A stretch of 64,000 bases of DNA, taken from the NCBI RefSeq assembly GCF_019711315.1, contig NZ_CP081294.1, forward strand, positions 1,736,001 to 1,800,000, written 5' to 3'. The notes under the pieces were generated by a model that was given only the letters and a program-made list of their open reading frames with translations, was not told the DNA's origin and made no database searches. Each line of letters begins with the position of its first letter. The stretch's first letter is position 1. Below, piece by piece: positions 1 through 64,000 of the stretch. Both the position numbers and the translations under genes were made by a program. Origin of the DNA: Qipengyuania gelatinilytica (GTDB lineage: Bacteria; Pseudomonadota; Alphaproteobacteria; Sphingomonadales; Sphingomonadaceae).

Positions 1-23
1 TGGACGAAGGTTCAACCCAACGC

Positions 24-51
24 AAAAGGGCCGCCCCCTGCGGAGCGGCCC
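24..51 (-). terminator. Rho-independent terminator of carD
   Basis: Read on the minus strand this is GGGCCGC, a 10-nt loop, GCGGCCC, then TTTT, placed 30 bases past the carD stop codon. The arms resemble those of the hairpins at 21537 and 24103. Bases 1-23 hold nothing else I can name. Confidence 0.8.
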
Positions 52-81
52 CTTCGTCGAGTGCGGATTGCCGTTAGGCGA

Positions 82-618
82 TTACGCGTCTTCTTCCTCG
101 TTGTTGTAATACTGCGGCGCATGTTCGCGCAGCACGTCAAGGATCTTTTCCAGGGCGGTCGGCTCGTCGGTCTTTTCCATCGCCGCAAGTTCGCGGGCGA
201 GACGGCTTGAGGCCGCTTCGAAGATCTGGCGCTCCGAATAGCTCTGCTCGGGCTGGTCGTCGGGACGGAAAAGGTCGCGCGTGACTTCCGCGATCAGGAC
301 GATTTCGCCCGAGTTGATCTTGGCTTCATATTCCTGGGCGCGGCGGCTCCACATGGTGCGCTTGACCTTGGGCTTGCCCTTGAGCGTCTCCATGGCTTCC
401 TTCAGCGTCTTGTCGCTGGAAAGCTTGCGCATGCCGATCGATTCGACCTTGTTGACCGGAACGCGCAGCGTCATGCGCTCTTTTTCGAACCGGAGAACGT
501 AGAGATCGAGCTGCATACCGGCGATTTCTTCGCTCTGGAGCTCGATCACACGGCCAACGCCGTGCTTGGGGTAAACAACGTAATCGCCAACGTCGAAGGC
601 GTCTGCCTTGCTCGCCAT
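82..618 (-). CDS. carD: CarD family transcriptional regulator
   Basis: CarD proteins bind the RNA polymerase beta subunit and the upstream edge of the -10 element and stabilise open complexes at rRNA and other promoters. The N-terminal half (about residues 8-70) is the RNAP-interaction Tudor-like domain, with the family signature FDVGDYVVYPKHGVGRV. The rest is a basic, helical DNA-binding region ending in an acidic tail (NNEEEDA). At 178 residues it has the usual length. I chose the ATG at 618 because AAAGGA lies 9 bases upstream; an in-frame start 39 bases further up has no such site. It follows a 196-bp gap holding a TATAAT-like -10 and is closed by its own terminator, so it is probably a single-gene unit although fdxA and the S4 gene lie just upstream. 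Identity is clear; regulatory targets are not visible here. Confidence 0.93.
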   Translation of the reverse strand: MASKADAFDVGDYVVYPKHGVGRVIELQSEEIAGMQLDLYVLRFEKERMTLRVPVNKVESIGMRKLSSDKTLKEAMETLKGKPKVKRTMWSRRAQEYEAKINSGEIVLIAEVTRDLFRPDDQPEQSYSERQIFEAASSRLARELAAMEKTDEPTALEKILDVLREHAPQYYNNEEEDA

Positions 619-781
619 GCATAAATCCTTTCGTCGGGACCCTACGGGGGGAGACAAAGCTGCAAGATGCCCGCCCCGCGCTCCTTTTGGGGTGCGCGGC
701 TGGAACTCTATCGCTGCCTTGCTGGTAGTACGGCCCTTTCAATTCTCACATCTGCCCGGCTCTGACCGGTGCAGTTGTTGC

Positions 782-787
782 ATTATA
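782..787 (-). promoter_or_regulatory. Candidate -10 element for carD
   Basis: The minus strand reads TATAAT here, inside a TATATAAT run, in the gap between the yihY stop (815) and the carD start (618). No good TTGAC-like -35 lies 17 bases upstream, so this rests on the -10 match and position only. The implied 5' leader is about 155 bases. Confidence 0.4.
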
Positions 788-814
788 TAGCACGTTCGGC
801 CGAATATTGCGAGT

Positions 815-1621
815 CTATGACGCTTTCGAAGGCGAAACGTCGTTACCGCGACCTTTCACTGCCGCCAGTTCCGCGCCCAGGAGCAGCAGAAAGGCGGTGG
901 CGTAGAACCAGGTGATGAGCACCACGACCGCGCCGAGCGAACCGTAAGTCGCGTTGTAGCTTCCGAAATTCGCTGCATAAAACGCGAAGGCCGCAGTGGC
1001 GACGATCCATCCGAATGCAAAGAGCACCGCGCCCGGCAGTACCGCGCTCCATTCGGGAGAGCGCCGGTTGGGCGCGAAGCGATAGAGCGCCGCGGCTCCG
1101 CCCACAGCGCCGGCGGCAAGCACGATGAAGCCGAGAATCGACCCGGCTGGACCACTGAGGACGGCAAGTGCCGCACTGGCACCGCCCATGATGGCAAGCC
1201 CGACGATTCCCCCGATCGTGATTGCGAGTGCCACGAGGTTGCCGCGGACGAGGCTGCGCGGCTCACCAGCATGGAAGGTGATGTTCAATCCGGTCATAAG
1301 CGCCATGGCCGCGCTACGTGCGCCAAACAGGGCAATCGCAAGCGAGCCGAACAGCCCGAGCCCTTTCGCCTTGCCCGGGCCCCCGGTGAGGTTGCGAAGC
1401 TCGTCGCCGATAAGGCTGGCAGCTGCCTGCGGCAGGTTCTTGGATAGAAACTGGATATCCGCGGCCACCGTGTCGGGATTGGCGAACAGGCCATAGCCGA
1501 GCACGAGCGCGGCGAGCGCGGGCACCAGCGCCAGCAGCGCATAATGCGCGATACCGGCTGCGATCAGCGAGATATTGTTATTGCTTCCGGCGGACCAGGC
1601 GGCCTTGAGATCGGCAAACAC
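815..1621 (-). CDS. YihY/BrkB family inner-membrane protein
   Basis: A 268-residue polytopic membrane protein of the YihY (formerly 'virulence factor BrkB' or 'RNase BN') family; its molecular function is not established. Near the N terminus is the typical NNISLIAAGIAHYALLALVPALAALV segment, with further hydrophobic helices around residues 95-115, 130-150, 155-180, 195-220 and 235-255. The last reads GSLGAVVVLITWFY, a family hallmark. The start at 1621 lies 12 bases after the fdxA stop, so it is probably cotranscribed with helicase-S4-fdxA. A second, longer family member is at 35589. Family assignment is firm. Confidence 0.85.
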   Translation of the reverse strand: MFADLKAAWSAGSNNNISLIAAGIAHYALLALVPALAALVLGYGLFANPDTVAADIQFLSKNLPQAAASLIGDELRNLTGGPGKAKGLGLFGSLAIALFGARSAAMALMTGLNITFHAGEPRSLVRGNLVALAITIGGIVGLAIMGGASAALAVLSGPAGSILGFIVLAAGAVGGAAALYRFAPNRRSPEWSAVLPGAVLFAFGWIVATAAFAFYAANFGSYNATYGSLGAVVVLITWFYATAFLLLLGAELAAVKGRGNDVSPSKAS

Positions 1622-1633
1622 GCGGCGGATCGA

Positions 1634-1972
1634 TCAGTCGCCTTCGCCGGGCTCGGCCGAGAAGTATTTGTCGAACTTGCCCTCTTCGCCCTTGTGCTCG
1701 TCGGCGTCTGCGGGCGGCTGCTTCTGGCTCGTGATGTTCGGCCATTCGGCGCTGAACTTGGTGTTCAGTTCAAGCCACTTCTCGAGGTTGTCTTCCGTAT
1801 CGGGAAGGATGGCCTCTGCCGGGCATTCCGGTTCGCACACGCCGCAGTCGATGCATTCGCTGGGATTGATGACGAGCATGTTCTCGCCCTCGTAGAAACA
1901 GTCGACCGGACAGACCTCGACGCAGTCCGTGTATTTGCATTTGATGCAGGCGTCGGTGACGACGTAGGTCAT
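1634..1972 (-). CDS. fdxA: 7Fe ferredoxin FdxA
   Basis: A small electron carrier of 112 residues with one 3Fe-4S and one 4Fe-4S cluster. The N-terminal part has [14 protein letters not shown] and the second cluster motif [12 protein letters not shown] (about residues 40-51), the FdxA-type arrangement. The tail after residue 75 is charged, as in alphaproteobacterial FdxA. An S4-domain protein lies upstream and carD just beyond; S4-fdxA-carD is a common order in this class (established), with a YihY gene inserted here. The redox partner cannot be told from the sequence. Confidence 0.93.
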
Positions 1973-2022
1973 GGCTCGCTAGTTTCCCTGTGCGAAGAGT
2001 AGTTTTGCGCTGCTATGGCTAT

Positions 2023-2280
2023 TCATGCGCCGGGGTCAAGTTCCCGATAACATTCTTGCGCCTCTCGCGGAGGGCCGCGCCGATCGGGAAGCGCAAGGAC
2101 CTCGATCAGTTTGACGCTGTTTCCGAGCGGCAGGGTGAGCACGTCACCGGGCGCGATAGCGCGGCTGGGGCGCAGCACCCGCTCCCCGTTCAGGCGGATG
2201 TGTCCCTCATCGACCAGCTTGCGTGCAGTGCTGCGTGTGCGCACGATGCGCAGGAAGCAGAGCAGGCGATCGATCCGCAA
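2023..2280 (-). CDS. S4-domain RNA-binding protein (HslR-like)
   Basis: An 85-residue protein made almost wholly of one S4 RNA-binding domain: RIDRLLCFLRIVRTRSTARKLVDEGHIRLNGERV is the S4 helix-turn-strand signature. Family members such as Hsp15/HslR bind stalled 50S subunits or rRNA; the exact target here is unknown. The start is TTG at 2280, three bases after the helicase stop, with AGGG 8 bases upstream inside the helicase coding region, so translation is probably coupled. No better ATG exists in frame. Confidence 0.85.
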   Translation of the reverse strand: MRIDRLLCFLRIVRTRSTARKLVDEGHIRLNGERVLRPSRAIAPGDVLTLPLGNSVKLIEVLALPDRRGPPREAQECYRELDPGA

Positions 2281-2283
2281 GCC

Positions 2284-4797
2284 TCAGCCCTGTTTGATGA
2301 GGTCTGCAAGTCCGGCAAAGGCGCTGCCTTCACGCGGGGCGCTGGTTTTCGCAGGCTTGGCGCGCTGCTGCTTGCGTCGCGACGGGCGCCATTCCCAGCT
2401 GTCGGGACGCGGCGGGCCGAAAGCGCCCTCGGCTAGCGGCCTTGCGCGCAGGACGCGGAAGCCTGCCTGGCCAAGCAATCGCTCGACATTGCGTTCTTCC
2501 AGTCCGATCGAGATCGGCAGAGCGAGATCGAGCCGGAACTTGCGGCTCTTGCCCGCCTTGCTGCGCGCTTCGTGTGCTGCGCGGAAGATCTTCTCGGCCA
2601 GATCGAGCCGGATCGCCTGGCTGCCTGCATGGCGATAGCCGGCGGGTAGTTTCTTTTGGTCGGGAATGACCGGCAGCATCGCTTCCTGCAGCGGCCTGCG
2701 ATCGATCCCGAGAGCGCTCAGGAGCTGGCGCGGTGCGGGCTTCAGCAGCAGCGGAGCGAAGATGTCGAGCGCGCCGAAGGTGACGCCGATCTTGCGCAGG
2801 AAGGGCCGCATCTCCTTGGGCAGGTGCTCGATGCCCGCCTTTTCGCGGGTCACGAAGCCGTGGCCGGAGATAAGGTTGAGCAGCAGCGCGCGCGCCTGGC
2901 TGCCAGCCTCGGGGTTGGCCGAGGCAATATGCATCTTGCGCAAGGGTTCGAGTGGCTCGAGATGCTTGTCGAGCCAGCCATCGATCGCGCCGAGCAGTGC
3001 CTTGCGCGGCTGGTCGGGCAGCGAAGCCACTTCGCGTGACGGTTCGAGAGCGGGTTTGACCTGACCTTCGCGCTCGGCGAGCTTTGCCAGGACCTGCCCG
3101 TTCCAGCGGATCGCACCGCGTGACAGCTCGAGCTCGGCAAGGTCGGTGGCGGCGAGCTTCTCCGCGCGCTCGCCCAATATGCGGGGCAGCGCCTTTTCGG
3201 CTGCCGCCAGCAGCATCTTGCGATCGGCGTGATTGGCCGAAGGATCGACAGTGAAGCGGAACCCCTCGACCTTGCCGAGCGCCTCGTCCTCGACGAGCAG
3301 CGTGCCGTCTTCTCCGAGCGTTATCGGGAGCATGGAGGCGTCCTGTCCCAGCGATTTCATCAGTATGGCAGTCCTTCGGTTCACGAATCTTTCGGTCAGC
3401 CGCGCATGGAGCGCATCCGACAGCTTGGCTTCCACGCCGCGTGCGCGCGACGCCATCTCGTCGCGCGCAAGGACCCAATCGGGCCGCTGGCAGATATAGG
3501 CCCAGCTGCGAATCGCGGCGATCCGTCCCTGCAGCGTATCGATATCGCCGCTGGTGTTGTCGAGTTCGGATATCCGCGCGGCGACGAAGTCCGCACCGAT
3601 ATACCCCTGCCGCAGGTCCTGCCAGAGGCGTGCGACGAAGCGGGCGTGGACATCGGGACCGCGAGCGCGGAAATCGGGCAGCGAACAGGCCTCCCAGAAG
3701 CGCCTAACCGCTCCCGCTCCGCGAACGTCGCGCGCCAGCGGCTCTTCGGCGAGCCGCTTGAGTGTCGCGAGGTCAATGGCCTCGGGGGCCAGGCGGAGCG
3801 CCTCGTGCTCGGGCGGCCGTTCGAGGTCCGCGATGAGCGTGCCCAGCGAATCGAAACGCGGTTCGGGATTGCGCCAGAAGAGCTTGGTGATCGGCGCGAA
3901 GCGATGCTCTTCGATCGCGTAGATCTCTTCTTCGGTGAATTCGGGCGAGGGGCCCATCTTGCCGCCGGCGCCTGCCAGCGTGCCGAAAGTGCCGTCACGC
4001 TGGTGCCGTCCTGCGCGCCCCGCAATCTGCGCCATTTCAGCAGGTTGCAGGCGCCTCATGCGAACGCCGTCGAACTTGGTCAGGCCCGCAAATGCGACAT
4101 GGTTGACGTCGAGATTGAGACCCATGCCGATGGCGTCGGTGGCGACGATGTAATCCACCTCACCATTCTGGTACAATTCGACCTGCTTGTTCCGCGTTTC
4201 CGGCGAAAGAGCGCCCATAACCACCGCGGCGCCGCCACGGAAGCGCCGCAGCATCTCGGCCACGGCGTAAACCTGCTCTGCACTGAAGGCGACGATCGCA
4301 CTCCGCGGCGGCAGGCGCGACAGCTTGCGCGGGCCGATATGGGTGAGGGTCGAGAAGCGTGGTCGTTCGGAAATCTCGGCGCGCGGTATCAGCGATCGCA
4401 CCATGGGCTCGAGCGTCGCTGCGCCCAGCAGCATGGTTTCATCACGTCCGCGCGCATTGAGCAGGCGGTCGGTAAAGACGTGGCCGCGTTCACGATCGGC
4501 TGCGAGCTGCGCCTCGTCGAGCGCGACGAAAGCCCGCTCGTTCGCCGAGCGGGGCATGGCCTCGACCGTGCAGCACAGGTAGCGCGCGCCGGGAGGCTCG
4601 ATCCGCTGCTCGCCGGTGATCAGCGCGACGTCCTTCTCGCCCTTGATCGCAACCACGCGGTCATAGACCTCGCGCGCCAGCAGGCGCAGCGGAAAGCCCA
4701 TCGCACCGCTCGAATGCGCACAGAGGCGTTCGATGGCGAGGTGGGTCTTGCCGGTATTGGTGGGCCCGAGGACCGCCTTGATCGGGGCGTCGTTCAC
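2284..4797 (-). CDS. SUV3-like superfamily 2 RNA helicase
   Basis: An 837-residue ATP-dependent helicase similar to mitochondrial SUV3, which works in RNA decay. Visible motifs are Walker A GPTNTGKTH (11-19), motif II DEAQ (94-97) and motif VI QIAGRAGRHQRDG in the second RecA domain, followed by the SUV3-type helical region (DSLGTLIADLERPPEHEALR). The last 40 residues are Lys/Arg/Ala-rich and probably disordered. It heads the S4-fdxA-yihY run and is divergent from the M23 gene across 191 bp. Alphaproteobacterial members are usually annotated only as 'helicase-related protein', so the RNA-decay role is inferred from SUV3 homology. Confidence 0.85.
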   Translation of the reverse strand: MNDAPIKAVLGPTNTGKTHLAIERLCAHSSGAMGFPLRLLAREVYDRVVAIKGEKDVALITGEQRIEPPGARYLCCTVEAMPRSANERAFVALDEAQLAADRERGHVFTDRLLNARGRDETMLLGAATLEPMVRSLIPRAEISERPRFSTLTHIGPRKLSRLPPRSAIVAFSAEQVYAVAEMLRRFRGGAAVVMGALSPETRNKQVELYQNGEVDYIVATDAIGMGLNLDVNHVAFAGLTKFDGVRMRRLQPAEMAQIAGRAGRHQRDGTFGTLAGAGGKMGPSPEFTEEEIYAIEEHRFAPITKLFWRNPEPRFDSLGTLIADLERPPEHEALRLAPEAIDLATLKRLAEEPLARDVRGAGAVRRFWEACSLPDFRARGPDVHARFVARLWQDLRQGYIGADFVAARISELDNTSGDIDTLQGRIAAIRSWAYICQRPDWVLARDEMASRARGVEAKLSDALHARLTERFVNRRTAILMKSLGQDASMLPITLGEDGTLLVEDEALGKVEGFRFTVDPSANHADRKMLLAAAEKALPRILGERAEKLAATDLAELELSRGAIRWNGQVLAKLAEREGQVKPALEPSREVASLPDQPRKALLGAIDGWLDKHLEPLEPLRKMHIASANPEAGSQARALLLNLISGHGFVTREKAGIEHLPKEMRPFLRKIGVTFGALDIFAPLLLKPAPRQLLSALGIDRRPLQEAMLPVIPDQKKLPAGYRHAGSQAIRLDLAEKIFRAAHEARSKAGKSRKFRLDLALPISIGLEERNVERLLGQAGFRVLRARPLAEGAFGPPRPDSWEWRPSRRKQQRAKPAKTSAPREGSAFAGLADLIKQG

Positions 4798-4888
4798 TCC
4801 TGACAGGTGGCATTGCGAGGCGAAGGGCGCAACCGTTCACCGCCCGCCGCGCTCAACTCGTCGACAAGGGGACTCGCCTCGTCGCTGG

Positions 4889-4904
4889 TTAAGACGAATT
4901 TCAC
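4889..4904. promoter_or_regulatory. CtrA-box-like site before the M23 gene
   Basis: TTAA-N7-TTCAC, seven of eight half-site bases of the alphaproteobacterial CtrA box TTAA-N7-TTAA, lies 85 bases upstream of the peptidase start in a 191-bp divergent gap. A similar 7/8 site (25887) precedes the other M23 gene. Chance matches of this quality are expected, so confidence is low. Confidence 0.25.
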
Positions 4905-4988
4905 TTTGTTTTTTTAGGGAGTAGGGCAACGAGGTCGAAAGGCGTGCAGCCCAGCATGCCAGCCTCGGGGGCCACACAGAGGATACGG

Positions 4989-6569
4989 GTGAAACTTTCC
5001 GCACAGCGAAAGGCACAGGGGGAAAAGCAGACGGTCGCCGGACTCGGCGAAACGTCTGACGAAACTCCTGCGCGCCCTGCATCCTTCAGCGCGATGCGCG
5101 ACCGGGTCTATTGCAGCATCGAAAATCTCGACATCGCGCCCGATCTTGGCGCCGATATCGGTTCGCGCCGCTGGTTCCGTGGGCTCGGCACCTTCGTCGG
5201 CCTGTCGGTCGTCGCGCTTGCCTTCTGGCCCGACTTCGCCCCGCTCGAGGCGGCATCGCCGCTGCCCGACGATGCCGAGGTCGTCGGCGAATTCCGCAGC
5301 CACATGATCACGCCGCTCGCGCTGGGGGCCGATACCGGTCGCCGCATGGGCCCGACCGCGCTCGTCCGCCCGCTCGCCGAAGCGCCCGAGCGTCCGCAGA
5401 TGCAAATGTTGGCGACGCTGGGCCGCGGCGAAAGCCTGGAGCGGACCTTGCGCCGCGCAGGCATCGGCAGCGCCGAAGCCGAGAGTGTCACTTCGCTGAT
5501 CGCCGGTGCGGTCGACCTCGAAGAGCTCGAAGCCGGGACCCAGATCGACATCACCTTGGGCCGCCGCCCCGAACCGGGTGCGACGCGGCCGCTGGAGCAG
5601 CTCAGTTTCCGTGCGCGCTTCAATCTCGAACTCAAGATCGACCGCCTCGATGAGGACGGCCCTCTCGCGCTGACCCGCCGCCTGATTCGTGTCGACGACA
5701 CACCGCTGCGCATCCGCGGGACGGTTGGCGACAGCCTCTATCGCTCGGCGCGGGCCGCAGGCGCACCGGCCAGTGCGGTACAGGCCTATCTCAAGGCCGT
5801 CGGCCAGGACGTGAATCTCCAGCGCGACGTGCGTTCGACCGACCAGTTCGACATGATCATCTCGCACCGCCGTGCCGCCACCGGCGAACGCCAGGCAGGC
5901 CAGCTGCTCTACGCCGGCCTCGACCGTGGTTCGCGCAATGGCGTGAGCCTGATGCGCTGGGGCAAGGATGGCGAATTCTACAGCGCCGATGGCGAAGGCG
6001 AGGAAAAAGGCGGGCTGATCGCTCCGGTGCCGGGCCGGATGAGTTCGCGCTATGGCATGCGCCGTCACCCGGTGCTCGGCTATCGCCGCATGCATGCAGG
6101 CGTCGATTTCCGCGCACGCCACGGCACGCCAATCGTCGCCGTGACCGACGGGCGCGTGACCGGTGCGGGCCGCATGGGCGGCTGCGGCAATGCCGTGCGC
6201 CTTCGTCACGGCAATGGCATCGACACGCGCTATTGCCACATGAGCCGCATTGCAGTCCAACGCGGCCAGAGCGTGAAGCGCGGGCAGGTCATCGGCTATG
6301 TCGGTTCGACCGGCCTCTCGACCGGACCGCATCTTCATTACGAGATGTACCGCGGCGGCAAGCACGTGAACCCGACATCGGTGAGCTTCGTGACGCGCCG
6401 CCAGCTTTCGGGCGACGAGCTGGGCCGCTTCCGCGAAACGCTGCAGAAGCTCAAGCAGGTCGAAGAGGGTGCGGCGCTGGCCGATCTCGAACAGACCGCT
6501 GAAGAAGCCGCGACCGCAGAGCCCGAGCGCGAGATCGACAAGCTCGACCGGCCCCGCAAGGTCTCCTGA
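4989..6569 (+). CDS. M23 (LytM) family metallopeptidase, membrane-anchored
   Basis: A predicted zinc peptidoglycan endopeptidase of 526 residues. After a cytoplasmic N terminus there is one membrane segment (about residues 65-83, LGTFVGLSVVALAFW), a long periplasmic region with a LysM/OapA-like linker, and a C-terminal LytM domain. Zinc ligands are intact: HAGVD (His369, Asp373) and GPHLHYE (His448, His450). I chose GTG 4989 because AGAGGA ends 5 bases upstream; an in-frame GTG at 4944 would add 15 residues but has its purine run only one base away. The tail is Glu-rich. It is divergent from the helicase and precedes hemB by 46 bp. An active hydrolase is likely; the bond cut is not known. Confidence 0.88.
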   Translation: MKLSAQRKAQGEKQTVAGLGETSDETPARPASFSAMRDRVYCSIENLDIAPDLGADIGSRRWFRGLGTFVGLSVVALAFWPDFAPLEAASPLPDDAEVVGEFRSHMITPLALGADTGRRMGPTALVRPLAEAPERPQMQMLATLGRGESLERTLRRAGIGSAEAESVTSLIAGAVDLEELEAGTQIDITLGRRPEPGATRPLEQLSFRARFNLELKIDRLDEDGPLALTRRLIRVDDTPLRIRGTVGDSLYRSARAAGAPASAVQAYLKAVGQDVNLQRDVRSTDQFDMIISHRRAATGERQAGQLLYAGLDRGSRNGVSLMRWGKDGEFYSADGEGEEKGGLIAPVPGRMSSRYGMRRHPVLGYRRMHAGVDFRARHGTPIVAVTDGRVTGAGRMGGCGNAVRLRHGNGIDTRYCHMSRIAVQRGQSVKRGQVIGYVGSTGLSTGPHLHYEMYRGGKHVNPTSVSFVTRRQLSGDELGRFRETLQKLKQVEEGAALADLEQTAEEAATAEPEREIDKLDRPRKVS

Positions 6570-6615
6570 CCGCCTCCGATTGCTAAGCGCCGCGCTTTGC
6601 GGCAAGGCTCCGGCC

Positions 6616-7614
6616 ATGACCGAAGCCAGCTATCCCGCAACCCGTCTCCGCCGCACACGCGCCCATGGCTGGAGCCGCGCGATGCACCGCGAAACCGTGC
6701 TGACGACTGCCGACCTCATCTGGCCGCTGTTCGTGACCAGCGGCAAGGGCGTGGAAGAACCCGTCGCCAGCCTGCCCGGCGTCTCTCGCTGGTCGGTCGA
6801 CGGGATCGCCAGCCGCGCCAAGGAAGCGGTCGAGCTGGGAATCCCCTGCATCGCGCTGTTTCCGAACACGCCATCCGACAAGCGCAGCGAGCGCGGGGAC
6901 GAGGCCCTCAATCCCGACAATTTGATGTGCCAGGCGATCAAGGCGGTGCGCGATGCTTGCGGCAATGACGTCGGCATCCTCACCGACGTCGCGCTAGATC
7001 CCTATACCAGCCACGGGCAGGACGGGCTGGTCGACGACGACGGCTATGTCCTCAATGACGACACGGTGGCGGTGCTCGTCGACCAGGCGATCAACCAGGC
7101 AGAGGCGGGCGCGGACATCATCGCCCCGTCCGACATGATGGACGGCCGCGTAAAAGCGATCCGCATGGCCCTGGAAATGAACGATTTTCCCAATGCGCAA
7201 ATCATGGCCTACGCCGCCAAATATGCCTCTGCCTTCTACGGCCCCTTCCGTGACGCCGTGGGTTCGGGAGGTCTGCTGAAGGGCGACAAGAAAAGCTACC
7301 AGATGGATCCCGGCAACGCCGACGAGGCGCTGCGCGAAATCGCGCTCGACATCGCCGAAGGCGCCGACAGCGTGATGGTGAAGCCGGGGCTGGCCTATCT
7401 CGATGTCATCTGGCGCGCGAAACAGGAATTCTGCGTGCCGGTCTTCGCTTACCAGGTAAGCGGCGAATATGCCCTGATCGAGGCGGGCGCAGCGGCGGGC
7501 ATTGCGGATCGAGAGGCGCTGCTGATGGAAAAACTCGTCGCCTTCAAGCGCGCCGGCTGTTCGGGCGTGCTGACTTACCATGCGCCGGTCGCCGCGCGCC
7601 TGCTCAATGGCTGA
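6616..7614 (+). CDS. hemB: Porphobilinogen synthase (delta-aminolevulinate dehydratase)
   Basis: Condenses two 5-aminolevulinate molecules to porphobilinogen in heme and (bacterio)chlorophyll synthesis. Both active-site lysines are present: Lys202 in MAYAAKYAS and the Schiff-base Lys256 in SVMVKPG. The metal loop at 124-137 reads DVALDPYTSHGQDG, the Asp/Ala variant of Mg-dependent enzymes in which the three zinc cysteines are absent. Length (332 residues) is normal. The ATG at 6616 begins the conserved RLRRTRAHGWSR segment; an in-frame start 147 bases upstream would run through the M23 gene and is rejected. The stop overlaps the next gene by 8 bases. Confidence 0.96.
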   Translation: MTEASYPATRLRRTRAHGWSRAMHRETVLTTADLIWPLFVTSGKGVEEPVASLPGVSRWSVDGIASRAKEAVELGIPCIALFPNTPSDKRSERGDEALNPDNLMCQAIKAVRDACGNDVGILTDVALDPYTSHGQDGLVDDDGYVLNDDTVAVLVDQAINQAEAGADIIAPSDMMDGRVKAIRMALEMNDFPNAQIMAYAAKYASAFYGPFRDAVGSGGLLKGDKKSYQMDPGNADEALREIALDIAEGADSVMVKPGLAYLDVIWRAKQEFCVPVFAYQVSGEYALIEAGAAAGIADREALLMEKLVAFKRAGCSGVLTYHAPVAARLLNG

Positions 7615-8158
7615 CTTCCGCCACGAGACCGAGCGCCTGATCCTGCGCGACTGGCGCGAGGAAGACTGGGAGCCGTTCTGGCAGGTCACGAACACACCTG
7701 CCGTCATGGAATGGCTTGGCGGTGTTTGCGATGACGCCAAGCGGCAGGGCGCGCAGGACAGGTTGCTGGGCTACCAGCGCGATCACGGTCACACATTCTG
7801 GGTCATCGAGCGCAAGGATGATGGCGCAATCCTCGGCTTTTGCGGCCTCAAGCGCTGCAACCAGCAGGGCGGCCCGCTCGGCGAAATGGAAGTGGGCTGG
7901 CGCCTGCGCGAAGATGCCTGGGGCAAGGGCTTTGCGAAGGAAGCCGCAATGGCGTCACTCGATCTCGCCTTCGACCATTTCGGCGCGCAGCAGGTGGTGG
8001 CTCTGACGGTAAAGCCGAACACTGCGAGCTGGGGACTGATGAAGCGCCTCGGCATGACCCACCGGCCCAATCTCGACTTTGAAAACAGCGACTTTGGCGA
8101 CGATATTATCATCGTCTATTCGATTTCCCGCGAGGAGTGGGACGCGCAGCGTGGCTGA
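7607..8158 (+). CDS. GNAT family N-acetyltransferase (first of pair)
   Basis: A 183-residue RimJ/RimL-like GNAT domain protein: TERLILRDWREED at the N terminus, then GEMEVGWRLREDAWGKGFAKEAA, the acetyl-CoA pyrophosphate-binding motif A, and VALTVKPNTASWGLMKRLGM (motif B). It overlaps hemB by 8 bases (ATGGCTGA holds its start and the hemB stop) and overlaps the next, paralogous GNAT gene in the same way (GTGGCTGA). The substrate is unknown; protein N-terminal or small-molecule acetylation are both possible. Confidence 0.87.
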   Translation: MADFRHETERLILRDWREEDWEPFWQVTNTPAVMEWLGGVCDDAKRQGAQDRLLGYQRDHGHTFWVIERKDDGAILGFCGLKRCNQQGGPLGEMEVGWRLREDAWGKGFAKEAAMASLDLAFDHFGAQQVVALTVKPNTASWGLMKRLGMTHRPNLDFENSDFGDDIIIVYSISREEWDAQRG

Positions 8159-8708
8159 CATTATCGCCGAAACCGACCGGCTGATCCTGCGCACGATCGA
8201 AGAGAGCGACGCCGCCGAACAGATGCGCGTCCTCAACACGCCCACCGTCATGGCGCGGCTCGGCGGGCCGAAGGAACTGCACGAGATAGAGGCAAAACAC
8301 GCCAAGTCGATGGCGCTCTACGCGCGCGAAGGCTTCAGCTTCCTGTTCCTGATCGAGAAGGAAACCGGCGAAATGGTCGGCCATGCAGGAATCAAGCGCG
8401 TCGACAATCCGCTCGCCAGCAATGAGGGCGATCACGAGATCGGCTGGCTCATCCGTGAAGATCGCTGGCGGCGCGGATACGCAGAGGAAGCGGTACGCGC
8501 AGTGATCGACTGGGCATTCATCCGTGTCGATGCCCCGCATGTCGTCGCGCTGACGAGTGAGGCCAATGTGCCAAGCTGGAAGCTGATGGAAAAACTCGGC
8601 ATGGTGCGCCGCAAGGACCTCGATTTCGAGGATCCCTCCTATCCGCCCGAGGATAGCATGACGATCCAGTATTCGCTCACGAAAGAGCAGTGGGAGAGCC
8701 AGAAATGA
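8151..8708 (+). CDS. GNAT family N-acetyltransferase (second of pair)
   Basis: A 185-residue paralogue of the preceding protein. It has TDRLILRTIEESD, the acetyl-CoA motif HEIGWLIREDRWRRGYAEEAV and VALTSEANVPSWKLMEKLGM at matching places, and also shares the late FE(N/D) region. The start is GTG 8151 inside an 8-base overlap with the first GNAT gene. The stop overlaps the carbonic anhydrase ATG as ATGA. Two tandem, diverged copies suggest local duplication (inference). Substrate unknown. Confidence 0.87.
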   Translation: MADIIAETDRLILRTIEESDAAEQMRVLNTPTVMARLGGPKELHEIEAKHAKSMALYAREGFSFLFLIEKETGEMVGHAGIKRVDNPLASNEGDHEIGWLIREDRWRRGYAEEAVRAVIDWAFIRVDAPHVVALTSEANVPSWKLMEKLGMVRRKDLDFEDPSYPPEDSMTIQYSLTKEQWESQK

Positions 8709-9271
8709 ACACACGTCCCGGCGTCAACATTGTCCCGATCCACGGCAAGACCCCGCAGATCCACGAGAGCGCCTTCATCGCGCCCGGCTGCACGATCATC
8801 GGCGACGTCACCATCGGCGCCGAAAGCTCGATCTGGTACAATTGCGTGCTGCGCGCCGACGTCAGCCGCATCGTGATCGGCGAACGGACCAATGTTCAGG
8901 ACGGCAGTGTGCTGCATTGCGACCCGGAACGCCCGGGCGATCCCGATGGCAGCCCGCTGATCATCGGCAATGACGTCCTGATCGGCCATATGGCGATGGT
9001 CCACGGCTGCATCATCGAGGACCGCGGTTTCGTCGGCCTTGGCGCCATTGCCATGAACAAGGCGGTCATCGGCAGCGACGCCATGCTGGCCGCTGGCGCG
9101 ATGCTCACCGAAGGCAAGGTGATGGGGACGCGCGAGCTATGGGGTGGCCGCCCTGCGCGCAAGATGCGCGATCTCGACGACAGGGCCGTGGCCGGTATGC
9201 GCATCGGTACCGCGCATTACGCGGAGAACGCCAGGCATCATTCGGAAGCCGTCGCGGCGGCGCTTGGCTAG
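8705..9271 (+). CDS. Gamma-class carbonic anhydrase family protein
   Basis: A left-handed beta-helix hexapeptide-repeat protein of 188 residues, seen in repeats such as AFIAPGCTIIGDVTIGAESSIW. The three metal-binding histidines of the gamma class are in place: His71 (SVLHCD), His95 and His100 (GHMAMVHGC). Such proteins trimerise and may hydrate CO2, though many bacterial homologues (YrdA, PaaY) have other or unknown roles. The ATG overlaps the upstream GNAT stop (ATGA). A ten-residue loop (PERPGDPDGS) separates the first histidine from the next repeat. Confidence 0.88.
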   Translation: MNTRPGVNIVPIHGKTPQIHESAFIAPGCTIIGDVTIGAESSIWYNCVLRADVSRIVIGERTNVQDGSVLHCDPERPGDPDGSPLIIGNDVLIGHMAMVHGCIIEDRGFVGLGAIAMNKAVIGSDAMLAAGAMLTEGKVMGTRELWGGRPARKMRDLDDRAVAGMRIGTAHYAENARHHSEAVAAALG

Positions 9272-9274
9272 GCA

Positions 9275-9556
9275 GTGGCACGCAGGAAACAGGCCTTTCC
9301 GCCTGCGCACGATATCGAAACCCTGATCGACGAGCGCGGCCAGCTGAAGGTGCGCGTCACACCTGGTACGCGGATCGACGATATGAGCCTTCTCGAAGGC
9401 CAGCTCGCGGTAAAGACGCGGGCGAAACCGCAGGATGGTGCCGCCAATGATGCGGTGATGGCCGTGGTCGCCCAGGCGCTCGGCATCGCACCGAGCCGGG
9501 TCGAGCTGGTGCGCGGCCAGACCTCGCGCCAGAAAGTGCTCCGGATTACCCGCTAG
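9275..9556 (+). CDS. DUF167 (YggU-like) protein
   Basis: A 93-residue protein of the DUF167/YggU family, an alpha/beta fold with no proven function. The core LKVRVTPGTRIDD and the segment VKTRAKPQDGAANDAVMAVVAQALG match the family pattern (KVxPxA...; PxxGxAN). The start is GTG 9275, three bases after the upstream stop, so it closes the hemB operon. Its TAG stop and that of the convergent DUF1993 gene overlap as one CTAG. Confidence 0.85.
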   Translation: MARRKQAFPPAHDIETLIDERGQLKVRVTPGTRIDDMSLLEGQLAVKTRAKPQDGAANDAVMAVVAQALGIAPSRVELVRGQTSRQKVLRITR

Positions 9557-10065
9557 CCCGCGGGCTGGCGGAGGTATTTGAGCATGTAGCCGACGAAATC
9601 GGCCTTGCCGATTTCCAGTCCTTCGCTGCGCAAGATTGCGTAGGCGGTCGTCGCGTGAAAATAATACTGCGGCACGGCCCAGTCGCGTACATATTCGCCC
9701 GCGGTCAGGTCGAAAGTCATGCCGTTGGGAATGACGAGCTCGATCATCTCGTCTTCACCGAGGAAAGTGTGCTGCGACCACTTCTCCACCTCGGCCTTGC
9801 GTGTCTCGACCATGCTGCGTGCATCGGCAATCGTTTCGGGATCGTCTTCCGACGATTTGAAGTCGAGCCCGATCAGGCGCGCCATGGCTTCGCCCGGCAT
9901 GTTGCAGAGGAACCGCACCTGCGTCGAAAGCGGCAGCATGTCGTCGGCGAGCTTGGCGCCGAGCAGCGCATCGCCCTTTTCGTGCGAGGCCGCTTTTGCG
10001 AGCAATCCGTCGAGCGCCCCCAGCATGTTGAGGTGCGCGTTTACGATCAAATCCTTGTGGGTCAT
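9553..10065 (-). CDS. DUF1993 family protein
   Basis: A 170-residue, mostly helical protein of the DUF1993 family (DinB-like four-helix fold expected from the family). Segments such as LPLSTQVRFLCNMPGEAMARLIGL and the C-terminal YYFHATTAYAILRSEGLEIGKADFVGYML are typical. The ATG at 10065 is preceded by GGGAGAG; longer in-frame starts lack this and approach the ligase gene. No catalytic residue is established for the family. It lies 46 bases beyond the ligase stop and may be cotranscribed with it. Confidence 0.82.
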   Translation of the reverse strand: MTHKDLIVNAHLNMLGALDGLLAKAASHEKGDALLGAKLADDMLPLSTQVRFLCNMPGEAMARLIGLDFKSSEDDPETIADARSMVETRKAEVEKWSQHTFLGEDEMIELVIPNGMTFDLTAGEYVRDWAVPQYYFHATTAYAILRSEGLEIGKADFVGYMLKYLRQPAG

Positions 10066-10111
10066 TCGACTCTCCCGTGTGCACCAAGGGTTAGCGGCTG
10101 GGAGCATGCCG

Positions 10112-11704
10112 TCAATCGGCGATGAGGGCGCGCAGGGCCTCGATCCGGTCGGCCTCGTGCGGCGGCTTGTCCCAGCGGATGCGGTGGATGCGCGGGAAAC
10201 GCATGGCGAGGCCGGATTTGTGGCGCTTGCTCTCGTGCACGCTGTCGAAGGCGACTTCGAAGACGAGTGTCTTCTCGGTCTCGCGCACCGGACCGAAGCG
10301 GTTGATCGTGTTCTGGCGCACGTGCTTGTCGATCTTCTTCAATTCCTCGTCGGTGAAGCCGGAATAGGCCTTGCCGACGGGCAGCAGGTCCGCGCCCTTG
10401 TCGGGATCGCCGTCCCAGCAGCCAAAGGTGTAATCGGAAAAGAAGCTCGACCGCTTGCCGCTGCCGCGCTGCGCATACATCAGCACGCAGTCGACCAGCA
10501 GCGGGTCGCGCTTCCACTTGTACCAATATCCCACGCGCCGCCCGGCGATATAGGGGCTGTCCTTGCGCTTGAGCATCAGCCCTTCGATCGCATCCTCGCG
10601 GCTGCCTTCGCGAATTTGCGATAAATGTTCGAAATCAGACGCTTCGACGATGGAGCTGATGTCGAAGTGAGATTCCGGCAAGCGTGACGCCAATGCTTCG
10701 AGCTGCCCGCGTCGCTTTTCCCAGGGGAGGGGGCGCAGGTCCTCGCCTTCGAGTAGCAGGACGTCGTACAAACGCACGAAAGCGGGATATTCGGCCAGCA
10801 TCTTCTTGGAGACGGTCTTGCGCCCGAGACGCTGCTGCAGCGCGTTGAAACTCGCCGCTCCGCCTGCCTCGCCGCCTTGTGTGGAGCCGCGCACAAGCAA
10901 TTCCCCGTCGAGCACGGCGTTCATCGGCAAAACATCGAGCAATTCGGGGAAAGTGGCCGAAATATCGTCGCCCGAGCGCGAATAGAGCCGCGTTTCGCCG
11001 CCGGCACGTACCAGTTGCACGCGAATGCCGTCCCATTTCCACTCGGCGACATAGTCCTTCAAATCGACCACCGTCTCTTCAAGCGGGTGCGCGAGCATAA
11101 AGGGACGGAAAGTCGGCAGGTTTTCGATATCGGGCGGTTCGGCACCATCTGCGGCCCAGGCGAAGAACTCTGCATAGGGCGGCGTCAGGCCGTGCCAATA
11201 TTCCTCGACCTCGTCGACATCGACGTCGAAACCTTGCGCAAATGCCGTCTTGGCGAGCCGCGAGGAGACGCCGATGCGCATCCCGCCGGTGGCGAGTTTC
11301 AACAAAGCATAGCGACCCGAAGAATCCAGCCTGTCCAAGAGTTTGGGTAGCTCTGTTGTCACGCTCTTGCGGCTCATCGCGGACAGGAGCTCCACCGTCT
11401 CGCTGACCGAAGGAGGGGACGGCGGCTCGTCGGGCGCGGGCCACAGCAGGCTTGCCGTCTCGGCGGTATCGCCCACGAAGTCACGGCTGAGCGTCCACAG
11501 GACAGGATCGATCCGGTCCTTGAGCAGATTGCGGATGGTCGAGCTCTTCACTGCGGGAAAATCGAGCCCGTCCGAAAGCGCAGCGAGTGCCCAACCCCGG
11601 TCGGGATCAGGTGTCGCCTGCAAATATTCCGCGATCAGGCGCAATTTCTCGTTGCGGCTGCGCGTGTAGACCAGCGCGTCGATCAGGGCGGCGAATTCTT
11701 CCAC
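10112..11704 (-). CDS. ATP-dependent DNA ligase (cisplatin damage response type)
   Basis: A 530-residue ATP-dependent ligase with an N-terminal helical DNA-binding domain (1-200), a nucleotidyltransferase core with the adenylation lysine Lys223 in EWKWDGIRVQ, and a C-terminal OB domain. GRRVGYWYKWKRDP carries the motif V lysines. It is the bacterial stand-alone class that normally sits with an MBL exonuclease, an Lhr-type helicase and the phosphoesterase PdeM as a DNA-damage response cluster. The exonuclease gene is directly upstream (3 bases between them). The helicase and PdeM genes are not adjacent here. Confidence 0.92.
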   Translation of the reverse strand: MEEFAALIDALVYTRSRNEKLRLIAEYLQATPDPDRGWALAALSDGLDFPAVKSSTIRNLLKDRIDPVLWTLSRDFVGDTAETASLLWPAPDEPPSPPSVSETVELLSAMSRKSVTTELPKLLDRLDSSGRYALLKLATGGMRIGVSSRLAKTAFAQGFDVDVDEVEEYWHGLTPPYAEFFAWAADGAEPPDIENLPTFRPFMLAHPLEETVVDLKDYVAEWKWDGIRVQLVRAGGETRLYSRSGDDISATFPELLDVLPMNAVLDGELLVRGSTQGGEAGGAASFNALQQRLGRKTVSKKMLAEYPAFVRLYDVLLLEGEDLRPLPWEKRRGQLEALASRLPESHFDISSIVEASDFEHLSQIREGSREDAIEGLMLKRKDSPYIAGRRVGYWYKWKRDPLLVDCVLMYAQRGSGKRSSFFSDYTFGCWDGDPDKGADLLPVGKAYSGFTDEELKKIDKHVRQNTINRFGPVRETEKTLVFEVAFDSVHESKRHKSGLAMRFPRIHRIRWDKPPHEADRIEALRALIAD

Positions 11705-11707
11705 GCC

Positions 11708-12739
11708 TCAATCGTCCTCGTCGTCATAGCCGACCAGCGCGAGTGCGCGGGCGCGGCGCTGGTGGAGCTGGCACCACCGCAGCAGGGCATCCTCGCGCCC
11801 GTGGGTGATCCAGTTCTCCTGCGCGTCAACTTCGCGGATCGTGCGCGTCAGTTCGCCCCAGTCGGCATGGTCGGAGATAACCAGCGGCAGCTCGACATTG
11901 CGCTGGCGGGCGCGCTGGCGAACGCGCATCCATCCGCTCGCCATGGCGGTGATCGGGTCGGGCAGGCGGCGGCTCCAGCGATCGTTGAGCGCACTTGGCG
12001 GGCAAACCACGATCGCGCCGCGCATGTCGTCTTTCGAATAGTCGGCCACCAGCCGCAATTCGCCAAGATCGACGCCGTGTTCTTCATAGAGGCGGCACAT
12101 CTTCTCCATCGCGCCGTGGAGGTAGATCGGGTCCTTGTGCCCGGCCGCGCGCAGCTCCGCGATCACGCGCTGCGCCTTTCCCAGCGCATAGGCGCCAACG
12201 AGGACGCAGCGGTCGGGATGGGCGCGCAACCGGTCGAGGAGCTTGGCCATCTCTTCCTCGATCGGCGGATGGCAGAAGACCGGCAGGCCGAAGGTGGCCT
12301 CGGTGATGAAGATGTCGCAGGGGACGACTTCGAAAGGCGGGCAGGTCGGATCGGCGCGGCGCTTGTAGTCGCCGGTGATGACCACGCGCTCGCCCGCATG
12401 TTCAAGCAGGATCTGCGCGCTGCCCAGAACATGGCCCGCAGGCACATAGGTCGCATCGACGCCGCCCTTCAGGCGGATCGTCTCGCCATATTCGACCGGC
12501 ACAGCCTTGTGCGGAATCTGGCCGGCACCGTCTTCGGCGCCTGTGCGATAGCGCAATTCCATGATCGCGAGCGTTTCGGGCGTCGCCACCGTGCGGCCAT
12601 GCCCGCCGCGTGCATGGTCTGCATGACCGTGCGTCACCAGCGCATGATCGACGGCACGCGAGGGATCGACCCAGCAATCGGCCGGCTCGATATAGATCCC
12701 GTGCGGTTCGGGTTTGATCCAGGAAAATGGTGCGCCCAT
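11708..12739 (-). CDS. Ligase-associated DNA exonuclease (metallo-beta-lactamase fold)
   Basis: A 343-residue nuclease related to SNM1/Artemis and CPSF-type enzymes. The metal site is visible as HGHADH (His37, His39, Asp41, His42), followed by PAGHVLGSAQI and GDYKRR, the expected later ligands. It is the partner of the adjacent DNA ligase and probably prepares ends for it (family knowledge). Transcription likely begins in the 34-bp gap after the S9 peptidase gene or further upstream. Confidence 0.92.
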   Translation of the reverse strand: MGAPFSWIKPEPHGIYIEPADCWVDPSRAVDHALVTHGHADHARGGHGRTVATPETLAIMELRYRTGAEDGAGQIPHKAVPVEYGETIRLKGGVDATYVPAGHVLGSAQILLEHAGERVVITGDYKRRADPTCPPFEVVPCDIFITEATFGLPVFCHPPIEEEMAKLLDRLRAHPDRCVLVGAYALGKAQRVIAELRAAGHKDPIYLHGAMEKMCRLYEEHGVDLGELRLVADYSKDDMRGAIVVCPPSALNDRWSRRLPDPITAMASGWMRVRQRARQRNVELPLVISDHADWGELTRTIREVDAQENWITHGREDALLRWCQLHQRRARALALVGYDDEDD

Positions 12740-12773
12740 CGCCGGTTCAACGACGAGCGCGCCGCAAATATCC

Positions 12774-14813
12774 CTATTCGGTGTCTTCGCCCTTACGGTA
12801 CTTGTCGAACCAGTCGATCACGGCGGTAGTCCGGGCGGCCTGCTGGCTCGGGCTCTGGCTGAGATTGTTGTGGCTCGATCCCGGGGTGATCACCAGCGCG
12901 GTGTCGACGCCGGCAAGCTTGAGTGCCCCATAATACTGTTCCGCTTCGCTGCGCGGGGTGCGATAGTCTTCTGAACCGACCAGCACGAGCGTGGGGGTCT
13001 TCACATTGCCGACGAGGCTGAGGGGCGAGCGCTCCCAGTACTGCGCCTGGTCTTCCCACGGCAGGGCGCCGAGCCAGTAGCGACCGAAGAAGGGCGTACC
13101 GTCGGCCATCAGCGCCTGGCTGGTCCAGTTGATCACGGGCTTGTGCGTCGCCGCCGCCTTGAAGCGATCGGTCTTGCCGACAAGCCATGCCGTCAGCACG
13201 CCGCCGCCCGATCCGCCGGTCACGTAGAGATCGTCGGGATCGACATAACCCTCGGCAATGGCGGCATCGACGACCGCCATCAGCTCGTCGAAATTGCTGA
13301 TCGGGTAATTGTCCTCGATCCGGTCGGCGAATGCTTCGCCATAGCCGGTCGAACCGCCGGGATTGGAGAAGACCACCGCATATCCGGCAGCACCATAGAG
13401 CTGGTAGTCGACCGAGAATTCGGGGCCATAGGCGGCATAGGGCCCGCCATGCATTTCCAGCACCATCGGGACGCGGGTGCCCTCGACATAGCCCGGGGGC
13501 AGCATGATCCATGCCGGGATGGTCGTCCCGTCTGGCGCAGTCACCGAAAGCTCGCGCGTTTCGCCCAGCGCCTTGCCAGAAAACTTCAGTTCGTTGAGCT
13601 GCGTCAGCTGGCGCGTGCCGCGCGAGGTCGTGACGCCGATATCGGTCGGGCGCGTGGCGCTGGCAGTGGTGAAGGCGACCGTTCCGTGATCGCTCACCGA
13701 CCATTCGCCGCCGGTATAGGGCAGGGCATAATAGGTGCTGCCGATGCGCGCGGGCAGCCGGTCGACATTGCCGTTGAGGCCGATCCTGGCGACGCGGTGC
13801 TCGCCGTCTTCCTCGAAGCTGGCGAACAGGCCTGCATCGGTCCATTCGATGCCGTCGATACCGCGATCGAGCGACGCGGCGACCCGCCGCGAATTCGAAC
13901 CGTCCGCATCCATCACGTAGAGATTGGTCTGGTCGAAGGCATTCCTCAGGTCGTCGAAGCCGAGATATGCGATCCGGCGACCGTCGGGCGAGTATTGCGC
14001 ACCGAAGTCGGGACCAGTGCGGCTGGTCAGCGCGCGAATGCCGCCGCTCGCGACGTCGAGCGCGTAAATCTCGACGCCATAGGGTTCCAGCTCCCAGTCC
14101 TCGCGGCGATTGGCCGAGAACAGCAGCGTGCGGCCGTCGGGGCTCCACTCGACGCTGCCGCCATTGTCGTATTCTCCGAAAGTCAGCTGGCGCGGCGCGC
14201 CGCCCGTCGCATCGACGACGAAGAGCTGCGACGTGCCGGGGCGGGCATAGCCGCCGCCATCGAAGCGATAGGTCACCTTGTCGATGATCTGCAGAGGTGC
14301 TTTCCACTCGGCACCTTCGGGCTTCGTGGGCGTCTTGCCCAGTTTGAGCCCTTCACCCGGGACGCGAGCGGAATAGGCGATGCGCGTGCCGTCGGGCGAC
14401 CAGCTGATCGCGCCGGGCGCTTCGGGCAGGGCAGTGATATTGGCGCTTTCGCCGCTCGCCATCCAGCGAACGTGCAATTCCGGGCCGCCGCCGCTCTCGG
14501 TCGAGACATAGGCGAGCCGCGTTCCGTCGGGCGACCAGCGCGGGCTGGTGTGCGATCCTTCGCCGGTGACCAGAGGCGTCTGGGCCCCGCTCGATGCGTC
14601 GACCAGCCAGATCGAGCTGACCGCGGCATCGGTCATGATATCATTGGTCCGCCTCACATAGGCGATCTGCCGTCCGTCGGGGCTGATCTGCGGATCGGCG
14701 GCAACGGTCAGGCCGAACAGGTCGTCGACGGTGAAATTACGCTCGGGCGCGTCCTGCGCGGCGGCCGGTGCCGCAATTCCCAGTGACAGCGCGAAAACCA
14801 AGGCAATACGCAT
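12774..14813 (-). CDS. S9 family (prolyl oligopeptidase-like) peptidase, exported
   Basis: A 679-residue serine peptidase of the acylaminoacyl-peptidase/dipeptidyl-peptidase type. A Sec signal peptide (MRIALVFALSLGIAAPAAAQ) is followed by WD40-like/TolB-like propeller repeats (PQISPDGRQIAYVRR, HTSPRWSPDGTRLAY and others) and a C-terminal alpha/beta hydrolase domain. The triad is readable: Ser535 in GGSGGG, Asp616 in GSEDYRTP, His648 in GSSHNN. It probably degrades oligopeptides in the periplasm. The Shine-Dalgarno GGGGAGG lies in the 3' arm of the clpA terminator, 7 bases before the ATG, so hairpin formation in a readthrough transcript should hide it. Confidence 0.92.
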   Translation of the reverse strand: MRIALVFALSLGIAAPAAAQDAPERNFTVDDLFGLTVAADPQISPDGRQIAYVRRTNDIMTDAAVSSIWLVDASSGAQTPLVTGEGSHTSPRWSPDGTRLAYVSTESGGGPELHVRWMASGESANITALPEAPGAISWSPDGTRIAYSARVPGEGLKLGKTPTKPEGAEWKAPLQIIDKVTYRFDGGGYARPGTSQLFVVDATGGAPRQLTFGEYDNGGSVEWSPDGRTLLFSANRREDWELEPYGVEIYALDVASGGIRALTSRTGPDFGAQYSPDGRRIAYLGFDDLRNAFDQTNLYVMDADGSNSRRVAASLDRGIDGIEWTDAGLFASFEEDGEHRVARIGLNGNVDRLPARIGSTYYALPYTGGEWSVSDHGTVAFTTASATRPTDIGVTTSRGTRQLTQLNELKFSGKALGETRELSVTAPDGTTIPAWIMLPPGYVEGTRVPMVLEMHGGPYAAYGPEFSVDYQLYGAAGYAVVFSNPGGSTGYGEAFADRIEDNYPISNFDELMAVVDAAIAEGYVDPDDLYVTGGSGGGVLTAWLVGKTDRFKAAATHKPVINWTSQALMADGTPFFGRYWLGALPWEDQAQYWERSPLSLVGNVKTPTLVLVGSEDYRTPRSEAEQYYGALKLAGVDTALVITPGSSHNNLSQSPSQQAARTTAVIDWFDKYRKGEDTE

Positions 14814-14847
14814 GAAAAAACCTCCCCTGCAGTGAGCGGGGGAGGTT
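14814..14847 (-). terminator. clpA terminator that also carries the S9 peptidase SD
   Basis: Minus strand: AACCTCCCC, 11-nt loop, GGGGAGGTT, TTTT, then C and the S9 peptidase ATG at 14813. It has a 9-bp perfect stem and a six-T run, 41 bases past the clpA stop. The 3' arm GGGGAGG is at the same time an ideal Shine-Dalgarno for the peptidase. Confidence 0.85.
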
Positions 14848-14887
14848 CAATCACATTTCGCCGCGCTTGGCGAATCAGCCGAAGGGG

Positions 14888-17290
14888 TTAGCCTTCGTCC
14901 TTGTCGCCGCCCTTGCCATCCGGGCTCTCGCTTGCGCCGGCATCGGGCTTCTTTTTGGGCGCAGCCTTCTTCGCTGCAGCCTTTTTCTTCGGCGCAGCCT
15001 TGGCCTTGGGCGGGGCGGGGGTGAGTTCGAAGGAGGGCTTGCCGTCCTTCATCGTCACCGAGACCTCGCCGCCATCGGCCAGCTTGCCGAACAACAGCTC
15101 TTCGGCGAGCGGCTGCTTGATCTTCTCCTGGATCAGGCGGCCCATCGGACGCGCGCCGTAGAGCTTGTCATAGCCCTTGTCGGCCAGCCATGCGCGGCTG
15201 TCCTTGTCGAACTGGATATCGACGTTCTGTTCGGCCAGCTGCAGTTCCAGCTGCAGGATGAACTTGTCGACCACGCGGGCAACGGTGCTCTTGCCGAGGT
15301 AACCGAAGGGCACGATCGCATCGAGGCGGTTGCGGAATTCCGGCGTGAACATGCGCTTCACCGCTTCTTCGCTGGCATCTTCCTTCGACACGTCGCCGAA
15401 GCCGATGCCCTGCTTGGCCATGTCGGACGCGCCCGCATTGGTGGTCATGATGAGCACCACGTTGCGGAAATCGACCGTCTTGCCGTGATGGTCGGTCAGG
15501 CGGCCGTTATCCATCACCTGCAGCAGGATGTTGAAGAGGTCGGGATGCGCCTTCTCGATTTCGTCGAGCAGCAGCACGCAGTGCGGGTTCTGGTCGATGG
15601 CATCGGTGAGGAGGCCACCCTGGTCGTATCCGACATAGCCCGGAGGCGCACCGATCAGGCGCGACACACTGTGACGCTCCATGTATTCGGACATGTCGAA
15701 GCGCTTGAGCTCGATACCCATTATCGAGGCGAGCTGGCGCGCGACCTCGGTCTTGCCGACGCCGGTCGGGCCGGAGAACAGGAACGAGCCGATGGGCTTG
15801 TCCGGATCGCGCAGGCCTGCACGGGACAGCTTCATCGCGGTCGCAAGCTTGTCGACAGCGGCGTCCTGCCCGAACACGACATGCTTGAGGTCGCGGTCGA
15901 GGTTCTGGAGCGCCTTCTTGTCGTCGCTCGACACCGACTTGGGCGGGATGCGCGCCATGGTCGCGATCACGGCCTCGATTTCCTTGGCGGTGATCTTCTT
16001 CTTGCGGCGGCTGGGCGGCACCAGCATCTGCATCGCGCCGACTTCGTCGATCACGTCGATCGCCTTGTCGGGCAATTTGCGGTCGTTGATGTAGCGCGCC
16101 GACAGCTCGACGGCAGTCTTGAGCGCATCGGGCGTGTACTTGACCTTGTGGTGGTCCTCGAAGGCGCTGCGCAGGCCCTTGAGGATCGCAATCGTATCTT
16201 CGACCGTCGGCTCGTTGACGTCGATCTTCTGGAAGCGCCGCAGCAATGCGCGGTCCTTCTCGAAGTGGTTGCGGAATTCCTTGTAAGTCGTTGATCCGAT
16301 GCAACGAATGGCACCGCTCGAGAGCGCGGGCTTGAGGAGGTTCGAGGCATCCATCGCCCCGCCGCTGGTCGCGCCGGCACCGATCACGGTGTGGATTTCG
16401 TCGATGAAGAGGATCGCCTCGGGCATGTCCTCGAGCTCGTTGACGACCTGCTTCAGCCGCTCTTCGAAATCGCCGCGGTAACGCGTGCCGGCCAGCAGCG
16501 CGCCCATGTCGAGCGAGTAGATTACCGCGTCTTCCAATACCTCGGGCACGTCGCCTTCGACGATCTTGCGCGCAAGACCTTCGGCAATCGCGGTCTTACC
16601 CACGCCCGGATCGCCCACATAGAGGGGGTTGTTCTTCGACCGGCGGCAAAGGATCTGGACCGTGCGGTCGACTTCGGGACCGCGCCCGATCAGCGGATCG
16701 ATGCGGCCGTCCTCGGCCTTCTGGTTCAGATTGACGGTGAACTGGTCGAGGGCGGTTTCCTTCTTCTCGCCCGGCTTGCCGTTTTCTGCGCCCGGTTCGG
16801 CAGCTGCGCCTTCTTCGGCGCCCTGCGGGCTCTTGTTCTCGACCTGCTTGCCGCCCTTGCCGATGCCGTGGCTGATATAGCTCACCGCATCGAGACGGCT
16901 CATGTCCTGCTGCTGCAGGAAATAGACCGCATAGCTGTCACGCTCGGAGAAGAGGGCGACCAGCACGTTGGCGCCGGTGACCGTGTCCTTGCCCGAAGAC
17001 TGGACATGCAGGATGGCGCGCTGGATCACGCGCTGGAAACCGGCCGTCGGCTGCGGATCGGCACCGTCCTCGCTTTTCAGCGACTGGTATTCCTGTTCGA
17101 GATACTGCTTCACCACAGCGGCCAATTCGCCCGTGTCGACCCCGCAGGCAGCCATGACTGCCGCGGCATCCTCGTCGCCGATCAGCGCGAGCAGCAGGTG
17201 CTCGAGCGTGGCGTATTCGTGACGCCGCTCGCCCGCGTCGGTCAGGGCGGCGTGGAGTGTCTTTTCGAGATTCGCGGCAAAACTGGGCAT
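14888..17290 (-). CDS. clpA: ATP-dependent Clp protease ATP-binding subunit ClpA
   Basis: An 800-residue double-AAA+ unfoldase that feeds substrates to ClpP. It has an N-terminal Clp_N repeat domain (1-145), an acidic linker (150-180), D1 with Walker A GDPGVGKT (226-233) and Walker B ILFIDEIH, and D2 with GPTGVGKT (507-514) and LLLDEIEKAH. The ClpP-docking loop is IGFG in KQGIGFGDVSKED. The last 45 residues are a Lys/Ala/Pro-rich tail ending in an acidic stretch, longer than in E. coli ClpA. No clpS gene lies upstream within the window. The leader holds a small hairpin and a partial EcfG-type promoter. Confidence 0.95.
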   Translation of the reverse strand: MPSFAANLEKTLHAALTDAGERRHEYATLEHLLLALIGDEDAAAVMAACGVDTGELAAVVKQYLEQEYQSLKSEDGADPQPTAGFQRVIQRAILHVQSSGKDTVTGANVLVALFSERDSYAVYFLQQQDMSRLDAVSYISHGIGKGGKQVENKSPQGAEEGAAAEPGAENGKPGEKKETALDQFTVNLNQKAEDGRIDPLIGRGPEVDRTVQILCRRSKNNPLYVGDPGVGKTAIAEGLARKIVEGDVPEVLEDAVIYSLDMGALLAGTRYRGDFEERLKQVVNELEDMPEAILFIDEIHTVIGAGATSGGAMDASNLLKPALSSGAIRCIGSTTYKEFRNHFEKDRALLRRFQKIDVNEPTVEDTIAILKGLRSAFEDHHKVKYTPDALKTAVELSARYINDRKLPDKAIDVIDEVGAMQMLVPPSRRKKKITAKEIEAVIATMARIPPKSVSSDDKKALQNLDRDLKHVVFGQDAAVDKLATAMKLSRAGLRDPDKPIGSFLFSGPTGVGKTEVARQLASIMGIELKRFDMSEYMERHSVSRLIGAPPGYVGYDQGGLLTDAIDQNPHCVLLLDEIEKAHPDLFNILLQVMDNGRLTDHHGKTVDFRNVVLIMTTNAGASDMAKQGIGFGDVSKEDASEEAVKRMFTPEFRNRLDAIVPFGYLGKSTVARVVDKFILQLELQLAEQNVDIQFDKDSRAWLADKGYDKLYGARPMGRLIQEKIKQPLAEELLFGKLADGGEVSVTMKDGKPSFELTPAPPKAKAAPKKKAAAKKAAPKKKPDAGASESPDGKGGDKDEG

Positions 17291-17312
17291 CTGGTCTCTG
17301 CTTTTCAGGGGA

Positions 17313-17328
17313 CTCGCAGCAGTGCGAG
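17313..17328 (-). other. Small hairpin in the clpA leader
   Basis: CTCGCA, 4-nt loop, TGCGAG: a perfect 6-bp stem 22 bases upstream of the clpA ATG on the minus strand. There is no T run, so it is not a terminator; it could affect mRNA stability. Confidence 0.35.
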
Positions 17329-17349
17329 CAAGGGAAAGGCTACTCTATG

Positions 17350-17374
17350 AAGGTTAGCCAAAGCTGTATGTTCC
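17350..17374 (-). promoter_or_regulatory. Partial EcfG (general stress) promoter for clpA
   Basis: Minus strand GGAAC-N16-CCTT. The -35 is exact and the spacer correct for the alphaproteobacterial EcfG consensus GGAAC-N16/17-CGTT, with one mismatch in the -10. It lies 60-84 bases upstream of the clpA start. Confidence 0.3.
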
Positions 17375-17432
17375 GAGGATATGGCCAATGATATGGGAAG
17401 CGGGCGGCAGGATGGAAGGCCCCGCACCGACC

Positions 17433-17633
17433 CTAGTCCTTTCGCCCGAACAGCGCATCGGCTGCATCGCGGTGGGCGGCGGCCTTGAGGCGGTGCGATT
17501 CAACGCGGGCGATCTCGCGCTCGAGCAGGACTATGCGTTCCTGCAATTCATCCTGCGAGTAAGGGCCGAGATCCTCGGCGGCGAGCTTGCTCGCGGCGTC
17601 GCCTTTGGGGCGTGGACGATCGTCGTCTTCCAT
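17433..17633 (-). CDS. DUF1192 small coiled-coil protein
   Basis: A 66-residue acidic protein of the DUF1192 family, common in alphaproteobacteria and without known function. MEDDDRPRPKGDAASKLAAEDLGPYS is the typical N terminus, followed by a short coiled coil (QDELQERIVLLEREIARVESHRL) and a C-terminal ADALFGRK. The ATG at 17633 starts this conserved block; the 27 residues of in-frame sequence upstream look random. It is divergent from the quinone oxidoreductase gene, a neighbour arrangement often seen for this family. Confidence 0.75.
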   Translation of the reverse strand: MEDDDRPRPKGDAASKLAAEDLGPYSQDELQERIVLLEREIARVESHRLKAAAHRDAADALFGRKD

Positions 17634-17732
17634 TGCCCGTCCACAATCCTCCTCGTGCCGGTTGCTGTCAACCGAGGCCCACGGTAATGCACCGTTTCTC
17701 TGGCACGACGTCACGCATTCGAGGGGGCTTTC

Positions 17733-18746
17733 TTGGCTACTGGTCTACCCAAGACAATGACTGCAATGGGTTACGACAACCCGGGCGGTCCGGAAGTTTT
17801 CCGGCCAGAAGAAGTACCTGTGCCCGAGCCGGGGCGGAACCAGGTGCTGATCGAGGTCAGCCATGCCGGTGTGAACCGTCCCGACGTCATCCAGCGGCAG
17901 GGTTTCTACCCGCCGCCGCCGGGCGCCTCGCCCATTCCCGGGCTCGAAATTGCCGGCAAGGTGGTGGCCGTGGGTGAAGGCGTGGCACCGGAAATGCTCA
18001 ACCGCCGCGTTTGCGCGCTGGTGAGCGGCGGCGGCTATGCCGAATATTGCCTCGCCCATGCGGCACATTGCCTCACCGTCCCGCGCCATCTCGACATGGC
18101 TGAGGCCGCAGCGATTCCCGAAACGCTGTTCACCGTCTGGCACAATGTCTTCGAGCGCGGCTTTGCCGCCGACGGGGAGACCCTGCTGGTCCATGGCGGC
18201 ACCAGCGGCATCGGTACCATGGCGATCCAGCTCGCCAAGGCCTTCGAGATGACGGTCGTCACGACTGCCGGAAGCGAGGAAAAATGCAGCGCCGCCCGTG
18301 AGTTGGGTGCGGACCTTGCGATCAATTACAAGACCCAGGACTTTGTCGAGGAAGTGAAGAAATTCACCGAAGGCAAGGGTGTCGACGTCGTTCTCGACAT
18401 GGTGTCGGGCGATTATGTCCAGCGCAATCTCGATTGCCTCGCCGAAGACGGACGTCATGTCACCATCGCGGTGCTCGGCGGGCTGAAGGCGGAAATCAAC
18501 ATGGCGAAGCTGATGAGCAAGCGCCAGATGATGACCGGATCGACGCTGCGCCCGCGCTCTGACGAGTTCAAGGCACTGCTCGCGGACGAGATCTACAACC
18601 ACGCCTGGCCGCTTGTCGAAGACCGGACGATTGCGCCGGTGATGGACAAGATTTTCCCGCTGGCGGAGGTTTCAGCCGCCCATGCGCGGATGGAAGGCGG
18701 CGATCATATCGGCAAGATCGTGCTGAAAGTACGCGAAGAATCCTGA
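17733..18746 (+). CDS. NAD(P)H-quinone oxidoreductase, PIG3/zeta-crystallin type
   Basis: A 337-residue zinc-independent medium-chain dehydrogenase. The N-terminal GroES-like domain (MGYDNPGGPEVF ... HAGVNRPDVIQRQGFYPPPPGAS) is characteristic of the PIG3 subfamily; the Rossmann domain follows with VHGGTSGIGTMAIQLAKAF as its nucleotide loop. It likely reduces quinones with NADPH. I prefer the TTG at 17733, with GAGGGGG 5 bases upstream; an in-frame ATG at 17757 lacks a comparable site. The DUF1192 gene is divergent, 99 bases away. Confidence 0.9.
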   Translation: MATGLPKTMTAMGYDNPGGPEVFRPEEVPVPEPGRNQVLIEVSHAGVNRPDVIQRQGFYPPPPGASPIPGLEIAGKVVAVGEGVAPEMLNRRVCALVSGGGYAEYCLAHAAHCLTVPRHLDMAEAAAIPETLFTVWHNVFERGFAADGETLLVHGGTSGIGTMAIQLAKAFEMTVVTTAGSEEKCSAARELGADLAINYKTQDFVEEVKKFTEGKGVDVVLDMVSGDYVQRNLDCLAEDGRHVTIAVLGGLKAEINMAKLMSKRQMMTGSTLRPRSDEFKALLADEIYNHAWPLVEDRTIAPVMDKIFPLAEVSAAHARMEGGDHIGKIVLKVREES

Positions 18747-18812
18747 CTCGAAACGGTAGCAAAGACGCCGTTCCGTAACCGAATGGAGATTCGCACGTAA
18801 CATTCGCCTGCC

Positions 18813-19724
18813 ATGGCATCCTCCAAACAGCATGGGGGATGGACCGTGACTGAGCTGCCCAAGGACCTGACCGATTTCACCAATGTGGCGGGCTTTCCGC
18901 CGGTCGAACCCAGCGTCCCCGAACGGATCGTCGACGAACGGCGCAAGTACCGGACGATCTGGATCAGCGACATCCACCTAGGCACCAAGGGCTGCAATGC
19001 CGAGCTGCTGATCGACTTCCTCGATCATACCGACAGCGAGACGATGTACCTCGTCGGCGACATTATCGACGGCTGGCGGCTGAAGAAGAAGTTCTACTGG
19101 CCGCCCGAACACAACGACATCGTCTGGCGCATCCTCAAGCGCGCAAAGCGCGGCACGCGGATCGTCTATATTCCGGGCAATCATGACGAGATGATCCGGC
19201 CCTTTGCGGGCATGAATTTCGGCGGAGTCGAGATCGTGCGCGCCGCCTTCCACGATACTGCAGACGGGCGCCGGCTGATGGTGCTGCACGGCGACGAATT
19301 CGACACGATCATGCTCGCCCACCGCTGGCTCGCCTTCGTCGGCGACGCGCTCTACCACCTGATGATGAAACTTAACGGTTGGGTCGCGCGCGTGCGCAGC
19401 ATGCTGGGCCTTCCGTACTGGTCGATTTCGAAGGCGGCCAAGCACAAGGTCAAGAACGCGGTCGAGTTCATCTCAAAATACGAGGAAGTGGTCGCGCGCG
19501 CGGCTGGCGAGCGCGGGGTGGACGGCGTCGTCTGCGGCCATATCCACACTGCCGAGATCCGCGACTTCACCCACGAAGGGCGCAAGGTCGAATATTATAA
19601 CGACGGCGACTGGATCGAAGGCTGCAACGCGCTGGTCGAGCATTTCGACGGCACGATGGAACTGCTGCACTGGCCCGAGGAAGTTGCCCGCCGCGAGCCT
19701 GCGCTGAAGCAGGAAGCTGCGTGA
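18813..19724 (+). CDS. LpxH-like metallophosphoesterase (UDP-2,3-diacylglucosamine diphosphatase family)
   Basis: A 303-residue calcineurin-type phosphoesterase with DIHLGTKG, GDIIDGW, GNHDEM and GHIHTAE metal-binding blocks in order. By family it may hydrolyse UDP-2,3-diacylglucosamine in lipid A synthesis, but alphaproteobacteria usually use LpxI for that step and these LpxH-like proteins may act on other envelope lipids. The ATG at 18813 has no clear Shine-Dalgarno; an in-frame GTG at 18846 is preceded by GGGGGATGG and may be the true start, giving 292 residues. The stop overlaps the glycosyltransferase start (GTGA), so the two are translated together. Confidence 0.85.
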   Translation: MASSKQHGGWTVTELPKDLTDFTNVAGFPPVEPSVPERIVDERRKYRTIWISDIHLGTKGCNAELLIDFLDHTDSETMYLVGDIIDGWRLKKKFYWPPEHNDIVWRILKRAKRGTRIVYIPGNHDEMIRPFAGMNFGGVEIVRAAFHDTADGRRLMVLHGDEFDTIMLAHRWLAFVGDALYHLMMKLNGWVARVRSMLGLPYWSISKAAKHKVKNAVEFISKYEEVVARAAGERGVDGVVCGHIHTAEIRDFTHEGRKVEYYNDGDWIEGCNALVEHFDGTMELLHWPEEVARREPALKQEAA

Positions 19725-20797
19725 AGTTGCCCGAAGACCAGCCCTTGCTCCCGGGCGCCCCCTCTTCGCCGCGCCAGCGTATCGCGATAGTCACCGATGC
19801 CTGGTTGCCGCAGATGAACGGAGTCGTCCGCACGCTGACGACGACCTGCGACCTCCTGCGCGAACAGGGCCACGAGGTCATGGTCGTATCGCCCGACCAG
19901 TTCGCATCGGTTCCCTGTCCGACTTATCCCGAAATCCGGCTGGCGCTTAGCCGTCCGGGCGCCGTCGCCCGCAAGCTGCGCGAATTCGCGCCGGGCGCGA
20001 TCCATATTGCCACCGAGGGACCGCTCGGCCTTGCAGCACGGCGTTATTGCAACCGGCGCGGCACGCCGTTCACCACCGCCTATCACACGCAGTTTCCCGA
20101 ATATGTCGCCAAGCGCACGCACCTGCCCGCGCAATGGTTCTGGCGCTATATCGAGTGGTTCCACGGCCCCGCCAGCAGGGTGCTGGTCGCCACGCACAGC
20201 ATTCGCGAGGAATTGCGCGGACACGGCCTTGCACAGCTCCACCACTGGACTCGCGGGGTCGATCTCGACTGTTTCGACCCGTTTGCCCCGCCGCCGCGCG
20301 AGTTCGCCCATCTGCAGCGACCGATCCAGCTTTATGTCGGTCGTGTAGCGGTGGAGAAGAATATCGAGGCCTTCCTCGAGGCCGAACACCCGGGCAGCAA
20401 GGTCGTCGTCGGCGACGGGCCTTCGCTCGACCGGCTCAGGGCCCGCTATCCCGACGCGCTCTTCCTTGGCCGCAAATCGGGGCGCGAGCTGGCGGGATGT
20501 TATGCCGGAGCCGACGTTTTCGTCTTCCCGAGTCGGACCGATACCTTCGGCCTCGTGATGATCGAGGCACTGGCCTGCGGCACGCCGGTCGCGGCGTTCC
20601 CCGTTGCGGGTCCGCGCGATATCGTGGTCGACGAGGTCGGCGCGCTGTCGGAAAACCTCGACCGGGCGATCGACGCCGCGCTCTATTGCGACCGCAGGGC
20701 ATGCGCGGATTACGGCGCACGCTTCAGCTGGGAAGCGGCGACCGACCAGTTCCTTGCAGGCCTTGCCGAGCTGGAACCCGGCGCGCTGGCAGACTAG
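19721..20797 (+). CDS. GT4 family glycosyltransferase
   Basis: A 358-residue GT-B glycosyltransferase. The N-terminal acceptor domain starts RIAIVTDAWLPQMNGVVRTL, and the donor domain shows YVGRVAVEKNIEAFLEAE, FLGRKSGRELAGCYAGADVFVFPSRTDTFGLVMIEALACGTPV with the E-x7-E donor-binding motif. It resembles GDP-mannose- or UDP-sugar-dependent lipid glycosyltransferases (MgtA/SqdX-like). Coupling by GTGA overlap to an LpxH-like phosphoesterase suggests the pair acts in one envelope (glyco)lipid pathway (inference). The stop is shared as CTAG with the convergent lipoprotein. Confidence 0.88.
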   Translation: MKLPEDQPLLPGAPSSPRQRIAIVTDAWLPQMNGVVRTLTTTCDLLREQGHEVMVVSPDQFASVPCPTYPEIRLALSRPGAVARKLREFAPGAIHIATEGPLGLAARRYCNRRGTPFTTAYHTQFPEYVAKRTHLPAQWFWRYIEWFHGPASRVLVATHSIREELRGHGLAQLHHWTRGVDLDCFDPFAPPPREFAHLQRPIQLYVGRVAVEKNIEAFLEAEHPGSKVVVGDGPSLDRLRARYPDALFLGRKSGRELAGCYAGADVFVFPSRTDTFGLVMIEALACGTPVAAFPVAGPRDIVVDEVGALSENLDRAIDAALYCDRRACADYGARFSWEAATDQFLAGLAELEPGALAD

Positions 20798-21417
20798 CTG
20801 CCGGCGCCCCAGCCGCCGTCGTCGGCGTAATAATCGTCCGCGCCGCTGTCCGCACCCCAGCCGGTACCATCGTCATAGCTGGCTCCGTCCCAGTCGCTCG
20901 TGCTGCCGGCGGCCCAGTCGCTGGTGCCGCCAGTGTAGAACAGGCTTCCGGTATCTGCTCCCTGTGCAGCGATCGCGACAGCCGCCACGTTGGCTTCGAG
21001 CGTGTCACGGCTGGCGGCCATACCGAAATCGCCGTATTTACTGCCCCAGATCTTGAGCGCCTTGCGAAGCTCGAATTCGACCTTCTCTTCGCTCAGCACC
21101 ATGTTGTCGCCCATCGGGACCATCGGCATGTCGACGGTCACTGCCACCTTGGTGATGCCTTCTCCTTGGGAGAAGTCCATCTTGATCCGGCCCGGGTCGT
21201 ATCCGTCCTTGGCAGGAACAGTGAAGACGAGGCTGTCGCCCTCGCTGGACAGGGCGATCGGGGCTACGCCGCCAATCCCCGAGGTGCTGCCGGCGATCTG
21301 CGCCAGCTCCTGCTTGATGGCAGCCGCGTCGCCGCGCACACCGACGTCGAAGTCGGGACCGCTCTCCCCGCAGGCGGTCAATGCCAGGCTGGCCAGTACT
21401 ATTGCAGTCTTCTTCAT
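20794..21417 (-). CDS. Hypothetical lipoprotein with Gly/Asp/Trp-rich tail
   Basis: I do not recognise a named family. The 207-residue product has a lipoprotein signal with lipobox LTAC (Cys19). A globular middle part follows (about 25-150; SLVFTVPAKDGYDPGRIKMDFSQGEG and EVKV-like beta segments). The last 45 residues are low-complexity, with repeated SDW/GW/DD/YY (TSDWAAGSTSDWDGASYDDG), acidic and aromatic. GGGGGA precedes the ATG at 21417. It is divergent from trcR, and its stop overlaps that of the glycosyltransferase. Probably an outer-membrane or periplasm-facing anchor protein. Confidence 0.72.
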   Translation of the reverse strand: MKKTAIVLASLALTACGESGPDFDVGVRGDAAAIKQELAQIAGSTSGIGGVAPIALSSEGDSLVFTVPAKDGYDPGRIKMDFSQGEGITKVAVTVDMPMVPMGDNMVLSEEKVEFELRKALKIWGSKYGDFGMAASRDTLEANVAAVAIAAQGADTGSLFYTGGTSDWAAGSTSDWDGASYDDGTGWGADSGADDYYADDGGWGAGS

Positions 21418-21536
21418 TGCGTCCCCCACGCGTTCTAAATGAAAGCAGGGGAATAGCGGCGAATCGTTAAAAAACCGCAGTTTACGCAGCCGTGCTTGCC
21501 GAATCCGTAGCGCTCGCCTACATGGCAGGGTGCAAC

Positions 21537-21569
21537 GGCCGCTCCGCAAGGGGCGGCCCTTATATTTTA
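21537..21569 (+). terminator. Terminator-like hairpin just upstream of trcR
   Basis: GGCCGCTCC, loop GCAA, GGGGCGGCC (one U.G pair), followed by CTTATATTTTA, ending 24 bases before the trcR ATG. The arms nearly copy those of the carD terminator. No plus-strand gene ends within 700 bases upstream, so it would act on the trcR leader itself or on an unseen short transcript. Confidence 0.5.
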
Positions 21570-21592
21570 TACCCATAAGCAAAGGCGCTTAA

Positions 21593-22321
21593 ATGGCCGA
21601 TCAACCCACTCCGCTGATGCCGCATGCGACCGCCACCTGGCTGGTCGACAACACCGGCCTTTCGTTCGAGCAGATCGCAGAATTCTGCGGCCTCCATATC
21701 CTCGAAGTGCAGGCCATGGCCGACGATCTGGCGGGCAGCAAATATACCGGGCGCGATCCGCTCCACTCGGGCGAGCTGACGCAGGAAGAAATCGCCAAGG
21801 GCGAGGAAGACAGCGAATACCGCCTCAAGATGCAGCGCGCTCCGGTCGCGGTCAGCCGCACCAAGGGCCCGCGTTACACGCCCGTGTCGAAGCGCCAGGA
21901 CAAGCCCGATGGCATCGCCTGGCTGCTGCGTAGCCACCCGGAAATTTCCGACGCGCAGATTTCGAAGCTGATCGGCACCACGCGCAATACGATCACCGCG
22001 ATTCGCGAGCGTAGCCACTGGAACATCCAGAACATCCAGCCCAAGGACCCGGTCACGCTCGGCCTGTGTTCTCAGCGCGAGCTCGACGCCGTGGTCGCCA
22101 AGGCCGCTAAGAACCTGCCGGCCCCCGAAGAGGGTGCGGAAGCACCTGTCGCTGCACCGAGCGGCGCCAGCGATCGCGAGAAGCTGATCGAGGAACTGCG
22201 CGCCGAACGCGATGCGAACGAAAAGGCTGCCGCCGAAGCCGCACAGGAAGCCGAGGCCGAAGCATGGCTCACCGCCAAGCGCGCCGCGGAAGAAGCGGGC
22301 GAGGACACGGGCGAAGCCTGA
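21593..22321 (+). CDS. trcR: Cell-cycle transcriptional regulator TrcR (DUF1013)
   Basis: A 242-residue regulator of the DUF1013 family, renamed TrcR, found across alphaproteobacteria and tied to the CtrA/GcrA cell-cycle circuit. The first 60 residues form a helix-turn-helix-like unit (TATWLVDNTGLSFEQIAEFCGLHILEVQAMADD). A second lies at about 105-145 (GIAWLLRSHPEISDAQISKLIGTTRNTITAIRER). The C-terminal 60 residues are a Glu/Ala-rich helix. AAAGGCG precedes the ATG. A terminator-like hairpin lies in its leader and a strong terminator follows the stop. Confidence 0.9.
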   Translation: MADQPTPLMPHATATWLVDNTGLSFEQIAEFCGLHILEVQAMADDLAGSKYTGRDPLHSGELTQEEIAKGEEDSEYRLKMQRAPVAVSRTKGPRYTPVSKRQDKPDGIAWLLRSHPEISDAQISKLIGTTRNTITAIRERSHWNIQNIQPKDPVTLGLCSQRELDAVVAKAAKNLPAPEEGAEAPVAAPSGASDREKLIEELRAERDANEKAAAEAAQEAEAEAWLTAKRAAEEAGEDTGEA

Positions 22322-22340
22322 TCGTCATCGAACACCTTCG

Positions 22341-22379
22341 AAAGGGCGGGAAAGGCTAGACGCTTTTCCCGCCCTTTTT
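22341..22379 (+). terminator. Rho-independent terminator of trcR
   Basis: AAAGGGCGGGAAA and its complement TTTTCCCGCCCTTT form a stem of 13-14 bp around a loop of about 8 nt, ending in TTTTT. It is 20 bases past the trcR stop and 15 bases before the fadD-like start. Confidence 0.9.
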
Positions 22380-22394
22380 ACTTGCGTTTAAGCG

Positions 22395-24083
22395 ATGTTG
22401 CTCCATGTTACTGACATGGATGTAAATAGTTATCCGTACCACCATCCCACCCCTTGGGATGCGAAGTTCGAGCCGGCCAGCCTGCCTGACATGCTGGCCC
22501 GTACGACGGAACGCAATCCGCAGGCACCCTTCCTGCATTTCCTCGGGCGCACCTATGATTACGCCGCCATTCATGGGGAAGCGAAACGCTTTGCCGCCGG
22601 CTTGATCGAACGCGGCATCAAGCCTGGCGACCGGGTCGGCCTCTTCCTGCCCAATGTCCCGATCTATGCCTCGGCCTATTACGGGGCGATGCTGGCGGGT
22701 GCGATCGTCGTGAATTTCTCGCCGCTCTACACGGTGGATGAGCTGGCCTGGCAGGTCGCCGATTCGGGCACGCGCCTGCTTGTAACCGTAGACGTGCCCG
22801 AACTCTATTCGACGGCATCTTCCGTGCTCGATCAGTCGGGGCTCGAGACGCTCGTCGTCGGCTCGCTCGCCGACATGCTGCCGTGGCACAAGAAGCTCGC
22901 GCTCAAGACCCTTGGCCGCAGCAAGGTCGCAAACGTCGACTGGAGCGCGGATACGATCGCATTCTCGGCCCTGCTCGCCGACCCCTCGAACGCGACATTC
23001 CCCGCTATTGATGTCGAGGACGACATTGCCCTGCTGCAATATACCGGCGGCACCACCGGGCGGCCCAAGGGCGCGATGCTCGGCCACTCGCAGCTATCGA
23101 TGAATGCGCAGCAGGTTGCCGGCCTCAATCCCTTCGGCACACTGGACGAAGAAGTCTTCATGGGCGCGCTGCCCTTCTTCCATGTCTTTGCGAATACCGC
23201 GTTGCTCAACCACGCGATGGTGACCGGCGCGTCGATTGCCATGGTCCCGCGCTTCGAGGCGGGGCAGGTGCTCGACACCATCCAGAAGTACAAGACGACC
23301 GGTTTCCCCGGCGTGCCGACCATGTTCCAGGCGTTGCTCGACCATCCCAAGATGGGGAAGACCGACGTCTCGTCGATCAAGGTCTGCATTTCGGGCGGCG
23401 CGCCAATGCCCGCCCCGTTGCACAGCAAGTTCGAGGAAGTGACAGGCGTGCGCGTGGTCGAAGGCTACGGCCTTACCGAAAGTTCGGGCGTGGTCTCGGC
23501 CAATCCCTACAGGGGCGTGCGCAAGAAGGGCACGATCGGGCAGGTCGTGATGGGCACCGAGGTGATCTTCCTCGACAAGGAAGATCCCAGCAAGCTCGCC
23601 GCCGAGGGAGAACCGGGCGAACTGGCAGTCCACGGCCCGCAGATCATGCGCGGCTACTGGAACCGTCCCGAAGCCGATGCCGACACTTTCGTCACGCGCG
23701 GCGGCAAGCGTTACCTGCGCACCGGCGATGTCGCGGTGATGGACGAGGACGGCTTTCTCGAGATCGTCGACCGTATCAAGGACATGATTGCGGTTGGCGG
23801 GTTCAAGGTTTTCCCGAGCCAGGTCGAGGATGTGCTGCTCGAGAATGCCGCAGTAAAAGAGGTGCTGGTGATCGGCGTGCCCGACGATTACCTCGGCGAA
23901 CGTCCGCGCGCCTATGTCACGCTCAATGACGACACCGCGTCTGCCGCAGACCTGGCCAAATGGCTGAACGCCCGCGTGGGCAAGCATGAACGCGTCGAGA
24001 GCGTCGTGATCCGCGAGGAATTGCCCAAGACACTGGTCGGCAAGCTCGATCGCAAGGCACTACGCGCAGAGCTTGGCATTTAA
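22395..24083 (+). CDS. fadD: Long-chain fatty acid--CoA ligase
   Basis: A 562-residue ANL-superfamily acyl-CoA synthetase. It activates fatty acids to acyl-CoA via acyl-AMP, feeding beta-oxidation or phospholipid synthesis. The P-loop LLQYTGGTTGRPKGAML is at 213-229, followed by the adenylation motif VEGYGLTESSG, the RTGDVAVMDEDGFLEIVDRIKDMI hinge and the catalytic C-terminal lysine in LPKTLVGKLDRKALR. The second in-frame ATG (22416) is an alternative start. It has its own short leader after the trcR terminator. Confidence 0.9.
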   Translation: MLLHVTDMDVNSYPYHHPTPWDAKFEPASLPDMLARTTERNPQAPFLHFLGRTYDYAAIHGEAKRFAAGLIERGIKPGDRVGLFLPNVPIYASAYYGAMLAGAIVVNFSPLYTVDELAWQVADSGTRLLVTVDVPELYSTASSVLDQSGLETLVVGSLADMLPWHKKLALKTLGRSKVANVDWSADTIAFSALLADPSNATFPAIDVEDDIALLQYTGGTTGRPKGAMLGHSQLSMNAQQVAGLNPFGTLDEEVFMGALPFFHVFANTALLNHAMVTGASIAMVPRFEAGQVLDTIQKYKTTGFPGVPTMFQALLDHPKMGKTDVSSIKVCISGGAPMPAPLHSKFEEVTGVRVVEGYGLTESSGVVSANPYRGVRKKGTIGQVVMGTEVIFLDKEDPSKLAAEGEPGELAVHGPQIMRGYWNRPEADADTFVTRGGKRYLRTGDVAVMDEDGFLEIVDRIKDMIAVGGFKVFPSQVEDVLLENAAVKEVLVIGVPDDYLGERPRAYVTLNDDTASAADLAKWLNARVGKHERVESVVIREELPKTLVGKLDRKALRAELGI

Positions 24084-24093
24084 CCAGCACCCA

Positions 24094-24132
24094 AAAAGAA
24101 AGGGCCGCTCCCGTCTAGCGCGGGGCGGCCCA
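24094..24132 (-). terminator. Terminator of the bactofilin operon
   Basis: Minus strand GGGCCGCCCCG, 7-nt loop, CGGGAGCGGCCC with one bulged base, then TTTCTTTTT, 22 bases past the bactofilin stop. The plus strand lacks a T run, but the stem may also slow transcription from the convergent fadD-like gene. Confidence 0.8.
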
Positions 24133-24153
24133 ATCCTCTCCTAGAAGGAAAAC

Positions 24154-24621
24154 TCAGTTGGCGAGCTGGAGCTCGGGCTTGCTGTCGCCCTGCGGCTTGG
24201 CAGCGGGCTGCGCGCTCTTCTTCGGGTCGCGGTGTGCGAAACGGCCTTCGACCTGTGCACCCTGCTCGATGGTGAGCGCGTCATAGAAGACGTCGCCGGT
24301 GATCTTGGCGGTCTTGAGGATAACCAGTTCGCGTGCGGTGATCGAACCTTCGACCGTACCGGCAAGACGTGCGCTCTCGGCCTCGATTGCGCCGGTCACC
24401 TTGCTCGTTTCGCCCTGGACCAGGCTGGTGCAGGCGATGTCGCCCTCGATGCTGCCGTCGACATGCAGGTCGGCCGATGCCTTGATGTCGCCCTTGATGG
24501 CGAGGTCGGAACCGAGAACCGAGAAAGTGGAATTGCTTTTGGAGGCCATGGAGGAATTGCGTCCTGGATTAGTGGGCGGCGTGGGCGAGCTCTGGGGCTC
24601 GGCGGATTTCTTCGAGAACAT
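24154..24621 (-). CDS. Bactofilin (polymer-forming cytoskeletal protein)
   Basis: A 155-residue bactofilin. The central beta-helix (about residues 35-125) shows the repeating pattern LAIKGDIKASADLHVDGSIEGDIACTS ... VTGAIEAESARLAGTVEGSI, with flexible polar ends. Bactofilins form non-polar membrane-associated filaments and position cell-wall enzymes. The start at 24621 lies 53 bases inside the upstream M23 peptidase gene, with GGAG 10 bases before it. A downstream ATG (24549) is the alternative. Pairing of bactofilin with an M23 peptidase occurs in cell-shape modules such as Helicobacter CcmA-Csd1. Confidence 0.92.
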   Translation of the reverse strand: MFSKKSAEPQSSPTPPTNPGRNSSMASKSNSTFSVLGSDLAIKGDIKASADLHVDGSIEGDIACTSLVQGETSKVTGAIEAESARLAGTVEGSITARELVILKTAKITGDVFYDALTIEQGAQVEGRFAHRDPKKSAQPAAKPQGDSKPELQLAN

Positions 24622-25729
24622 TGGGGGCTGTCTCCAGGAAGGTACGGGGGTTTACGGCCCGTCCGTTGATACGGACCTCGAAGTGCAGGTGCGGACCGGT
24701 CGAACGCCCGGTGCTGCCAATTGCGCCGATCGTCTCACCCGGTGCGACACGGTCGCCGACCTTCGCGTTGAAGCGCGACATATGCGCATAGCGGGTCATC
24801 AGTCCATTGCCGTGGGTGATTTCGACGGTCTTGCCGTAGCCGCCCTTCCAGCCGACGAAGCTGACGCGGCCCTTGGCAGCGGCATAGATCGGCGTGCCGG
24901 TGGCACCGCGGAAATCGAGACCCTTGTGCATGGCGGCGCGACGGTTGAACGGGTCGCGGCGATAGCCGAAGCCCGAAGAAATCATGTCGCGGCGAGCCGG
25001 AGCGAATTGGGGGACGCCCTCAAGCGCGCTTTCCAGCGCGGTCATGCGGGCCATCGAAAGGCCAAGACGTTCGAAACGCGGATCGATGCTGCCGTCGGCG
25101 CTGGTCGACAGGCCTTCGAGCGGACCACCCATTGCCTGGCTGCCGGCACGGCGGACGACTGCATCGGGATTGAGCTGGAGCTTCTTGAGCGCGTCGGCAG
25201 CGCGGGCCGAGCGCCAGTCTGCATAACGCGTCAGGCCTTCGACGATGGCCAGCTGGCGCGCTTCGATGCGGGCGAGTTCGGCTGCCTGCGGGAAAGCGGC
25301 GCTGACCTTTTCGACCGTAGCGGCGGCTTCACCGGCCGAATCGCTGATTGCGGTATCGACCTTCATGTTCTCGGGCAGCAGCTCGGCAACGCCTTCGATG
25401 AATTCCATGCGGCGGTCGAGATCTTCACTGACCGCATTCAGATCGTCGCCGTAAGCGGCGAGGCGTTCTTCCGAAGTGGCGACCTTGGCTTCGCGGTTCA
25501 GCAGCGACTGGCGATCGGCCGAAGCGCTGTATTGCGCCCAGCCTGCGACTGCCAGCGAGATGGCCCAGACCAGAACGACGAACAGCGCAGTGGCTGCAGC
25601 AGCCTTCTGCACGCGCGATGAAATGGTGATGAAGCGAACCTGGCCTTCCGATCGCATGAAAAATTCGCGATCCGGAAACCAGCTGTTGATGCGGCTTGCC
25701 CAGCCGCCAATGGCGCTATCTTTATCCAA
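24569..25729 (-). CDS. M23 (LytM) peptidase with membrane anchor, bactofilin partner
   Basis: A predicted zinc endopeptidase of 386 residues. It has a conserved cytoplasmic start (WFPDREFFMRSEGQVRFI, as in DUF5930 proteins), one membrane helix (about 43-65), a coiled-coil periplasmic region (80-180) and a LytM domain with intact ligands: MHKGLDF (His268, Asp272) and GPHLHFE (His347, His349). I chose TTG 25729, with AAGGGA 9 bases upstream; a TTG at 25777 (16 residues longer) has no Shine-Dalgarno. Translational overlap with the bactofilin gene suggests the filament localises this hydrolase (inference from family knowledge). Confidence 0.88.
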   Translation of the reverse strand: MDKDSAIGGWASRINSWFPDREFFMRSEGQVRFITISSRVQKAAAATALFVVLVWAISLAVAGWAQYSASADRQSLLNREAKVATSEERLAAYGDDLNAVSEDLDRRMEFIEGVAELLPENMKVDTAISDSAGEAAATVEKVSAAFPQAAELARIEARQLAIVEGLTRYADWRSARAADALKKLQLNPDAVVRRAGSQAMGGPLEGLSTSADGSIDPRFERLGLSMARMTALESALEGVPQFAPARRDMISSGFGYRRDPFNRRAAMHKGLDFRGATGTPIYAAAKGRVSFVGWKGGYGKTVEITHGNGLMTRYAHMSRFNAKVGDRVAPGETIGAIGSTGRSTGPHLHFEVRINGRAVNPRTFLETAPNVLEEIRRAPELAHAAH

Positions 25730-25886
25730 AACGACCCGTCCCTTGGTCTTTGACCCTTGGGCATCGTGTAGGGGCAATCGTTAACAAAATCGAATCCTAG
25801 TTCCCGCGGAATCCACGAGTCGATGCTTCAGCGGGACGAAGCGTTTCGTCGGTGCAGAATTTTCGTTCATCGGCGCGCCACAAAAG

Positions 25887-25901
25887 TTACCAGAAGGTTA
25901 A
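25887..25901. promoter_or_regulatory. CtrA-box-like site in the M23/nadD divergent gap
   Basis: TTAC-N7-TTAA, seven of eight bases of a full CtrA box. The 271-bp gap between the two starts (25730-26000) also holds an inverted repeat GACGAA-gcgt-TTCGTC at 25835-25850. Nothing else in the gap stands out. Confidence 0.25.
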
Positions 25902-26000
25902 TTTTCGGCCTCGAATCGTGAACGTTCCCATGGCGCTGACAGGGCGGCACATCGCTGTTAGGCGGGGTACCATGACCTGCAGCCGCCAGAATCGATTCGC

Positions 26001-26654
26001 ATGAGCCGCATCGGCCTGCTCGGAGGCAGCTTCAATCCGGCGCACGGCGGACACCGGAGAATCTCGCTGTTCGCGCTCGAGGCACTCGGCCTGGACGAGA
26101 TCTGGTGGCTCGTTTCTCCCGGAAATCCGCTCAAACCGAAGAAGGGCATGGCGCCGCTCGCGGCCCGCGTGTCTTCGGCGATGGTGCAGGCCAGGCGCGC
26201 GCCGATCCGGGTCACCGCGATCGAACGCGAACTGGGCACACGCTACACGGTCGACACGCTCGCAGCGATCAAGCGCCGCTTCAAACGGCATGATTTCCTC
26301 TGGCTGATGGGCTCCGACAATCTCGCCCAGTTCCACCTCTGGCGCGATTGGCGGGGGATCGCAAATGCGATGCCGATTGCGGTGATCGCGCGGCCCGGCT
26401 ATGACGGGGATGCTGTCGCAAGCCCCGCGATGGCCTGGCTGAGGCGCTTTTCGGTTCCACTGTCCAGCTTTCGACACAGGGGCGAATGGAGCGCACCGGC
26501 ACTGGTGACATTGCGTTTCGATCCCGACCCGCGTTCGGCCACGGCCATCCGCCGCGCCGACCCCGACTGGGCATCGCGCCACGCCGGTTTTTCCCTGCGA
26601 GATCAGGTGACACACCGTCCGATTCCCTCGGAGGGGGAAACGACCGCGCCATGA
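26001..26654 (+). CDS. nadD: Nicotinate-nucleotide adenylyltransferase
   Basis: Transfers AMP from ATP to nicotinate mononucleotide, giving deamido-NAD in NAD synthesis. The 217-residue protein starts with RIGLLGGSFNPAHGGH, the nucleotidyltransferase GSFxPxHxGH motif, followed by LVSPGNPLKP, the FLWLMGSDNLAQFHLWRDW block and the ATP-binding PRSATAIRRAD near the C terminus. It heads the conserved order nadD-rsfS-rlmH. Confidence 0.95.
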   Translation: MSRIGLLGGSFNPAHGGHRRISLFALEALGLDEIWWLVSPGNPLKPKKGMAPLAARVSSAMVQARRAPIRVTAIERELGTRYTVDTLAAIKRRFKRHDFLWLMGSDNLAQFHLWRDWRGIANAMPIAVIARPGYDGDAVASPAMAWLRRFSVPLSSFRHRGEWSAPALVTLRFDPDPRSATAIRRADPDWASRHAGFSLRDQVTHRPIPSEGETTAP

Positions 26655-26795
26655 CGAGCGTTGTCCTTTACACAATGCACCCTATCTCGGCACTTGGCCT
26701 TGGGGCCTTCAAACTCAGGAGTAATGCAATCGCCTATGACTCAGGCGCATACAGACCCGGCTGCATCCGGGAACGAAACCGCGAAGGTGGTACGC

Positions 26796-27155
26796 ATGGC
26801 TAAGCCCGACAAGCAGGAACTGCTCGATTTCGTGCTCGGCCAGCTCGACGATGACCAGGCCCAGGAGGTCGTGACCATCGATCTTGAAGGCAAGAGCTCG
26901 ATCGCCGATTACATGGTGATCGCCTCGGGCCGTTCGACCCGCCAGGTTGCCTCGATCGCGCAGAAGCTTGCCGAGAAGCTCAAGCAGAACGGCTATGGCC
27001 CGGTGAAGCTGGAAGGCTTGCCGCAGGCCGACTGGGTGCTGCTCGATGCCGGTGACATCGTGGTCCACCTGTTCCGCCCCGAAGTGCGCAGCTTCTACAA
27101 CCTCGAGCGCATGTGGGCGTTCGGCGACGCACCGCCGGTGGCCGGCACGGCGTGA
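26796..27155 (+). CDS. rsfS: Ribosomal silencing factor RsfS
   Basis: Binds uL14 on the 50S subunit and blocks subunit joining, saving energy in starvation. The 119-residue form begins MAKPDKQELLDFVLGQL and shows VVTIDLEGKSSIADYMVIASGRSTRQV and WVLLDAGDIVVHLFRPEVRSFYNLERMW, the DUF143 core. GAAGGTGG lies 5 bases before the ATG at 26796. An ATG at 26736 would add 20 polar residues and cannot be ruled out. It sits between nadD and rlmH as usual. Confidence 0.92.
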   Translation: MAKPDKQELLDFVLGQLDDDQAQEVVTIDLEGKSSIADYMVIASGRSTRQVASIAQKLAEKLKQNGYGPVKLEGLPQADWVLLDAGDIVVHLFRPEVRSFYNLERMWAFGDAPPVAGTA

Positions 27156-27223
27156 TCATTTTGTAGCCTCAAGCGCCGGCGGCCGCGTCCGCGGCCTTAG
27201 GCTTCCGCGCCAGTGGGCGCGAC

Positions 27224-27355
27224 GCGCAGTCGCGCTTTGGCTGCCGCGACCAAGAACCGGGCCGGCGGAGGCCCGGCAAGGGCGACCGCCCGCCCGCAGG
27301 GGCCCGTAGCGAAGCGGAGGAACAGCCCCGAGGACGAACCCGCGGAGGCGGGTTC
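27224..27355. repeat. Structured intergenic repeat, copy A
   Basis: This fills most of the 232-bp gap between rsfS and rlmH. It is built of hairpins: 27224-27235 (GCGC AGTC GCGC), 27257-27276 (CCGGGCC/GGCCCGG), 27280-27291 (GGGC GACC GCCC) and 27336-27355 (GAACCCGC GGAG GCGGGTTC). A related copy at 60400-60566 keeps the same order and orientation, with base changes that preserve pairing. Two further hairpins (27181-27196, 27207-27220) precede it without a clear match in copy B. I cannot tie it to a named family. Confidence 0.7.
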
Positions 27356-27387
27356 GAAAAACAATAACTTTCGGGTAGACGCATAGC

Positions 27388-27810
27388 ATGCTCCTCCACG
27401 TCATAGCCCGAGGTAAGATCGCCCGCTCACCCGAGGCGGAGCTTGTCGCACGGTACGAGAAGCGGCTGACATGGCCGGTCAAGTTCACCGAACTGCCCGA
27501 GACGGGCGGGCGCATTCCCGATCCGCAAACTCCCTACAAGACCGTGCTGCTCGACGAGCGCGGCAAGGACCTTTCGTCCGAGAAGCTCGCCGAAATCCTC
27601 GAGCGCTGGCGCGATGACGGCATGCGCGAGTGCCGTTTCGTGCTGGGCGCCGCCGACGGCCATTCCGAGGACGAACGGCGCGACGCGGACCTCCTGCTCG
27701 CGTTCGGCAAGGCCACCTGGCCGCACCTGCTGGCCCGCGCCATGCTCGCCGAACAGCTTTACCGCGCGACGACGATCATCGCCGGTCACCCCTACCATCG
27801 CAGCGGATAA
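27388..27810 (+). CDS. rlmH: 23S rRNA (pseudouridine(1915)-N(3))-methyltransferase
   Basis: A SPOUT-class methyltransferase that modifies pseudouridine 1915 in helix 69 of 23S rRNA on 70S ribosomes. It is 140 residues. The AdoMet-binding trefoil knot is seen in CRFVLGAADGHSEDERRDADLLLAFGKATWPHLLARAMLAEQLYRA, and the C-terminal GHPYHR is the conserved catalytic tail. It follows the structured repeat and starts the run to envC-like and ctpA. Confidence 0.95.
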   Translation: MLLHVIARGKIARSPEAELVARYEKRLTWPVKFTELPETGGRIPDPQTPYKTVLLDERGKDLSSEKLAEILERWRDDGMRECRFVLGAADGHSEDERRDADLLLAFGKATWPHLLARAMLAEQLYRATTIIAGHPYHRSG

Positions 27811-27828
27811 TGATGCAGGACTGACGTC

Positions 27829-29049
27829 ATGAACCGCGCCGCCATAGCCTGCCTTGCCGTCAGTGGCGCACTAGCCTTGGCTTTTCAGGGTCTTGAGGCG
27901 CAAAGCTCTACCAACTTGCCAGACATGGGCGATGCGGCCAGCGCCCGTGAGGCGCTTGCGATCGCCCGCCAGCAGCAACGAAATGCGCGCCTGCGCGCGG
28001 AACAGCTGGAGGAGCGCTCGAAGCAGTCGAATCTCGCGGCGCAACAGGCTCTCCAGCAAGCCGCCGCCCTCGCAGCGCGAGTCCAGCAGGCCGAGGCCGG
28101 GATCGCCGCGGCTGAAGCAGAACTCTTGATCGTCGAGGAACGGCGCAGCGCGCTCGACCGGCGGCTGGCCGAACGCCGGGAGCCGCTTGCCCGCCTGACC
28201 GGGGCGCTCCAGGCCATGGGCAATCGCCCGCTCGTCCTCTCGGCGCTGCAGCCCGGCAGCCTTCGCGACGTCGTGCACACGAGGGCCGTCCTCGAAAGCG
28301 CCGTTCCCGTGGTGCGCCAGCGCACGGCCGCCCTGCGCAGCGAACTCGACCGGGCAAGGGCGCTCGAAAGCGAGCGGCAGGCAGTCCTTGCTGACAGGCG
28401 CGAAGCGGAAGCGCGGCTGGAAAGCCGCCGCCGCGACGTCGTCGCCATGGCGGAGAAAGAGCGCATCCTTGCGCGGCAGGCCGCTGGCGGCGCCAATCGC
28501 GAGGCGGAACTTGCCGTCGAACTGGGCGAGGAAGCGCGCGATCTCGACGCTTTGGTCGGACGGATGGAGCAGGCCGGTTCCTTAAGGACGCGTCTTGCGA
28601 AGCTCGACGGCCCCGTCGCCCGCCCCGCCGATCCCGGCTCCGTGGCGGCACCTGCGCCCACCCGGACTTCCGGCAATGCGAACTCTCCCCAAGGTTTCCT
28701 GCTTCCCGTGGCGGGCCGGGTGGTCGAGGGCTTCGGCGAGGCTGACACGAGCGGCGGCCGCGCCTCCGGCATCGCGATCGCACCGCGACCGGGCGCGCAA
28801 ATCGTCGCTCCCGCACCGGGCCGGATCGCCTTTGCGGGACCCTATGCGGGTTATGGCAAGATCCTGATCGTAGAGCATGAGGGCAACTGGACCAGCCTCG
28901 TCACCGGTCTTGCCCGTCTCGACGTCGAGGTCGGCCAGCAGGTCACGGCGGGCTCTCCCCTTGGCCTCGCACCTCCTAGCCGCCCGCGCATTGAATACGA
29001 ACTGCGCCGGGACGGGAATCCGGTCAATCCGCTCGATTTCCAGCGCTGA
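27829..29049 (+). CDS. EnvC-like murein hydrolase activator (degenerate LytM)
   Basis: A 406-residue exported protein: N-terminal signal segment (MNRAAIACLAVSGALALAFQG), a long Ala/Arg/Glu-rich coiled coil (about 35-250), then a LytM fold (290-400; FLLPVAGRVVEGFGEADTSGG ... IVAPAPGRIAFAGPYAGYGKILIVEHEGNWTSLVTGL). The zinc ligands of active M23 enzymes are missing: the H-x3-D position reads SGIAI and the H-x-H position reads RIEYELR. This matches EnvC, which activates amidases without cutting itself. It is followed by ctpA, a frequent pairing. Confidence 0.88.
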   Translation: MNRAAIACLAVSGALALAFQGLEAQSSTNLPDMGDAASAREALAIARQQQRNARLRAEQLEERSKQSNLAAQQALQQAAALAARVQQAEAGIAAAEAELLIVEERRSALDRRLAERREPLARLTGALQAMGNRPLVLSALQPGSLRDVVHTRAVLESAVPVVRQRTAALRSELDRARALESERQAVLADRREAEARLESRRRDVVAMAEKERILARQAAGGANREAELAVELGEEARDLDALVGRMEQAGSLRTRLAKLDGPVARPADPGSVAAPAPTRTSGNANSPQGFLLPVAGRVVEGFGEADTSGGRASGIAIAPRPGAQIVAPAPGRIAFAGPYAGYGKILIVEHEGNWTSLVTGLARLDVEVGQQVTAGSPLGLAPPSRPRIEYELRRDGNPVNPLDFQR

Positions 29050-29170
29050 GACGCCCCGTAACGGCACGTTCGTCGAATTTCCTTGGCCTTTGTGGCGCCA
29101 ATCGGCTCATCTTTCATTCACGCCTGAAGCGCTATAGAATGTCGCCAAGTGCCTTTGAGGAAGTCGTCCA

Positions 29171-30511
29171 ATGAAGATCGCTAGCCTGGCCCGTTCGGCC
29201 GCTCTCGTCACCGCAGTCGCGCTGATCCCCGCTACTACTGCCGGTCTTGCCCGGGTCGATGGCAATGCGGGGCCTGAATTCGGCAAGCTGTTCGCCGTCT
29301 ACGAACGCGTGAAGGCGAGTTATGTCGAGCCGGTCGAGGACGATGTCCTGATCAACGGCGCAATCGACGGCATGCTGGCGGCACTTGATCCGCATTCCGC
29401 CTATCTCGACGGGTCCGACCTCCAGCGGCTCGAAACCATGATCGACGGCAATTACTCGGGTCTCGGCCTTTCGGTCGTGAGCGAGGATGGCGCGGTGAAG
29501 ATCATCTCGCCCTTCCGCGGCAGCCCTGCCGACCAGGCGGGCATCAAGGCCGGCGACTACATCACCCATCTCGACGGCGAGCTGATCTACGGCCTCGAAC
29601 TCGACGAGGCGGTTTCGCGCATGCGCGGCCGCGAAGGCACCTCGATCCGCCTGACCGTCTTCCGTCCGGGCCGCGACGAGCCTTTCGACGTCGACGTGAC
29701 GCGCGGCGTGATCGAGCTCGAGCCGGTAACCTGGGAGCTCAAGGACGGCAATATCGGCCACATCATGGTCAATGAATTCTCGCGCGATGTCGGCAGCGAC
29801 GTCTACGCTGCGTGGAAGGATCTCCAGGCCAAGGCGACCGGCCGCCTCAACGGCCTCGTGCTCGACCTGCGCTCGAACCCGGGCGGCTCGCTCGACGAAG
29901 CCGTCGCGCTGTCCGACCTGTTCCTGACCAAGGGCCGGATCGTTTCGCAGCGCGGCCGCGCCCGCGGCGAATCGATTACCTACGACGCGGAAACGGTGTT
30001 CCGCGGCGATATCGCCGAAGGCCTGCCGATGGTCGTGCTGATCGACGCCGGTTCGGCTTCGGCCAGCGAAATCGTCGCCGGTGCGCTGCAGGACCACCGC
30101 CGCGCGGTGATCATGGGTGATCGCAGCTTCGGCAAGGGCAGCGTCCAGTCGCTCCTGCCGCTCGGCCGCAGCGCCGCGCTGAAACTTACGACGGCGCGCT
30201 ACTACACGCCGTCGGGCCATTCGGTGCAGGAAGGCGGTATCCGCCCGGATATTTCGGTCCCGCAGCTGTCCGACCCCGATCTTGCCACCCGCAGCCGCTT
30301 CCGCATGCGCGAGAGCGACCTGCGCGGCCATCTGGTGAACGAAATCGGCCTCAAGGACGAGGATCTGGAGCGCGACAAGCGCGACGATCCGCGTTTCCAG
30401 CTGACCGCAGAGGAGCTGGAGGCCCAGGGCATCGAGGATTTCCAGCTGCATTACGCACTCGAAAACCTGCGCCGCACGACGCCAAGTGCCGTTGCCAGCC
30501 GGACTAACTGA
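29171..30511 (+). CDS. ctpA: S41 family C-terminal processing peptidase
   Basis: A periplasmic serine protease of 446 residues that trims proteins at the C terminus and often controls peptidoglycan hydrolases. It has a signal peptide (1-28), a PDZ domain (about 85-170; GLGLSVVSEDGAVKIISPFRGSPADQAGIKAGDYI) and a catalytic core with the Ser/Lys dyad regions DAGSASASEIVAGALQDH and GDRSFGKGSVQ. The C terminus is acidic and helical. The 121-bp leader after envC-like holds a TATAGA -10-like element near 29132. The ATG at 29171 is preceded by GAGGAAG. Confidence 0.93.
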   Translation: MKIASLARSAALVTAVALIPATTAGLARVDGNAGPEFGKLFAVYERVKASYVEPVEDDVLINGAIDGMLAALDPHSAYLDGSDLQRLETMIDGNYSGLGLSVVSEDGAVKIISPFRGSPADQAGIKAGDYITHLDGELIYGLELDEAVSRMRGREGTSIRLTVFRPGRDEPFDVDVTRGVIELEPVTWELKDGNIGHIMVNEFSRDVGSDVYAAWKDLQAKATGRLNGLVLDLRSNPGGSLDEAVALSDLFLTKGRIVSQRGRARGESITYDAETVFRGDIAEGLPMVVLIDAGSASASEIVAGALQDHRRAVIMGDRSFGKGSVQSLLPLGRSAALKLTTARYYTPSGHSVQEGGIRPDISVPQLSDPDLATRSRFRMRESDLRGHLVNEIGLKDEDLERDKRDDPRFQLTAEELEAQGIEDFQLHYALENLRRTTPSAVASRTN

Positions 30512-30530
30512 CGGTAGCGCTTCTGGCGCA

Positions 30531-31010
30531 ATGACAGAGACTTCATCCCTGCGCCTGGCGCAGCGTATCGCGCTCGCCGTGCCGGCCCTGCTGCTGGCAG
30601 GCGCCTATATCTCGCAATACGGCTTCGACCTCTTCCCGTGCGAAATGTGCTGGTGGCAGCGCTATCCGCATTTCGCTGCCGTTGTCCTGGCGCTGATGGG
30701 ATTCTTCCTTGCGCCCAAGCGGCTGTGGGTTGCGCTGGCGGCCGGGGCGATCCTCATCTCCGGCCTCATCGGACTGTTCCATGCCGGCGTCGAATATGAC
30801 TGGTGGGAAGGCGTCACCTCCTGCGCGGCCATGCCGCAGGCGGGCAAGGGGCAGAGTGCGCTCGACGCGATCATGAACGCGCCGATCGTGCGCTGCGACG
30901 AGGCACCATGGACGTTCCTGGGCGTTAGTCTTGCAGGGTTCAATTTCCTGATCTCGACCGGCGCTGCGCTGGCCATTTTCAACCTCCTTCGCAAAGGCGA
31001 GAAGGCATGA
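30531..31010 (+). CDS. dsbB: Disulfide bond formation protein B family
   Basis: An inner-membrane quinone-dependent oxidase that re-oxidises DsbA. It has 159 residues and four predicted helices; the first periplasmic CxxC is CEMC (LFPCEMCWWQRYP), and a second cysteine pair follows in the larger loop (SCAAMP and VRCDEA). The ATG at 30531 begins the conserved N terminus. The stop overlaps the next ATG (ATGA), so it is coupled to the ubiquinone-synthesis gene, and ubiquinone is its electron acceptor. Confidence 0.9.
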   Translation: MTETSSLRLAQRIALAVPALLLAGAYISQYGFDLFPCEMCWWQRYPHFAAVVLALMGFFLAPKRLWVALAAGAILISGLIGLFHAGVEYDWWEGVTSCAAMPQAGKGQSALDAIMNAPIVRCDEAPWTFLGVSLAGFNFLISTGAALAIFNLLRKGEKA

Positions 31011-31534
31011 CCAAAACTCCCGACCATATCGCCCGCATGATCCGGGTCGACCAGGCCGGTGAATTCGGTGCCACCCGCATCTATGCCGGCCAGTTGGCCG
31101 TGATGGGCGATCGTGCTCCCGATTCGGCGGAGATTGCCGGCATGGCCGAACAGGAAGCGGGCCACCGCGCCAAGTTCGACGCGCTGATGGCGCGGCGCGG
31201 CGTGCGCCCGACCGCACTCCAGCCGTTCTGGGACAAGGCGGGCTTCGCGCTCGGCGCGGCCACCGCGCTTATCGGGCCCGAGGCCGCCATGGCCTGCACC
31301 GCCGCGGTCGAGACCGAGATCGACAAGCATTATTCCGACCAGCTCGACCAGCTTGAGGCGACTAATGAGGATCCCGAACTCGCCGCGATGATCGAGGAAT
31401 TCCGCGAGGACGAGCGCGAGCACCGCGATGCGGCGCTTGCCGCCGGTGCCGAGCGTGCGCCCGCCTATCCGCTCCTCTCCGGTATCATCCGGCTGGGCTG
31501 CAAGGCGGCCATTCGCATTTCGGAGCGTATCTGA
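31007..31534 (+). CDS. coq7: Demethoxyubiquinone hydroxylase (Coq7 family)
   Basis: A di-iron monooxygenase that hydroxylates demethoxyubiquinone in the penultimate part of ubiquinone synthesis. The 175-residue ferritin-like fold has paired iron ligands: Glu in DQAGEFGA, ExxH in AEQEAGH, Glu in AVETEIDKHY and ExxH in DEREHRD. It replaces UbiF/UbiH-type flavoenzymes, as is usual in alphaproteobacteria. The start overlaps dsbB by 4 bases. Confidence 0.93.
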   Translation: MTKTPDHIARMIRVDQAGEFGATRIYAGQLAVMGDRAPDSAEIAGMAEQEAGHRAKFDALMARRGVRPTALQPFWDKAGFALGAATALIGPEAAMACTAAVETEIDKHYSDQLDQLEATNEDPELAAMIEEFREDEREHRDAALAAGAERAPAYPLLSGIIRLGCKAAIRISERI

Positions 31535-31621
31535 CGACGGCGCCTCGCCTTCGCATACGCTTCATAGACAGTTCACCCGGAAAGGCGCCACAATGCGCCG
31601 TCCCGATTCAAGAGGCCCAGC

Positions 31622-32215
31622 ATGACCAAGACCCTCCTTGCTCTTTCCGCCATCGGCGTCGCAGCCATTGCCGCTCCCGCCCAGGCTCAGACCCCGGTCG
31701 ACACAGGCGATGAAAGCTACAACATGGTCATCGTCTACGGCGATGACGCATGCCCGCAGGGTGAGAACGGCGAGATCGTCGTCTGCGCGCGCCAAGCCGA
31801 AAGCGAACGCTTTCGCATCCCTGAGGCACTGCGCTTCACCGACGGTCCGCAAACGCAGGCCTGGGCCGAGCGCGTCGAGCGGCTGGAAATGGTCGGCAAG
31901 AGCGGCATCATGTCCTGCTCGCCCACAGGCGCAGGCGGCTTCACCGGCTGCACGCAGGAACTGATCGCCAAGGCCTATGACGACAAGGAAAACGCCTCGT
32001 CGGTCCGCTTCAGCGAAATCATCGCCGAACAGCGCGAAGAGCGCCTGTCGACGATCGACGAGGACGCAGAGCGCACGCAGGCCGAGGTCGAGATGATCGA
32101 GCGCGAATATATGGAGCGCCTCGAGAAAGAACGCGCGGGCTCGACGCCCGACGAAGAGGCACTGCCCGATCCGCAGCCGGAAGCCGAAGTCGTCGCGGGC
32201 GATCCCCAAGGCTGA
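31622..32215 (+). CDS. Conserved hypothetical exported protein
   Basis: I do not recognise a functional family. It has 197 residues with a clear Sec signal peptide cut after AQA (residues 20-23). Cysteines occur in DACPQGENGEIVVCARQ, and MSCSPTGAGGFTGCTQE suggests two disulfides. The second half is a charged Glu/Arg-rich helix (VRFSEIIAEQREERLSTIDEDAERTQAEVEMIEREYMERLEKER). AGAGG lies 6 bases before the ATG. Similar proteins with the EIVVCAR/ESERFRIPEALR block recur in Sphingomonadales as far as I recall; the role is unknown. Confidence 0.75.
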   Translation: MTKTLLALSAIGVAAIAAPAQAQTPVDTGDESYNMVIVYGDDACPQGENGEIVVCARQAESERFRIPEALRFTDGPQTQAWAERVERLEMVGKSGIMSCSPTGAGGFTGCTQELIAKAYDDKENASSVRFSEIIAEQREERLSTIDEDAERTQAEVEMIEREYMERLEKERAGSTPDEEALPDPQPEAEVVAGDPQG

Positions 32216-32246
32216 CTTTTTCCTTTTAATCCGGTGATTTGCAGCT

Positions 32247-32270
32247 AGGTCTTTCCCCATGGGGGGAAAG
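32247..32270 (+). promoter_or_regulatory. Hairpin enclosing the wecB start codon
   Basis: CTTTCCCC (32251-32258), loop ATGG, GGGGAAAG (32263-32270): a perfect 8-bp stem whose four-base loop holds the wecB ATG. The only Shine-Dalgarno-like bases, AGGT (32247-32250), sit directly before the 5' arm, 8 bases from the ATG. The structure should lower translation unless opened. Confidence 0.55.
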
Positions 32271-33389
32271 ATCAGGGTTGTTACCGTCTTCGGCACGCGT
32301 CCCGAAGCGATCAAGCTGTTCCCGTTGATCCACGCGCTGGATGCGGATGTCCGCTTTGAGAGCCGTGTCTGCGTTACCGCGCAGCACCGCGACATGCTTG
32401 ACCAGGTTCTCGCCATCGCGGGCATCGCGCCCGATCACGATCTCGACCTGATGACCGCCAACCAGTCGCTAGACGCGCTGACGGCCCGCGCGTTGACCGG
32501 GATCGGCGACGTTCTCGACGCGGAAAAGCCCGATTGGGTCGTGGTGCAGGGCGATACCACCAGCGCCCTCGCGGGCGCACTTGCAGCGCATTATCGCAAG
32601 ATTCCGGTCTGCCATGTCGAGGCCGGACTTCGCAGCGGCGATCTCCACCATCCCTGGCCCGAAGAGGCGAACCGCAAGATGGTCGGCGCAATCGCCGGCC
32701 TTCACTGCGCACCTACGCAGGCCAGCGCCGATGCCTTGCTGGGGGAGAATGTCTCGCCTGCCAGCATCAAAGTGACGGGCAACACCGTGATCGACGCGTT
32801 GCATTGGGTAACCGATCGCATTGGACGGGACCCGTCGATTGCAAGTGGCCTGTCCGATCTCGAAGCGAGGTTCTCAGGCAGGCGCATTATCGGCGTGACA
32901 AGCCATCGCCGTGAAAACCTCGGCGATGGCATGCTGAATATCGCCAATGCGGTTAAAAGCATTTCGTCTCGCGATGACATTGCGGTTATTTTCCCGGTCC
33001 ATCGCAATCCCAAGGTGCTTGGCGTGATGACGGCGCAGCTTTCCGGTCTCGACAATGTCGCACTCATCGAACCGCTGGATTATCCGCATTTCGCCCGGTT
33101 GCTGGATATCAGCCATATCATGCTCACCGACAGCGGAGGAGTGCAGGAGGAGGCTCCCGCGCTTGGCAAACCAGTGCTGGTCATGCGACAAACGACTGAA
33201 CGCCCCGAAGGCGTGGCGGCGGGAACCGCGCGGCTCGTGGGGACCGATACGGACACCATAGTACGCGAGACCGAACGCTTGCTGGACGATGAGGGGGCGT
33301 ATTCTGCGATGGCCCGCGCGCACAATCCGTTCGGCGATGGCTTTGCCTCTCAGCGAATCTGCGATTTGCTGGCGGCGAATAACGGATGA
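32259..33389 (+). CDS. wecB: UDP-N-acetylglucosamine 2-epimerase (non-hydrolysing)
   Basis: Interconverts UDP-GlcNAc and UDP-ManNAc for surface polysaccharide or enterobacterial-common-antigen-like sugars. The 376-residue GT-B fold shows VVTVFGTRPEAIKLFPLI, VVVQGDTTSALAGALAAHY, CHVEAGLRSGDLHHPWPEEANRKM, RRENLGDG and LTDSGGVQEEAPALGKPVLVMRQTTERPEG, all family landmarks. An in-frame stop 24 bases upstream leaves this ATG as the only plausible start, although it lies in a hairpin loop. The stop overlaps the next gene as ATGA. Confidence 0.94.
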   Translation: MGGKIRVVTVFGTRPEAIKLFPLIHALDADVRFESRVCVTAQHRDMLDQVLAIAGIAPDHDLDLMTANQSLDALTARALTGIGDVLDAEKPDWVVVQGDTTSALAGALAAHYRKIPVCHVEAGLRSGDLHHPWPEEANRKMVGAIAGLHCAPTQASADALLGENVSPASIKVTGNTVIDALHWVTDRIGRDPSIASGLSDLEARFSGRRIIGVTSHRRENLGDGMLNIANAVKSISSRDDIAVIFPVHRNPKVLGVMTAQLSGLDNVALIEPLDYPHFARLLDISHIMLTDSGGVQEEAPALGKPVLVMRQTTERPEGVAAGTARLVGTDTDTIVRETERLLDDEGAYSAMARAHNPFGDGFASQRICDLLAANNG

Positions 33390-33757
33390 TTGCCGGATTC
33401 ATCCTGACAGGGTTCGCCATTTTCGGCCTGCTGCACTTGGGTTGGCGCGACCTGCGGCGACTGACAGGGCCCATCATCGCCGTCGAGGCGGAGATCATCG
33501 ACAACGTGCGGCATTCGGCGTTCCTTTATTGGGAGGGGCCCAGCGCACGCTACAGGTTCGACCATGACGGCCAGACTTACGAGGTTCAACGCACTTTCCA
33601 GGCCCCTGGCTTGGTAGGAACAAAGCAGCGGCTTACATTTCCACGAGGATACCCGCGCGATGCGCGCGAACCGCAGCTAATCCAGCGAAGCTTCAATTAC
33701 CTGCTGTTGCTCGGCTTTCTCTTCTGCGGCGTAGCCCTCATCCGGGGATGGCTCTGA
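33386..33757 (+). CDS. Small membrane protein, DUF3592-like
   Basis: A 123-residue protein with a hydrophobic helix at each end (about 2-20 and 101-121) around a soluble beta-rich domain (GPIIAVEAEIIDNVRHSAFLYWEG...YRFDHDGQTYEVQRTF). This layout resembles DUF3592 proteins, whose function is unknown. The ATG overlaps the wecB stop (ATGA), implying coupled translation. A role in polysaccharide export or assembly is only a guess from position. Confidence 0.65.
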   Translation: MIAGFILTGFAIFGLLHLGWRDLRRLTGPIIAVEAEIIDNVRHSAFLYWEGPSARYRFDHDGQTYEVQRTFQAPGLVGTKQRLTFPRGYPRDAREPQLIQRSFNYLLLLGFLFCGVALIRGWL

Positions 33758-33761
33758 ACGC

Positions 33762-34763
33762 CTAAACCCCGTGGTATTCGCGGTACCACTTCACGAATTG
33801 CGGAATGCCCTGTTCGATGCTGGTGGTAGGCTGGTAGCCGATATCACGCTGTATCGCGTCGATATCGGCATAGGTCTTTTCGACGTCTCCCGGCTGCATG
33901 GGCATCAGCTCGACCTCGGCCTTCCTGCCGCAGGCCTGCTCGATCAGCTCGATCACCTTTGTCAGCTTTTCGCTGCGGTGGTTGCCGATATTGTAGAGCG
34001 CGTGCGGCTTCACACTGCCGCCCGCTTTCTCCTCCCCGTCATCCGCCGGCGGATTGTCCAGGCAAGCGACCACGCCGCTCACGATATCGTCGATGAATGT
34101 GAAATCGCGCCACATCTCGCCATGGTTGAAGACCTTGATCGGCCTTCCGGACAGGATCGCGTCGGTGAACAGCCATAGCGCCATGTCTGGGCGGCCCCAC
34201 GGGCCGTAAACGGTGAAGAACCTGAGGCCGGTCAGCGGCGTGCGGTAGAGATGGGCGTAGGTCTCGCTCATCAGCTCGTCGGCCTTCTTGGTCGCGGCAT
34301 AGAGCGACACGGGATGGTCGGCGCGATCCTCGACCGAGAAAGGCAGTTTGTCGTTTCCGCCATAAACGCTGGAGGAGCTGGCGTAGACCATGTGAGCGCA
34401 ACCGCGGTGGCGGGCGACCTCGAGCAGGTTCACGTGGCCCATCAGGTTCGCCTCGACATAGGCGCGCGGGTTCTCGAGGCTGTAGCGCACGCCCGCCTGC
34501 GCACCGAGGTGCACGATGCTGTCGAACTCCTCGCCCTCGAGCGCGGCCGAGAGCGCTTCCCAGTCCGAAAAATCGACCTGCTTGAACGCGAAAGCATCGG
34601 GTGTGGCAGCGCGCACATGCGCCACGCGGTCCTGTTTCAGCGAGACCTGGTAATAGTCGTTGAGGCTGTCGATCCCGAGCACCTCGTCGCCGCGTGCGCA
34701 CAGGCGCTCTGCCACTGCCGCGCCGATGAAACCTGCCGCTCCGGTTACCAGTACCCTCGCCAA
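33762..34763 (-). CDS. NAD-dependent sugar epimerase, UDP-glucuronate 4-epimerase-like
   Basis: A 333-residue extended short-chain dehydrogenase. It has the Rossmann motif VTGAAGFIGAAVAERL, LGIDSLNDYYQVSLKQDR (typical of UDP-glucuronate 4-epimerases), GAQAGVRYSLENP, SSSSVYGGN and the catalytic YAATKK. It would make UDP-galacturonate for capsule or LPS. It converges on the wecB pair with only 4 bases between stops. The C-terminal half has NHRSEKLTKVIELIEQACG and MQPGDVEKTYADI, as in this subfamily. Substrate assignment is by similarity only. Confidence 0.88.
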   Translation of the reverse strand: MARVLVTGAAGFIGAAVAERLCARGDEVLGIDSLNDYYQVSLKQDRVAHVRAATPDAFAFKQVDFSDWEALSAALEGEEFDSIVHLGAQAGVRYSLENPRAYVEANLMGHVNLLEVARHRGCAHMVYASSSSVYGGNDKLPFSVEDRADHPVSLYAATKKADELMSETYAHLYRTPLTGLRFFTVYGPWGRPDMALWLFTDAILSGRPIKVFNHGEMWRDFTFIDDIVSGVVACLDNPPADDGEEKAGGSVKPHALYNIGNHRSEKLTKVIELIEQACGRKAEVELMPMQPGDVEKTYADIDAIQRDIGYQPTTSIEQGIPQFVKWYREYHGV

Positions 34764-34782
34764 ATCAACCCCCGCTTGCGTC

Positions 34783-35592
34783 TCAGCCCTTGTCCAGCCC
34801 GATGTCGGGCGCGTCTTCCTGCTTCATGCCGACGACGTGATAGCCTGCATCGACGTGATGCGTTTCGCCGGTCACGCCGCTCGAAAGGTCCGACAGGAAA
34901 TAAAGGCCCGAGCCGCCCACGTCCTCGATCGTGACATTGCGGCGCAGCGGCGAATTATATTCGTTCCACTTCAGGATGTAGCGGAAGTCGCCGATGCCGC
35001 TGGCAGCCAGCGTCTTGATCGGTCCGGCACTGATCGCGTTCACGCGAATGCCCTGCGGGCCGAGATCGTTGGCGAGGTACTGGACGCTGGTTTCGAGCGC
35101 TGCCTTGGCCACGCCCATCACGTTGTAATGTGGAATGACCTTTTCGGCGCCGTAATAGGTCAGGGTGACGATGCTGCCGCCGTTCGGCATCATTTCCGAC
35201 GCGCGCTTTGCCACGGCCACGAGGCTGTAGGCCGAGATGTTCATCGTCATCAGGAAATTGTCGAGGCTGGTGTCGACATATTTGCCGCGAAGTTCGCTCT
35301 TGTCGGAAAAGCCGATCGCGTGGACGACGAAATCGATTGTGTCCCAGCGTTCCTTCAGCGTGTCGAAGGCGCGGTCGAGCGCCTCCATGTCGGATACGTC
35401 GCATTCGAACACGAAATCGCTGCCGAGCTGTTCGGCGAGCGGCGCAACGCGCTTCTTCAGCGCTTCGCCCTGGTAGGAAAAGGCCATTTCCGCGCCCTGA
35501 TCGCGCAGTTGCTTGGCAATCCCCCAGGCCAGCGACTTGTCGTTGGCAAGACCCATGATCAGGCCGCGCTTGCCTGCCATCAAACCGCTCAT
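34783..35592 (-). CDS. fabI: Enoyl-[acyl-carrier-protein] reductase (NADH) FabI
   Basis: The last reductive step of fatty acid elongation, trans-2-enoyl-ACP to acyl-ACP. It has 269 residues with GLANDKSLAWGIAKQLRDQGAE (cofactor loop) and the catalytic Tyr-x6-Lys in YYGAEKVIPHYNVMGVAKAA. SAGPIKTLAASGIGDF is the substrate loop. AAGGA lies 8 bases before the ATG at 35592. The ATG overlaps the upstream yihY stop by 4 bases. The much longer open frame extending upstream is antisense-like junk within yihY and is not part of this gene. Confidence 0.95.
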   Translation of the reverse strand: MSGLMAGKRGLIMGLANDKSLAWGIAKQLRDQGAEMAFSYQGEALKKRVAPLAEQLGSDFVFECDVSDMEALDRAFDTLKERWDTIDFVVHAIGFSDKSELRGKYVDTSLDNFLMTMNISAYSLVAVAKRASEMMPNGGSIVTLTYYGAEKVIPHYNVMGVAKAALETSVQYLANDLGPQGIRVNAISAGPIKTLAASGIGDFRYILKWNEYNSPLRRNVTIEDVGGSGLYFLSDLSSGVTGETHHVDAGYHVVGMKQEDAPDIGLDKG

Positions 35593-36611
35593 TGCTCGCA
35601 TCCTTCCTTTTCGCACAGCAGTTCCTGCTCCAGATATGCCCGCCGTTCCTCGTCGGTTACTTCCGCGAGTTCTTCTTCGGGCGTCTCTGCCAGAGCAGCA
35701 TTCAGTTCCGCGCCGATAACGACCCCGAGGCCGACAAGCCAGAAAAAGAACAGCGCGATCATGACGCCTGCAAGCCCGCCATAGGTGAGATTGTAGGCGA
35801 AGAAATTGCTCAGCACCGCGGGCATTATCGTGGTCACCGCGATCCACCAAAGGGTCGTCAGGAGTACTCCTGGCCATTTGGGATAGCGCCGCCTGCGGTA
35901 TTTGGAGGGGGTGAGCGTGTAGAAGATGAGATAGAGCGAGCCGAACAGGCCCAGGGCGGGCACGATCCGCGAAAGTTGCAGTTGGAGAATCCGGTGGAGC
36001 AGCTGCGGGAAATAGGCCTCGATCACTTCCTGCGCGGTGCCGATGACGAATTGCGCCATCAGGCTGAGCATCAGCAGCAATACGGCGCCCAGGATCACTC
36101 CGGTCGAAAACAGGCGGTATTTCCAGAAGGCCTGCGTTGCCTCTGTGCCATAGGCACGGCGCAGGATGTCGCGGATCGTCTCGACCAGGCTGCCGACGGT
36201 CCACAGCGCCACCAGCGCGCCTGCCCACAGGAGCCAGCCCGAGCGGGCCTGGATCACGTCGCGCGCCACCGGTTCGATCACGTTCCCCACTACCGGAGGC
36301 AGGGCATAGAGCACCGCATTGATAGTGGCCGCACGCTCGCTTTCCTCGCCAATTGCAGAGAAGACCGCCGCGCCGAGTATGAAGAAGGGAAAGATCGCCA
36401 GCATGGCGAGATAGGCGAGGTTGCCGGCGTGGATGAAGCCGTCGTTATAGGTGCCGACGAGTGTGCGCTTGGCGACTTCCCATGCGCGGGTGCCGGGGCC
36501 GACATGGCTTTCGATCCGGCCGCGCAGGTGGATCGCCTCTTTCCGGCGCGCCTCGGGTGACAGCGAGTAGAGTTCGCGGTCTTCTGGCGCGGGAAGATTG
36601 TGTTTGGTCAA
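35589..36611 (-). CDS. YihY/BrkB family membrane protein, long form
   Basis: A 340-residue member of the YihY family with a 45-residue polar N-terminal region and six hydrophobic segments. AGNLAYLAMLAIFPFFILGAAVF and the final YGGLAGVMIALFFFWLVGLGVVIGAELNAAL are the signature regions. The C-terminal 35 residues are acidic (EEELAEVTDEERRAYLEQ). The start is TTG at 36611, just after the DnaJ-like stop, with a weak GGGG upstream, so coupled translation with the DnaJ-like gene is likely. Function unknown. Confidence 0.82.
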   Translation of the reverse strand: MTKHNLPAPEDRELYSLSPEARRKEAIHLRGRIESHVGPGTRAWEVAKRTLVGTYNDGFIHAGNLAYLAMLAIFPFFILGAAVFSAIGEESERAATINAVLYALPPVVGNVIEPVARDVIQARSGWLLWAGALVALWTVGSLVETIRDILRRAYGTEATQAFWKYRLFSTGVILGAVLLLMLSLMAQFVIGTAQEVIEAYFPQLLHRILQLQLSRIVPALGLFGSLYLIFYTLTPSKYRRRRYPKWPGVLLTTLWWIAVTTIMPAVLSNFFAYNLTYGGLAGVMIALFFFWLVGLGVVIGAELNAALAETPEEELAEVTDEERRAYLEQELLCEKEGCEQ

Positions 36612-36614
36612 ACG

Positions 36615-37565
36615 CTAGGCCCCAAGGTCGGCTCGCGGGTCGCTTTCGTCCTTCCATCCCTCGAGCCGCTTGGCAAGGTCGGCAAGATCGTCGGGCAGCT
36701 GGATTTCCAGCGTGACCAGCTGGTCGCCGCGCGTGCCGTTCTTGCGGGTGAAGCCCTTGCCCTTGAGGCGCAGGACCGTGCCACCGTCCGTCCCGGCCTT
36801 GATCGTCATCATGACCGGACCATCGACCGTGGGCACGCGGACCTTGCCGCCGTTCACCGCCTCGTCGAGCGTGATTGGCAGGTCGAAACGCACATCGTCG
36901 CCCGACCGCTTGAAGAGCTTGTGGCTGTCGACCTTGATCGTGACGATCCCGTCGCCGGCGCCGCCGGGACCCTGCTCGCCCTTGCCCTTGAGGCGCATCT
37001 GCGTGCCGTCCTCGAGGCCCTTGGGCAGTTTCAGGTCGATGGTCTTGCCGTCGGCCAGCGTGATGCGCTGGTCGCGCAGCGTGGCCGCATCGATGAAGGG
37101 CACGCGCAGGGTATAGCCGATATCGGCGCCCTTGCGCGGAGGCGGTCGCCTGCCGGCAAAGCCTCCGCCCGGCCCGGCGCTGCGTGCACGACCGCCGCCG
37201 AACAGGCCCTCGAAAATGTCGCCGAGGTCGACCTGTTCGTTGCCGAAACTCTGGAAATCCTCGGCCCTGAAGCCGCGCTGGCCGCCCGGGCCACCGGCCC
37301 CGCCACCAAAGCCGCCGCCCATTCCGCCGAAGGGATTGGTGGGATTGCCTTCCATGTCGATCTCGCCGCGGTCGAACTGGGCGCGCTTGTCCTTGTCGGA
37401 CAAAAGGTCATAGGCCTTGGTAATGTCGGAGAACTTCTCCGCCGCGTTGGGATTGTCCTTGTTCTTGTCCGGATGGAGCTCCTTGGCGAGCTTGCGATAG
37501 GCGCTCTTGATCGCCTTCTCGTCCGCGGTGCGCGTTACGCCGAGGGTGGAATAGGGGTCTGCCAT
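36615..37565 (-). CDS. DnaJ-like co-chaperone (CbpA type, no zinc finger)
   Basis: A 316-residue J-domain protein. The J domain (1-70) has HPDKNKDNP with the HPD motif that stimulates DnaK. It is followed by a Gly/Phe-rich linker (NPFGGMGGGFGGGAGGPGGQRGF), then the two C-terminal beta domains (DIGYTLRVPFIDAATLRDQ ... LPKGLEDGTQMRLKGKGEQG ... VRFDLPITLDEAVNGGKVRVPTVDG). No CxxCxGxG repeats are present, so this is a type II protein rather than true DnaJ. No good Shine-Dalgarno precedes the ATG. It heads the yihY-fabI run. Confidence 0.9.
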   Translation of the reverse strand: MADPYSTLGVTRTADEKAIKSAYRKLAKELHPDKNKDNPNAAEKFSDITKAYDLLSDKDKRAQFDRGEIDMEGNPTNPFGGMGGGFGGGAGGPGGQRGFRAEDFQSFGNEQVDLGDIFEGLFGGGRARSAGPGGGFAGRRPPPRKGADIGYTLRVPFIDAATLRDQRITLADGKTIDLKLPKGLEDGTQMRLKGKGEQGPGGAGDGIVTIKVDSHKLFKRSGDDVRFDLPITLDEAVNGGKVRVPTVDGPVMMTIKAGTDGGTVLRLKGKGFTRKNGTRGDQLVTLEIQLPDDLADLAKRLEGWKDESDPRADLGA

Positions 37566-37586
37566 GGTGTGTTAGCTAATTGCTAC

Positions 37587-37617
37587 GCTCTCCAACCGCA
37601 AGCGGAGAGCCTTTTCT
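37587..37617 (+). terminator. Terminator-like hairpin in the dnaJ-like/pdxH gap
   Basis: GCTCTCC, 10-nt loop, GGAGAGC, CTTTTCT on the plus strand, 150 bases upstream of pdxH and in the antisense of the DnaJ-like leader. No plus-strand gene upstream explains it. The rest of the 201-bp gap shows nothing I can name. Confidence 0.4.
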
Positions 37618-37766
37618 ACTTTCAACCTTGGGGGTAGGGGACGGGACATGTCACTGCCAAAGTCCCCGAAACCTGCGAAAGTTCCGCCGTTTCAGGCACG
37701 ATTGGCAGCGCCGGTATTTTTCACCCTAGACCGTGTTCCCTCTGTTCCAAGCTGTAGGATTGCCCA

Positions 37767-38402
37767 GTGAACGAGACCGAAAGCTCCATTCCCGTCACTG
37801 ACCCCTTCGCGCTGTTCGAGCAATGGTATGGCGAAGCGAAGCAAACCGAACCTAACGATCCGAATGCCATGGCGCTGGCGACGGCGACCCCGGACGGTCG
37901 CCCCTCGGTGCGCATGGTGCTCTTGAAAGGCCATGGCAGCGGGCTGGGTGCCGATGAAGGTGGGGGCGGGGGCTTCGTCTTCTACACCAATGCCGAAAGC
38001 CGCAAGGGCGAGGAAATCCGCGCCAATATGCACGCCAGCCTGCTGTTTCACTGGAAGAGCCAGCGCCGGCAGGTCCGCATCGAAGGCCCGCTGACCGAAG
38101 TAAGCGAGGAGCAGGCCGATGCCTATTTCCACTCGCGCCCGCGCGCCTCGCAGATCGGCTCGGCAGCCAGCGATCAGTCGAGGCCGCTTCCGGACCGGCA
38201 GGTCTATCTCGACCGTGTGGCCGCACTGGAAGAACGGTATCCACAAGGCGATATTCCGCGTCCGCCGCACTGGACCGGTTTCCTGCTGACCCCGCGCGCG
38301 ATCGAATTCTGGAACGACCGCGAATTCCGCCTGCACGACCGCCGCCGCTTCACGCGCGAGGGGCCGGGCGAGGCATGGTCCAACACGTTGCTTTATCCAT
38401 GA
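37767..38402 (+). CDS. pdxH: Pyridoxamine 5'-phosphate oxidase
   Basis: An FMN enzyme that oxidises pyridoxine or pyridoxamine phosphate to pyridoxal phosphate. It has 211 residues, with AMALATATPDGRPSVRMVLLKG at the start, FYTNAESRKGEEIRANMHASLLFHWKSQRRQVRIEGP (FMN site), RPRASQIGSAASDQSRPL and the C-terminal signature EFWNDREFRLHDRRRF ... WSNTLLYP. A glycine-rich stretch (GSGLGADEGGGGG, residues 53-65) replaces a shorter loop seen in most homologues. The start is GTG 37767. The stop overlaps the next gene (ATGA). Confidence 0.95.
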   Translation: MNETESSIPVTDPFALFEQWYGEAKQTEPNDPNAMALATATPDGRPSVRMVLLKGHGSGLGADEGGGGGFVFYTNAESRKGEEIRANMHASLLFHWKSQRRQVRIEGPLTEVSEEQADAYFHSRPRASQIGSAASDQSRPLPDRQVYLDRVAALEERYPQGDIPRPPHWTGFLLTPRAIEFWNDREFRLHDRRRFTREGPGEAWSNTLLYP

Positions 38403-39334
38403 CCGAGAAGAAACACCTGCTGGCCCGCTCGGCCGCCATCGCCTCGATCACCGTGGCGGTGATCCTCGTCCTCATGAAGAGCTGGGCGAGCTGGCTCACC
38501 GGGTCGACCGCCATGCTCGGCAGCCTTGCCGATAGCGCGCTCGATCTCATCGCCAGCATCGCGACGCTCACCGGCGTGTGGATCGCCTCCATGCCGGCCG
38601 ACGAGGACCACCGGTTCGGCCACGGCAAGGCAGAGGCGCTCGCAGCGATCTTCCAGGTCATGCTGATCACGCTGTCGGCCTTCGGCATCGCGGTGCGCGC
38701 AATTACGCAGCTGGTCGATGGCGGCAAGACCGCGGCTGCGGAAGAGGGTATCGCGGTCTCGGCCATTGCGATCGTGCTGACCTTTGCGCTGCTCGGCTGG
38801 CAGCGTTACGTGATGAACCGGACGCGCAGCCTCGCGATCCAGACCGATCACCTGCACTACAAGTCCGACCTGCTCCTGAACCTTGCCGTCATCGCGGCAC
38901 TGATGCTCGACCAGTATGCCGGCTTCGGCTTGGCCGACCCGCTGTTCGGCCTCGCCATTGCGGCATGGCTGGGATGGGGCGCCTTCAGTGCGGCGCGCGA
39001 TGCGGTCGACGATTTGATGGACCGCGAATGGCCCGAAGAACGGCGTCTCGCCTTCGTCGAGGCGGCGGCGCAGCATCCCGAGCTGTCCAACCTCCACGAC
39101 CTGCGCACGCGGACCAGCGGCAACCGCGATTTCGTGCAGTTCCACGTCGACCTGCCCGGCGAAATGACGGTCGAGCAAGCGCATGACATCATCGAGCGGG
39201 TCGAAGAGGACCTGTGCAAGCGCTTCCCCGCCATGGACCTGCTGATCCACATCGATCCGGTCGGACATGTCGACGAGCCCGACAATCCTCTGGTCGAGGA
39301 AGACGAATTCGCCAAGCTGGAGGACGACGAATGA
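38399..39334 (+). CDS. Cation diffusion facilitator transporter (FieF-like)
   Basis: A 311-residue CDF efflux protein for divalent metals (Zn, Fe, Cd or others) driven by proton exchange. It has six predicted helices. The metal sites are seen as LADSALD in helix 2, the DHRFGHGKAEALAA block and HYKSDLLLN (HxxxD) in helix 5. The cytoplasmic C-terminal domain (about 205-290) has NLHDLRTRTSGNRDFVQFHVDLP and HIDPVGH. The tail is very acidic (EEDEFAKLEDDE). The start and stop overlap both neighbours as ATGA. Confidence 0.92.
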   Translation: MTEKKHLLARSAAIASITVAVILVLMKSWASWLTGSTAMLGSLADSALDLIASIATLTGVWIASMPADEDHRFGHGKAEALAAIFQVMLITLSAFGIAVRAITQLVDGGKTAAAEEGIAVSAIAIVLTFALLGWQRYVMNRTRSLAIQTDHLHYKSDLLLNLAVIAALMLDQYAGFGLADPLFGLAIAAWLGWGAFSAARDAVDDLMDREWPEERRLAFVEAAAQHPELSNLHDLRTRTSGNRDFVQFHVDLPGEMTVEQAHDIIERVEEDLCKRFPAMDLLIHIDPVGHVDEPDNPLVEEDEFAKLEDDE

Positions 39335-40125
39335 CGAAACTGCCCTACTGGCATGTCGATGCCTTCTCCGACCGGCCCTTCGCGGGCAACCAGGCTGCGG
39401 TGATGCCGCTCGATGCATGGCTCGACGACGATGTGCTGCAAGCCATCGCGGAAGAGAACAATTTTGCCGAAACCGCTTTCGTGGTGAAGGACGAAACGGG
39501 CGAGGCGGACTGGGAATTGCGCTGGTTCACCCCGACCGAAGAAGTGCGCCTGTGCGGCCATGCAACGCTGGCCAGCGGGCATGTCCTCCTGACCCGTGAT
39601 GGCGGTGAAAGCGTGACCTTCCGGACGCGCAGGGCCGGCGTGCTCGAAGTGCGGCGCAGCGATGCTGGCTATGAGCTCGGCCTGCCCGCGATCCCCACCG
39701 AGCGCGGCGATTGGGACGAAGCGGTCGCGCTGATCGGCGCGGAGCCGCAGGAAGTCTGGCTCAATCCCGAGGGCTACGGCATCTACCTGTTTGAAAGCGA
39801 GCAGCAGGTGCGCGCGCTCGATCCCGATTTGCGCGGCCTGAAGGCACTGGGGAACGACCAGTTCATCTGCACCGCGCCGGGCAGTGATACCGATGTCGTC
39901 AGCCGCGTGTTCGTGCCGGGCGGCGGCGTCGACGAGGACAGTTTTACAGGCTCGGCGCATGCCTGCCTCACCCATTTCTGGGCTGGCCGGCTGGGGAGGG
40001 ACAGCTTTACCGCTTTCCAGGCCTCGCAGCGCGGCGGCTTCGCCACCTGCCGGCTGGAAGGCGACCGGGCGTGGCTCGGCGGGCCCTGCGTGACGGTGGT
40101 CGAGGGAAGCTTCTACCTGCCCTGA
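39331..40125 (+). CDS. PhzF family isomerase/epimerase
   Basis: A 264-residue two-domain diaminopimelate-epimerase fold. The first block, WHVDAFSDRPFAGNQAAVMPL, and the catalytic glutamate in EENNFAETAFV are PhzF hallmarks, with FTPTEEVRLCGHATLASGHVL, GNDQFICTAP and EDSFTGSAHACLTHFWA later. Natural substrates of non-phenazine PhzF homologues are unknown, and no phenazine genes are nearby. The ATG overlaps the CDF transporter stop. Its 3' end overlaps the convergent serine hydrolase by 13 bases. Confidence 0.9.
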   Translation: MTKLPYWHVDAFSDRPFAGNQAAVMPLDAWLDDDVLQAIAEENNFAETAFVVKDETGEADWELRWFTPTEEVRLCGHATLASGHVLLTRDGGESVTFRTRRAGVLEVRRSDAGYELGLPAIPTERGDWDEAVALIGAEPQEVWLNPEGYGIYLFESEQQVRALDPDLRGLKALGNDQFICTAPGSDTDVVSRVFVPGGGVDEDSFTGSAHACLTHFWAGRLGRDSFTAFQASQRGGFATCRLEGDRAWLGGPCVTVVEGSFYLP

Positions 40126-41246
40126 ACGGGGTAGAGCTCCATGATATCGGCGAGTTGCTGGAGCATGGCGATGCGCTCTTCACGGTTCGAATGGCCGAGG
40201 CGCACGATCGTCAGCCCCTGTTCGGGTGAGACGATCACATACTGACCCATGTGACCGATCATCGCATACATGGATTGCGGTGCGCGGTTCGGGAACAGCG
40301 GATGCTCAGCCTCGCCATTGGGGCGGTTCAGCCAGGTCTGGAGGCCATAATGCGGGCTGGCAGGGCTGGGCTTCACCATCGCCTCGATCCAGCTGCGCGG
40401 GACGAGCTGTTCGCCCCGGTGCGATCCCTTGCGGCGCATCAACTCGCCCAGCTTCGCCCAGTCGCGCGCGGTGGCGTGCATCAGGCTCCCGCCGACCAGC
40501 GTGCCAGCACGGTCGAATTCGGGGACCATCGAATCCATGCCCAGCGGCTCGAACAGCCGGGCATGGAGATAATCGCTCACCGCGCGGCGGCGGGCTTCGG
40601 CATGGTCGGCATCGGCCAGCGTGCGCGCGGCGATGTCGGCGAGGATGACCGTGGTGTTCGAGGAATATTCGAACTTCTCGCCCGGCTCGGCCTCGGGCGG
40701 CTGGGCGGTCGCATAATCCGCCATATCGTCGCGCCCGTCGAGGAAGAGCATGCGCACCTCGCCGCTTTCCCACGGCGGATCGCCGGCCTCGGTATGCTCC
40801 AGCCCGCTGCGCATCTGGAGCAGGTGGCGCAGCGTGATGTCCGCTCGCGGATCGCCGCTGCGTTGCCAGCGCGGAACGGGGGCAGGTTGGTCAAGCCGGA
40901 GAAGTCCGTCGCCGACCAGCTGTCCGATCATCAGCGCGGTGACCGTCTTGGCCATCGACCAGCTGACGAAACGCGTGTCCGCATCATAGCCTTCGCCATA
41001 GCGTTCGGCCGCAATCTTGCCGTCCTTCATCACGATCAGCGCGCGCGTTTCGCCAAGCCCTTCCATGCTGAAGAGATCGTCCACTTCGCGCGCCAGCGCC
41101 TTGGTCGGCGCGCCCGGATCGGCGGTCACGGCGGCGAGCGCTTCCTCGCTTAGCAGGGGTTCCTCGGCAGGACCGGGCGAACCGCATGAAGCAAGGCTTG
41201 TGGCAGCAAGGGCAAGGGCGATAAGGGGGCGCGACCGCATCAACAT
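40113..41246 (-). CDS. Serine hydrolase of the beta-lactamase/PBP-like class, lipoprotein
   Basis: A 377-residue class C beta-lactamase-like hydrolase. A lipoprotein signal with lipobox LASC is at the N terminus. The nucleophile motif S-x-x-K is SMAK (WSMAKTVTALMIGQL), the second motif Y-x-N-like is YSSNT, and GHMGQ stands where K-T-G usually is. The ATG at 41246 leads straight into the signal peptide; a longer frame up to 41282 would overlap the divergent gene start. The target may be an ester or peptide in the periplasm. True beta-lactamase activity is not implied. Confidence 0.85.
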   Translation of the reverse strand: MLMRSRPLIALALAATSLASCGSPGPAEEPLLSEEALAAVTADPGAPTKALAREVDDLFSMEGLGETRALIVMKDGKIAAERYGEGYDADTRFVSWSMAKTVTALMIGQLVGDGLLRLDQPAPVPRWQRSGDPRADITLRHLLQMRSGLEHTEAGDPPWESGEVRMLFLDGRDDMADYATAQPPEAEPGEKFEYSSNTTVILADIAARTLADADHAEARRRAVSDYLHARLFEPLGMDSMVPEFDRAGTLVGGSLMHATARDWAKLGELMRRKGSHRGEQLVPRSWIEAMVKPSPASPHYGLQTWLNRPNGEAEHPLFPNRAPQSMYAMIGHMGQYVIVSPEQGLTIVRLGHSNREERIAMLQQLADIMELYPVQGR

Positions 41247-41281
41247 GATACTGTCACTCGCATGAGGAAATAACCCGCGCA

Positions 41282-41620
41282 ATGGCGAAAAAACGCTCCC
41301 TGTTCTCCCGCTGGTGGTTCTGGCTGCTCGTCCTTGTCGCAGCCCTGCTCGCCACTGCCTGGCTGGCCTGGGGCGAGGGTCTGAGAAAGACCGGCGAGAC
41401 CGGCACGGCCTATGCCGCGCGGGTGGCGTGTTCGTGCCGTTATGTCGCCGGACGCAGCCTCGAAGATTGCGGCAAGGACAAGCTGGAAGGCATGGAACTG
41501 GTCATGCTGAGCGAAAACGAGACTAGTCGCAGCGTCACCGCTTCGATCCCCTTCGTTGCCTCGGACACGGCCAGCTATCGCGAAGGCTACGGCTGCGTGC
41601 TGAAGAGCTGGGAAAACTGA
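41282..41620 (+). CDS. Hypothetical single-pass membrane protein
   Basis: No known family recognised. The 112-residue protein has a basic start, one membrane helix (about 10-31, RWWFWLLVLVAALLATAWLAW) and a periplasmic domain with cysteines at VACSCRYVAG, LEDCGKDK and EGYGCVLK, probably disulfide-linked. It is divergent from the serine hydrolase by only 35 bases, so the two may share a promoter region and a job (inference; some serine hydrolases of this class have a small accessory neighbour). It converges with the fucose synthase gene with no gap. Confidence 0.68.
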   Translation: MAKKRSLFSRWWFWLLVLVAALLATAWLAWGEGLRKTGETGTAYAARVACSCRYVAGRSLEDCGKDKLEGMELVMLSENETSRSVTASIPFVASDTASYREGYGCVLKSWEN

Positions 41621-42556
41621 TCAGGCCTCGTCGGCAAGGAAGGCGGCGTAGGCGCCCTTGAGGCCTTCCTCGAGAGATACTGACGGTTTCCAACCCATTG
41701 CACGAAGGCGCGAACTGTCCATCAGCTTGCGCGGGGTGCCATCGGGTTTAGACGTGTCGCATTCGATCCATCCTTCGAAGCCGACGGTCTGGGCGACCAG
41801 TGCCGCAAGATCGCGGATCGTGATCTCCTCGCCCGATCCGACATTGACGTGCTGCGCTTGCGAATAATTGGCGAGCAGGAAGATGCAGGCATCGGCCAGA
41901 TCGTCGACATGCATGAATTCGCGCAAAGGGGTGCCGCTACCCCAGATCGAAACGCTGCCTTCGCCCGCCCGCTTCGCTTCATGGAAACGGCGGATCATGC
42001 CCGGGATCACGTGGCTTGATTGCGGGTCGTAATTGTCGCCGGGACCATAGAGATTGGTCGGCATGGCAGAGATGAAATCGCAGCCATATTGCTCGCGATA
42101 GGCGGCGGCGAGCTTCAGTCCGGCGATTTTTGCAATGGCATAGGCCTCGTTGGTCGGCTCCAGCGCACCGGTCAGAAGCGCCGCTTCTGTAATCGGCTGT
42201 TCGGCAAACTTGGGGTAGATGCAGGACGAACCGAGGAAGAGCAGCTTGCCGGTCCTGACCCTGCGTGCCGCCTCGATCACATTCGCCGCGATGGCGAGAT
42301 TGTCGTAGAGAAATTCGCCCGGCTGCTCGCTGTTCGCAAGGATCCCGCCGACTTTTGCCGCGGCAAGGATGACCGCATCGGGCCGGTTATCGGTGAACCA
42401 TTCCCGCACCTCGGCCTGTTCGCGCAGGTCGACACTGCGATCCGCCGTCAGGACTTCGCAGTCTTCGCGCGCCAGCCTGCGCACCAGCGCGCTGCCCACC
42501 ATGCCGCGGTGCCCCGCGACATAGATGCGCTTGCCCGCCAGTGCGTAGGCGCTCAC
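41621..42556 (-). CDS. fcl: GDP-L-fucose synthase
   Basis: Converts GDP-4-keto-6-deoxymannose to GDP-L-fucose (epimerase and reductase steps). It has 311 residues with the Rossmann motif [30 protein letters not shown] with the active Ser/Cys region, and the Tyr-x3-Lys pair in [11 protein letters not shown]. The start is GTG 42556, overlapping the gmd stop (GTGA). A longer open frame upstream is the antisense-like frame inside gmd and is rejected. With gmd it forms a complete two-step GDP-fucose pathway from GDP-mannose. Confidence 0.94.
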
Positions 42557-43605
42557 GCCGGACTGTCCTTCAGCGCAGCCATGTCCGCTGCAAGCATTTC
42601 GCGCGCCAGTTCGCGTACGGGCGTCTCGGCCTCCCAGCCAAGCTGCGCCTTGGCCTTCGACGCGTCGCCGAGCAGGAAATCGACCTCGGTCGGGCGGAAA
42701 TAGCGCGGATCGATCTCGACGAGGCATTTGCCGGTCTTTGTGCAGAAACCTTTTTCGTCTTCGCCTTCGCCGCGAAATTCCAGGTCGATCCCGGCATCTT
42801 CGAAGACCCAGCGGGTGAAATCGCGCACGCTGACGGCCTGTCCGGTCGCCAGCACGTAATCGCCCGGCTGGTCCTGCTGCAGCATCATCCACATGCCGCG
42901 CGCATATTCGCGGGCATGGCCCCAGTCGCGCCTTGCATCGAGATTGCCGAGGAAGAGCCTGTCCTCGCGGCCCGCGGCAATCGCCGCCACCGCGCGGGTG
43001 ATCTTGCGCGTCACGAAAGTCTCCCCGCGAACCGGGCTTTCGTGGTTGAACATGATCCCGCAGCTGGCGTGCATGTTGTAGGCTTCGCGGTAGTTCACCG
43101 TGATCCAGTGCGCATAGAGCTTGGCCACCGCATAGGGACTGCGCGGATAAAAAGGGGTGGTCTCGGTCTGCGGCGTTTCCTGTACCATGCCGAACATCTC
43201 GCTGGTCGAGGCCTGGAAGAAGCGCGTGTGGCCTTCCAGCTTCAGGATTCGGATCGCCTCGAGCAGGCGCAGTGCGCCCAGCGCATCGGCATTGGCAGTA
43301 TATTCGGGCGTTTCGAAGCTGACCTGTACATGGCTTTGCGCAGCAAGGTTGTAGACCTCGTGCGGCTGCACTTCCTGCATCACGCGGATGAGATTGGTGG
43401 CATCGGTCACATCGCCGAAATGCAGGTACATCTGCGGATCGGGATCGTGCGGATCCTCGTAAATGTCCTCGATCCGCCCGGTGTTGAAGGAAGACGAACG
43501 GCGCTTGAGGCCGTGGACCTCGTAGCCTTTCTCCAGCAACAGGCGCGCAAGATACGACCCGTCCTGACCGGTCACCCCGGTGATCAATGCCCGCTTGGCG
43601 CTCAA
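42553..43605 (-). CDS. gmd: GDP-mannose 4,6-dehydratase
   Basis: Makes GDP-4-keto-6-deoxy-D-mannose, the precursor of GDP-L-fucose and GDP-rhamnose. It has 350 residues: [59 protein letters not shown] and [10 protein letters not shown] (catalytic Tyr-x3-Lys) are all classic. The start is TTG 43605 with AAGGAG 7 bases upstream. It lies 42 bases after mnmA and is followed by fcl with a 4-base overlap. Confidence 0.96.
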
Positions 43606-43647
43606 CCCGTTTCTCCTTTTATGGCGCTGCGGTAATTCGGGGGCTGC

Positions 43648-44820
43648 CTATTTGGCAAGCGCCTCCTCGGCGTAAAGGCGGGTAGTGGTGTCGATCCAGC
43701 CACCTCCCACCACCCTGTCGCCGGCGTAGATCACTGCGGCCTGTCCCGGGGCGACGCCATATTCGGGCGTCTCGAAACGGATCGTCGTGCTGGCATTGTC
43801 GCCCAGGGGCCCGTCGAGCGTGATCGGCACGGGCTTGGCGAGACTGCGGACCTTGGCGGTCAGCGGCATGTCGGGAAGCGGGCCGATACGGTTCGTCTCG
43901 ATGAGGTGCGCTGCACTCACCGCGAGCATGCGCTTCGGGCCCACCTTCACCTGCGCCTGTCCTGCATCGATGCCGACCACATAGAGCGGTTCCGGCTGGC
44001 CGCCGATATCGAGACCGCGGCGCTGGCCGACGGTGTAGTGGATCACGCCCTTGTGTGCGCCCAGCTTCTCGCCCGTCGCGGCATGGACGATTGCGCCCTC
44101 GCGTGCGCCTTCGGGGCGCATCTTCTTGACGATCTTGGCGTAGTCGCCGTCAGGCACGAAGCAGATGTCCTGGCTGTCGGGCTTGGCTGCATTGCACAGG
44201 CCCGCCGCCTCGGCCAGTTCGCGCACTTCCGCCTTGGGCAGTCCGCCGAGCGGAAAGCGCAGGTAATCGAGCTGGTCCTCGGTAGTGGCGTAAAGGAAAT
44301 AGGACTGGTCGCGCGCCGGATCGACCGCGCGGTGCATCTCTGCTCCTGCAGGCCCCATCACCCGCCGGACGTAATGGCCCGTCGCGAGGCAATCGGCACC
44401 CAGCTCGCGCGCCATGGCGAAAAGGTCGGTGAATTTCGGTCCCATGTTGCACCGGATGCAGGGCACCGGTGTGCGGCCGGCGAGATATTCGTCGGCAAAG
44501 GTCTCGACCACGTCTTCGCGAAAGGCGCTTTCGTGGTCGGAGACATAATGCGCAATGCCGAGCCTGTCGGCGACCGCGCGTGCATCGGCGATATCGTCGC
44601 CCGCACAGCAGGCGCCCTTGCGGCCCGTGGCTGCACCGTAATCGTAAAGCTGCAGCGTGATGCCGATCACTTCCGCGCCGCTTTTCGCCGCGAGCGCCGC
44701 GACGACCGAGCTGTCGACGCCGCCCGACATGGCGACCACGATCCGGCACTCGCTGGCCGGGCGCGGAAGATCGAACAGGTCTGCGGCGCAGGCCGCATCG
44801 AGAAGACGGGATTCGGGCAT
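43648..44820 (-). CDS. mnmA: tRNA-specific 2-thiouridylase MnmA
   Basis: Thiolates U34 of tRNA Lys, Glu and Gln. It has 390 residues with the PP-loop [18 protein letters not shown], the catalytic cysteines in PVPCIRCN and [10 protein letters not shown], and the C-terminal beta-barrel ([20 protein letters not shown]). AAGGGG precedes the ATG at 44820. The open frame continues over 300 bases further upstream with unlikely codons and runs over the small gene at 44927, so that extension is rejected. Confidence 0.95.
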
Positions 44821-44926
44821 GGCGCGCCCCTTACACATGTGCGCGCGCATCCTCCAGTATTTCCCGATTTTCCGCCGGGCCCGATGTTTCACAGAGTCTT
44901 TACCATACCGGCGTATTCCCACTCTC

Positions 44927-45220
44927 ATGTTCGAGGGGCACATCAACAAAGAGACATTCTCGCAACCGCGCGAGTCGGGGGTTTTGCGCCAGTTTCGCTG
45001 GACCGACCTCGTCGCACGCCTGTCGGCGACTCGGGAATTGCGGGAAGAACTGAGCAAGGGCGAAGGCGGAGGTTTCGAAGCCTTCGGCGAAGCGCGCCGT
45101 GAAAGCGACGAAGAAAGTAACCGGCCCGTTAACCAAACTGATTTATCGCATGGCAAATCAAGCGGGTTAGGCAGTGCTGGAACCGCAACTGGTGCGGTGC
45201 ATGGCGACCGAGAGAAATAG
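44927..45220 (+). CDS. Small conserved protein upstream of sciP
   Basis: A 97-residue hydrophilic protein, no named family. It starts [42 protein letters not shown] and ends with [13 protein letters not shown] ... GAVHGDREK. From memory, proteins with this W-x2-LVAR-x-ATRELR core and a Gly/Lys/Asp-rich end precede sciP in other Sphingomonadales, which supports it as a real gene. The stop TAG is immediately followed by the sciP ATG, so both are on one mRNA. No Shine-Dalgarno is evident. Function unknown. Confidence 0.68.
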
Positions 45221-45520
45221 ATGATCGAAAATCAGGACATCCGCCCTGCACAGGTAATCGGCCCGCTTGGTGAGCCGCTGACCCTGGCTGACTTGCCGAA
45301 GCCCTCGACCAAGCGTTGGGTGGTTCGCCGCAAGGCCGAGGTCGTGGCGGCCGTCAATGGCGGCCTGCTGACGATCGACGAAGTGCTCGAGCGCTATGGC
45401 CTCACGCTGGAGGAATTCGCTTCCTGGCAGCGCGCGGTCGATCGTTCCGGCATGCAGGGTCTTCGCGTCACCCGCATCCAGCATTATCGCGATCTTTACG
45501 AGCGTCAGTTCAAATACTGA
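45221..45520 (+). CDS. sciP: Cell-cycle regulator SciP (CtrA inhibitory protein, DUF1153)
   Basis: SciP binds CtrA and blocks activation of CtrA-dependent promoters in G1 (Caulobacter knowledge). The 99-residue helix-turn-helix protein shows [63 protein letters not shown], almost the full family consensus. GAGAGA lies 6 bases before the ATG. It is cotranscribed with the small gene before it. Confidence 0.95.
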
Positions 45521-45575
45521 GTGCTCACTTTCGGCCCCGAGCCTTTGAAAGCTGGGGCCAAAACCAAGATTTACA

Positions 45576-45600
45576 GGAACACGCGCTCATCACCCGCGTT
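45576..45600 (+). promoter_or_regulatory. EcfG (general stress sigma factor) promoter
   Basis: GGAAC (45576-45580), 16-base spacer, CGTT (45597-45600): an exact match to the EcfG promoter consensus of alphaproteobacteria, 46 bases upstream of the GlsB-type stress gene. The rest of the 126-bp gap after sciP holds nothing else evident. Confidence 0.75.
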
Positions 45601-45646
45601 TCTCTTATCGTTATCCCGTTTTGGGATTGAAGAGGAGAACAGGGTT

Positions 45647-45913
45647 ATGGAAGGCGAAGGCGTAGGAATTTTGGTAATGATCGTGGTAGGCGGCATAGCC
45701 GGCTGGCTTGCGAGCCTCGTTATGAACCGCGATGCGTCCATGGGAATCATCTGGAACATTGTCGTCGGCATCGTCGGCGGGTTCCTCGGGGGTTTCCTGC
45801 TCGGAGGTCTGATCGGAATTGGCGGTTGGATCGGCTATCTCATCACCGCCTTCATCGGTGCGGTTGTGCTGCTGCTGATCGCTAACTTTATCCAGCGTGG
45901 TCGCGCCAGGTAA
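45647..45913 (+). CDS. GlsB/YeaQ/YmgE family stress-response membrane protein
   Basis: An 88-residue, very hydrophobic protein with three predicted helices rich in glycine (LVMIVVGGIAGWLASLVM ... GIIWNIVVGIVGGFLGGFLLGG ... WIGYLITAFIGAVVLLLIANF), the transglycosylase-associated protein fold. Such proteins are induced by general stress, but their biochemical role is unknown. AGAGGAGA lies before the ATG at 45647; an upstream in-frame extension to 45521 is polar and crosses the promoter. The EcfG motif upstream fits stress induction. Confidence 0.9.
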   Translation: MEGEGVGILVMIVVGGIAGWLASLVMNRDASMGIIWNIVVGIVGGFLGGFLLGGLIGIGGWIGYLITAFIGAVVLLLIANFIQRGRAR

Positions 45914-45942
45914 CACCTGACGTTAGACTGACGCCTTAAGAA

Positions 45943-45973
45943 GGGCGGTGCGGGGAAACCCGCGCCGCCCTTT
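45943..45973 (+). terminator. Rho-independent terminator after the GlsB-type gene
   Basis: GGGCGGTGCGGG, GAAA tetraloop, CCCGCGCCGCCC (one G.U pair), TTT. It is a 12-bp stem 29 bases past the stop. Confidence 0.85.
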
Positions 45974-46093
45974 GTCGTGGAAAATAGGCGATTCTTACCC
46001 TTCGTCAGGCGTGCTATACCCCCGGTCGAGTGAAGCATTGCCCGCCAGCCTGCATGCAGTAAGGCGGCGATGCGCGCTCTTGCGCTTTGTGAT

Positions 46094-46105
46094 TTAGTGA
46101 ACTAA
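46094..46105. promoter_or_regulatory. Candidate operator of the RND efflux operon
   Basis: Inverted repeat TTAGT-GA-ACTAA, overlapping a second, GTGAA-N9-TTCAC (46097-46115), 43 bases before the adaptor start. This is the size and place of a TetR/AcrR-type efflux operator. No regulator gene is adjacent, so the binder is unknown. Confidence 0.42.
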
Positions 46106-46148
46106 CACACTTCACCAGCAATGGCCGCGACCAGGATGGGGCAGGCAA

Positions 46149-47342
46149 ATGACGTATGAATCCGATATCAAGGCACAAGGTGAGGAGCCCGTGGCCGTGA
46201 CACTCGATGGAAGGACTTTCGACGGGCGCGACGAGCCCCGTTCGAAGAAGAGCCTCTATATCCTGATTGCACTGGTCGTTCTTGCGGCAATCGTTGCTCT
46301 TTATGTTTTCCTGACCATGGGTGCGGAAGAAGAGGTGGCCGATCGCGGCGCGCAGGCTCCTGCGATCACCGTCGTTTCGCCCGGCCGTACGACGGTCGAA
46401 GGCCAGATCGTCGCGACCGGCGTCCTTGCCGCACGTCGCGAGGCACCCGTCGGCGTTGTCGGCGAAGGTGGCCGGGTCGTCTCGATCCCCGTCGAAGCCG
46501 GTGACTGGGTCCGCCAGGGCCAGGTCCTCGCCGTTATCGACCGCTCGGTCCAGTCGCAGCAGGCGCGCGCCGCCGCCGCACAGATCGAAGTGGCGCAGGC
46601 CGATGCCAATCTCGCGCAGTCCAATCTCGACCGCGCTCTCCAGCTGGTGGAGCGCGGCTTCGTCTCGAAGGCCGACGTCGACCGGCTCACCGCGACCCGC
46701 GATGCTGCGGTTGCCCGTGTCCGCGTTGCGCAGGCCAGCCTGAGCGAACTGCAGGCTCGTAATGCGCGCCTCAACATCGTCGCGCCGTCCGCTGGCCTCG
46801 TGCTCGAGCGCAATGTCGAAGTCGGCGCCACGGTTTCGGCTGGTTCGGGCCCGCTCTTCCGCCTTGCGCGCGGCGGCGAGATCGAAATGCTCGCCCAGGT
46901 CGGTGAAGAGCAGCTTGCGCGCCTGAGCGCAGGGGTTTCCGCCGAAGTCACTCCGGTGGGTTCGGACAAGAGCTTTACCGGCCAGGTCTGGCAGGTTTCG
47001 CCGACGATCGATACCCGCAACCGTCAGGGCACGGCGCGTATCGCGCTGTCCTACGATCCTGCACTGCGCCCGGGCGGTTTTGCCACGGCCCGCATCCTGA
47101 GCGGCACGACCACGGCACCGCTGCTTCCCGAAAGCGCGGTCCTCTCCGACAGCGAGGGCAGCTTCGTTTACGTCGTCGACGATGAAAACAAGGTCCAGCG
47201 CATGGCGGTGGAGACCGGCATGGTCACCAGCGAAGGCGTGGTCATCGAAAGCGGTATCAGCGGGAACGAGAAGATCGTCCTTCGCGCCGGCGGCTTCCTG
47301 ACCGAAGGCGAAACCGTCAACCCGCGTTCGGCCGACGACTAA
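46149..47342 (+). CDS. RND efflux periplasmic adaptor (membrane fusion protein)
   Basis: A 397-residue adaptor that links the inner-membrane RND pump to an outer-membrane channel. One membrane helix (about 35-57) anchors it. It is followed by the barrel-sandwich/lipoyl half-motif (VSIPVEAGDWVRQGQVLAVID), a helical hairpin (QSQQARAAAAQIEVAQADANLAQSNLDRALQLVERGFVSKADVDRL) and the second lipoyl half (NIVAPSAGLVLERNVEVGATV). The N-terminal 30 residues are polar and cytoplasmic. It starts an operon with the permease 13 bases downstream. No outer-membrane factor gene is next to it. Confidence 0.93.
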   Translation: MTYESDIKAQGEEPVAVTLDGRTFDGRDEPRSKKSLYILIALVVLAAIVALYVFLTMGAEEEVADRGAQAPAITVVSPGRTTVEGQIVATGVLAARREAPVGVVGEGGRVVSIPVEAGDWVRQGQVLAVIDRSVQSQQARAAAAQIEVAQADANLAQSNLDRALQLVERGFVSKADVDRLTATRDAAVARVRVAQASLSELQARNARLNIVAPSAGLVLERNVEVGATVSAGSGPLFRLARGGEIEMLAQVGEEQLARLSAGVSAEVTPVGSDKSFTGQVWQVSPTIDTRNRQGTARIALSYDPALRPGGFATARILSGTTTAPLLPESAVLSDSEGSFVYVVDDENKVQRMAVETGMVTSEGVVIESGISGNEKIVLRAGGFLTEGETVNPRSADD

Positions 47343-47355
47343 GGGGCGCCAAGCC

Positions 47356-50300
47356 ATGAATTTCCGCAATATTTCCGCCTGGTCGATCCGCAACCCGGTC
47401 ATTCCGCTGGTTGCCTTCACCGCGCTGCTGCTCGCGGGGATCCTGAGCTTCGTCCGTATGGACGTGGTGAATAATCCGGATATCGAATTCCCGGCCGTCA
47501 ATGTCACGATTTCGCAGCCCGGCGCCGCGCCGACCGAAATTGAGAACCAGATCACCCAGCAGGTGGAAGCGGCCGTCCGTTCGGTCAATGGGGTCAACAA
47601 GATCACCTCGACCGCGCGCGAAGGCAGCTCGAACACCTTCGTGGAATTCGAGATCGGCACCGACCCGAACAATGCCGTTGCGGAAGTGAAGAACGCGATC
47701 GACCGCGTCCGCGGCAGCCTGCCTGACGGGATTCTCGAACCACGTGTCGAGAAGGTCGAGATCGCCGGCGGCTTCCTCGGCATCTATGCCGTCGAAGCCA
47801 ACGACATGACGATCGAGCAGCTTAGCTGGTTCATCGACGATACCGTGGCCAAGCAGCTCCTCTCGATCGACGGCATGGCCGAGGCGGGCCGTTTCGCCGG
47901 CGTGAACCGCGAAATCGAGGTCATTCTCGACCTGCCCAAGATGCAGGCCTACGGCGTCACCGCGAGCGAGATCAACTCGGTCCTGCGCCGCGACAACCTC
48001 GACGCGGCAGGCGGCATGGCCGAAGTCGGCGGCACGCGCCAGTCGGTCCGCGTGCTCGGCAACACCGGCACCGCTTTCGAACTTTCCAATCGCCAGATCC
48101 GCCTCTCCAATGGCACCACGCTCAAGCTTGGCGATGTGGCGACCGTGCGCGACGGTTATTCCGAACGCACCTCGATCTCGAAGGTGCGCGACCAGGAAGT
48201 CGTCAATTTTTACATGAGCCGCGCCAAGGGCGCCTCGGACGTCACCGTTTTCGAAGCAGCGCAAAAGAAGATCGCAGAGATCGAAGCGGCGAACCCCGAT
48301 GTGAAATTCATCCAGCTGTTCGATACGGTCAAATACACGAAGGACCAGTATTCCAGCTCGATTGCCGCGATGATCGAGGGCGCGATCCTCGCCGTCGTCG
48401 TCGTGTTCTTCTTCCTGCGTGACTGGCGCGCGACCTTCATCTCCGCCGTCGCCATCCCGCTTTCGGCCATCCCGACCTTCTGGTTCATGGACTTGCTCGG
48501 CTTCAACCTGAACCAGATGTCGCTGCTCGCCTTGGCGCTGGTGGCCGGCGTGCTGGTCGACGATGCGATCGTGGAGATCGAGAACATCGTCAGACACATG
48601 AGGATGGGCAAGACGGCCTACCAGGCCTCGATCGACGCCGCCGACGAGATCGGCCTGCCGGTGGTTGCCACCAGCTTCTGTATCGTCGCGGTCTTCCTGC
48701 CGGTCGGCCTGATGCCCGGCGTTACCGGCCAGTTCTTCAAGAACTTCGGCCTCACCGTGGTCGTCGCGGTGCTAATGAGCCTTGCGGTGGCACGTATGAT
48801 CACCCCGATGCTCGCAGCCTATTTCCTGCAGGCCAAGGGTCATGCCTCGCATGGCGAAGGCAAGTGGATGGACCGCTACATGAGCGTCCTCCACTGGTCG
48901 CTCGAGCGCGGCAAGATGCACAAGCGCCGCGATGGCGTGACGCCGCCCAAGCGCCGCTGGGCCTATGCGCTTTCGCTGCTGTTCACCACGCTCATCCTGC
49001 TCGCTGTCTCGGCAGTCGGCGTCTTCATGAGCTTCAACGCCCTCGAAGGCCTGCAGATTCCTCAGACGCTGGCGAATGCAGCAGCAGAGGAAGAGACCTT
49101 CCTCCATTCGCTGATCATGCGCCCGCTGCAGCTCGTCCAGCTCGGCGTGGCGACTGCTGTGGGGTTTGCCATTGCGCTCGGAGTGCTGAAGGGTCTCGGC
49201 TTCGTGCTGCGTTTCCTCGGCCAGCGCCTGTCCCAGAGCTGGCGCTATCTCGAAGCGCGCTTCTACGACCACCGCGTGTGGATGCTGGGCGTGGGCTGGT
49301 TCGCATTCATGCTGACCATCCTGTTGTTCGGCCAGACGCCGTTCCAGTTCAATCCTGAAGTCGACGATTCGACCACGCAGGTCCGCATCGAGATGGTCCC
49401 GGGCACCACACTGGAAGATACCGAGCGCGTGGCTGACCGTGTCGCCGCCCTGCTGTACGAACAGCAGGAAGTCGAACGCGTTCTCGAGCGTGTGTCGGAA
49501 GGCAGTGCGACCCTGTACATCACGCTGTCGGAAGACCGTGAGCGTCCGTCCTACGTCTTCACCCGTGATCTTGCTCCGACCCTGTCGAGCATTCCCGATG
49601 CGCGCGTGCGCTGGAACAACATGAACGGCCCCGGTGGCGGCGGAAGCGGCCGCGATCTCTCGATCATGCTGGCGGGTTCCGATCCGGTGCTGCTCAATGA
49701 CACGGCCGCCCAGCTGGTCGAGGAGATGAAGGATCTCGACATGATCGTCGCGCCGCGCATCACGGCCGACGTCCCGCGTCCCGAAATCCTGATCCGTCCG
49801 CGTCCCGAGCTGATGGCAGATCTCGGCGTATCGACCGCCGCTGTCGGCCAGGCGATCCGCATCGCGACCATGGGCGAGATCGAGCAGAATGCGGCCAAGT
49901 TCTCGCTTTCCGATCGCCAGATCCCGATCACCGTGCGCCTTCCCGAAGAAGCGCGTGAGGATATCACGACGATCCAGAACCTGCCGGTCCCGACTGCCAA
50001 TGGCACCTCGGTCCCGCTCGGCCGGATCGCGGACATTTCCTTCGGTGCAGGTCCCACGACCATCCAGCGTTACAACCAGAACCGCCGCGTGCTGATCGGT
50101 GCCGATCTTGCCAGCGGCGTGCTGCGCGGTAACGCGATGGAGCGGGTCAATGCCCTGCCGACGCTCACCAACCTGCCGCAGGGTGTCATCCGCGACCAGG
50201 TGGGCGAGGACGAGCTCCAGCAGGAACTGCTCGACAACTTCGGCATCGCACTGCTTGCAGGCATCCTGCTCGTGTTCGCGGTTCTGGTGCTGCTCTATAA

Positions 50301-50829
50301 GCGACTGATGAGCCCGCTGGTCAACATGACCTCGCTGGCCCTCGCGCCGCTCGGCGGTATCTTCCTGGTCTGGATAGTCGGACAGCCGCTGTCCTTCCCA
50401 GTCCTGATCGGCGTGCTCCTGCTGCTCGGCATCGTGTCGAAGAACTCGATCCTGCTGATCGACTTCGCGATCGAGGAGATGGACAAGGGCACCCGCAAGA
50501 TCGATGCGATTATCGATGCCGGACACAAGCGCGCGCAGCCGATCGTCATGACCACGGTCGCGATGACCGCCGGCATGGTGCCGACCGCGCTCAGCCTGTC
50601 GGGCGATGGCGCCTGGCGCGCGCCCATGGGCACGGTGGTGATCGGCGGCCTGATCCTGTCGACCCTGCTGACGCTGCTCATCGTCCCGGCGGGCTTCAGC
50701 CTTGCCGACGGCTTCGAGAAGCGTGCCGGACCGTGGTTGCGGAACAAATTCCTCACCTATCGTCCGGGTGACGAGGACAAGCTTGCCGGATCGAAGGGCA
50801 ACCAGCCCGGGATCGAACCGGCGGAGTAA
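47356..50829 (+). CDS. RND efflux permease, extended form
   Basis: A proton-driven exporter of the HAE/AcrB-like class, 1157 residues where about 1030-1050 is usual. The first helix begins ISAWSIRNPVIPLVAF, the porter domains follow, and the helix-4 proton-relay Asp pair is at 402-403 (GVLVDDAIVEIEN). Between helix 6 (ending about 491) and the helix-7 block (HRVWMLGVGWFAFMLTILLFG, 639-659) there is an extra segment of about 110 residues. It has two more hydrophobic stretches (about 537-559 and 591-620). The second half is canonical, ending with KNSILLIDFAIEEMDKG and GMVPTALSLSGDGAWRAPMG. Substrate unknown. Confidence 0.93.
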   Translation: MNFRNISAWSIRNPVIPLVAFTALLLAGILSFVRMDVVNNPDIEFPAVNVTISQPGAAPTEIENQITQQVEAAVRSVNGVNKITSTAREGSSNTFVEFEIGTDPNNAVAEVKNAIDRVRGSLPDGILEPRVEKVEIAGGFLGIYAVEANDMTIEQLSWFIDDTVAKQLLSIDGMAEAGRFAGVNREIEVILDLPKMQAYGVTASEINSVLRRDNLDAAGGMAEVGGTRQSVRVLGNTGTAFELSNRQIRLSNGTTLKLGDVATVRDGYSERTSISKVRDQEVVNFYMSRAKGASDVTVFEAAQKKIAEIEAANPDVKFIQLFDTVKYTKDQYSSSIAAMIEGAILAVVVVFFFLRDWRATFISAVAIPLSAIPTFWFMDLLGFNLNQMSLLALALVAGVLVDDAIVEIENIVRHMRMGKTAYQASIDAADEIGLPVVATSFCIVAVFLPVGLMPGVTGQFFKNFGLTVVVAVLMSLAVARMITPMLAAYFLQAKGHASHGEGKWMDRYMSVLHWSLERGKMHKRRDGVTPPKRRWAYALSLLFTTLILLAVSAVGVFMSFNALEGLQIPQTLANAAAEEETFLHSLIMRPLQLVQLGVATAVGFAIALGVLKGLGFVLRFLGQRLSQSWRYLEARFYDHRVWMLGVGWFAFMLTILLFGQTPFQFNPEVDDSTTQVRIEMVPGTTLEDTERVADRVAALLYEQQEVERVLERVSEGSATLYITLSEDRERPSYVFTRDLAPTLSSIPDARVRWNNMNGPGGGGSGRDLSIMLAGSDPVLLNDTAAQLVEEMKDLDMIVAPRITADVPRPEILIRPRPELMADLGVSTAAVGQAIRIATMGEIEQNAAKFSLSDRQIPITVRLPEEAREDITTIQNLPVPTANGTSVPLGRIADISFGAGPTTIQRYNQNRRVLIGADLASGVLRGNAMERVNALPTLTNLPQGVIRDQVGEDELQQELLDNFGIALLAGILLVFAVLVLLYKRLMSPLVNMTSLALAPLGGIFLVWIVGQPLSFPVLIGVLLLLGIVSKNSILLIDFAIEEMDKGTRKIDAIIDAGHKRAQPIVMTTVAMTAGMVPTALSLSGDGAWRAPMGTVVIGGLILSTLLTLLIVPAGFSLADGFEKRAGPWLRNKFLTYRPGDEDKLAGSKGNQPGIEPAE

Positions 50830-50843
50830 TCGTCACCTAGGTT

Positions 50844-52124
50844 ATGGGGCGGCCACTCGAACCAAGCACACTGACGGGCGGGACGCCGCTCCCGCCCGAT
50901 CGCGCCCGCGCCATGCGCCGGACCGCTACGGGAATGCTGGTCCTGATGGCGGCGATCTTCATCTTCTCGGCGCGCTATCTCGAAGTGCATCCGGCATGGG
51001 GCTACGTCCATGCCTTTGCCGAAGCGGCGATGGTCGGCGGCCTAGCCGACTGGTTCGCGGTCACGGCATTGTTCCGCCGGCCGCTCGGCCTGCCGATCCC
51101 GCACACTGCGATCATCCCGGAAAACAAGGACCGCATCGCCGATACGATGGCGGGCTTCCTGCGCGACAATTTCCTCACCCCGCAGGTCGTCGCGCGCCGG
51201 ATGGCCGCGATGAACCTCGCCGGGGCCGTGGGAAGCTATCTCGCCGACCCCAAGGCGCGCAACGATGGCCGCGTGCGCGCAGGGGCGGGCGAGCTGGCAG
51301 TCGAGGTGCTCGAATCGCTCGACCCGGACCGTCTCGGCACGCAGGTCCGCAGCGGCCTGGCCGCGCAGATCGAGAAACTGGAAATCGCGCCTTTGCTTGG
51401 CGGCATGCTCGAGGCGATGATTGCAGACGGTCGCCACAAGCTGGTGATCGACAAGATCATCCGCTGGGCAGGCCTCGTCCTCGAAGACAATGAAGGCATG
51501 GTGCGCGACATGGTGCACAAGCGCGCCAATGCCGTGCTGCGCTTCACTGGGCTCGACGAACGGCTCGCCAATTCCGTGATCGACGGCCTCTACAAGCTGC
51601 TCGCCGAAGTGCTGGTCGATCCCGAACATCCGCTGCGCGACAAGATCGAGGAAGGCCTCGAGGAACTCGCCAAGGGCCTGCGCGAAGATCCGGAAATGCA
51701 GGAGCGGGTCGAGCGCATGAAGGTCGAACTGCTCAACAACCCGGCCATTGCCGACTGGTGGCAGGGCGTATGGGAGAGGATCCGCGCACGCCTGATCAAG
51801 AGCATCCGCGAGAGCGGCGGCACGGGCAGCGGCTACATGGGCGAAACACTCGCCGAACTGGGCTCCGCACTACGCGACGACTTGCGCCTGCAGCAGCAGG
51901 TCAACCGCTTTGCCCGCCGTACGGCCGTAGGCATCGCCACGCGGTATGGCGACCAGATCGTGCAGCTGGTGTCGGAAACCGTCCGCCGCTGGGATGCGAC
52001 GACGCTGACCGGCCGAGTGGAAGGCGCTGTCGGCCGCGATCTCCAGTTCATCCGTATCAACGGCACGCTGGTCGGCGGGCTGGTAGGCGTGACACTACAC
52101 GGCCTGATGGCGATCTTCGCCTAG
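50844..52124 (+). CDS. DUF445 (YjiN-like) membrane-associated protein
   Basis: A 426-residue DUF445 protein. It has hydrophobic segments near both ends (about 31-47 and 408-424) and a long helical middle (VRAGAGELAVEVLESLDPDRLGTQVRSGLAAQIEKLEIAPLLGGMLEAM). The family core HAFAEAAMVGGLADWFAVTALFRRPLGLPIPHTAIIPENKDRI is unmistakable. Function is unknown. It begins 14 bases after the RND permease stop, so it may be in the same operon. Confidence 0.88.
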   Translation: MGRPLEPSTLTGGTPLPPDRARAMRRTATGMLVLMAAIFIFSARYLEVHPAWGYVHAFAEAAMVGGLADWFAVTALFRRPLGLPIPHTAIIPENKDRIADTMAGFLRDNFLTPQVVARRMAAMNLAGAVGSYLADPKARNDGRVRAGAGELAVEVLESLDPDRLGTQVRSGLAAQIEKLEIAPLLGGMLEAMIADGRHKLVIDKIIRWAGLVLEDNEGMVRDMVHKRANAVLRFTGLDERLANSVIDGLYKLLAEVLVDPEHPLRDKIEEGLEELAKGLREDPEMQERVERMKVELLNNPAIADWWQGVWERIRARLIKSIRESGGTGSGYMGETLAELGSALRDDLRLQQQVNRFARRTAVGIATRYGDQIVQLVSETVRRWDATTLTGRVEGAVGRDLQFIRINGTLVGGLVGVTLHGLMAIFA

Positions 52125-52134
52125 GCCGTTCCGG

Positions 52135-53031
52135 TCAGTCGTGGCGGATGGCGAAGCCGTGCGCGTCCGCCGAGAACGGGCGCTGCCCACCAGCGGTGAG
52201 ATAACGTACCTGCTGGAAGGCGAAATCGGTCGCCGGATTACCCTCGGCATCCATGGCGGGATCGAAACGCGCATGCTCCTTCATCGCATCACAGGCTGCG
52301 TCGCGCAGGACCTTGGCGGTCAGGAAATTGGTGACGTGGCAATGCACGACACGTCCGTTTCCATCGACGATCAAGCGTAGCGGAACCATGCCGTCCCACC
52401 CTTTGCGAACGGCCTCCTTCGGATAGCCGCGCTGGATCGCCTCGGCCAGTCTGCCGACGTCCAGCAGCTTGACGTGCTTGTCGAGTTTGGAATGGGCGTC
52501 GAGGTCGAGGCCGAAATCCTTCAGCCTGTCGGTCACGCAACTATCGAGTGCCGAGATCGCCTGATCGATTGCACGGGTATGCAGCGTCGTCTTGGTCCCG
52601 CGCGGATCGACGATCACGAAATCGGTCACCTCGCTTGCCTCGAGCCGTTCTTCGCCCTCGTCGGGTTCGGGGAAAAGGCGGCCGGCAAAGACAACGCCGT
52701 CGCGCTCACCGATAGACGCTGCCGCCACGCGGTCGAACCGGTGGAGCTTGTCGCTGGGCAGGAAGCCAGCCTCGAGCGAACCGCTGCCTTCGAGGATCGG
52801 TGCACCGATAACCGCAAACTGGACTGCCGAGCGCGGGTGGATGCGCTTGATCGAAAGCGTGACGCGTCCGTCGCCCCTTACGAAGTCCCGCGTGACCGAG
52901 CACCCGTCCTCCAGGGTCGACAGGCGCCACTGCCCATCGGGCTTTAAAGCTTCCGGCGCATCCGGTTCGACGGCCATTGCGCTGCTCGCCAATGCCGCTC
53001 CGGCCAGGAGGGGTAGAGCGAACTTGCGCAT
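52135..53031 (-). CDS. Exported TonB_C-like domain protein (second of pair)
   Basis: A 298-residue protein of unknown role. It has a signal peptide (1-21, MRKFALPLLAGAALASSAMA), an N-terminal beta domain (about 30-110; QWRLSTLEDGCSVTRDFVRGDGRVTLSIKRIHPRSAVQFAVIG), a helical linker and a C-terminal region resembling the TonB C-terminal fold (GYPKEAVRKGWDGMVPLRLIVDGNGRVVHCHV ... CDAMKEHARFDPAMDAEGNPA). No membrane anchor other than the signal is seen. It is laid out like the preceding gene, 1 base away, and is a likely paralogue. Confidence 0.75.
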   Translation of the reverse strand: MRKFALPLLAGAALASSAMAVEPDAPEALKPDGQWRLSTLEDGCSVTRDFVRGDGRVTLSIKRIHPRSAVQFAVIGAPILEGSGSLEAGFLPSDKLHRFDRVAAASIGERDGVVFAGRLFPEPDEGEERLEASEVTDFVIVDPRGTKTTLHTRAIDQAISALDSCVTDRLKDFGLDLDAHSKLDKHVKLLDVGRLAEAIQRGYPKEAVRKGWDGMVPLRLIVDGNGRVVHCHVTNFLTAKVLRDAACDAMKEHARFDPAMDAEGNPATDFAFQQVRYLTAGGQRPFSADAHGFAIRHD

Positions 53032-53032
53032 T

Positions 53033-53959
53033 CTAGCGCACCATCCGGTACACGATCCGGTTGGTGAGATAGGTTCTCACGGGCTGGCCAGCGGCATCGC
53101 GCGCCGGCTCGATCTTCGCATAGCGCTCGAAGGCCGTGCAGGGATGGCCGCCAAGTTCGAAGTCATCCGCAGCCGTCTGGTTGAGGAGGACGCAATTCTC
53201 GATTTTACCTTGCGTGTCGATAGTCATGCGAAGGTGAAAGTCTGCCTGCGCGCCGCGATTCAGGGCTGCATTGGGATATCGATCGGCGACTTCGCGCACG
53301 ACGGTCTTCATGTTCGTCACTTTCGGCGGGCTGGCAACGCTGCGCTGCTCCGCAATGTCGAAGCCCCAGAACTCGACGAGGTTTTCCATGCACACGTTCA
53401 TCGCAGCGAGCGGAGCATCGAGCGCTCCGAGATGAAGCCGCACTGGCGTACGACCGCGCTGAGAGATGGTCAGCCATTCGACAGCCGCCGCACCTTTGGC
53501 GTCGAGTTCGGGCAAGCTGCGCGGATTAGAGACGTAATCGGGCTCTTCGTCCTGGTCGCCGGCCTCTTCCTCGGCTGCAACGAAGCCGCTCGAATGCTGG
53601 ATGGCACTCCCGAATTCGCCGAATGACGATGCGAGGAGCTCGAATTCGCCGGTATCACCGCCCTCGCTGAACTCGAACCCGGTCTTGCGGCCATTGCGGT
53701 ATTTTTCGAAGGCAGGGCCTGCGACGGTCCAGCTTGCGGATGTCGACGGGTCCCACTGGTCGATCACGAAGATCGTCTGGTTCTCACCCTCGCCGAACAG
53801 CCGCGCGATGCGGCACTTGTGTTCGCCCATGTCGAGATTCCACTGGCTCGACGGCTTGAGTACGACGATCTCCGGATCGTCTTTCGCCGAGGCGGCACTG
53901 GCTGCTGCCAGACAAGTTATCGCGAGCAAAGGCGATATGGATTTAACGAGCGACCGCAT
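53033..53959 (-). CDS. Exported TonB_C-like domain protein (first of pair)
   Basis: A 308-residue exported protein, function unknown. After a signal peptide (1-25) comes a beta-rich domain with QWNLDMGEHKCRIARLFGEGENQTIFVIDQWDPSTSASWTVAG, matching the W-x-L-x4-E-x-C pattern of its neighbour. An acidic linker (AAEEEAGDQDEEPD) leads to a C-terminal TonB_C-like stretch (RYPNAALNRGAQADFHLRMTIDTQGKIENCVL ... RYAKIEPARDAAGQPVRTYL). The Shine-Dalgarno GAGGGG is the last part of the etfA terminator stem, six bases before the ATG. Confidence 0.75.
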   Translation of the reverse strand: MRSLVKSISPLLAITCLAAASAASAKDDPEIVVLKPSSQWNLDMGEHKCRIARLFGEGENQTIFVIDQWDPSTSASWTVAGPAFEKYRNGRKTGFEFSEGGDTGEFELLASSFGEFGSAIQHSSGFVAAEEEAGDQDEEPDYVSNPRSLPELDAKGAAAVEWLTISQRGRTPVRLHLGALDAPLAAMNVCMENLVEFWGFDIAEQRSVASPPKVTNMKTVVREVADRYPNAALNRGAQADFHLRMTIDTQGKIENCVLLNQTAADDFELGGHPCTAFERYAKIEPARDAAGQPVRTYLTNRIVYRMVR

Positions 53960-53995
53960 AAAAAACCCCTCCGAACCAGTATTGGTTCGAAGGGG
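53960..53995 (-). terminator. etfA terminator that also carries the next gene's SD
   Basis: Minus strand CCCCTTCGAACC, 6-nt loop, GGTTCGGAGGGG (one U.G pair that works only in the minus-strand RNA), TTTTTT, then directly the ATG at 53959. It is 23 bases past the etfA stop. Same design as at 14814. Confidence 0.88.
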
Positions 53996-54018
53996 TCTGT
54001 ATTACATCAGAATTTGCG

Positions 54019-54948
54019 TCAAAGCTTTTCAGTAAGCTCCGGCACGATCTTGTAGAGATCGCCGACGATGCCGATGTCGGCGACCTGGAAGATCGGGGCG
54101 TCTTCGTCCTTGTTGATCGCGATGATCGTCTTGGAGTCCTTCATGCCGGCAAGGTGCTGGATCGCGCCAGAGATGCCGATGGCGATGTAGACTTCCGGTG
54201 CCACGATCTTGCCGGTCTGGCCGACCTGGTAATCGTTGGGGACATAGCCCGCATCGACCGCGGCGCGCGATGCGCCGATGCCTGCGCCGAGCTTGTCGGC
54301 GAGCGGCGTGATGACCTGCTCGAAGGTTTCCGCGTCCTTGAGCGCACGGCCACCCGATACGATGACCTTGGCGCTGGTGAGTTCCGGACGGTCGCTCTCG
54401 GCGATTTCCGCGCTCACGAAGCTGGAGGTGCCAGCATCGCCTGCGCCCGAAATTTCTTCGATCGTGCCCGAACCGCCTTCGGTGGCTGCCTTGTCGAAGG
54501 CGGTGCCGCGAACGGTGATGACGAGCTTGGCGTCGGAGCTTTCGACTGTCGCAATCGCGTTGCCGGCGTAGATCGGACGGGTGAAGGTCTTGTCGCCTTC
54601 GACCGAAAGGATGTCCGAAATCTGCATTACGTCGAGCAGGGCTGCGACGCGCGGTGCGATGTTCTTGCCGGTGGTGGTGGCGGGCGCAACGAAAGCGTCG
54701 TGGTGGCCCATCTGATCGGCGATCAGCGGGGCGACGTTTTCGGGAAGGGCGTGCTCGTAAGCCGCATCGTCGGCGAGGTGGACCTTGCCCACACCGGCAA
54801 CCTTTGCAGCCTGTTCCGCCACTGCGCGGCAGCCCGAACCTGCGACCAGCAGGTGGACTTCGCCCAGCTTGCTGGCGGCAGTCACGGCAGCCAGCGTTGC
54901 GTCCTTCATCTCGGCATTGTCGTGTTCGACCCAGACGAGAGTTTTCAT
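54019..54948 (-). CDS. etfA: Electron transfer flavoprotein alpha subunit
   Basis: Holds the FAD of the ETF heterodimer that takes electrons from acyl-CoA and other dehydrogenases to ETF-quinone oxidoreductase. It has 309 residues; [29 protein letters not shown] is the N-terminal domain. The C-terminal FAD domain has [68 protein letters not shown], the family signature. AAAGGA lies 9 bases before the ATG. etfB is 28 bases upstream. Confidence 0.95.
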
Positions 54949-54976
54949 AGTTCTGTTCCTTTCGAAGTCCGGGGTC

Positions 54977-55723
54977 TTACGCGATGCCGAGCGCTTTGAT
55001 CTTGGCGACCAGCGCATCGACGTCCTCGACCTTTTCGCCTGCCTGGCGAACCGGCGGCTCGGAGACGTTGGTGGTCTTGAGGCGCGGCGCGGTGTCGACG
55101 CCGTAATCGGACGGGCTCTTGGTATCGAGCGGCTTCTTCTTCGCCTTCATGATGTTCGGCAGCGAGGCATAGCGCGGCTCGTTCAGGCGAAGGTCGGTGG
55201 TGACGATGGCCGGAAGCGTGAGCTTCACGGTTTCGAGACCGCCGTCGACTTCGCGCTTCACGACGACGCTGTCGCCATCGACTTCGACGGTGTTGGCGAA
55301 GGTGCCCTGCGGACGTCCCATGAGGGCTGCGAGCATCTGGCCAGTCTGGTTCGAATCGTCGTCGATTGCCTGCTTGCCCAGCATCACGATGCCGGGGGTT
55401 TCTTCCTCGGCAATCGCCTTGAGGATCTTGGCGACGGCGAGCGGTTCGACTTCATCGTCGGTTTCGACGAGGATCGCGCGGTCCGCACCCATGGCGAGCG
55501 CGGTACGCAGCGTTTCCTGCGCCTTTGCCGGGCCGATCGAAACGGCGACGATTTCTTCCGCCTTGCCGGCTTCCTTGAGGCGGATCGCCTCTTCGACGGC
55601 GATTTCGTCGAAGGGGTTCATGCTCATCTTTACGTTCGCCAGGTCCACGCCCGAGCCATCGGCCTTCACGCGGGGTTTGACGTTGTAATCGATCACCCGC
55701 TTGACGGGGACGAGGATTTTCAT
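54977..55723 (-). CDS. etfB: Electron transfer flavoprotein beta subunit
   Basis: The AMP-binding subunit of ETF, 248 residues. It begins [27 protein letters not shown], and [21 protein letters not shown] and the AMP loop [29 protein letters not shown] are typical. The recognition loop ([22 protein letters not shown]) is complete. GAGAGGAAGG precedes the ATG. A perfect palindrome 47 bases upstream is a good operator candidate. It starts the etfBA operon, which ends at the terminator after etfA. Confidence 0.95.
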
Positions 55724-55770
55724 GCGAGTTACCTTCCTCTCGATAGAAACTGTGGCGCCCACCTAGCTTG

Positions 55771-55784
55771 CGTTTACGTAAACG
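55771..55784. promoter_or_regulatory. Palindromic operator before etfBA
   Basis: CGTTTACGTAAACG, a perfect 14-bp palindrome flanked by CTTG and TCAAG, 47 bases upstream of etfB. It resembles operators of MerR-type LiuR regulators of acyl-CoA and branched-chain amino acid catabolism in proteobacteria. The rest of the 208-bp gap holds the sucC terminator and no other clear feature. Confidence 0.6.
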
Positions 55785-55864
55785 TCAAGTTGGGCGGGCC
55801 GAGTGCTTGCTAAGATAAGGCGGGCCGCTAGCGAGTGTTCCCGCGAGGCCTCTAGCCTCCGCCT

Positions 55865-55901
55865 AAAAACGAAGGGCGGACACCGTTTCCGGAGCCCGCC
55901 C
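55865..55901 (-). terminator. Rho-independent terminator of sucC
   Basis: Minus strand GGGCGGGC, 12-nt loop, GTCCGCCC (GGGCGG/CCGCCC paired), then TTCGTTTTT, 30 bases past the sucC stop. Confidence 0.8.
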
Positions 55902-55931
55902 TGCTTTTCGTAATCCGACTTTTGCAGCGAT

Positions 55932-57131
55932 TTAAGCCGCCTTCTTCACCTCTGCCACGATCTTGCGCGCGGCGTCGCCAAGATCGTCTGCCGGAACGAT
56001 CGGCAGGCCCGAGTTGGCGAGGATTTCCTTGCCCTTCTCGACATTGGTGCCTTCGAGGCGGACCACCAGCGGCACGTCCAGTTCGACTTCCTTGGCGGCG
56101 ACCACGATGCCTTCGGCGATGGTGTCGCAGCGCATGATGCCGCCGAAGATGTTGACGAGGATGCCCTCGACCGCCGGGTCCTTGAGGATGATCTTGAACG
56201 CCGCGGTGACCTTCTCGGTCGTCGCGCCGCCGCCTACGTCGAGGAAGTTCGCCGGGAAGGCGCCGTTGAGCTTGATGATATCCATCGTCGCCATGGCGAG
56301 GCCTGCGCCATTGACCATGCAGCCGATGTTGCCGTCCAATTTGATGTAGGCGAGGTCGTATTCCGATGCCTCGACTTCGGCCGGGTCTTCCTCGGTCTCG
56401 TCGCGCATCGCTTCCACGTCCTTGTGGCGGTAGAGCGCGTTGCCGTCGAAGCTCATCTTGGTGTCGAGGACGAGGAGGTTGCCTTCCTTGTCTTCCACCA
56501 GCGGGTTGATCTCGAGCATTTCCATGTCGAGGTCCATGAAGGCGGTGTAGAGCTGCTTGGCGAGCTTCTGCGCCTGCTTGTTGGTGTCGCCCGTCAGCTT
56601 GAGCGCGAAGGCCACCGCACGGCCGTGGTGGGGCATGAAGCCCTGCGCCGGATCGATGGTGATGGTGGTAATCTTCTCTGGCGTCTCATGCGCGACGTCC
56701 TCGATGTCCATGCCGCCTTCGGTCGAGGCGATCATGGCGACCTGGCCGGTGGCGCGGTCGACCAGCATCGAAAGGTAGTATTCCTTTTCGATGTCGACGC
56801 CGTCGGTGACATAGAGGCGGTTGACCTGCTTGCCTTCGTCGCCGGTCTGGATCGTCACCAGCGTGTTGCCGAGCATTTCCTTGGCGTTGGCTTCGACTTC
56901 CTCGATGCTCTTCGACAGGCGGACGCCGCCCTTGGCATCGGGGCCGAGTTCCTTGAACTTGCCCTTGCCGCGGCCACCGGCGTGGATCTGCGCCTTCACG
57001 ACATAGAGCGGCCCGGGAAGCTGTTTCGCGCCTGCGACCGCTTCTTCGACGGTCATTGCTGCGTGTCCTGCGGGAACGGCGATGCCGTATTTCGCGAGGA
57101 GTTCCTTGGCCTGATATTCGTGAATGTTCAT
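55932..57131 (-). CDS. sucC: Succinyl-CoA ligase (ADP-forming) beta subunit
   Basis: TCA-cycle enzyme that makes succinate and ATP from succinyl-CoA with the alpha subunit SucD. It has 399 residues. [22 protein letters not shown] starts the ATP-grasp domain, with [13 protein letters not shown] and the C-terminal LIG-like domain with [29 protein letters not shown] and [15 protein letters not shown]. The start at 57131 is preceded by a GAC(C)CCCG-type leader without a strong Shine-Dalgarno. The open frame upstream to 57920 belongs to antisense of the phosphatase gene and is rejected. sucD is not adjacent. Confidence 0.96.
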
Positions 57132-57249
57132 CGGGGGTCTGGTCCTTCGCGCAGATGCGCGGTTTGGGTGAAGGGAGTCGCGGTGCGCATAAGCATACGT
57201 AGGCCCGCTTGAAAAGTGCCGTTTTCCGGTGCAGGGCGACCGAAATCCC

Positions 57250-58038
57250 ATGATCGACAGCAAACGACTCGAATCTATTGTCGCTGAAGCCGGCAAGATC
57301 GCGCATGGCCTGTGGCCCGGCGCGGGTGCAGAGCTGCGCTCGTGGGAAAAGGAGCCGGGCAGCCCCGTCTGCGAGGCTGACCTCGCCGTAGATGCCTTCC
57401 TCAAGCGCGAGCTTGGCGCGCTGCTGCCCTCGGCGGGATGGTTGTCCGAGGAAACCTCCGACGATCCTGCGCGGCTCGACCACGATCTCATCTGGATGGT
57501 CGATCCGGTCGACGGGACGCGCGACTTCATCCGCGGCCGCGAAGGCTGGGCGGTCTCGGTGGCGCTCATCAGTAACGGTCGGCCGTTGATCGGCACGCTC
57601 TGCGCCCCTGCGCGCGGTGAAGTCTGGCAGGCGGTTGCCGGCCAGGGCGCGACGCGCAACGGACAGAAGCTCATCGCATCGACCCGCAGCGAATTTGCAG
57701 GGGCCCGTGTTCCTGCAGCAGACCTGATGAAGCAGGACCGCATGCTGACCAAGGTCGACCAGCCCAACTCGATCGCCCTGCGGATCGCGATGGTGGCTGC
57801 GGACGAGGCCGACCTCGTGGCGACGCTGCGCTGGGGTTTCGAATGGGACATTGCCGCAGCAGGCCTGATCGCGCGCGAGGCAGGCGCAGCCGTCTCCGAC
57901 AGCTTCGGCCGCAAGCTCAACTACAACAAGCGCGACCCGCGCGCCTTCGGCGTGGTGGCAAGCGCACCTGCGATCCATGGCGCGACCATCGATCACCTCG
58001 CCGAACGCGCGGCGGCGGTTTCCTCCAGAACCAAGTAA
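57250..58038 (+). CDS. Inositol monophosphatase family / CysQ-like 3'(2'),5'-bisphosphate nucleotidase
   Basis: A Mg-dependent, Li-sensitive phosphatase fold of 262 residues. Visible metal sites are the Glu pair in [18 protein letters not shown] (DPxDGT) and [14 protein letters not shown] (WDxAA). It most likely removes 3'-phosphate from PAP(S) (CysQ) or acts on inositol phosphates; sequence alone does not decide. I prefer ATG 57250; a GTG at 57229 in frame would add 7 residues. It is divergent from sucC by 118 bases. Confidence 0.85.
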
Positions 58039-58072
58039 TAAGGGGAACCGGCTGGTTGGCCGGCTCCCCTTA
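58039..58072. terminator. Stem-loop between convergent genes
   Basis: TAAGGGG-aa-CCGGC, TGGTTG loop, GCCGG-ct-CCCCTTA: a 12-bp stem with a 2x2 internal loop right after the phosphatase stop. There is no T run, so it is a weak or two-way terminator for it and the convergent OmpA gene. Confidence 0.5.
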
Positions 58073-58126
58073 CGCGACTTTCCGAAGGTCTCGGATCAGC
58101 CTTGCCCTGTTACGGGCGCATCTGCA

Positions 58127-58822
58127 TCAGTTACCCTGTGCAGCATCCACGTCATCCTGGTCGAACGGGATGATCTTGATTTCGACGCGGCGGTTGAGCG
58201 GTTCGTTCACTCCGTCGGCAGTCTTGATCTTAAGGTGCTCGTACTGCTCGCCATAGCCTTCCCAGCGGATACGCGACGAGCTGACGCCGCGGCTGATGAG
58301 GTAATTGGCAACAGCCTGCGCGCGCTGTTCGGACAGGCGCTGGTTGAGCGAATCCGAACCGGTCGTGTCGGTGTAGCCGTAAACGTCGATCAGGCTGTTG
58401 GGATACTGGACGAGGTTGGCAGCGACATTGTCGAGCGTAGCGCGGAACGCGGTGTTGATCGTCGCGCTGCCGGTGGCGAAAGTCACGCCATCGGGCAGGT
58501 TCACGAGGATGGCTTCGCCGCCATCGACTTCCGTCACATCGACGCCCGAACCGGCAGTCTGCTCTTCCAGTTCCTTGATCTGCTGGTCCATGCGGTAACC
58601 GACATAGCCGCCGGCTGCGCCGCCAGCTGCCGCACCGATGATACGTCCGGTTTTGCCGCCGATCACGCCGCCGAGCAGGCCGCCGGCAACAGCGCCGCCG
58701 ACACCGCCGAGAACGGTACGCGAAACCTTCTTTTCACCCGTGTTCGGGTCGGTAACGCAAGCCGAGGTGCCAAGCAGGGCGATCGAAGACAGTCCTGCGA
58801 GAAAAATCCGTGATGTTTTCAT
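58127..58822 (-). CDS. OmpA family lipoprotein with glycine-zipper domain
   Basis: A 231-residue envelope protein that should tie the outer membrane to peptidoglycan. The signal peptide ends at TSAC (Cys22), likely lipidated. Then comes a glycine zipper (about 37-80, VGGAVAGGLLGGVIGGKTGRIIGAAAGGAAGGYVG), a short coiled coil and the OmpA C-terminal domain (120-225). That domain has VTFATGSATIN, DVYGYTDTTGSDSLNQRLSEQRAQAVANYL and EPLNRRVEI, with the Asp and Arg that bind diaminopimelate. AAGGGG precedes the ATG at 58822. A near-EcfG promoter lies upstream. Confidence 0.92.
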   Translation of the reverse strand: MKTSRIFLAGLSSIALLGTSACVTDPNTGEKKVSRTVLGGVGGAVAGGLLGGVIGGKTGRIIGAAAGGAAGGYVGYRMDQQIKELEEQTAGSGVDVTEVDGGEAILVNLPDGVTFATGSATINTAFRATLDNVAANLVQYPNSLIDVYGYTDTTGSDSLNQRLSEQRAQAVANYLISRGVSSSRIRWEGYGEQYEHLKIKTADGVNEPLNRRVEIKIIPFDQDDVDAAQGN

Positions 58823-58922
58823 TTTAAATTCCCCTTCATTCTGACCGTCTTGTCCGGGCTTTGTTGCCTCTTGGACGGCCGGGTGCGGTGGGACGCGCCC
58901 ACCAGCGCCTCTAGAAGTTTCC

Positions 58923-58948
58923 AAACACATCAATTCACAGCCTGTTCC
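58923..58948 (-). promoter_or_regulatory. Near-consensus EcfG promoter for the OmpA lipoprotein
   Basis: Minus strand GGAAC, 16 bases, TGTT (one mismatch from CGTT), 100-126 bases upstream of the OmpA-lipoprotein start and within the 170-bp divergent gap. Confidence 0.35.
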
Positions 58949-58992
58949 GAGAACCGCTGGCAGCGCTGCACTTTTGTGCTAGCGAAGCCCTT

Positions 58993-60327
58993 GTGACACC
59001 CTTTCCCTGGACCGATCTGCTCATCATTGCCGGGCTCATCCTGCTCAACGGCGTTTTCGCCATGAGCGAGCTGGCAATCGTTTCCGCCAAGACCTCGCGA
59101 TTGCGCTCTGCCGCACAGCAGGGGAGCCTTGGCGCGAAGTCGGCCATCTCGCTGGCTTCGGACCCCGGCAAGTTCCTTTCGACCGTGCAGATCGGCATCA
59201 CGCTGGTCGGCATCATCGCAGGCGCTTACTCCGGGGCGAGCCTCGGCGGCCCTGTCGGCGAGCGGCTGGCAGTCCTCGGCGTACCGGCCGACTGGGCCGA
59301 CCAGGCCGGTTTCGCGCTCGTGATCGCGCTGACAACCTATTTCAGCCTCGTCGTGGGCGAACTGGTTCCCAAGCAGGTCGCGCTTCGGGCCGCAGTTCCG
59401 ATCGCCATTGCCATGGCGGGTCCCATGGCGTTGCTCGCAAGGGTGGCTGCTCCGCTGGTGTGGCTGCTCGATACTTCGTCGGGCCTGCTGATCCGTGCGC
59501 TGGGCGTGCGTCCTGCAGGCCAAAGCGCGGTAACGGCAGAAGAATTGCACATGCTCTTCGCCGAAGCGACACGCACGGGCATTATCGAAACCGAACAGCA
59601 CCAGATGCTCGCGGGCGTCGTGCGGCTTGCCGAGCGACCGGTGCGCGAGGTGATGACGCCGCGCACCGAACTCGACTGGATCGACGTCAACGCGGACGAG
59701 GAGGCCATTCGCGTGCTGCTCGACGAAAGCCCGCATTCGGTCTGGCCGGTGGCGGACGGCTCGCCCGACAAGGTGATGGGCCTCGTGCGTGTGCGCGAAG
59801 TGCTGAGCGCGATGCTGGCCGGTGGTAGCGTCGATCTCGAAACGCTGATGACCAAGGCCGAGGTCGTGCCAGACCAGCTCGATGCGGTCGATGCGCTGCG
59901 CGTGCTCCAGCAGGCAGATATCGCCATGGCCATGGTGCATGACGAATACGGCCACCTCGACGGGATCGTGACCCCGGTCGACCTGTTGACCGCGCTGGTC
60001 GGCGATTTCGCCAGCGACCAGGATCCGGGCGATTCCCCGGGCATCGTCGAGCGTGCCGATGGCTCGCTTCTCGTAGCCGGATCGCTATCTGCCGATGCGC
60101 TCGCGGACCGGCTGGGCCTCGTTTACGGCGATGACCGCGAGTTCGCCACGGTGGCGGGTTTCTGCCTCGCGGTGATGAAGAAGCTGCCCGTCGAGGGCGA
60201 GTTTTTCGAGGAACAGGGCTGGCGCTTCGAGGTGATCGACCTCGACGAACGCCGGATCGACAAGGTGCTGGTGAGCGAAATCGCTCCCAAGGCGAACAGC
60301 GACGCTCCGGAAGACTACGCGATATAG
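58993..60327 (+). CDS. CNNM/CorC-type hemolysin-family protein with CBS domains
   Basis: A 444-residue membrane protein: an N-terminal CNNM (DUF21) domain with four hydrophobic segments (LIIAGLILLNGVFAMSELAIVSAKTSRL ... VGELVPKQVALRAA), a CBS pair (about 215-345; VREVMTPRTELDWIDVNADEEAIRVLL, VHDEYGHLDGIVTPVDLLTALVGD) and a C-terminal CorC_HlyC domain. Related proteins mediate Mg/Co efflux or Mg-linked regulation; the name 'hemolysin' is historical. The start is GTG 58993. Confidence 0.9.
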   Translation: MTPFPWTDLLIIAGLILLNGVFAMSELAIVSAKTSRLRSAAQQGSLGAKSAISLASDPGKFLSTVQIGITLVGIIAGAYSGASLGGPVGERLAVLGVPADWADQAGFALVIALTTYFSLVVGELVPKQVALRAAVPIAIAMAGPMALLARVAAPLVWLLDTSSGLLIRALGVRPAGQSAVTAEELHMLFAEATRTGIIETEQHQMLAGVVRLAERPVREVMTPRTELDWIDVNADEEAIRVLLDESPHSVWPVADGSPDKVMGLVRVREVLSAMLAGGSVDLETLMTKAEVVPDQLDAVDALRVLQQADIAMAMVHDEYGHLDGIVTPVDLLTALVGDFASDQDPGDSPGIVERADGSLLVAGSLSADALADRLGLVYGDDREFATVAGFCLAVMKKLPVEGEFFEEQGWRFEVIDLDERRIDKVLVSEIAPKANSDAPEDYAI

Positions 60328-60399
60328 TTTTCGCGTTTCGAACCGACCCCCGTCGGTTCGTCCTCGCTAGACGTGCAGCAAGCTGCACCCGCTGCGGGC

Positions 60400-60566
60400 G
60401 GGCGGTCGCCCTATGACTGCCGTGACCAAGAGTTAATCCGAAAAATTACGGTCTAGCGCGAGGGCCGGGCCGGCGGAGGCCCGGCAAGCGCGACTGCGCG
60501 CCCGCAGGTGCTCGACGCGGTCACGCGTCGAAATAGCGCCGAGGATGAGCCCGCGGAGGCGGGCTC
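60400..60566. repeat. Structured intergenic repeat, copy B
   Basis: In the 269-bp gap after the CNNM gene. Hairpins are 60400-60411 (GGGC GGTC GCCC), 60465-60484 (CCGGGCC/GGCCCGG, same as copy A), 60488-60499 (GCGC GACT GCGC) and 60547-60566 (GAGCCCGC GGAG GCGGGCTC). The linker CTGCCGTGACCAAGAG (60417-60432) matches copy A at 14 of 16 bases. About 32 extra bases (60433-60464) lie between hairpins one and two. A further hairpin GTGCAGC-aa-GCTGCAC (60373-60388) precedes it. Confidence 0.7.
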
Positions 60567-60596
60567 TATAAACTAGGGAATCAGTAATTCCCGGCG

Positions 60597-61007
60597 TCAG
60601 CCGGGGATTACGGCCTGCGCCGATGCACCGTCACCCTCGGGGGCGGCGATGATGTCGCGGGTCACGGTGCCCTTGGCGACCGTGTTGGTGTCTTCCGAAC
60701 CGACCATCGAGCGGATGCCCGGGTCTGCTGCACCGGCGCGGTCGAGGACCGAGGTTTCGACGCCGCTGCGCTGGGCAGGGCCGCCGAACAGCGCTTCGAG
60801 AGCCTGCTCTGCAGCAGTGCCTTCGGCCGGACGCGGAGCGCCCGGTGCCGGGGGCACGAGGTTGAAGTCGGGCGGGACCACCAGCGGCGCCTGGCGCTGC
60901 ACGGCAAATTCGTCGGGGCGTTCACGGTTCAGGAAACCGCCGCCGCCACATGCGGCCAGCATACTCGCGGTTGCGCCGAGAATGGCGATACGGGCGTACA
61001 TATTCAT
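60597..61007 (-). CDS. DUF3035 family lipoprotein
   Basis: A 136-residue lipoprotein (lipobox LAAC) of the DUF3035 family, unknown function, typically next to lspA in Sphingomonadales and Rhodobacterales. The RERPDEFAVQRQAPLVVPPDFNLVPPAPGAPRP block is the family signature. The remainder is Ala/Gly-rich and probably disordered. The ATG at 61007 overlaps the last base of the lspA stop (TGATG), with GGAGA 7 bases upstream. Confidence 0.88.
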   Translation of the reverse strand: MNMYARIAILGATASMLAACGGGGFLNRERPDEFAVQRQAPLVVPPDFNLVPPAPGAPRPAEGTAAEQALEALFGGPAQRSGVETSVLDRAGAADPGIRSMVGSEDTNTVAKGTVTRDIIAAPEGDGASAQAVIPG

Positions 61008-61552
61008 CAATTGCTCTCCGCGGCGTCTGCCGGTTTGCCTTCCATGAGGTCATCGACCTCTTGATCGTCCTTGTCGCGCATCAGGAAGGCGCGCACAAGG
61101 ATTATGACGACGCCGATGGTGATAGCGGCATCGGCTACGTTGAAAATGAGGAACGGACGGAACTCGCCGATGTGAAGATCGGCATAGTCGATCACATAGC
61201 CCAGTTCGTAGCGATCCTTGATATTGCCCAGCGCGCCTCCGAGGATGAAGGACAGGCCGAGGATATCGCCGAACAGCTTTTCGCGGAACATCCAGATCGT
61301 CACCACCAGCGCGATCAGCGCGGTGACCCCTACGAGGATCCAGCGCGATTCCATGCTGTCCGCTTCGAACAGGCCCATCGAGACGCCGAAATTCTGGGTC
61401 CAGCGCAGGTCGAAGAAGGGCAGCAGCTCGATCACGCGAACTTCGCGCAGGTTGAGCGGTCCGACCATGAGCGCCTTGATCCACTGGTCCACGCCATAAA
61501 TGACGAAGGCGATCAGGACGCCGAACAGGCGCAGTTTCAGCAGCTGGTTCAT
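61007..61552 (-). CDS. lspA: Lipoprotein signal peptidase (signal peptidase II)
   Basis: The aspartic protease that removes the signal peptide from diacylglyceryl-prolipoproteins. It has 181 residues and four helices; the catalytic aspartates are in GNIKDRYELGYVIDYAD and NVADAAITIG, with NFGVSMGLF earlier. The C-terminal tail is acidic. The ATG at 61552 overlaps the ileS stop by 4 bases, and the next gene encodes one of its likely substrates. The order ileS-lspA-lipoprotein is conserved. Confidence 0.95.
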   Translation of the reverse strand: MNQLLKLRLFGVLIAFVIYGVDQWIKALMVGPLNLREVRVIELLPFFDLRWTQNFGVSMGLFEADSMESRWILVGVTALIALVVTIWMFREKLFGDILGLSFILGGALGNIKDRYELGYVIDYADLHIGEFRPFLIFNVADAAITIGVVIILVRAFLMRDKDDQEVDDLMEGKPADAAESN

Positions 61553-64000
61553 TGTGCAGCGTCCAGTTGGGCGACGACCGGCTCGCAGCGATCGCACAGC
61601 GCGCCGTCTTCCTCAACGGAAGGCAGCAGGCGCCAGCAGCGGCCGCATTTGTTTTCATCGGTGCGCGAGACAGTCACCTCGTCGCTCTGCCCACGCGTCA
61701 CTGACGCGGTGATGAACAGTTCTGCGAGATCTTCGTCGGAGAAGCCTTCGGGCACGGCGCTGGCCGGCACCACCACATCGGCTTCGAGGCTGGAACGGAT
61801 GGTCTTGTCGCGGCGCAGCGGCTCGATCGCTTCGGTCACGCGTTCGCGAAGCGCGCGTAGCCGCTCCCAGCGCGCGCCGTCGGCGGTAACGCCCATGACC
61901 GGCGGCCAGTCGAGCAAGTGGACGCTGCCCCCTTCGGGATAGCGCGTGGTCCAGACTTCCTCTGCCGTGAAGACCAGCACCGGCGCGGCATAGCGGACCA
62001 GCGCGTGGAACAAGAGGTCGAGCACGGTGCGATAAGCGTTGCGGCGCGTCGAATCCGGACCATCGCAATAGAGCGTGTCCTTGCGGATATCGAAGTAGAA
62101 GGCCGACAGGTCCTCGTTGCAGAAATCGACCAGCAGGCGCGTGTAGGTGTTGAAGTCGTACTCTTCGAGCGCCTTCTTCAGTTTGCCGTCGAGATCCGCC
62201 AGCAGCGCGAGGATGTATACCTCCAGCTCAGGAATCTCGCCTGCATCGCCCATGTCGCCGACGAAGCCGTCGAGCGCGCCGAGGAGGTAGCGGAAGGTGT
62301 TGCGCAGGCGGCGGTACTGGTCGCCCACGCCTTTCAGGATTTCATCGCCGATGCGGTGGTCTTCGGTGAAGTCGACCGACAGCGCCCACAGGCGGATGAT
62401 GTCGGCGCCGTACTGTTCCATGACCTTGAGCGGATCGATGGTGTTGCCGAGGCTCTTCGACATCTTCTTGCCGTCGCTCGCCATGGTGAAGCCGTGGGTC
62501 AGCACCGCGTCATAGGGCGCGCGGCCGCGGGTGGCGGAGCTTTCGAGCAGGCTCGACTGGAACCAGCCGCGATGCTGGTCGCTGCCTTCGAGATAGAGGT
62601 CGGCGGGCCAGCGCAAGTCGGGCCAGCGGCCACTTTCCAGCGTGAAGGCGTGGGTGCAGCCCGAATCGAACCAGACGTCGAGAATGTCGGTGACCATCTC
62701 GAATTCGCCCGGGTCATGATCAGCGCCGAGGAATTCCGCCTTGCGGCTTTCGTCCCAGGCATCGACGCCCTTCTCCTTGACCGCCTCGACCACGCGGGCG
62801 TTGACCGCGGGGTCCTGCAGATAGGTACCGTCGGCCTTCACGAAGAGCGTGATCGGCACGCCCCATGCGCGCTGGCGGCTGAGCACCCAGTCGGGGCGGC
62901 CTTCGACCATCGAGCCGATGCGGCGGCGGCCCTTTTCGGGATAGAACTTCACCCGCTCGATCTCGCGCATGGCGATTTCGCGCAAGGTAGAGTGGTCCTT
63001 GCTCGTGGCCATGGCGACAGCCGCGCCGAAGCCCTCGGGTACGGCGACGTCGAAGTCGCCCACGTCGAGCGGCTTGTCCATCGGCACGAACCATTGCGGC
63101 GTGCAGCGATAGATGACCTTGGCCTTCGAGCGCCACGAATGCGGGTAGGAGTGCGTGTAATCGTCGCTGGCCGAAAGCAGCGTCCCATGTTCGCGCAGGT
63201 CCGAACAGATCGGGCCTTCGGGCGCGTTGAAAGCCTTGTTGATGACCGCGCGTCGGCGATCATCTTTACCGCCGAGCCATTCCCAATCGTCGCGATAGCG
63301 CCCGTCGCCCATGACCGCGAAGACCGGCTCGATGCCGTGCTCGCGGCAGAGCAGGAAGTCGTCCTCGCCATGATCGGGCGACATATGGACGAGGCCTGTG
63401 CCGCTGTCCGTGGTGACGAAATCGCCCGCGAGCAGGGGGCGGGGCTTGGCGTAAAACCCGCCGAGATGGTGCATCGGGTGACGCGCGACGGTTCCGGCGA
63501 GGTCAGAGCCTTTGCCCTCCCAATCGACGATATGAGCGTCGATTTGCCAACGTTCGACCAAAGCATCCAGTCGATCTTTTGCGACGAGAATATGACTGGG
63601 TGATGCGCCTCCACCGCCTTGGCCGCCTCTCCACGCGTTCAAGTGCAGCAGAACATACTCAACATCCGGCCCATAGGCCAAAGCCTGGTTCACCGGGATC
63701 GTCCACGGTGTGGTGGTCCAGATCACCGCATGAGCACCAACCAGTTCCTCGATCGGCGATTCCACGATCTCGAACGCCACGTCGATCTGGGTCGAGGTGA
63801 TGTCCTCGTATTCGACCTCGGCTTCGGCCAGCGCGGTTTCTTCGACCGGCGACCACATCACCGGCTTCGATCCGCGATAGAGATTTCCGGCCTCGGCGAA
63901 CTTCATCAGCTCGGCAACGATGGTCGCTTCGCTTTCGAACTGCATGGTGAGGTAGGGATTGTCGAAATCCGCCATCAGGCCGAGGCGTTTGAGCTGTTCG
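61549..64000 (-). CDS. ileS: Isoleucyl-tRNA synthetase, 3' part (5' end beyond window)
   Basis: Partial: 817 codons are visible and the frame stays open to the right edge (reading EQLKRLGLMADFDNPYL), so the true start and the HIGH motif lie outside. Present are the editing domain (VIWTTTPWTIPVNQALAYG ... DSGTGLVHMSPDHGEDDF), the catalytic second half with FDSGCTHAF and KMSKS (DGKKMSKSLGNT), the anticodon-binding domain and the C-terminal zinc finger CGRCWRLLPSVEEDGALCDRC. Internal methionines are not starts. It is coupled to lspA by a 4-base overlap. Confidence 0.96.
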   Translation of the reverse strand, partial: EQLKRLGLMADFDNPYLTMQFESEATIVAELMKFAEAGNLYRGSKPVMWSPVEETALAEAEVEYEDITSTQIDVAFEIVESPIEELVGAHAVIWTTTPWTIPVNQALAYGPDVEYVLLHLNAWRGGQGGGGASPSHILVAKDRLDALVERWQIDAHIVDWEGKGSDLAGTVARHPMHHLGGFYAKPRPLLAGDFVTTDSGTGLVHMSPDHGEDDFLLCREHGIEPVFAVMGDGRYRDDWEWLGGKDDRRRAVINKAFNAPEGPICSDLREHGTLLSASDDYTHSYPHSWRSKAKVIYRCTPQWFVPMDKPLDVGDFDVAVPEGFGAAVAMATSKDHSTLREIAMREIERVKFYPEKGRRRIGSMVEGRPDWVLSRQRAWGVPITLFVKADGTYLQDPAVNARVVEAVKEKGVDAWDESRKAEFLGADHDPGEFEMVTDILDVWFDSGCTHAFTLESGRWPDLRWPADLYLEGSDQHRGWFQSSLLESSATRGRAPYDAVLTHGFTMASDGKKMSKSLGNTIDPLKVMEQYGADIIRLWALSVDFTEDHRIGDEILKGVGDQYRRLRNTFRYLLGALDGFVGDMGDAGEIPELEVYILALLADLDGKLKKALEEYDFNTYTRLLVDFCNEDLSAFYFDIRKDTLYCDGPDSTRRNAYRTVLDLLFHALVRYAAPVLVFTAEEVWTTRYPEGGSVHLLDWPPVMGVTADGARWERLRALRERVTEAIEPLRRDKTIRSSLEADVVVPASAVPEGFSDEDLAELFITASVTRGQSDEVTVSRTDENKCGRCWRLLPSVEEDGALCDRCEPVVAQLDAAQ

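Follow-up and report, generated by a model that had tools for sequence, protein, structure and literature searches.

The BIME/REPIN/REP elements (GTAG) resemble the elements described here in being short intergenic palindromes, mosaic in build, often arranged as head-to-head pairs, and located downstream of genes; REPs lie predominantly downstream of coding regions (PMC3733652). They differ in size, however, as BIME/REPIN/REP elements consist of one palindrome of 20–40 bp, whereas the present elements are built from half-modules of ≈75–100 nt with three to four hairpins each. The CGTC-REPs (Di Nocera 2013) offer a second comparison. According to the same source, they are predominantly alphaproteobacterial, intergenic, present as dimers, and without a known transposase, all of which applies to the present elements as well, and each consists of CGTC followed by a stem of 8–9 bp, in which AT almost invariably comes first, and a loop of 4–5 nt (PMC3733652). 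Unlike the CGTC-REPs, the present element has several hairpins, and its hairpin 1 mostly starts with CG and has G/A-TCCTCG after it. The 91 distinct hairpin 1 stems start with CG (77), CC (9), GC (2), TG (2), or AG (1), and we reject an identity with the CGTC-REPs on this basis.

RIME (Rhizobium-specific intergenic mosaic elements) and Bru-RS are alphaproteobacterial mosaic palindromic elements of 100–200 nt. The present elements share this general character; to our knowledge, RIME and Bru-RS have been described in Rhizobiales and without a class-wide hairpin core, and we set them apart by this description, not by sequence. Bacterial MITEs are similar to the copies in one relative, genome G225, which are near-identical and 145–146 bp long, with terminal inverted repeats and 3-bp TNA duplications. 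The present elements differ from bacterial MITEs in that a structured, covarying core is common to several families while the terminal arms differ, and in that the Erythrobacteraceae copies have no detectable duplications. Cuckoo RNAs/ar14 and RsmX-type RNAs contain multiple hairpins whose loops are CUCC or GGA; the present element, in contrast, has no Rfam match at the gathering score. Rfam 15 gave no match in the window (the whole 64,000-nucleotide stretch analyzed here), and in loci L001–L007 and nine class- or order-level loci, only tRNAs reached the cut-off. A CsrA/RsmX sponge was likewise rejected, as the rsmX match had an E value of 0.31 (25.8 bits, with 56 needed) and CsrA (PF02599) had no match at E ≤ 0.001 in the Qipengyuania genome. 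The expectation that no named family would apply is thus borne out for Rfam 15. In the main text of openly available journals, we recognized no published description of the element, and a search with sequence strings was empty.

Repeats of this kind have mostly been recognized by their sequence and in single species or genera. In the present case, a single folded core can be traced across a bacterial class, with recent copies in one family and old common sites in another. Two of its members, elements A and B, lie in the window; they are probably old copies from a family of small, MITE-like, nonautonomous DNA repeats that spans the Alphaproteobacteria and has apparently not been described before.

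Element A occupies the gap between rsfS, whose stop codon ends at 27155, and rlmH, whose ATG is at 27388 (gene names are those of the original prediction), and element B is located in the gap 3′ of a plus-strand ORF at 58993–60327. Both had been predicted as intergenic elements with four hairpins in the same order. The quoted hairpins are present at their positions, letter for letter, and the elements extend further: in A, an R′ half (27160–27236) directly follows the rsfS stop and an A-rich tail reaches 27367, and B starts at ≈60331 and includes two overlooked hairpins (60339–60360 and 60373–60388). The parts of both elements are as follows.

27160..27367, both strands: element A, whole; R′ half on the plus strand, spacer, L half on the minus strand (R'>..<L)
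27165..27236, plus strand: R′ half of A, match of the R covariance model (genome coordinates 1763165-1763236)
27181-27196, plus strand: hairpin 1 of the R′ half, GGCCGC-GTCC-GCGGCC, preceded by the prefix AGCCTCAAGCGCCGGC
27206-27221, plus strand: hairpin 2 of the R′ half, CGCGCC-AGTG-GGCGCG
27224-27235, plus strand: hairpin 3 of the R′ half, GCGC-AGTC-GCGC
27257..27276, minus strand: hairpin 4, L half of A, CCGGGCC-GGCGGA-GGCCCGG (the "second" hairpin of the original prediction)
27279..27356, minus strand: L half of A, reversed, match of the L covariance model (genome coordinates 1763279-1763356)
27280-27291, minus strand: hairpin 3 of the L half, GGGC-GACC-GCCC
27299-27329, minus strand: hairpin 2 of the L half, long type
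27335-27356, minus strand: hairpin 1 of the L half, CGAACCCGC-GGAG-GCGGGTTCG
27357..27367, minus strand: A-rich tail of A, which is the T-rich outer end of the reversed L half
About 60331-60570 (ends approximate), both strands: element B, whole; L half on the plus strand, middle, L half on the minus strand (L>..<L)
60339..60412, plus strand: first L half of B, match of the L covariance model (genome coordinates 1796339-1796412)
60339-60360, plus strand: hairpin 1 of the first L half, CGAACCGAC-CCCC-GTCGGTTCG
60373-60388, plus strand: hairpin 2 of the first L half, GTGCAGC-AA-GCTGCAC
60400-60411, plus strand: hairpin 3 of the first L half, GGGC-GGTC-GCCC
60465..60484, minus strand: hairpin 4, second L half of B, letters identical to hairpin 4 of A
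60487..60566, minus strand: second L half of B, reversed, within a blastn match at 1796465-1796566 of the genome
60488-60499, minus strand: hairpin 3 of the second L half, GCGC-GACT-GCGC
60507-60540, minus strand: hairpin 2 of the second L half, long type
60547-60566, minus strand: hairpin 1 of the second L half, GAGCCCGC-GGAG-GCGGGCTC

These assignments change how the hairpins of A and B should be compared. The "third" and "last" hairpins of the original prediction are indeed homologous, both belonging to the reversed L halves, whereas the "first" hairpins occupy nonhomologous positions (hairpin 3 of the R half in A and hairpin 3 of the L half in B). The "second" hairpin is invariant, as had been claimed. 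An exact 20-mer is common to A and B, where shuffles would lead one to expect 0.06 matches with up to three mismatches. Folded as RNA, positions 27190–27360 (A) have a z score of −2.4, with 1 of 200 shuffles equally good, and positions 60385–60580 (B) a z score of −5.2, with none of 200 equally good; as single-stranded DNA, element A has a z score of −2.3.

The Qipengyuania genome holds seven loci rather than the two copies originally proposed. They were found by blastn in its 2,832,199 bases (2.83 Mb) with element A and a 187-nt composite of the copies in this genome as queries, the composite giving eight rows at E ≤ 1e-8.

A, B, 1461747-1461958, and 2360792-2360979: the four full or dimeric loci
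1660882: the one lone L half
1805659 and 1891398: the two lone R halves

The element consists of two multihairpin half-modules, of L and R types, with their T-rich ends outward, and the layouts in this genome comprise R'>..<L (A), L>..<L (B), L>..<R, lone L, and lone R. An L half reads T-rich end, hairpin 1 (loop NTCC), TCCTCG, hairpin 2, TGCGGGC, hairpin 3, CTTGC, and hairpin 4. An R half reads T-rich end, CCCTCAAACGCCGGGC, hairpin 1 (loop NTCC), CTTGGCT, hairpin 2, and hairpin 3; its consensus places CCCTCARNCGCCGGGC between the T-rich end and hairpin 1, whose loop is mostly NTCC, followed by CTTGGCT, hairpin 2, and hairpin 3 with a loop that is mostly NGTC. The outer motif over 109 L halves is [CT]TTGTTTT. 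The kinship of L and R follows from this shared layout and from the 10 of 131 halves matched by both models, which we count as a weak point.

Pairing-preserving changes, proposed from A and B, hold far beyond two copies. In 14 L rows, 12 of the 19 pairs had changed on both sides, as had 10 of the 15 pairs in 22 R rows. Two covariance models, L and R, were built, and they gave 113 L and 28 R matches (E ≤ 0.001) in 79 Erythrobacteraceae stretches fetched by one exact L-core pattern, whose titles name Erythrobacteraceae genera or uncultured Sphingomonadaceae/Erythrobacteraceae. Across 110 distinct L rows, 96.0% of cells are paired, and all 19 pairs show pairing-preserving double changes (363 such cells); the covariation score is 0.478, compared with 0.123 (sd 0.007) for shuffles and at most 0.078 when slid. 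The 28 R rows from these stretches have 13 of 15 covarying pairs, with one helix just 76% paired. In 74 R rows, a sample of the matches from the class and order searches taken entirely outside the family of Qipengyuania, 14 of 15 pairs covary, with a score of 0.478 against 0.113 for shuffles and at most 0.078 when slid. The covariance-model search of the order and the statistical covariation test suggested with the original prediction returned many copies whose substitutions respect the pairs, rather than two copies only or substitutions that break them. Structure and not protein is conserved. Of the 131 half-modules, 125 overlap called genes by ≤30 nt, the remaining 6 by more.

Because the L and R alignments are fitted to the model, hairpin 1 was also located by an external motif, blind to pairing. 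In the L type with a short hairpin 2, it was anchored on the motif after the stem, and stems with a fitting loop were kept; the resulting 60 distinct stems have 490 of 540 cells in Watson–Crick pairs, with 8 G.U, 21 A.C, and 21 other. A looser anchor for the long type (32 sequences, several plainly chance) gave 228 Watson–Crick cells of 288, 8 G.U, 17 A.C, and 35 other. Alignment A4 has 1867 Watson–Crick, 29 G.U, 40 A.C, and 38 other cells. On the strand of the upstream gene, G.U does not appear to be favored over A.C, either in the 60 stems (8 versus 21) or in A4 (29 versus 40), although the A.C excess falls largely at two hairpin 1 positions and the copies are related. Crude stem parsing of 12 distinct tRNAs yielded 67 Watson–Crick, 3 G.U, 2 A.C, and 12 other pairs, too poor a parse to serve as a reference for the G.U rate. 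A pseudoknot in the core, CCC/GGG with GCC/GGC, is possible; its outer pair changes from C-G to G-C in 5 of 22 rows (alignment A1) and in 1 of 74 (A6), and the GCC/GGC pairing hardly varies.

The family is patchy, as most genomes have no match. The L model matches at least 22 of 147 genomes of the order, in 9 of 56 genera and in the family of Qipengyuania only (E ≤ 1e-3), with up to 26 matches per genome in this sample. The R model matches at least 33 of the same number of genomes, in 18 of 56 genera and four families (E ≤ 1e-5), at least 22 of 289 genomes of the class (18 of 224 genera), and at least 12 of 398 genomes of the phylum, all 12 positives being alphaproteobacterial. The genome samples overlap, stricter filters apply above 40 genomes, and only a limited set of candidates was scored in each genome, so these counts are lower bounds. 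The unpaired strings CCCTCA..CGCCGGGC and CTTGGCT are common to most of the 74 R matches outside the family.

Because both recent and old copies of one core are available, what keeps the hairpins paired can be tested on orthologous copies, the candidates being template switching and selection on either RNA or DNA. A single orthologous site can hold different halves: where Qipengyuania gelatinilytica has element A, the rsfS–rlmH gap of 24 same-genus relatives carries, by eye, a lone L, a full L>..<L, decayed remnants, or nothing. In total, 72 of 115 L halves belong to 21 orthologous groups; transposition in this family is accordingly infrequent, which we count against the MITE-like reading. Two orthologous copies (L224 and L225) differ in hairpin 1 by one compensated pair, CGAACCCGC/GCGGGTTCG having become CGAACTCGC/GCGAGTTCG. 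In 98 orthologous pairs with flank identity ≥80%, which are not independent within a group, we observed 166 double changes that keep Watson–Crick pairing, where independent change of the two sides at the flank rate predicts 19.5, and 89 changes with a non-Watson–Crick state, where 216.9 are predicted. The 166 double changes comprise 89 GC-CG/AT-TA flips, 39 others of transversion type, and 38 of transition type, and the flanks of the same pairs contain 2923 transversions and 2270 transitions. Since G.U is rare and the double changes are mostly of transversion type, stepwise evolution through G.U is unlikely to have been the main path of stem change. At nonorthologous sites, hairpin 1 arms are alike at 6.51 of 9 positions within a genome and 5.86 of 9 between genomes (5.17 to 7.87 in individual genomes), and in genome G014, the same hairpin 1 stem is found in 6 of the 11 L halves. 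To judge from these sequences, this likeness and recurrence suggest that hairpin 1 stems are copied between sites within a genome.

Marks of mobility were found in relatives of A and B. G225, a 77% complete genome from a different family within the class, supplied 14 stretches, of which 13 match locus L353 at 93–99% over 147–158 nt and no further; three stretches are cut off by contig ends and may represent loci already counted. Both ends are present in 11 stretches, where the element is 145–146 bp long, typically from TACCAGG to CTTRGTA (terminal inverted repeats). In 10 of these 11 copies, an identical TNA (TTA, TAA, or TCA) stands on both sides, the exception being TAA/AAA. With shuffled right ends, the mean is 4.7, as expected with TAA being common, and the highest value is 9, so that none of 2000 shuffles reaches 10. 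The repetition is direct, not inverted, which marks it as a target-site duplication. As single-stranded DNA, the G225 element folds into five hairpins (z −10.0). Among the 74 class-level R matches, 15 have TACC..GGTA ends, 9 of them with matching triplets and 6 without; both the small share with recognizable ends and the six without a matching triplet weigh against the MITE-like reading. Outside G225, such ends occur in 13 of 70 copies, and a matching TNA in 7 of the 13 (genomes G440, G221, and G257), these being raw counts. A TNA target duplication is a trait of the IS1031 group, IS5-type elements, whereas IS200/IS605-type insertion is not known to make TNA duplications. The outer ends of Erythrobacteraceae copies are T-rich/A-rich only, and their 34 complete dimers have no target duplication and no favored offset (best 4 of 34, 3-mers); we therefore infer the mobility of A and B from these relatives.

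Under the MITE-like reading, the family would have spread by cut-and-paste-like transposition driven in trans by a transposase. A need to form in single-stranded or cruciform DNA may have preserved the hairpins, as may the copying of stems as units, by replication template switching or gene conversion. Among the Erythrobacteraceae, the elements would have fused head to head and lost recognizable target duplications, and most copies there would by now be decaying or swapping halves at their existing sites. Conservation of the interior exceeds what an ordinary MITE would lead one to expect, and the transposase search, which covered Y1_Tnp, linked no enzyme to the family; both points count against this reading. 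A secondary effect as a 3′-UTR hairpin cluster is possible. Alternatively, and more tentatively, the family could be class-wide mobile DNA with a conserved folded core, NTCC and NGTC loops, and a possible pseudoknot, whose stems are swapped or copied whole instead of evolving one base at a time through G.U; the core would then be either the recognition structure of single-strand transposition or a functional RNA that hitch-hikes behind host or prophage genes.

The placement of the elements bears on an RNA-based alternative, in which the half after a stop codon folds in the mRNA, shields or processes its 3′ end, and is selected as a transcribed 3′-UTR structure. Genes were called with a home-made caller (coding fraction 0.83), and loci were fetched by an L-core pattern, which biases these counts toward L. 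Adjacent halves face outward in 34 of 36 cases, with a median inner gap of 75 nt. Of 118 outer T-rich ends, 85 point toward the 3′ end of a gene (median distance to the stop, 12 nt) and 33 toward a 5′ end; not counted are six that are separated from the gene by a further half and seven that have no neighboring gene to point to. Flanking genes of 82 elements (13 of 95 at stretch ends are excluded) are convergent in 39 cases, codirectional in 35, and divergent in 8; all 529 adjacent gene pairs, for comparison, comprise 100, 341, and 88, respectively. Lone halves between codirectional genes are sense in 14 cases and antisense in 8, and for several, the nearest called gene on one side is more than 400 nt away. 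Also in favor of a 3′-UTR structure is the NTCC loop of 104 of 113 L matches, found with a model itself trained on that loop. Against these points stand the apparent absence of a G.U preference on the sense strand, the 128 of 166 double changes that are unreachable through G.U, and the antisense orientation of 8 of 22 lone halves, while six of the 14 sense cases look like one site (five share one orthologous group). The rsfS–rlmH site, moreover, is empty or decayed in many same-genus relatives (by eye). A search for intrinsic terminators found no site at A (0.3 in shuffles) and a single weak, terminator-like site beside B, on the minus strand outside the hairpins (60592–60576; 0.2 in shuffles); this site uses the T-rich outer end, so that T-rich ends may end neighboring transcripts. 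We regard selection on a transcribed 3′-UTR structure as unlikely. A 3′-end processing or stabilizing role had been raised in the original prediction, and the orientation toward gene 3′ ends allows for it; REPs, however, likewise lie mainly downstream of coding regions (PMC3733652), and such a role is no more than possible.

A further explanation dispenses with selection on pairing: replication template switching would repeatedly copy one arm onto the other, and the loops would be conserved by ancestry. A single template-switching event can both create and repair a hairpin (PMC8794818), and the rarity of G.U and the few mismatches are in keeping with it, as are the very different hairpin 1 stems of two orthologous copies (L207 and L208) in otherwise similar surroundings (by eye). 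On its own, however, template switching leaves unexplained why the same unpaired motifs recur across families of the class, why halves pair outward, and why GC-CG/AT-TA flips (89 of 166) exceed other changes, and we consider it improbable as the sole cause. For RNA finders, the caution is that strong covariation alone need not imply a functional RNA. Finally, although the elements are palindromic, intergenic, mosaic, head-to-head, and downstream of genes, like REPs (PMC3733652), their mobilization as a REPIN/BIME by a Y1 (RAYT) transposase is very improbable, as GTAG stands beside hairpin 1 in none of the 91 distinct stems whose loop has the expected form, the R relatives carry TACCR ends and TNA duplications, and a transposase search, which covered Y1_Tnp, found none in the Qipengyuania genome and a match in only 1 of 18 copy-bearing genomes. 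That genome, G179, has the only full-length match (G179:C39:188497-188853, locus L235) and also carries a Y1 transposase fragment (L236).

Several loci deserve mention in their own right. At L061 (≈1700–1800), a CGTCATTGCGAG-type REP, a CGTC-REP by eye, adjoins an L half, so that two repeat types share one gap. At L161, L halves (3073–3151 and 6393–6473) lie at both ends of one called 3.4-kb gene, so that either the gene call is mistaken or the pair is genuinely intragenic. A weak match to BjrC1505, an alphaproteobacterial sRNA, lies at L117 66–187, away from the repeat (33 bits, cut-off 50). Nothing recurrent was seen by eye among genes carried between two halves.

A plasmid or phage origin was rejected, as plasmid and phage records contain few or no matches. 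The L/R composite has no blastn match in plasmids or phages. A class-type R query has none in phages and matches 4 of 72,556 plasmid records, on large plasmids of Niveispirillum, Azospirillum, and Tistrella, which are carriers outside the order; Niveispirillum is alphaproteobacterial, and we take the other two to be so as well. The G225 element has one partial match, in Methylobacterium. Exact-pattern searches of viral contigs gave 3 and 2 matches. Two R-type copies (L277 and L278) lie within IMG/VR contigs classed as viral, that of L277 directly behind a baseplate-spike-like gene (by eye). In the Qipengyuania genome, the lone R half at 1891398–1891490 directly precedes a gene that resembles an HK97-type capsid gene by eye (prophage or gene transfer agent), and the same arrangement is seen by eye in one relative (L041). 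At L349 (G674:C33, 60315–60796), R copies are repeated four times in direct tandem, one every ≈136 bp, between genes that look, by eye, like those of a phage capsid region; in G671, a related genome (L348), one R copy lies between similar genes (by eye).
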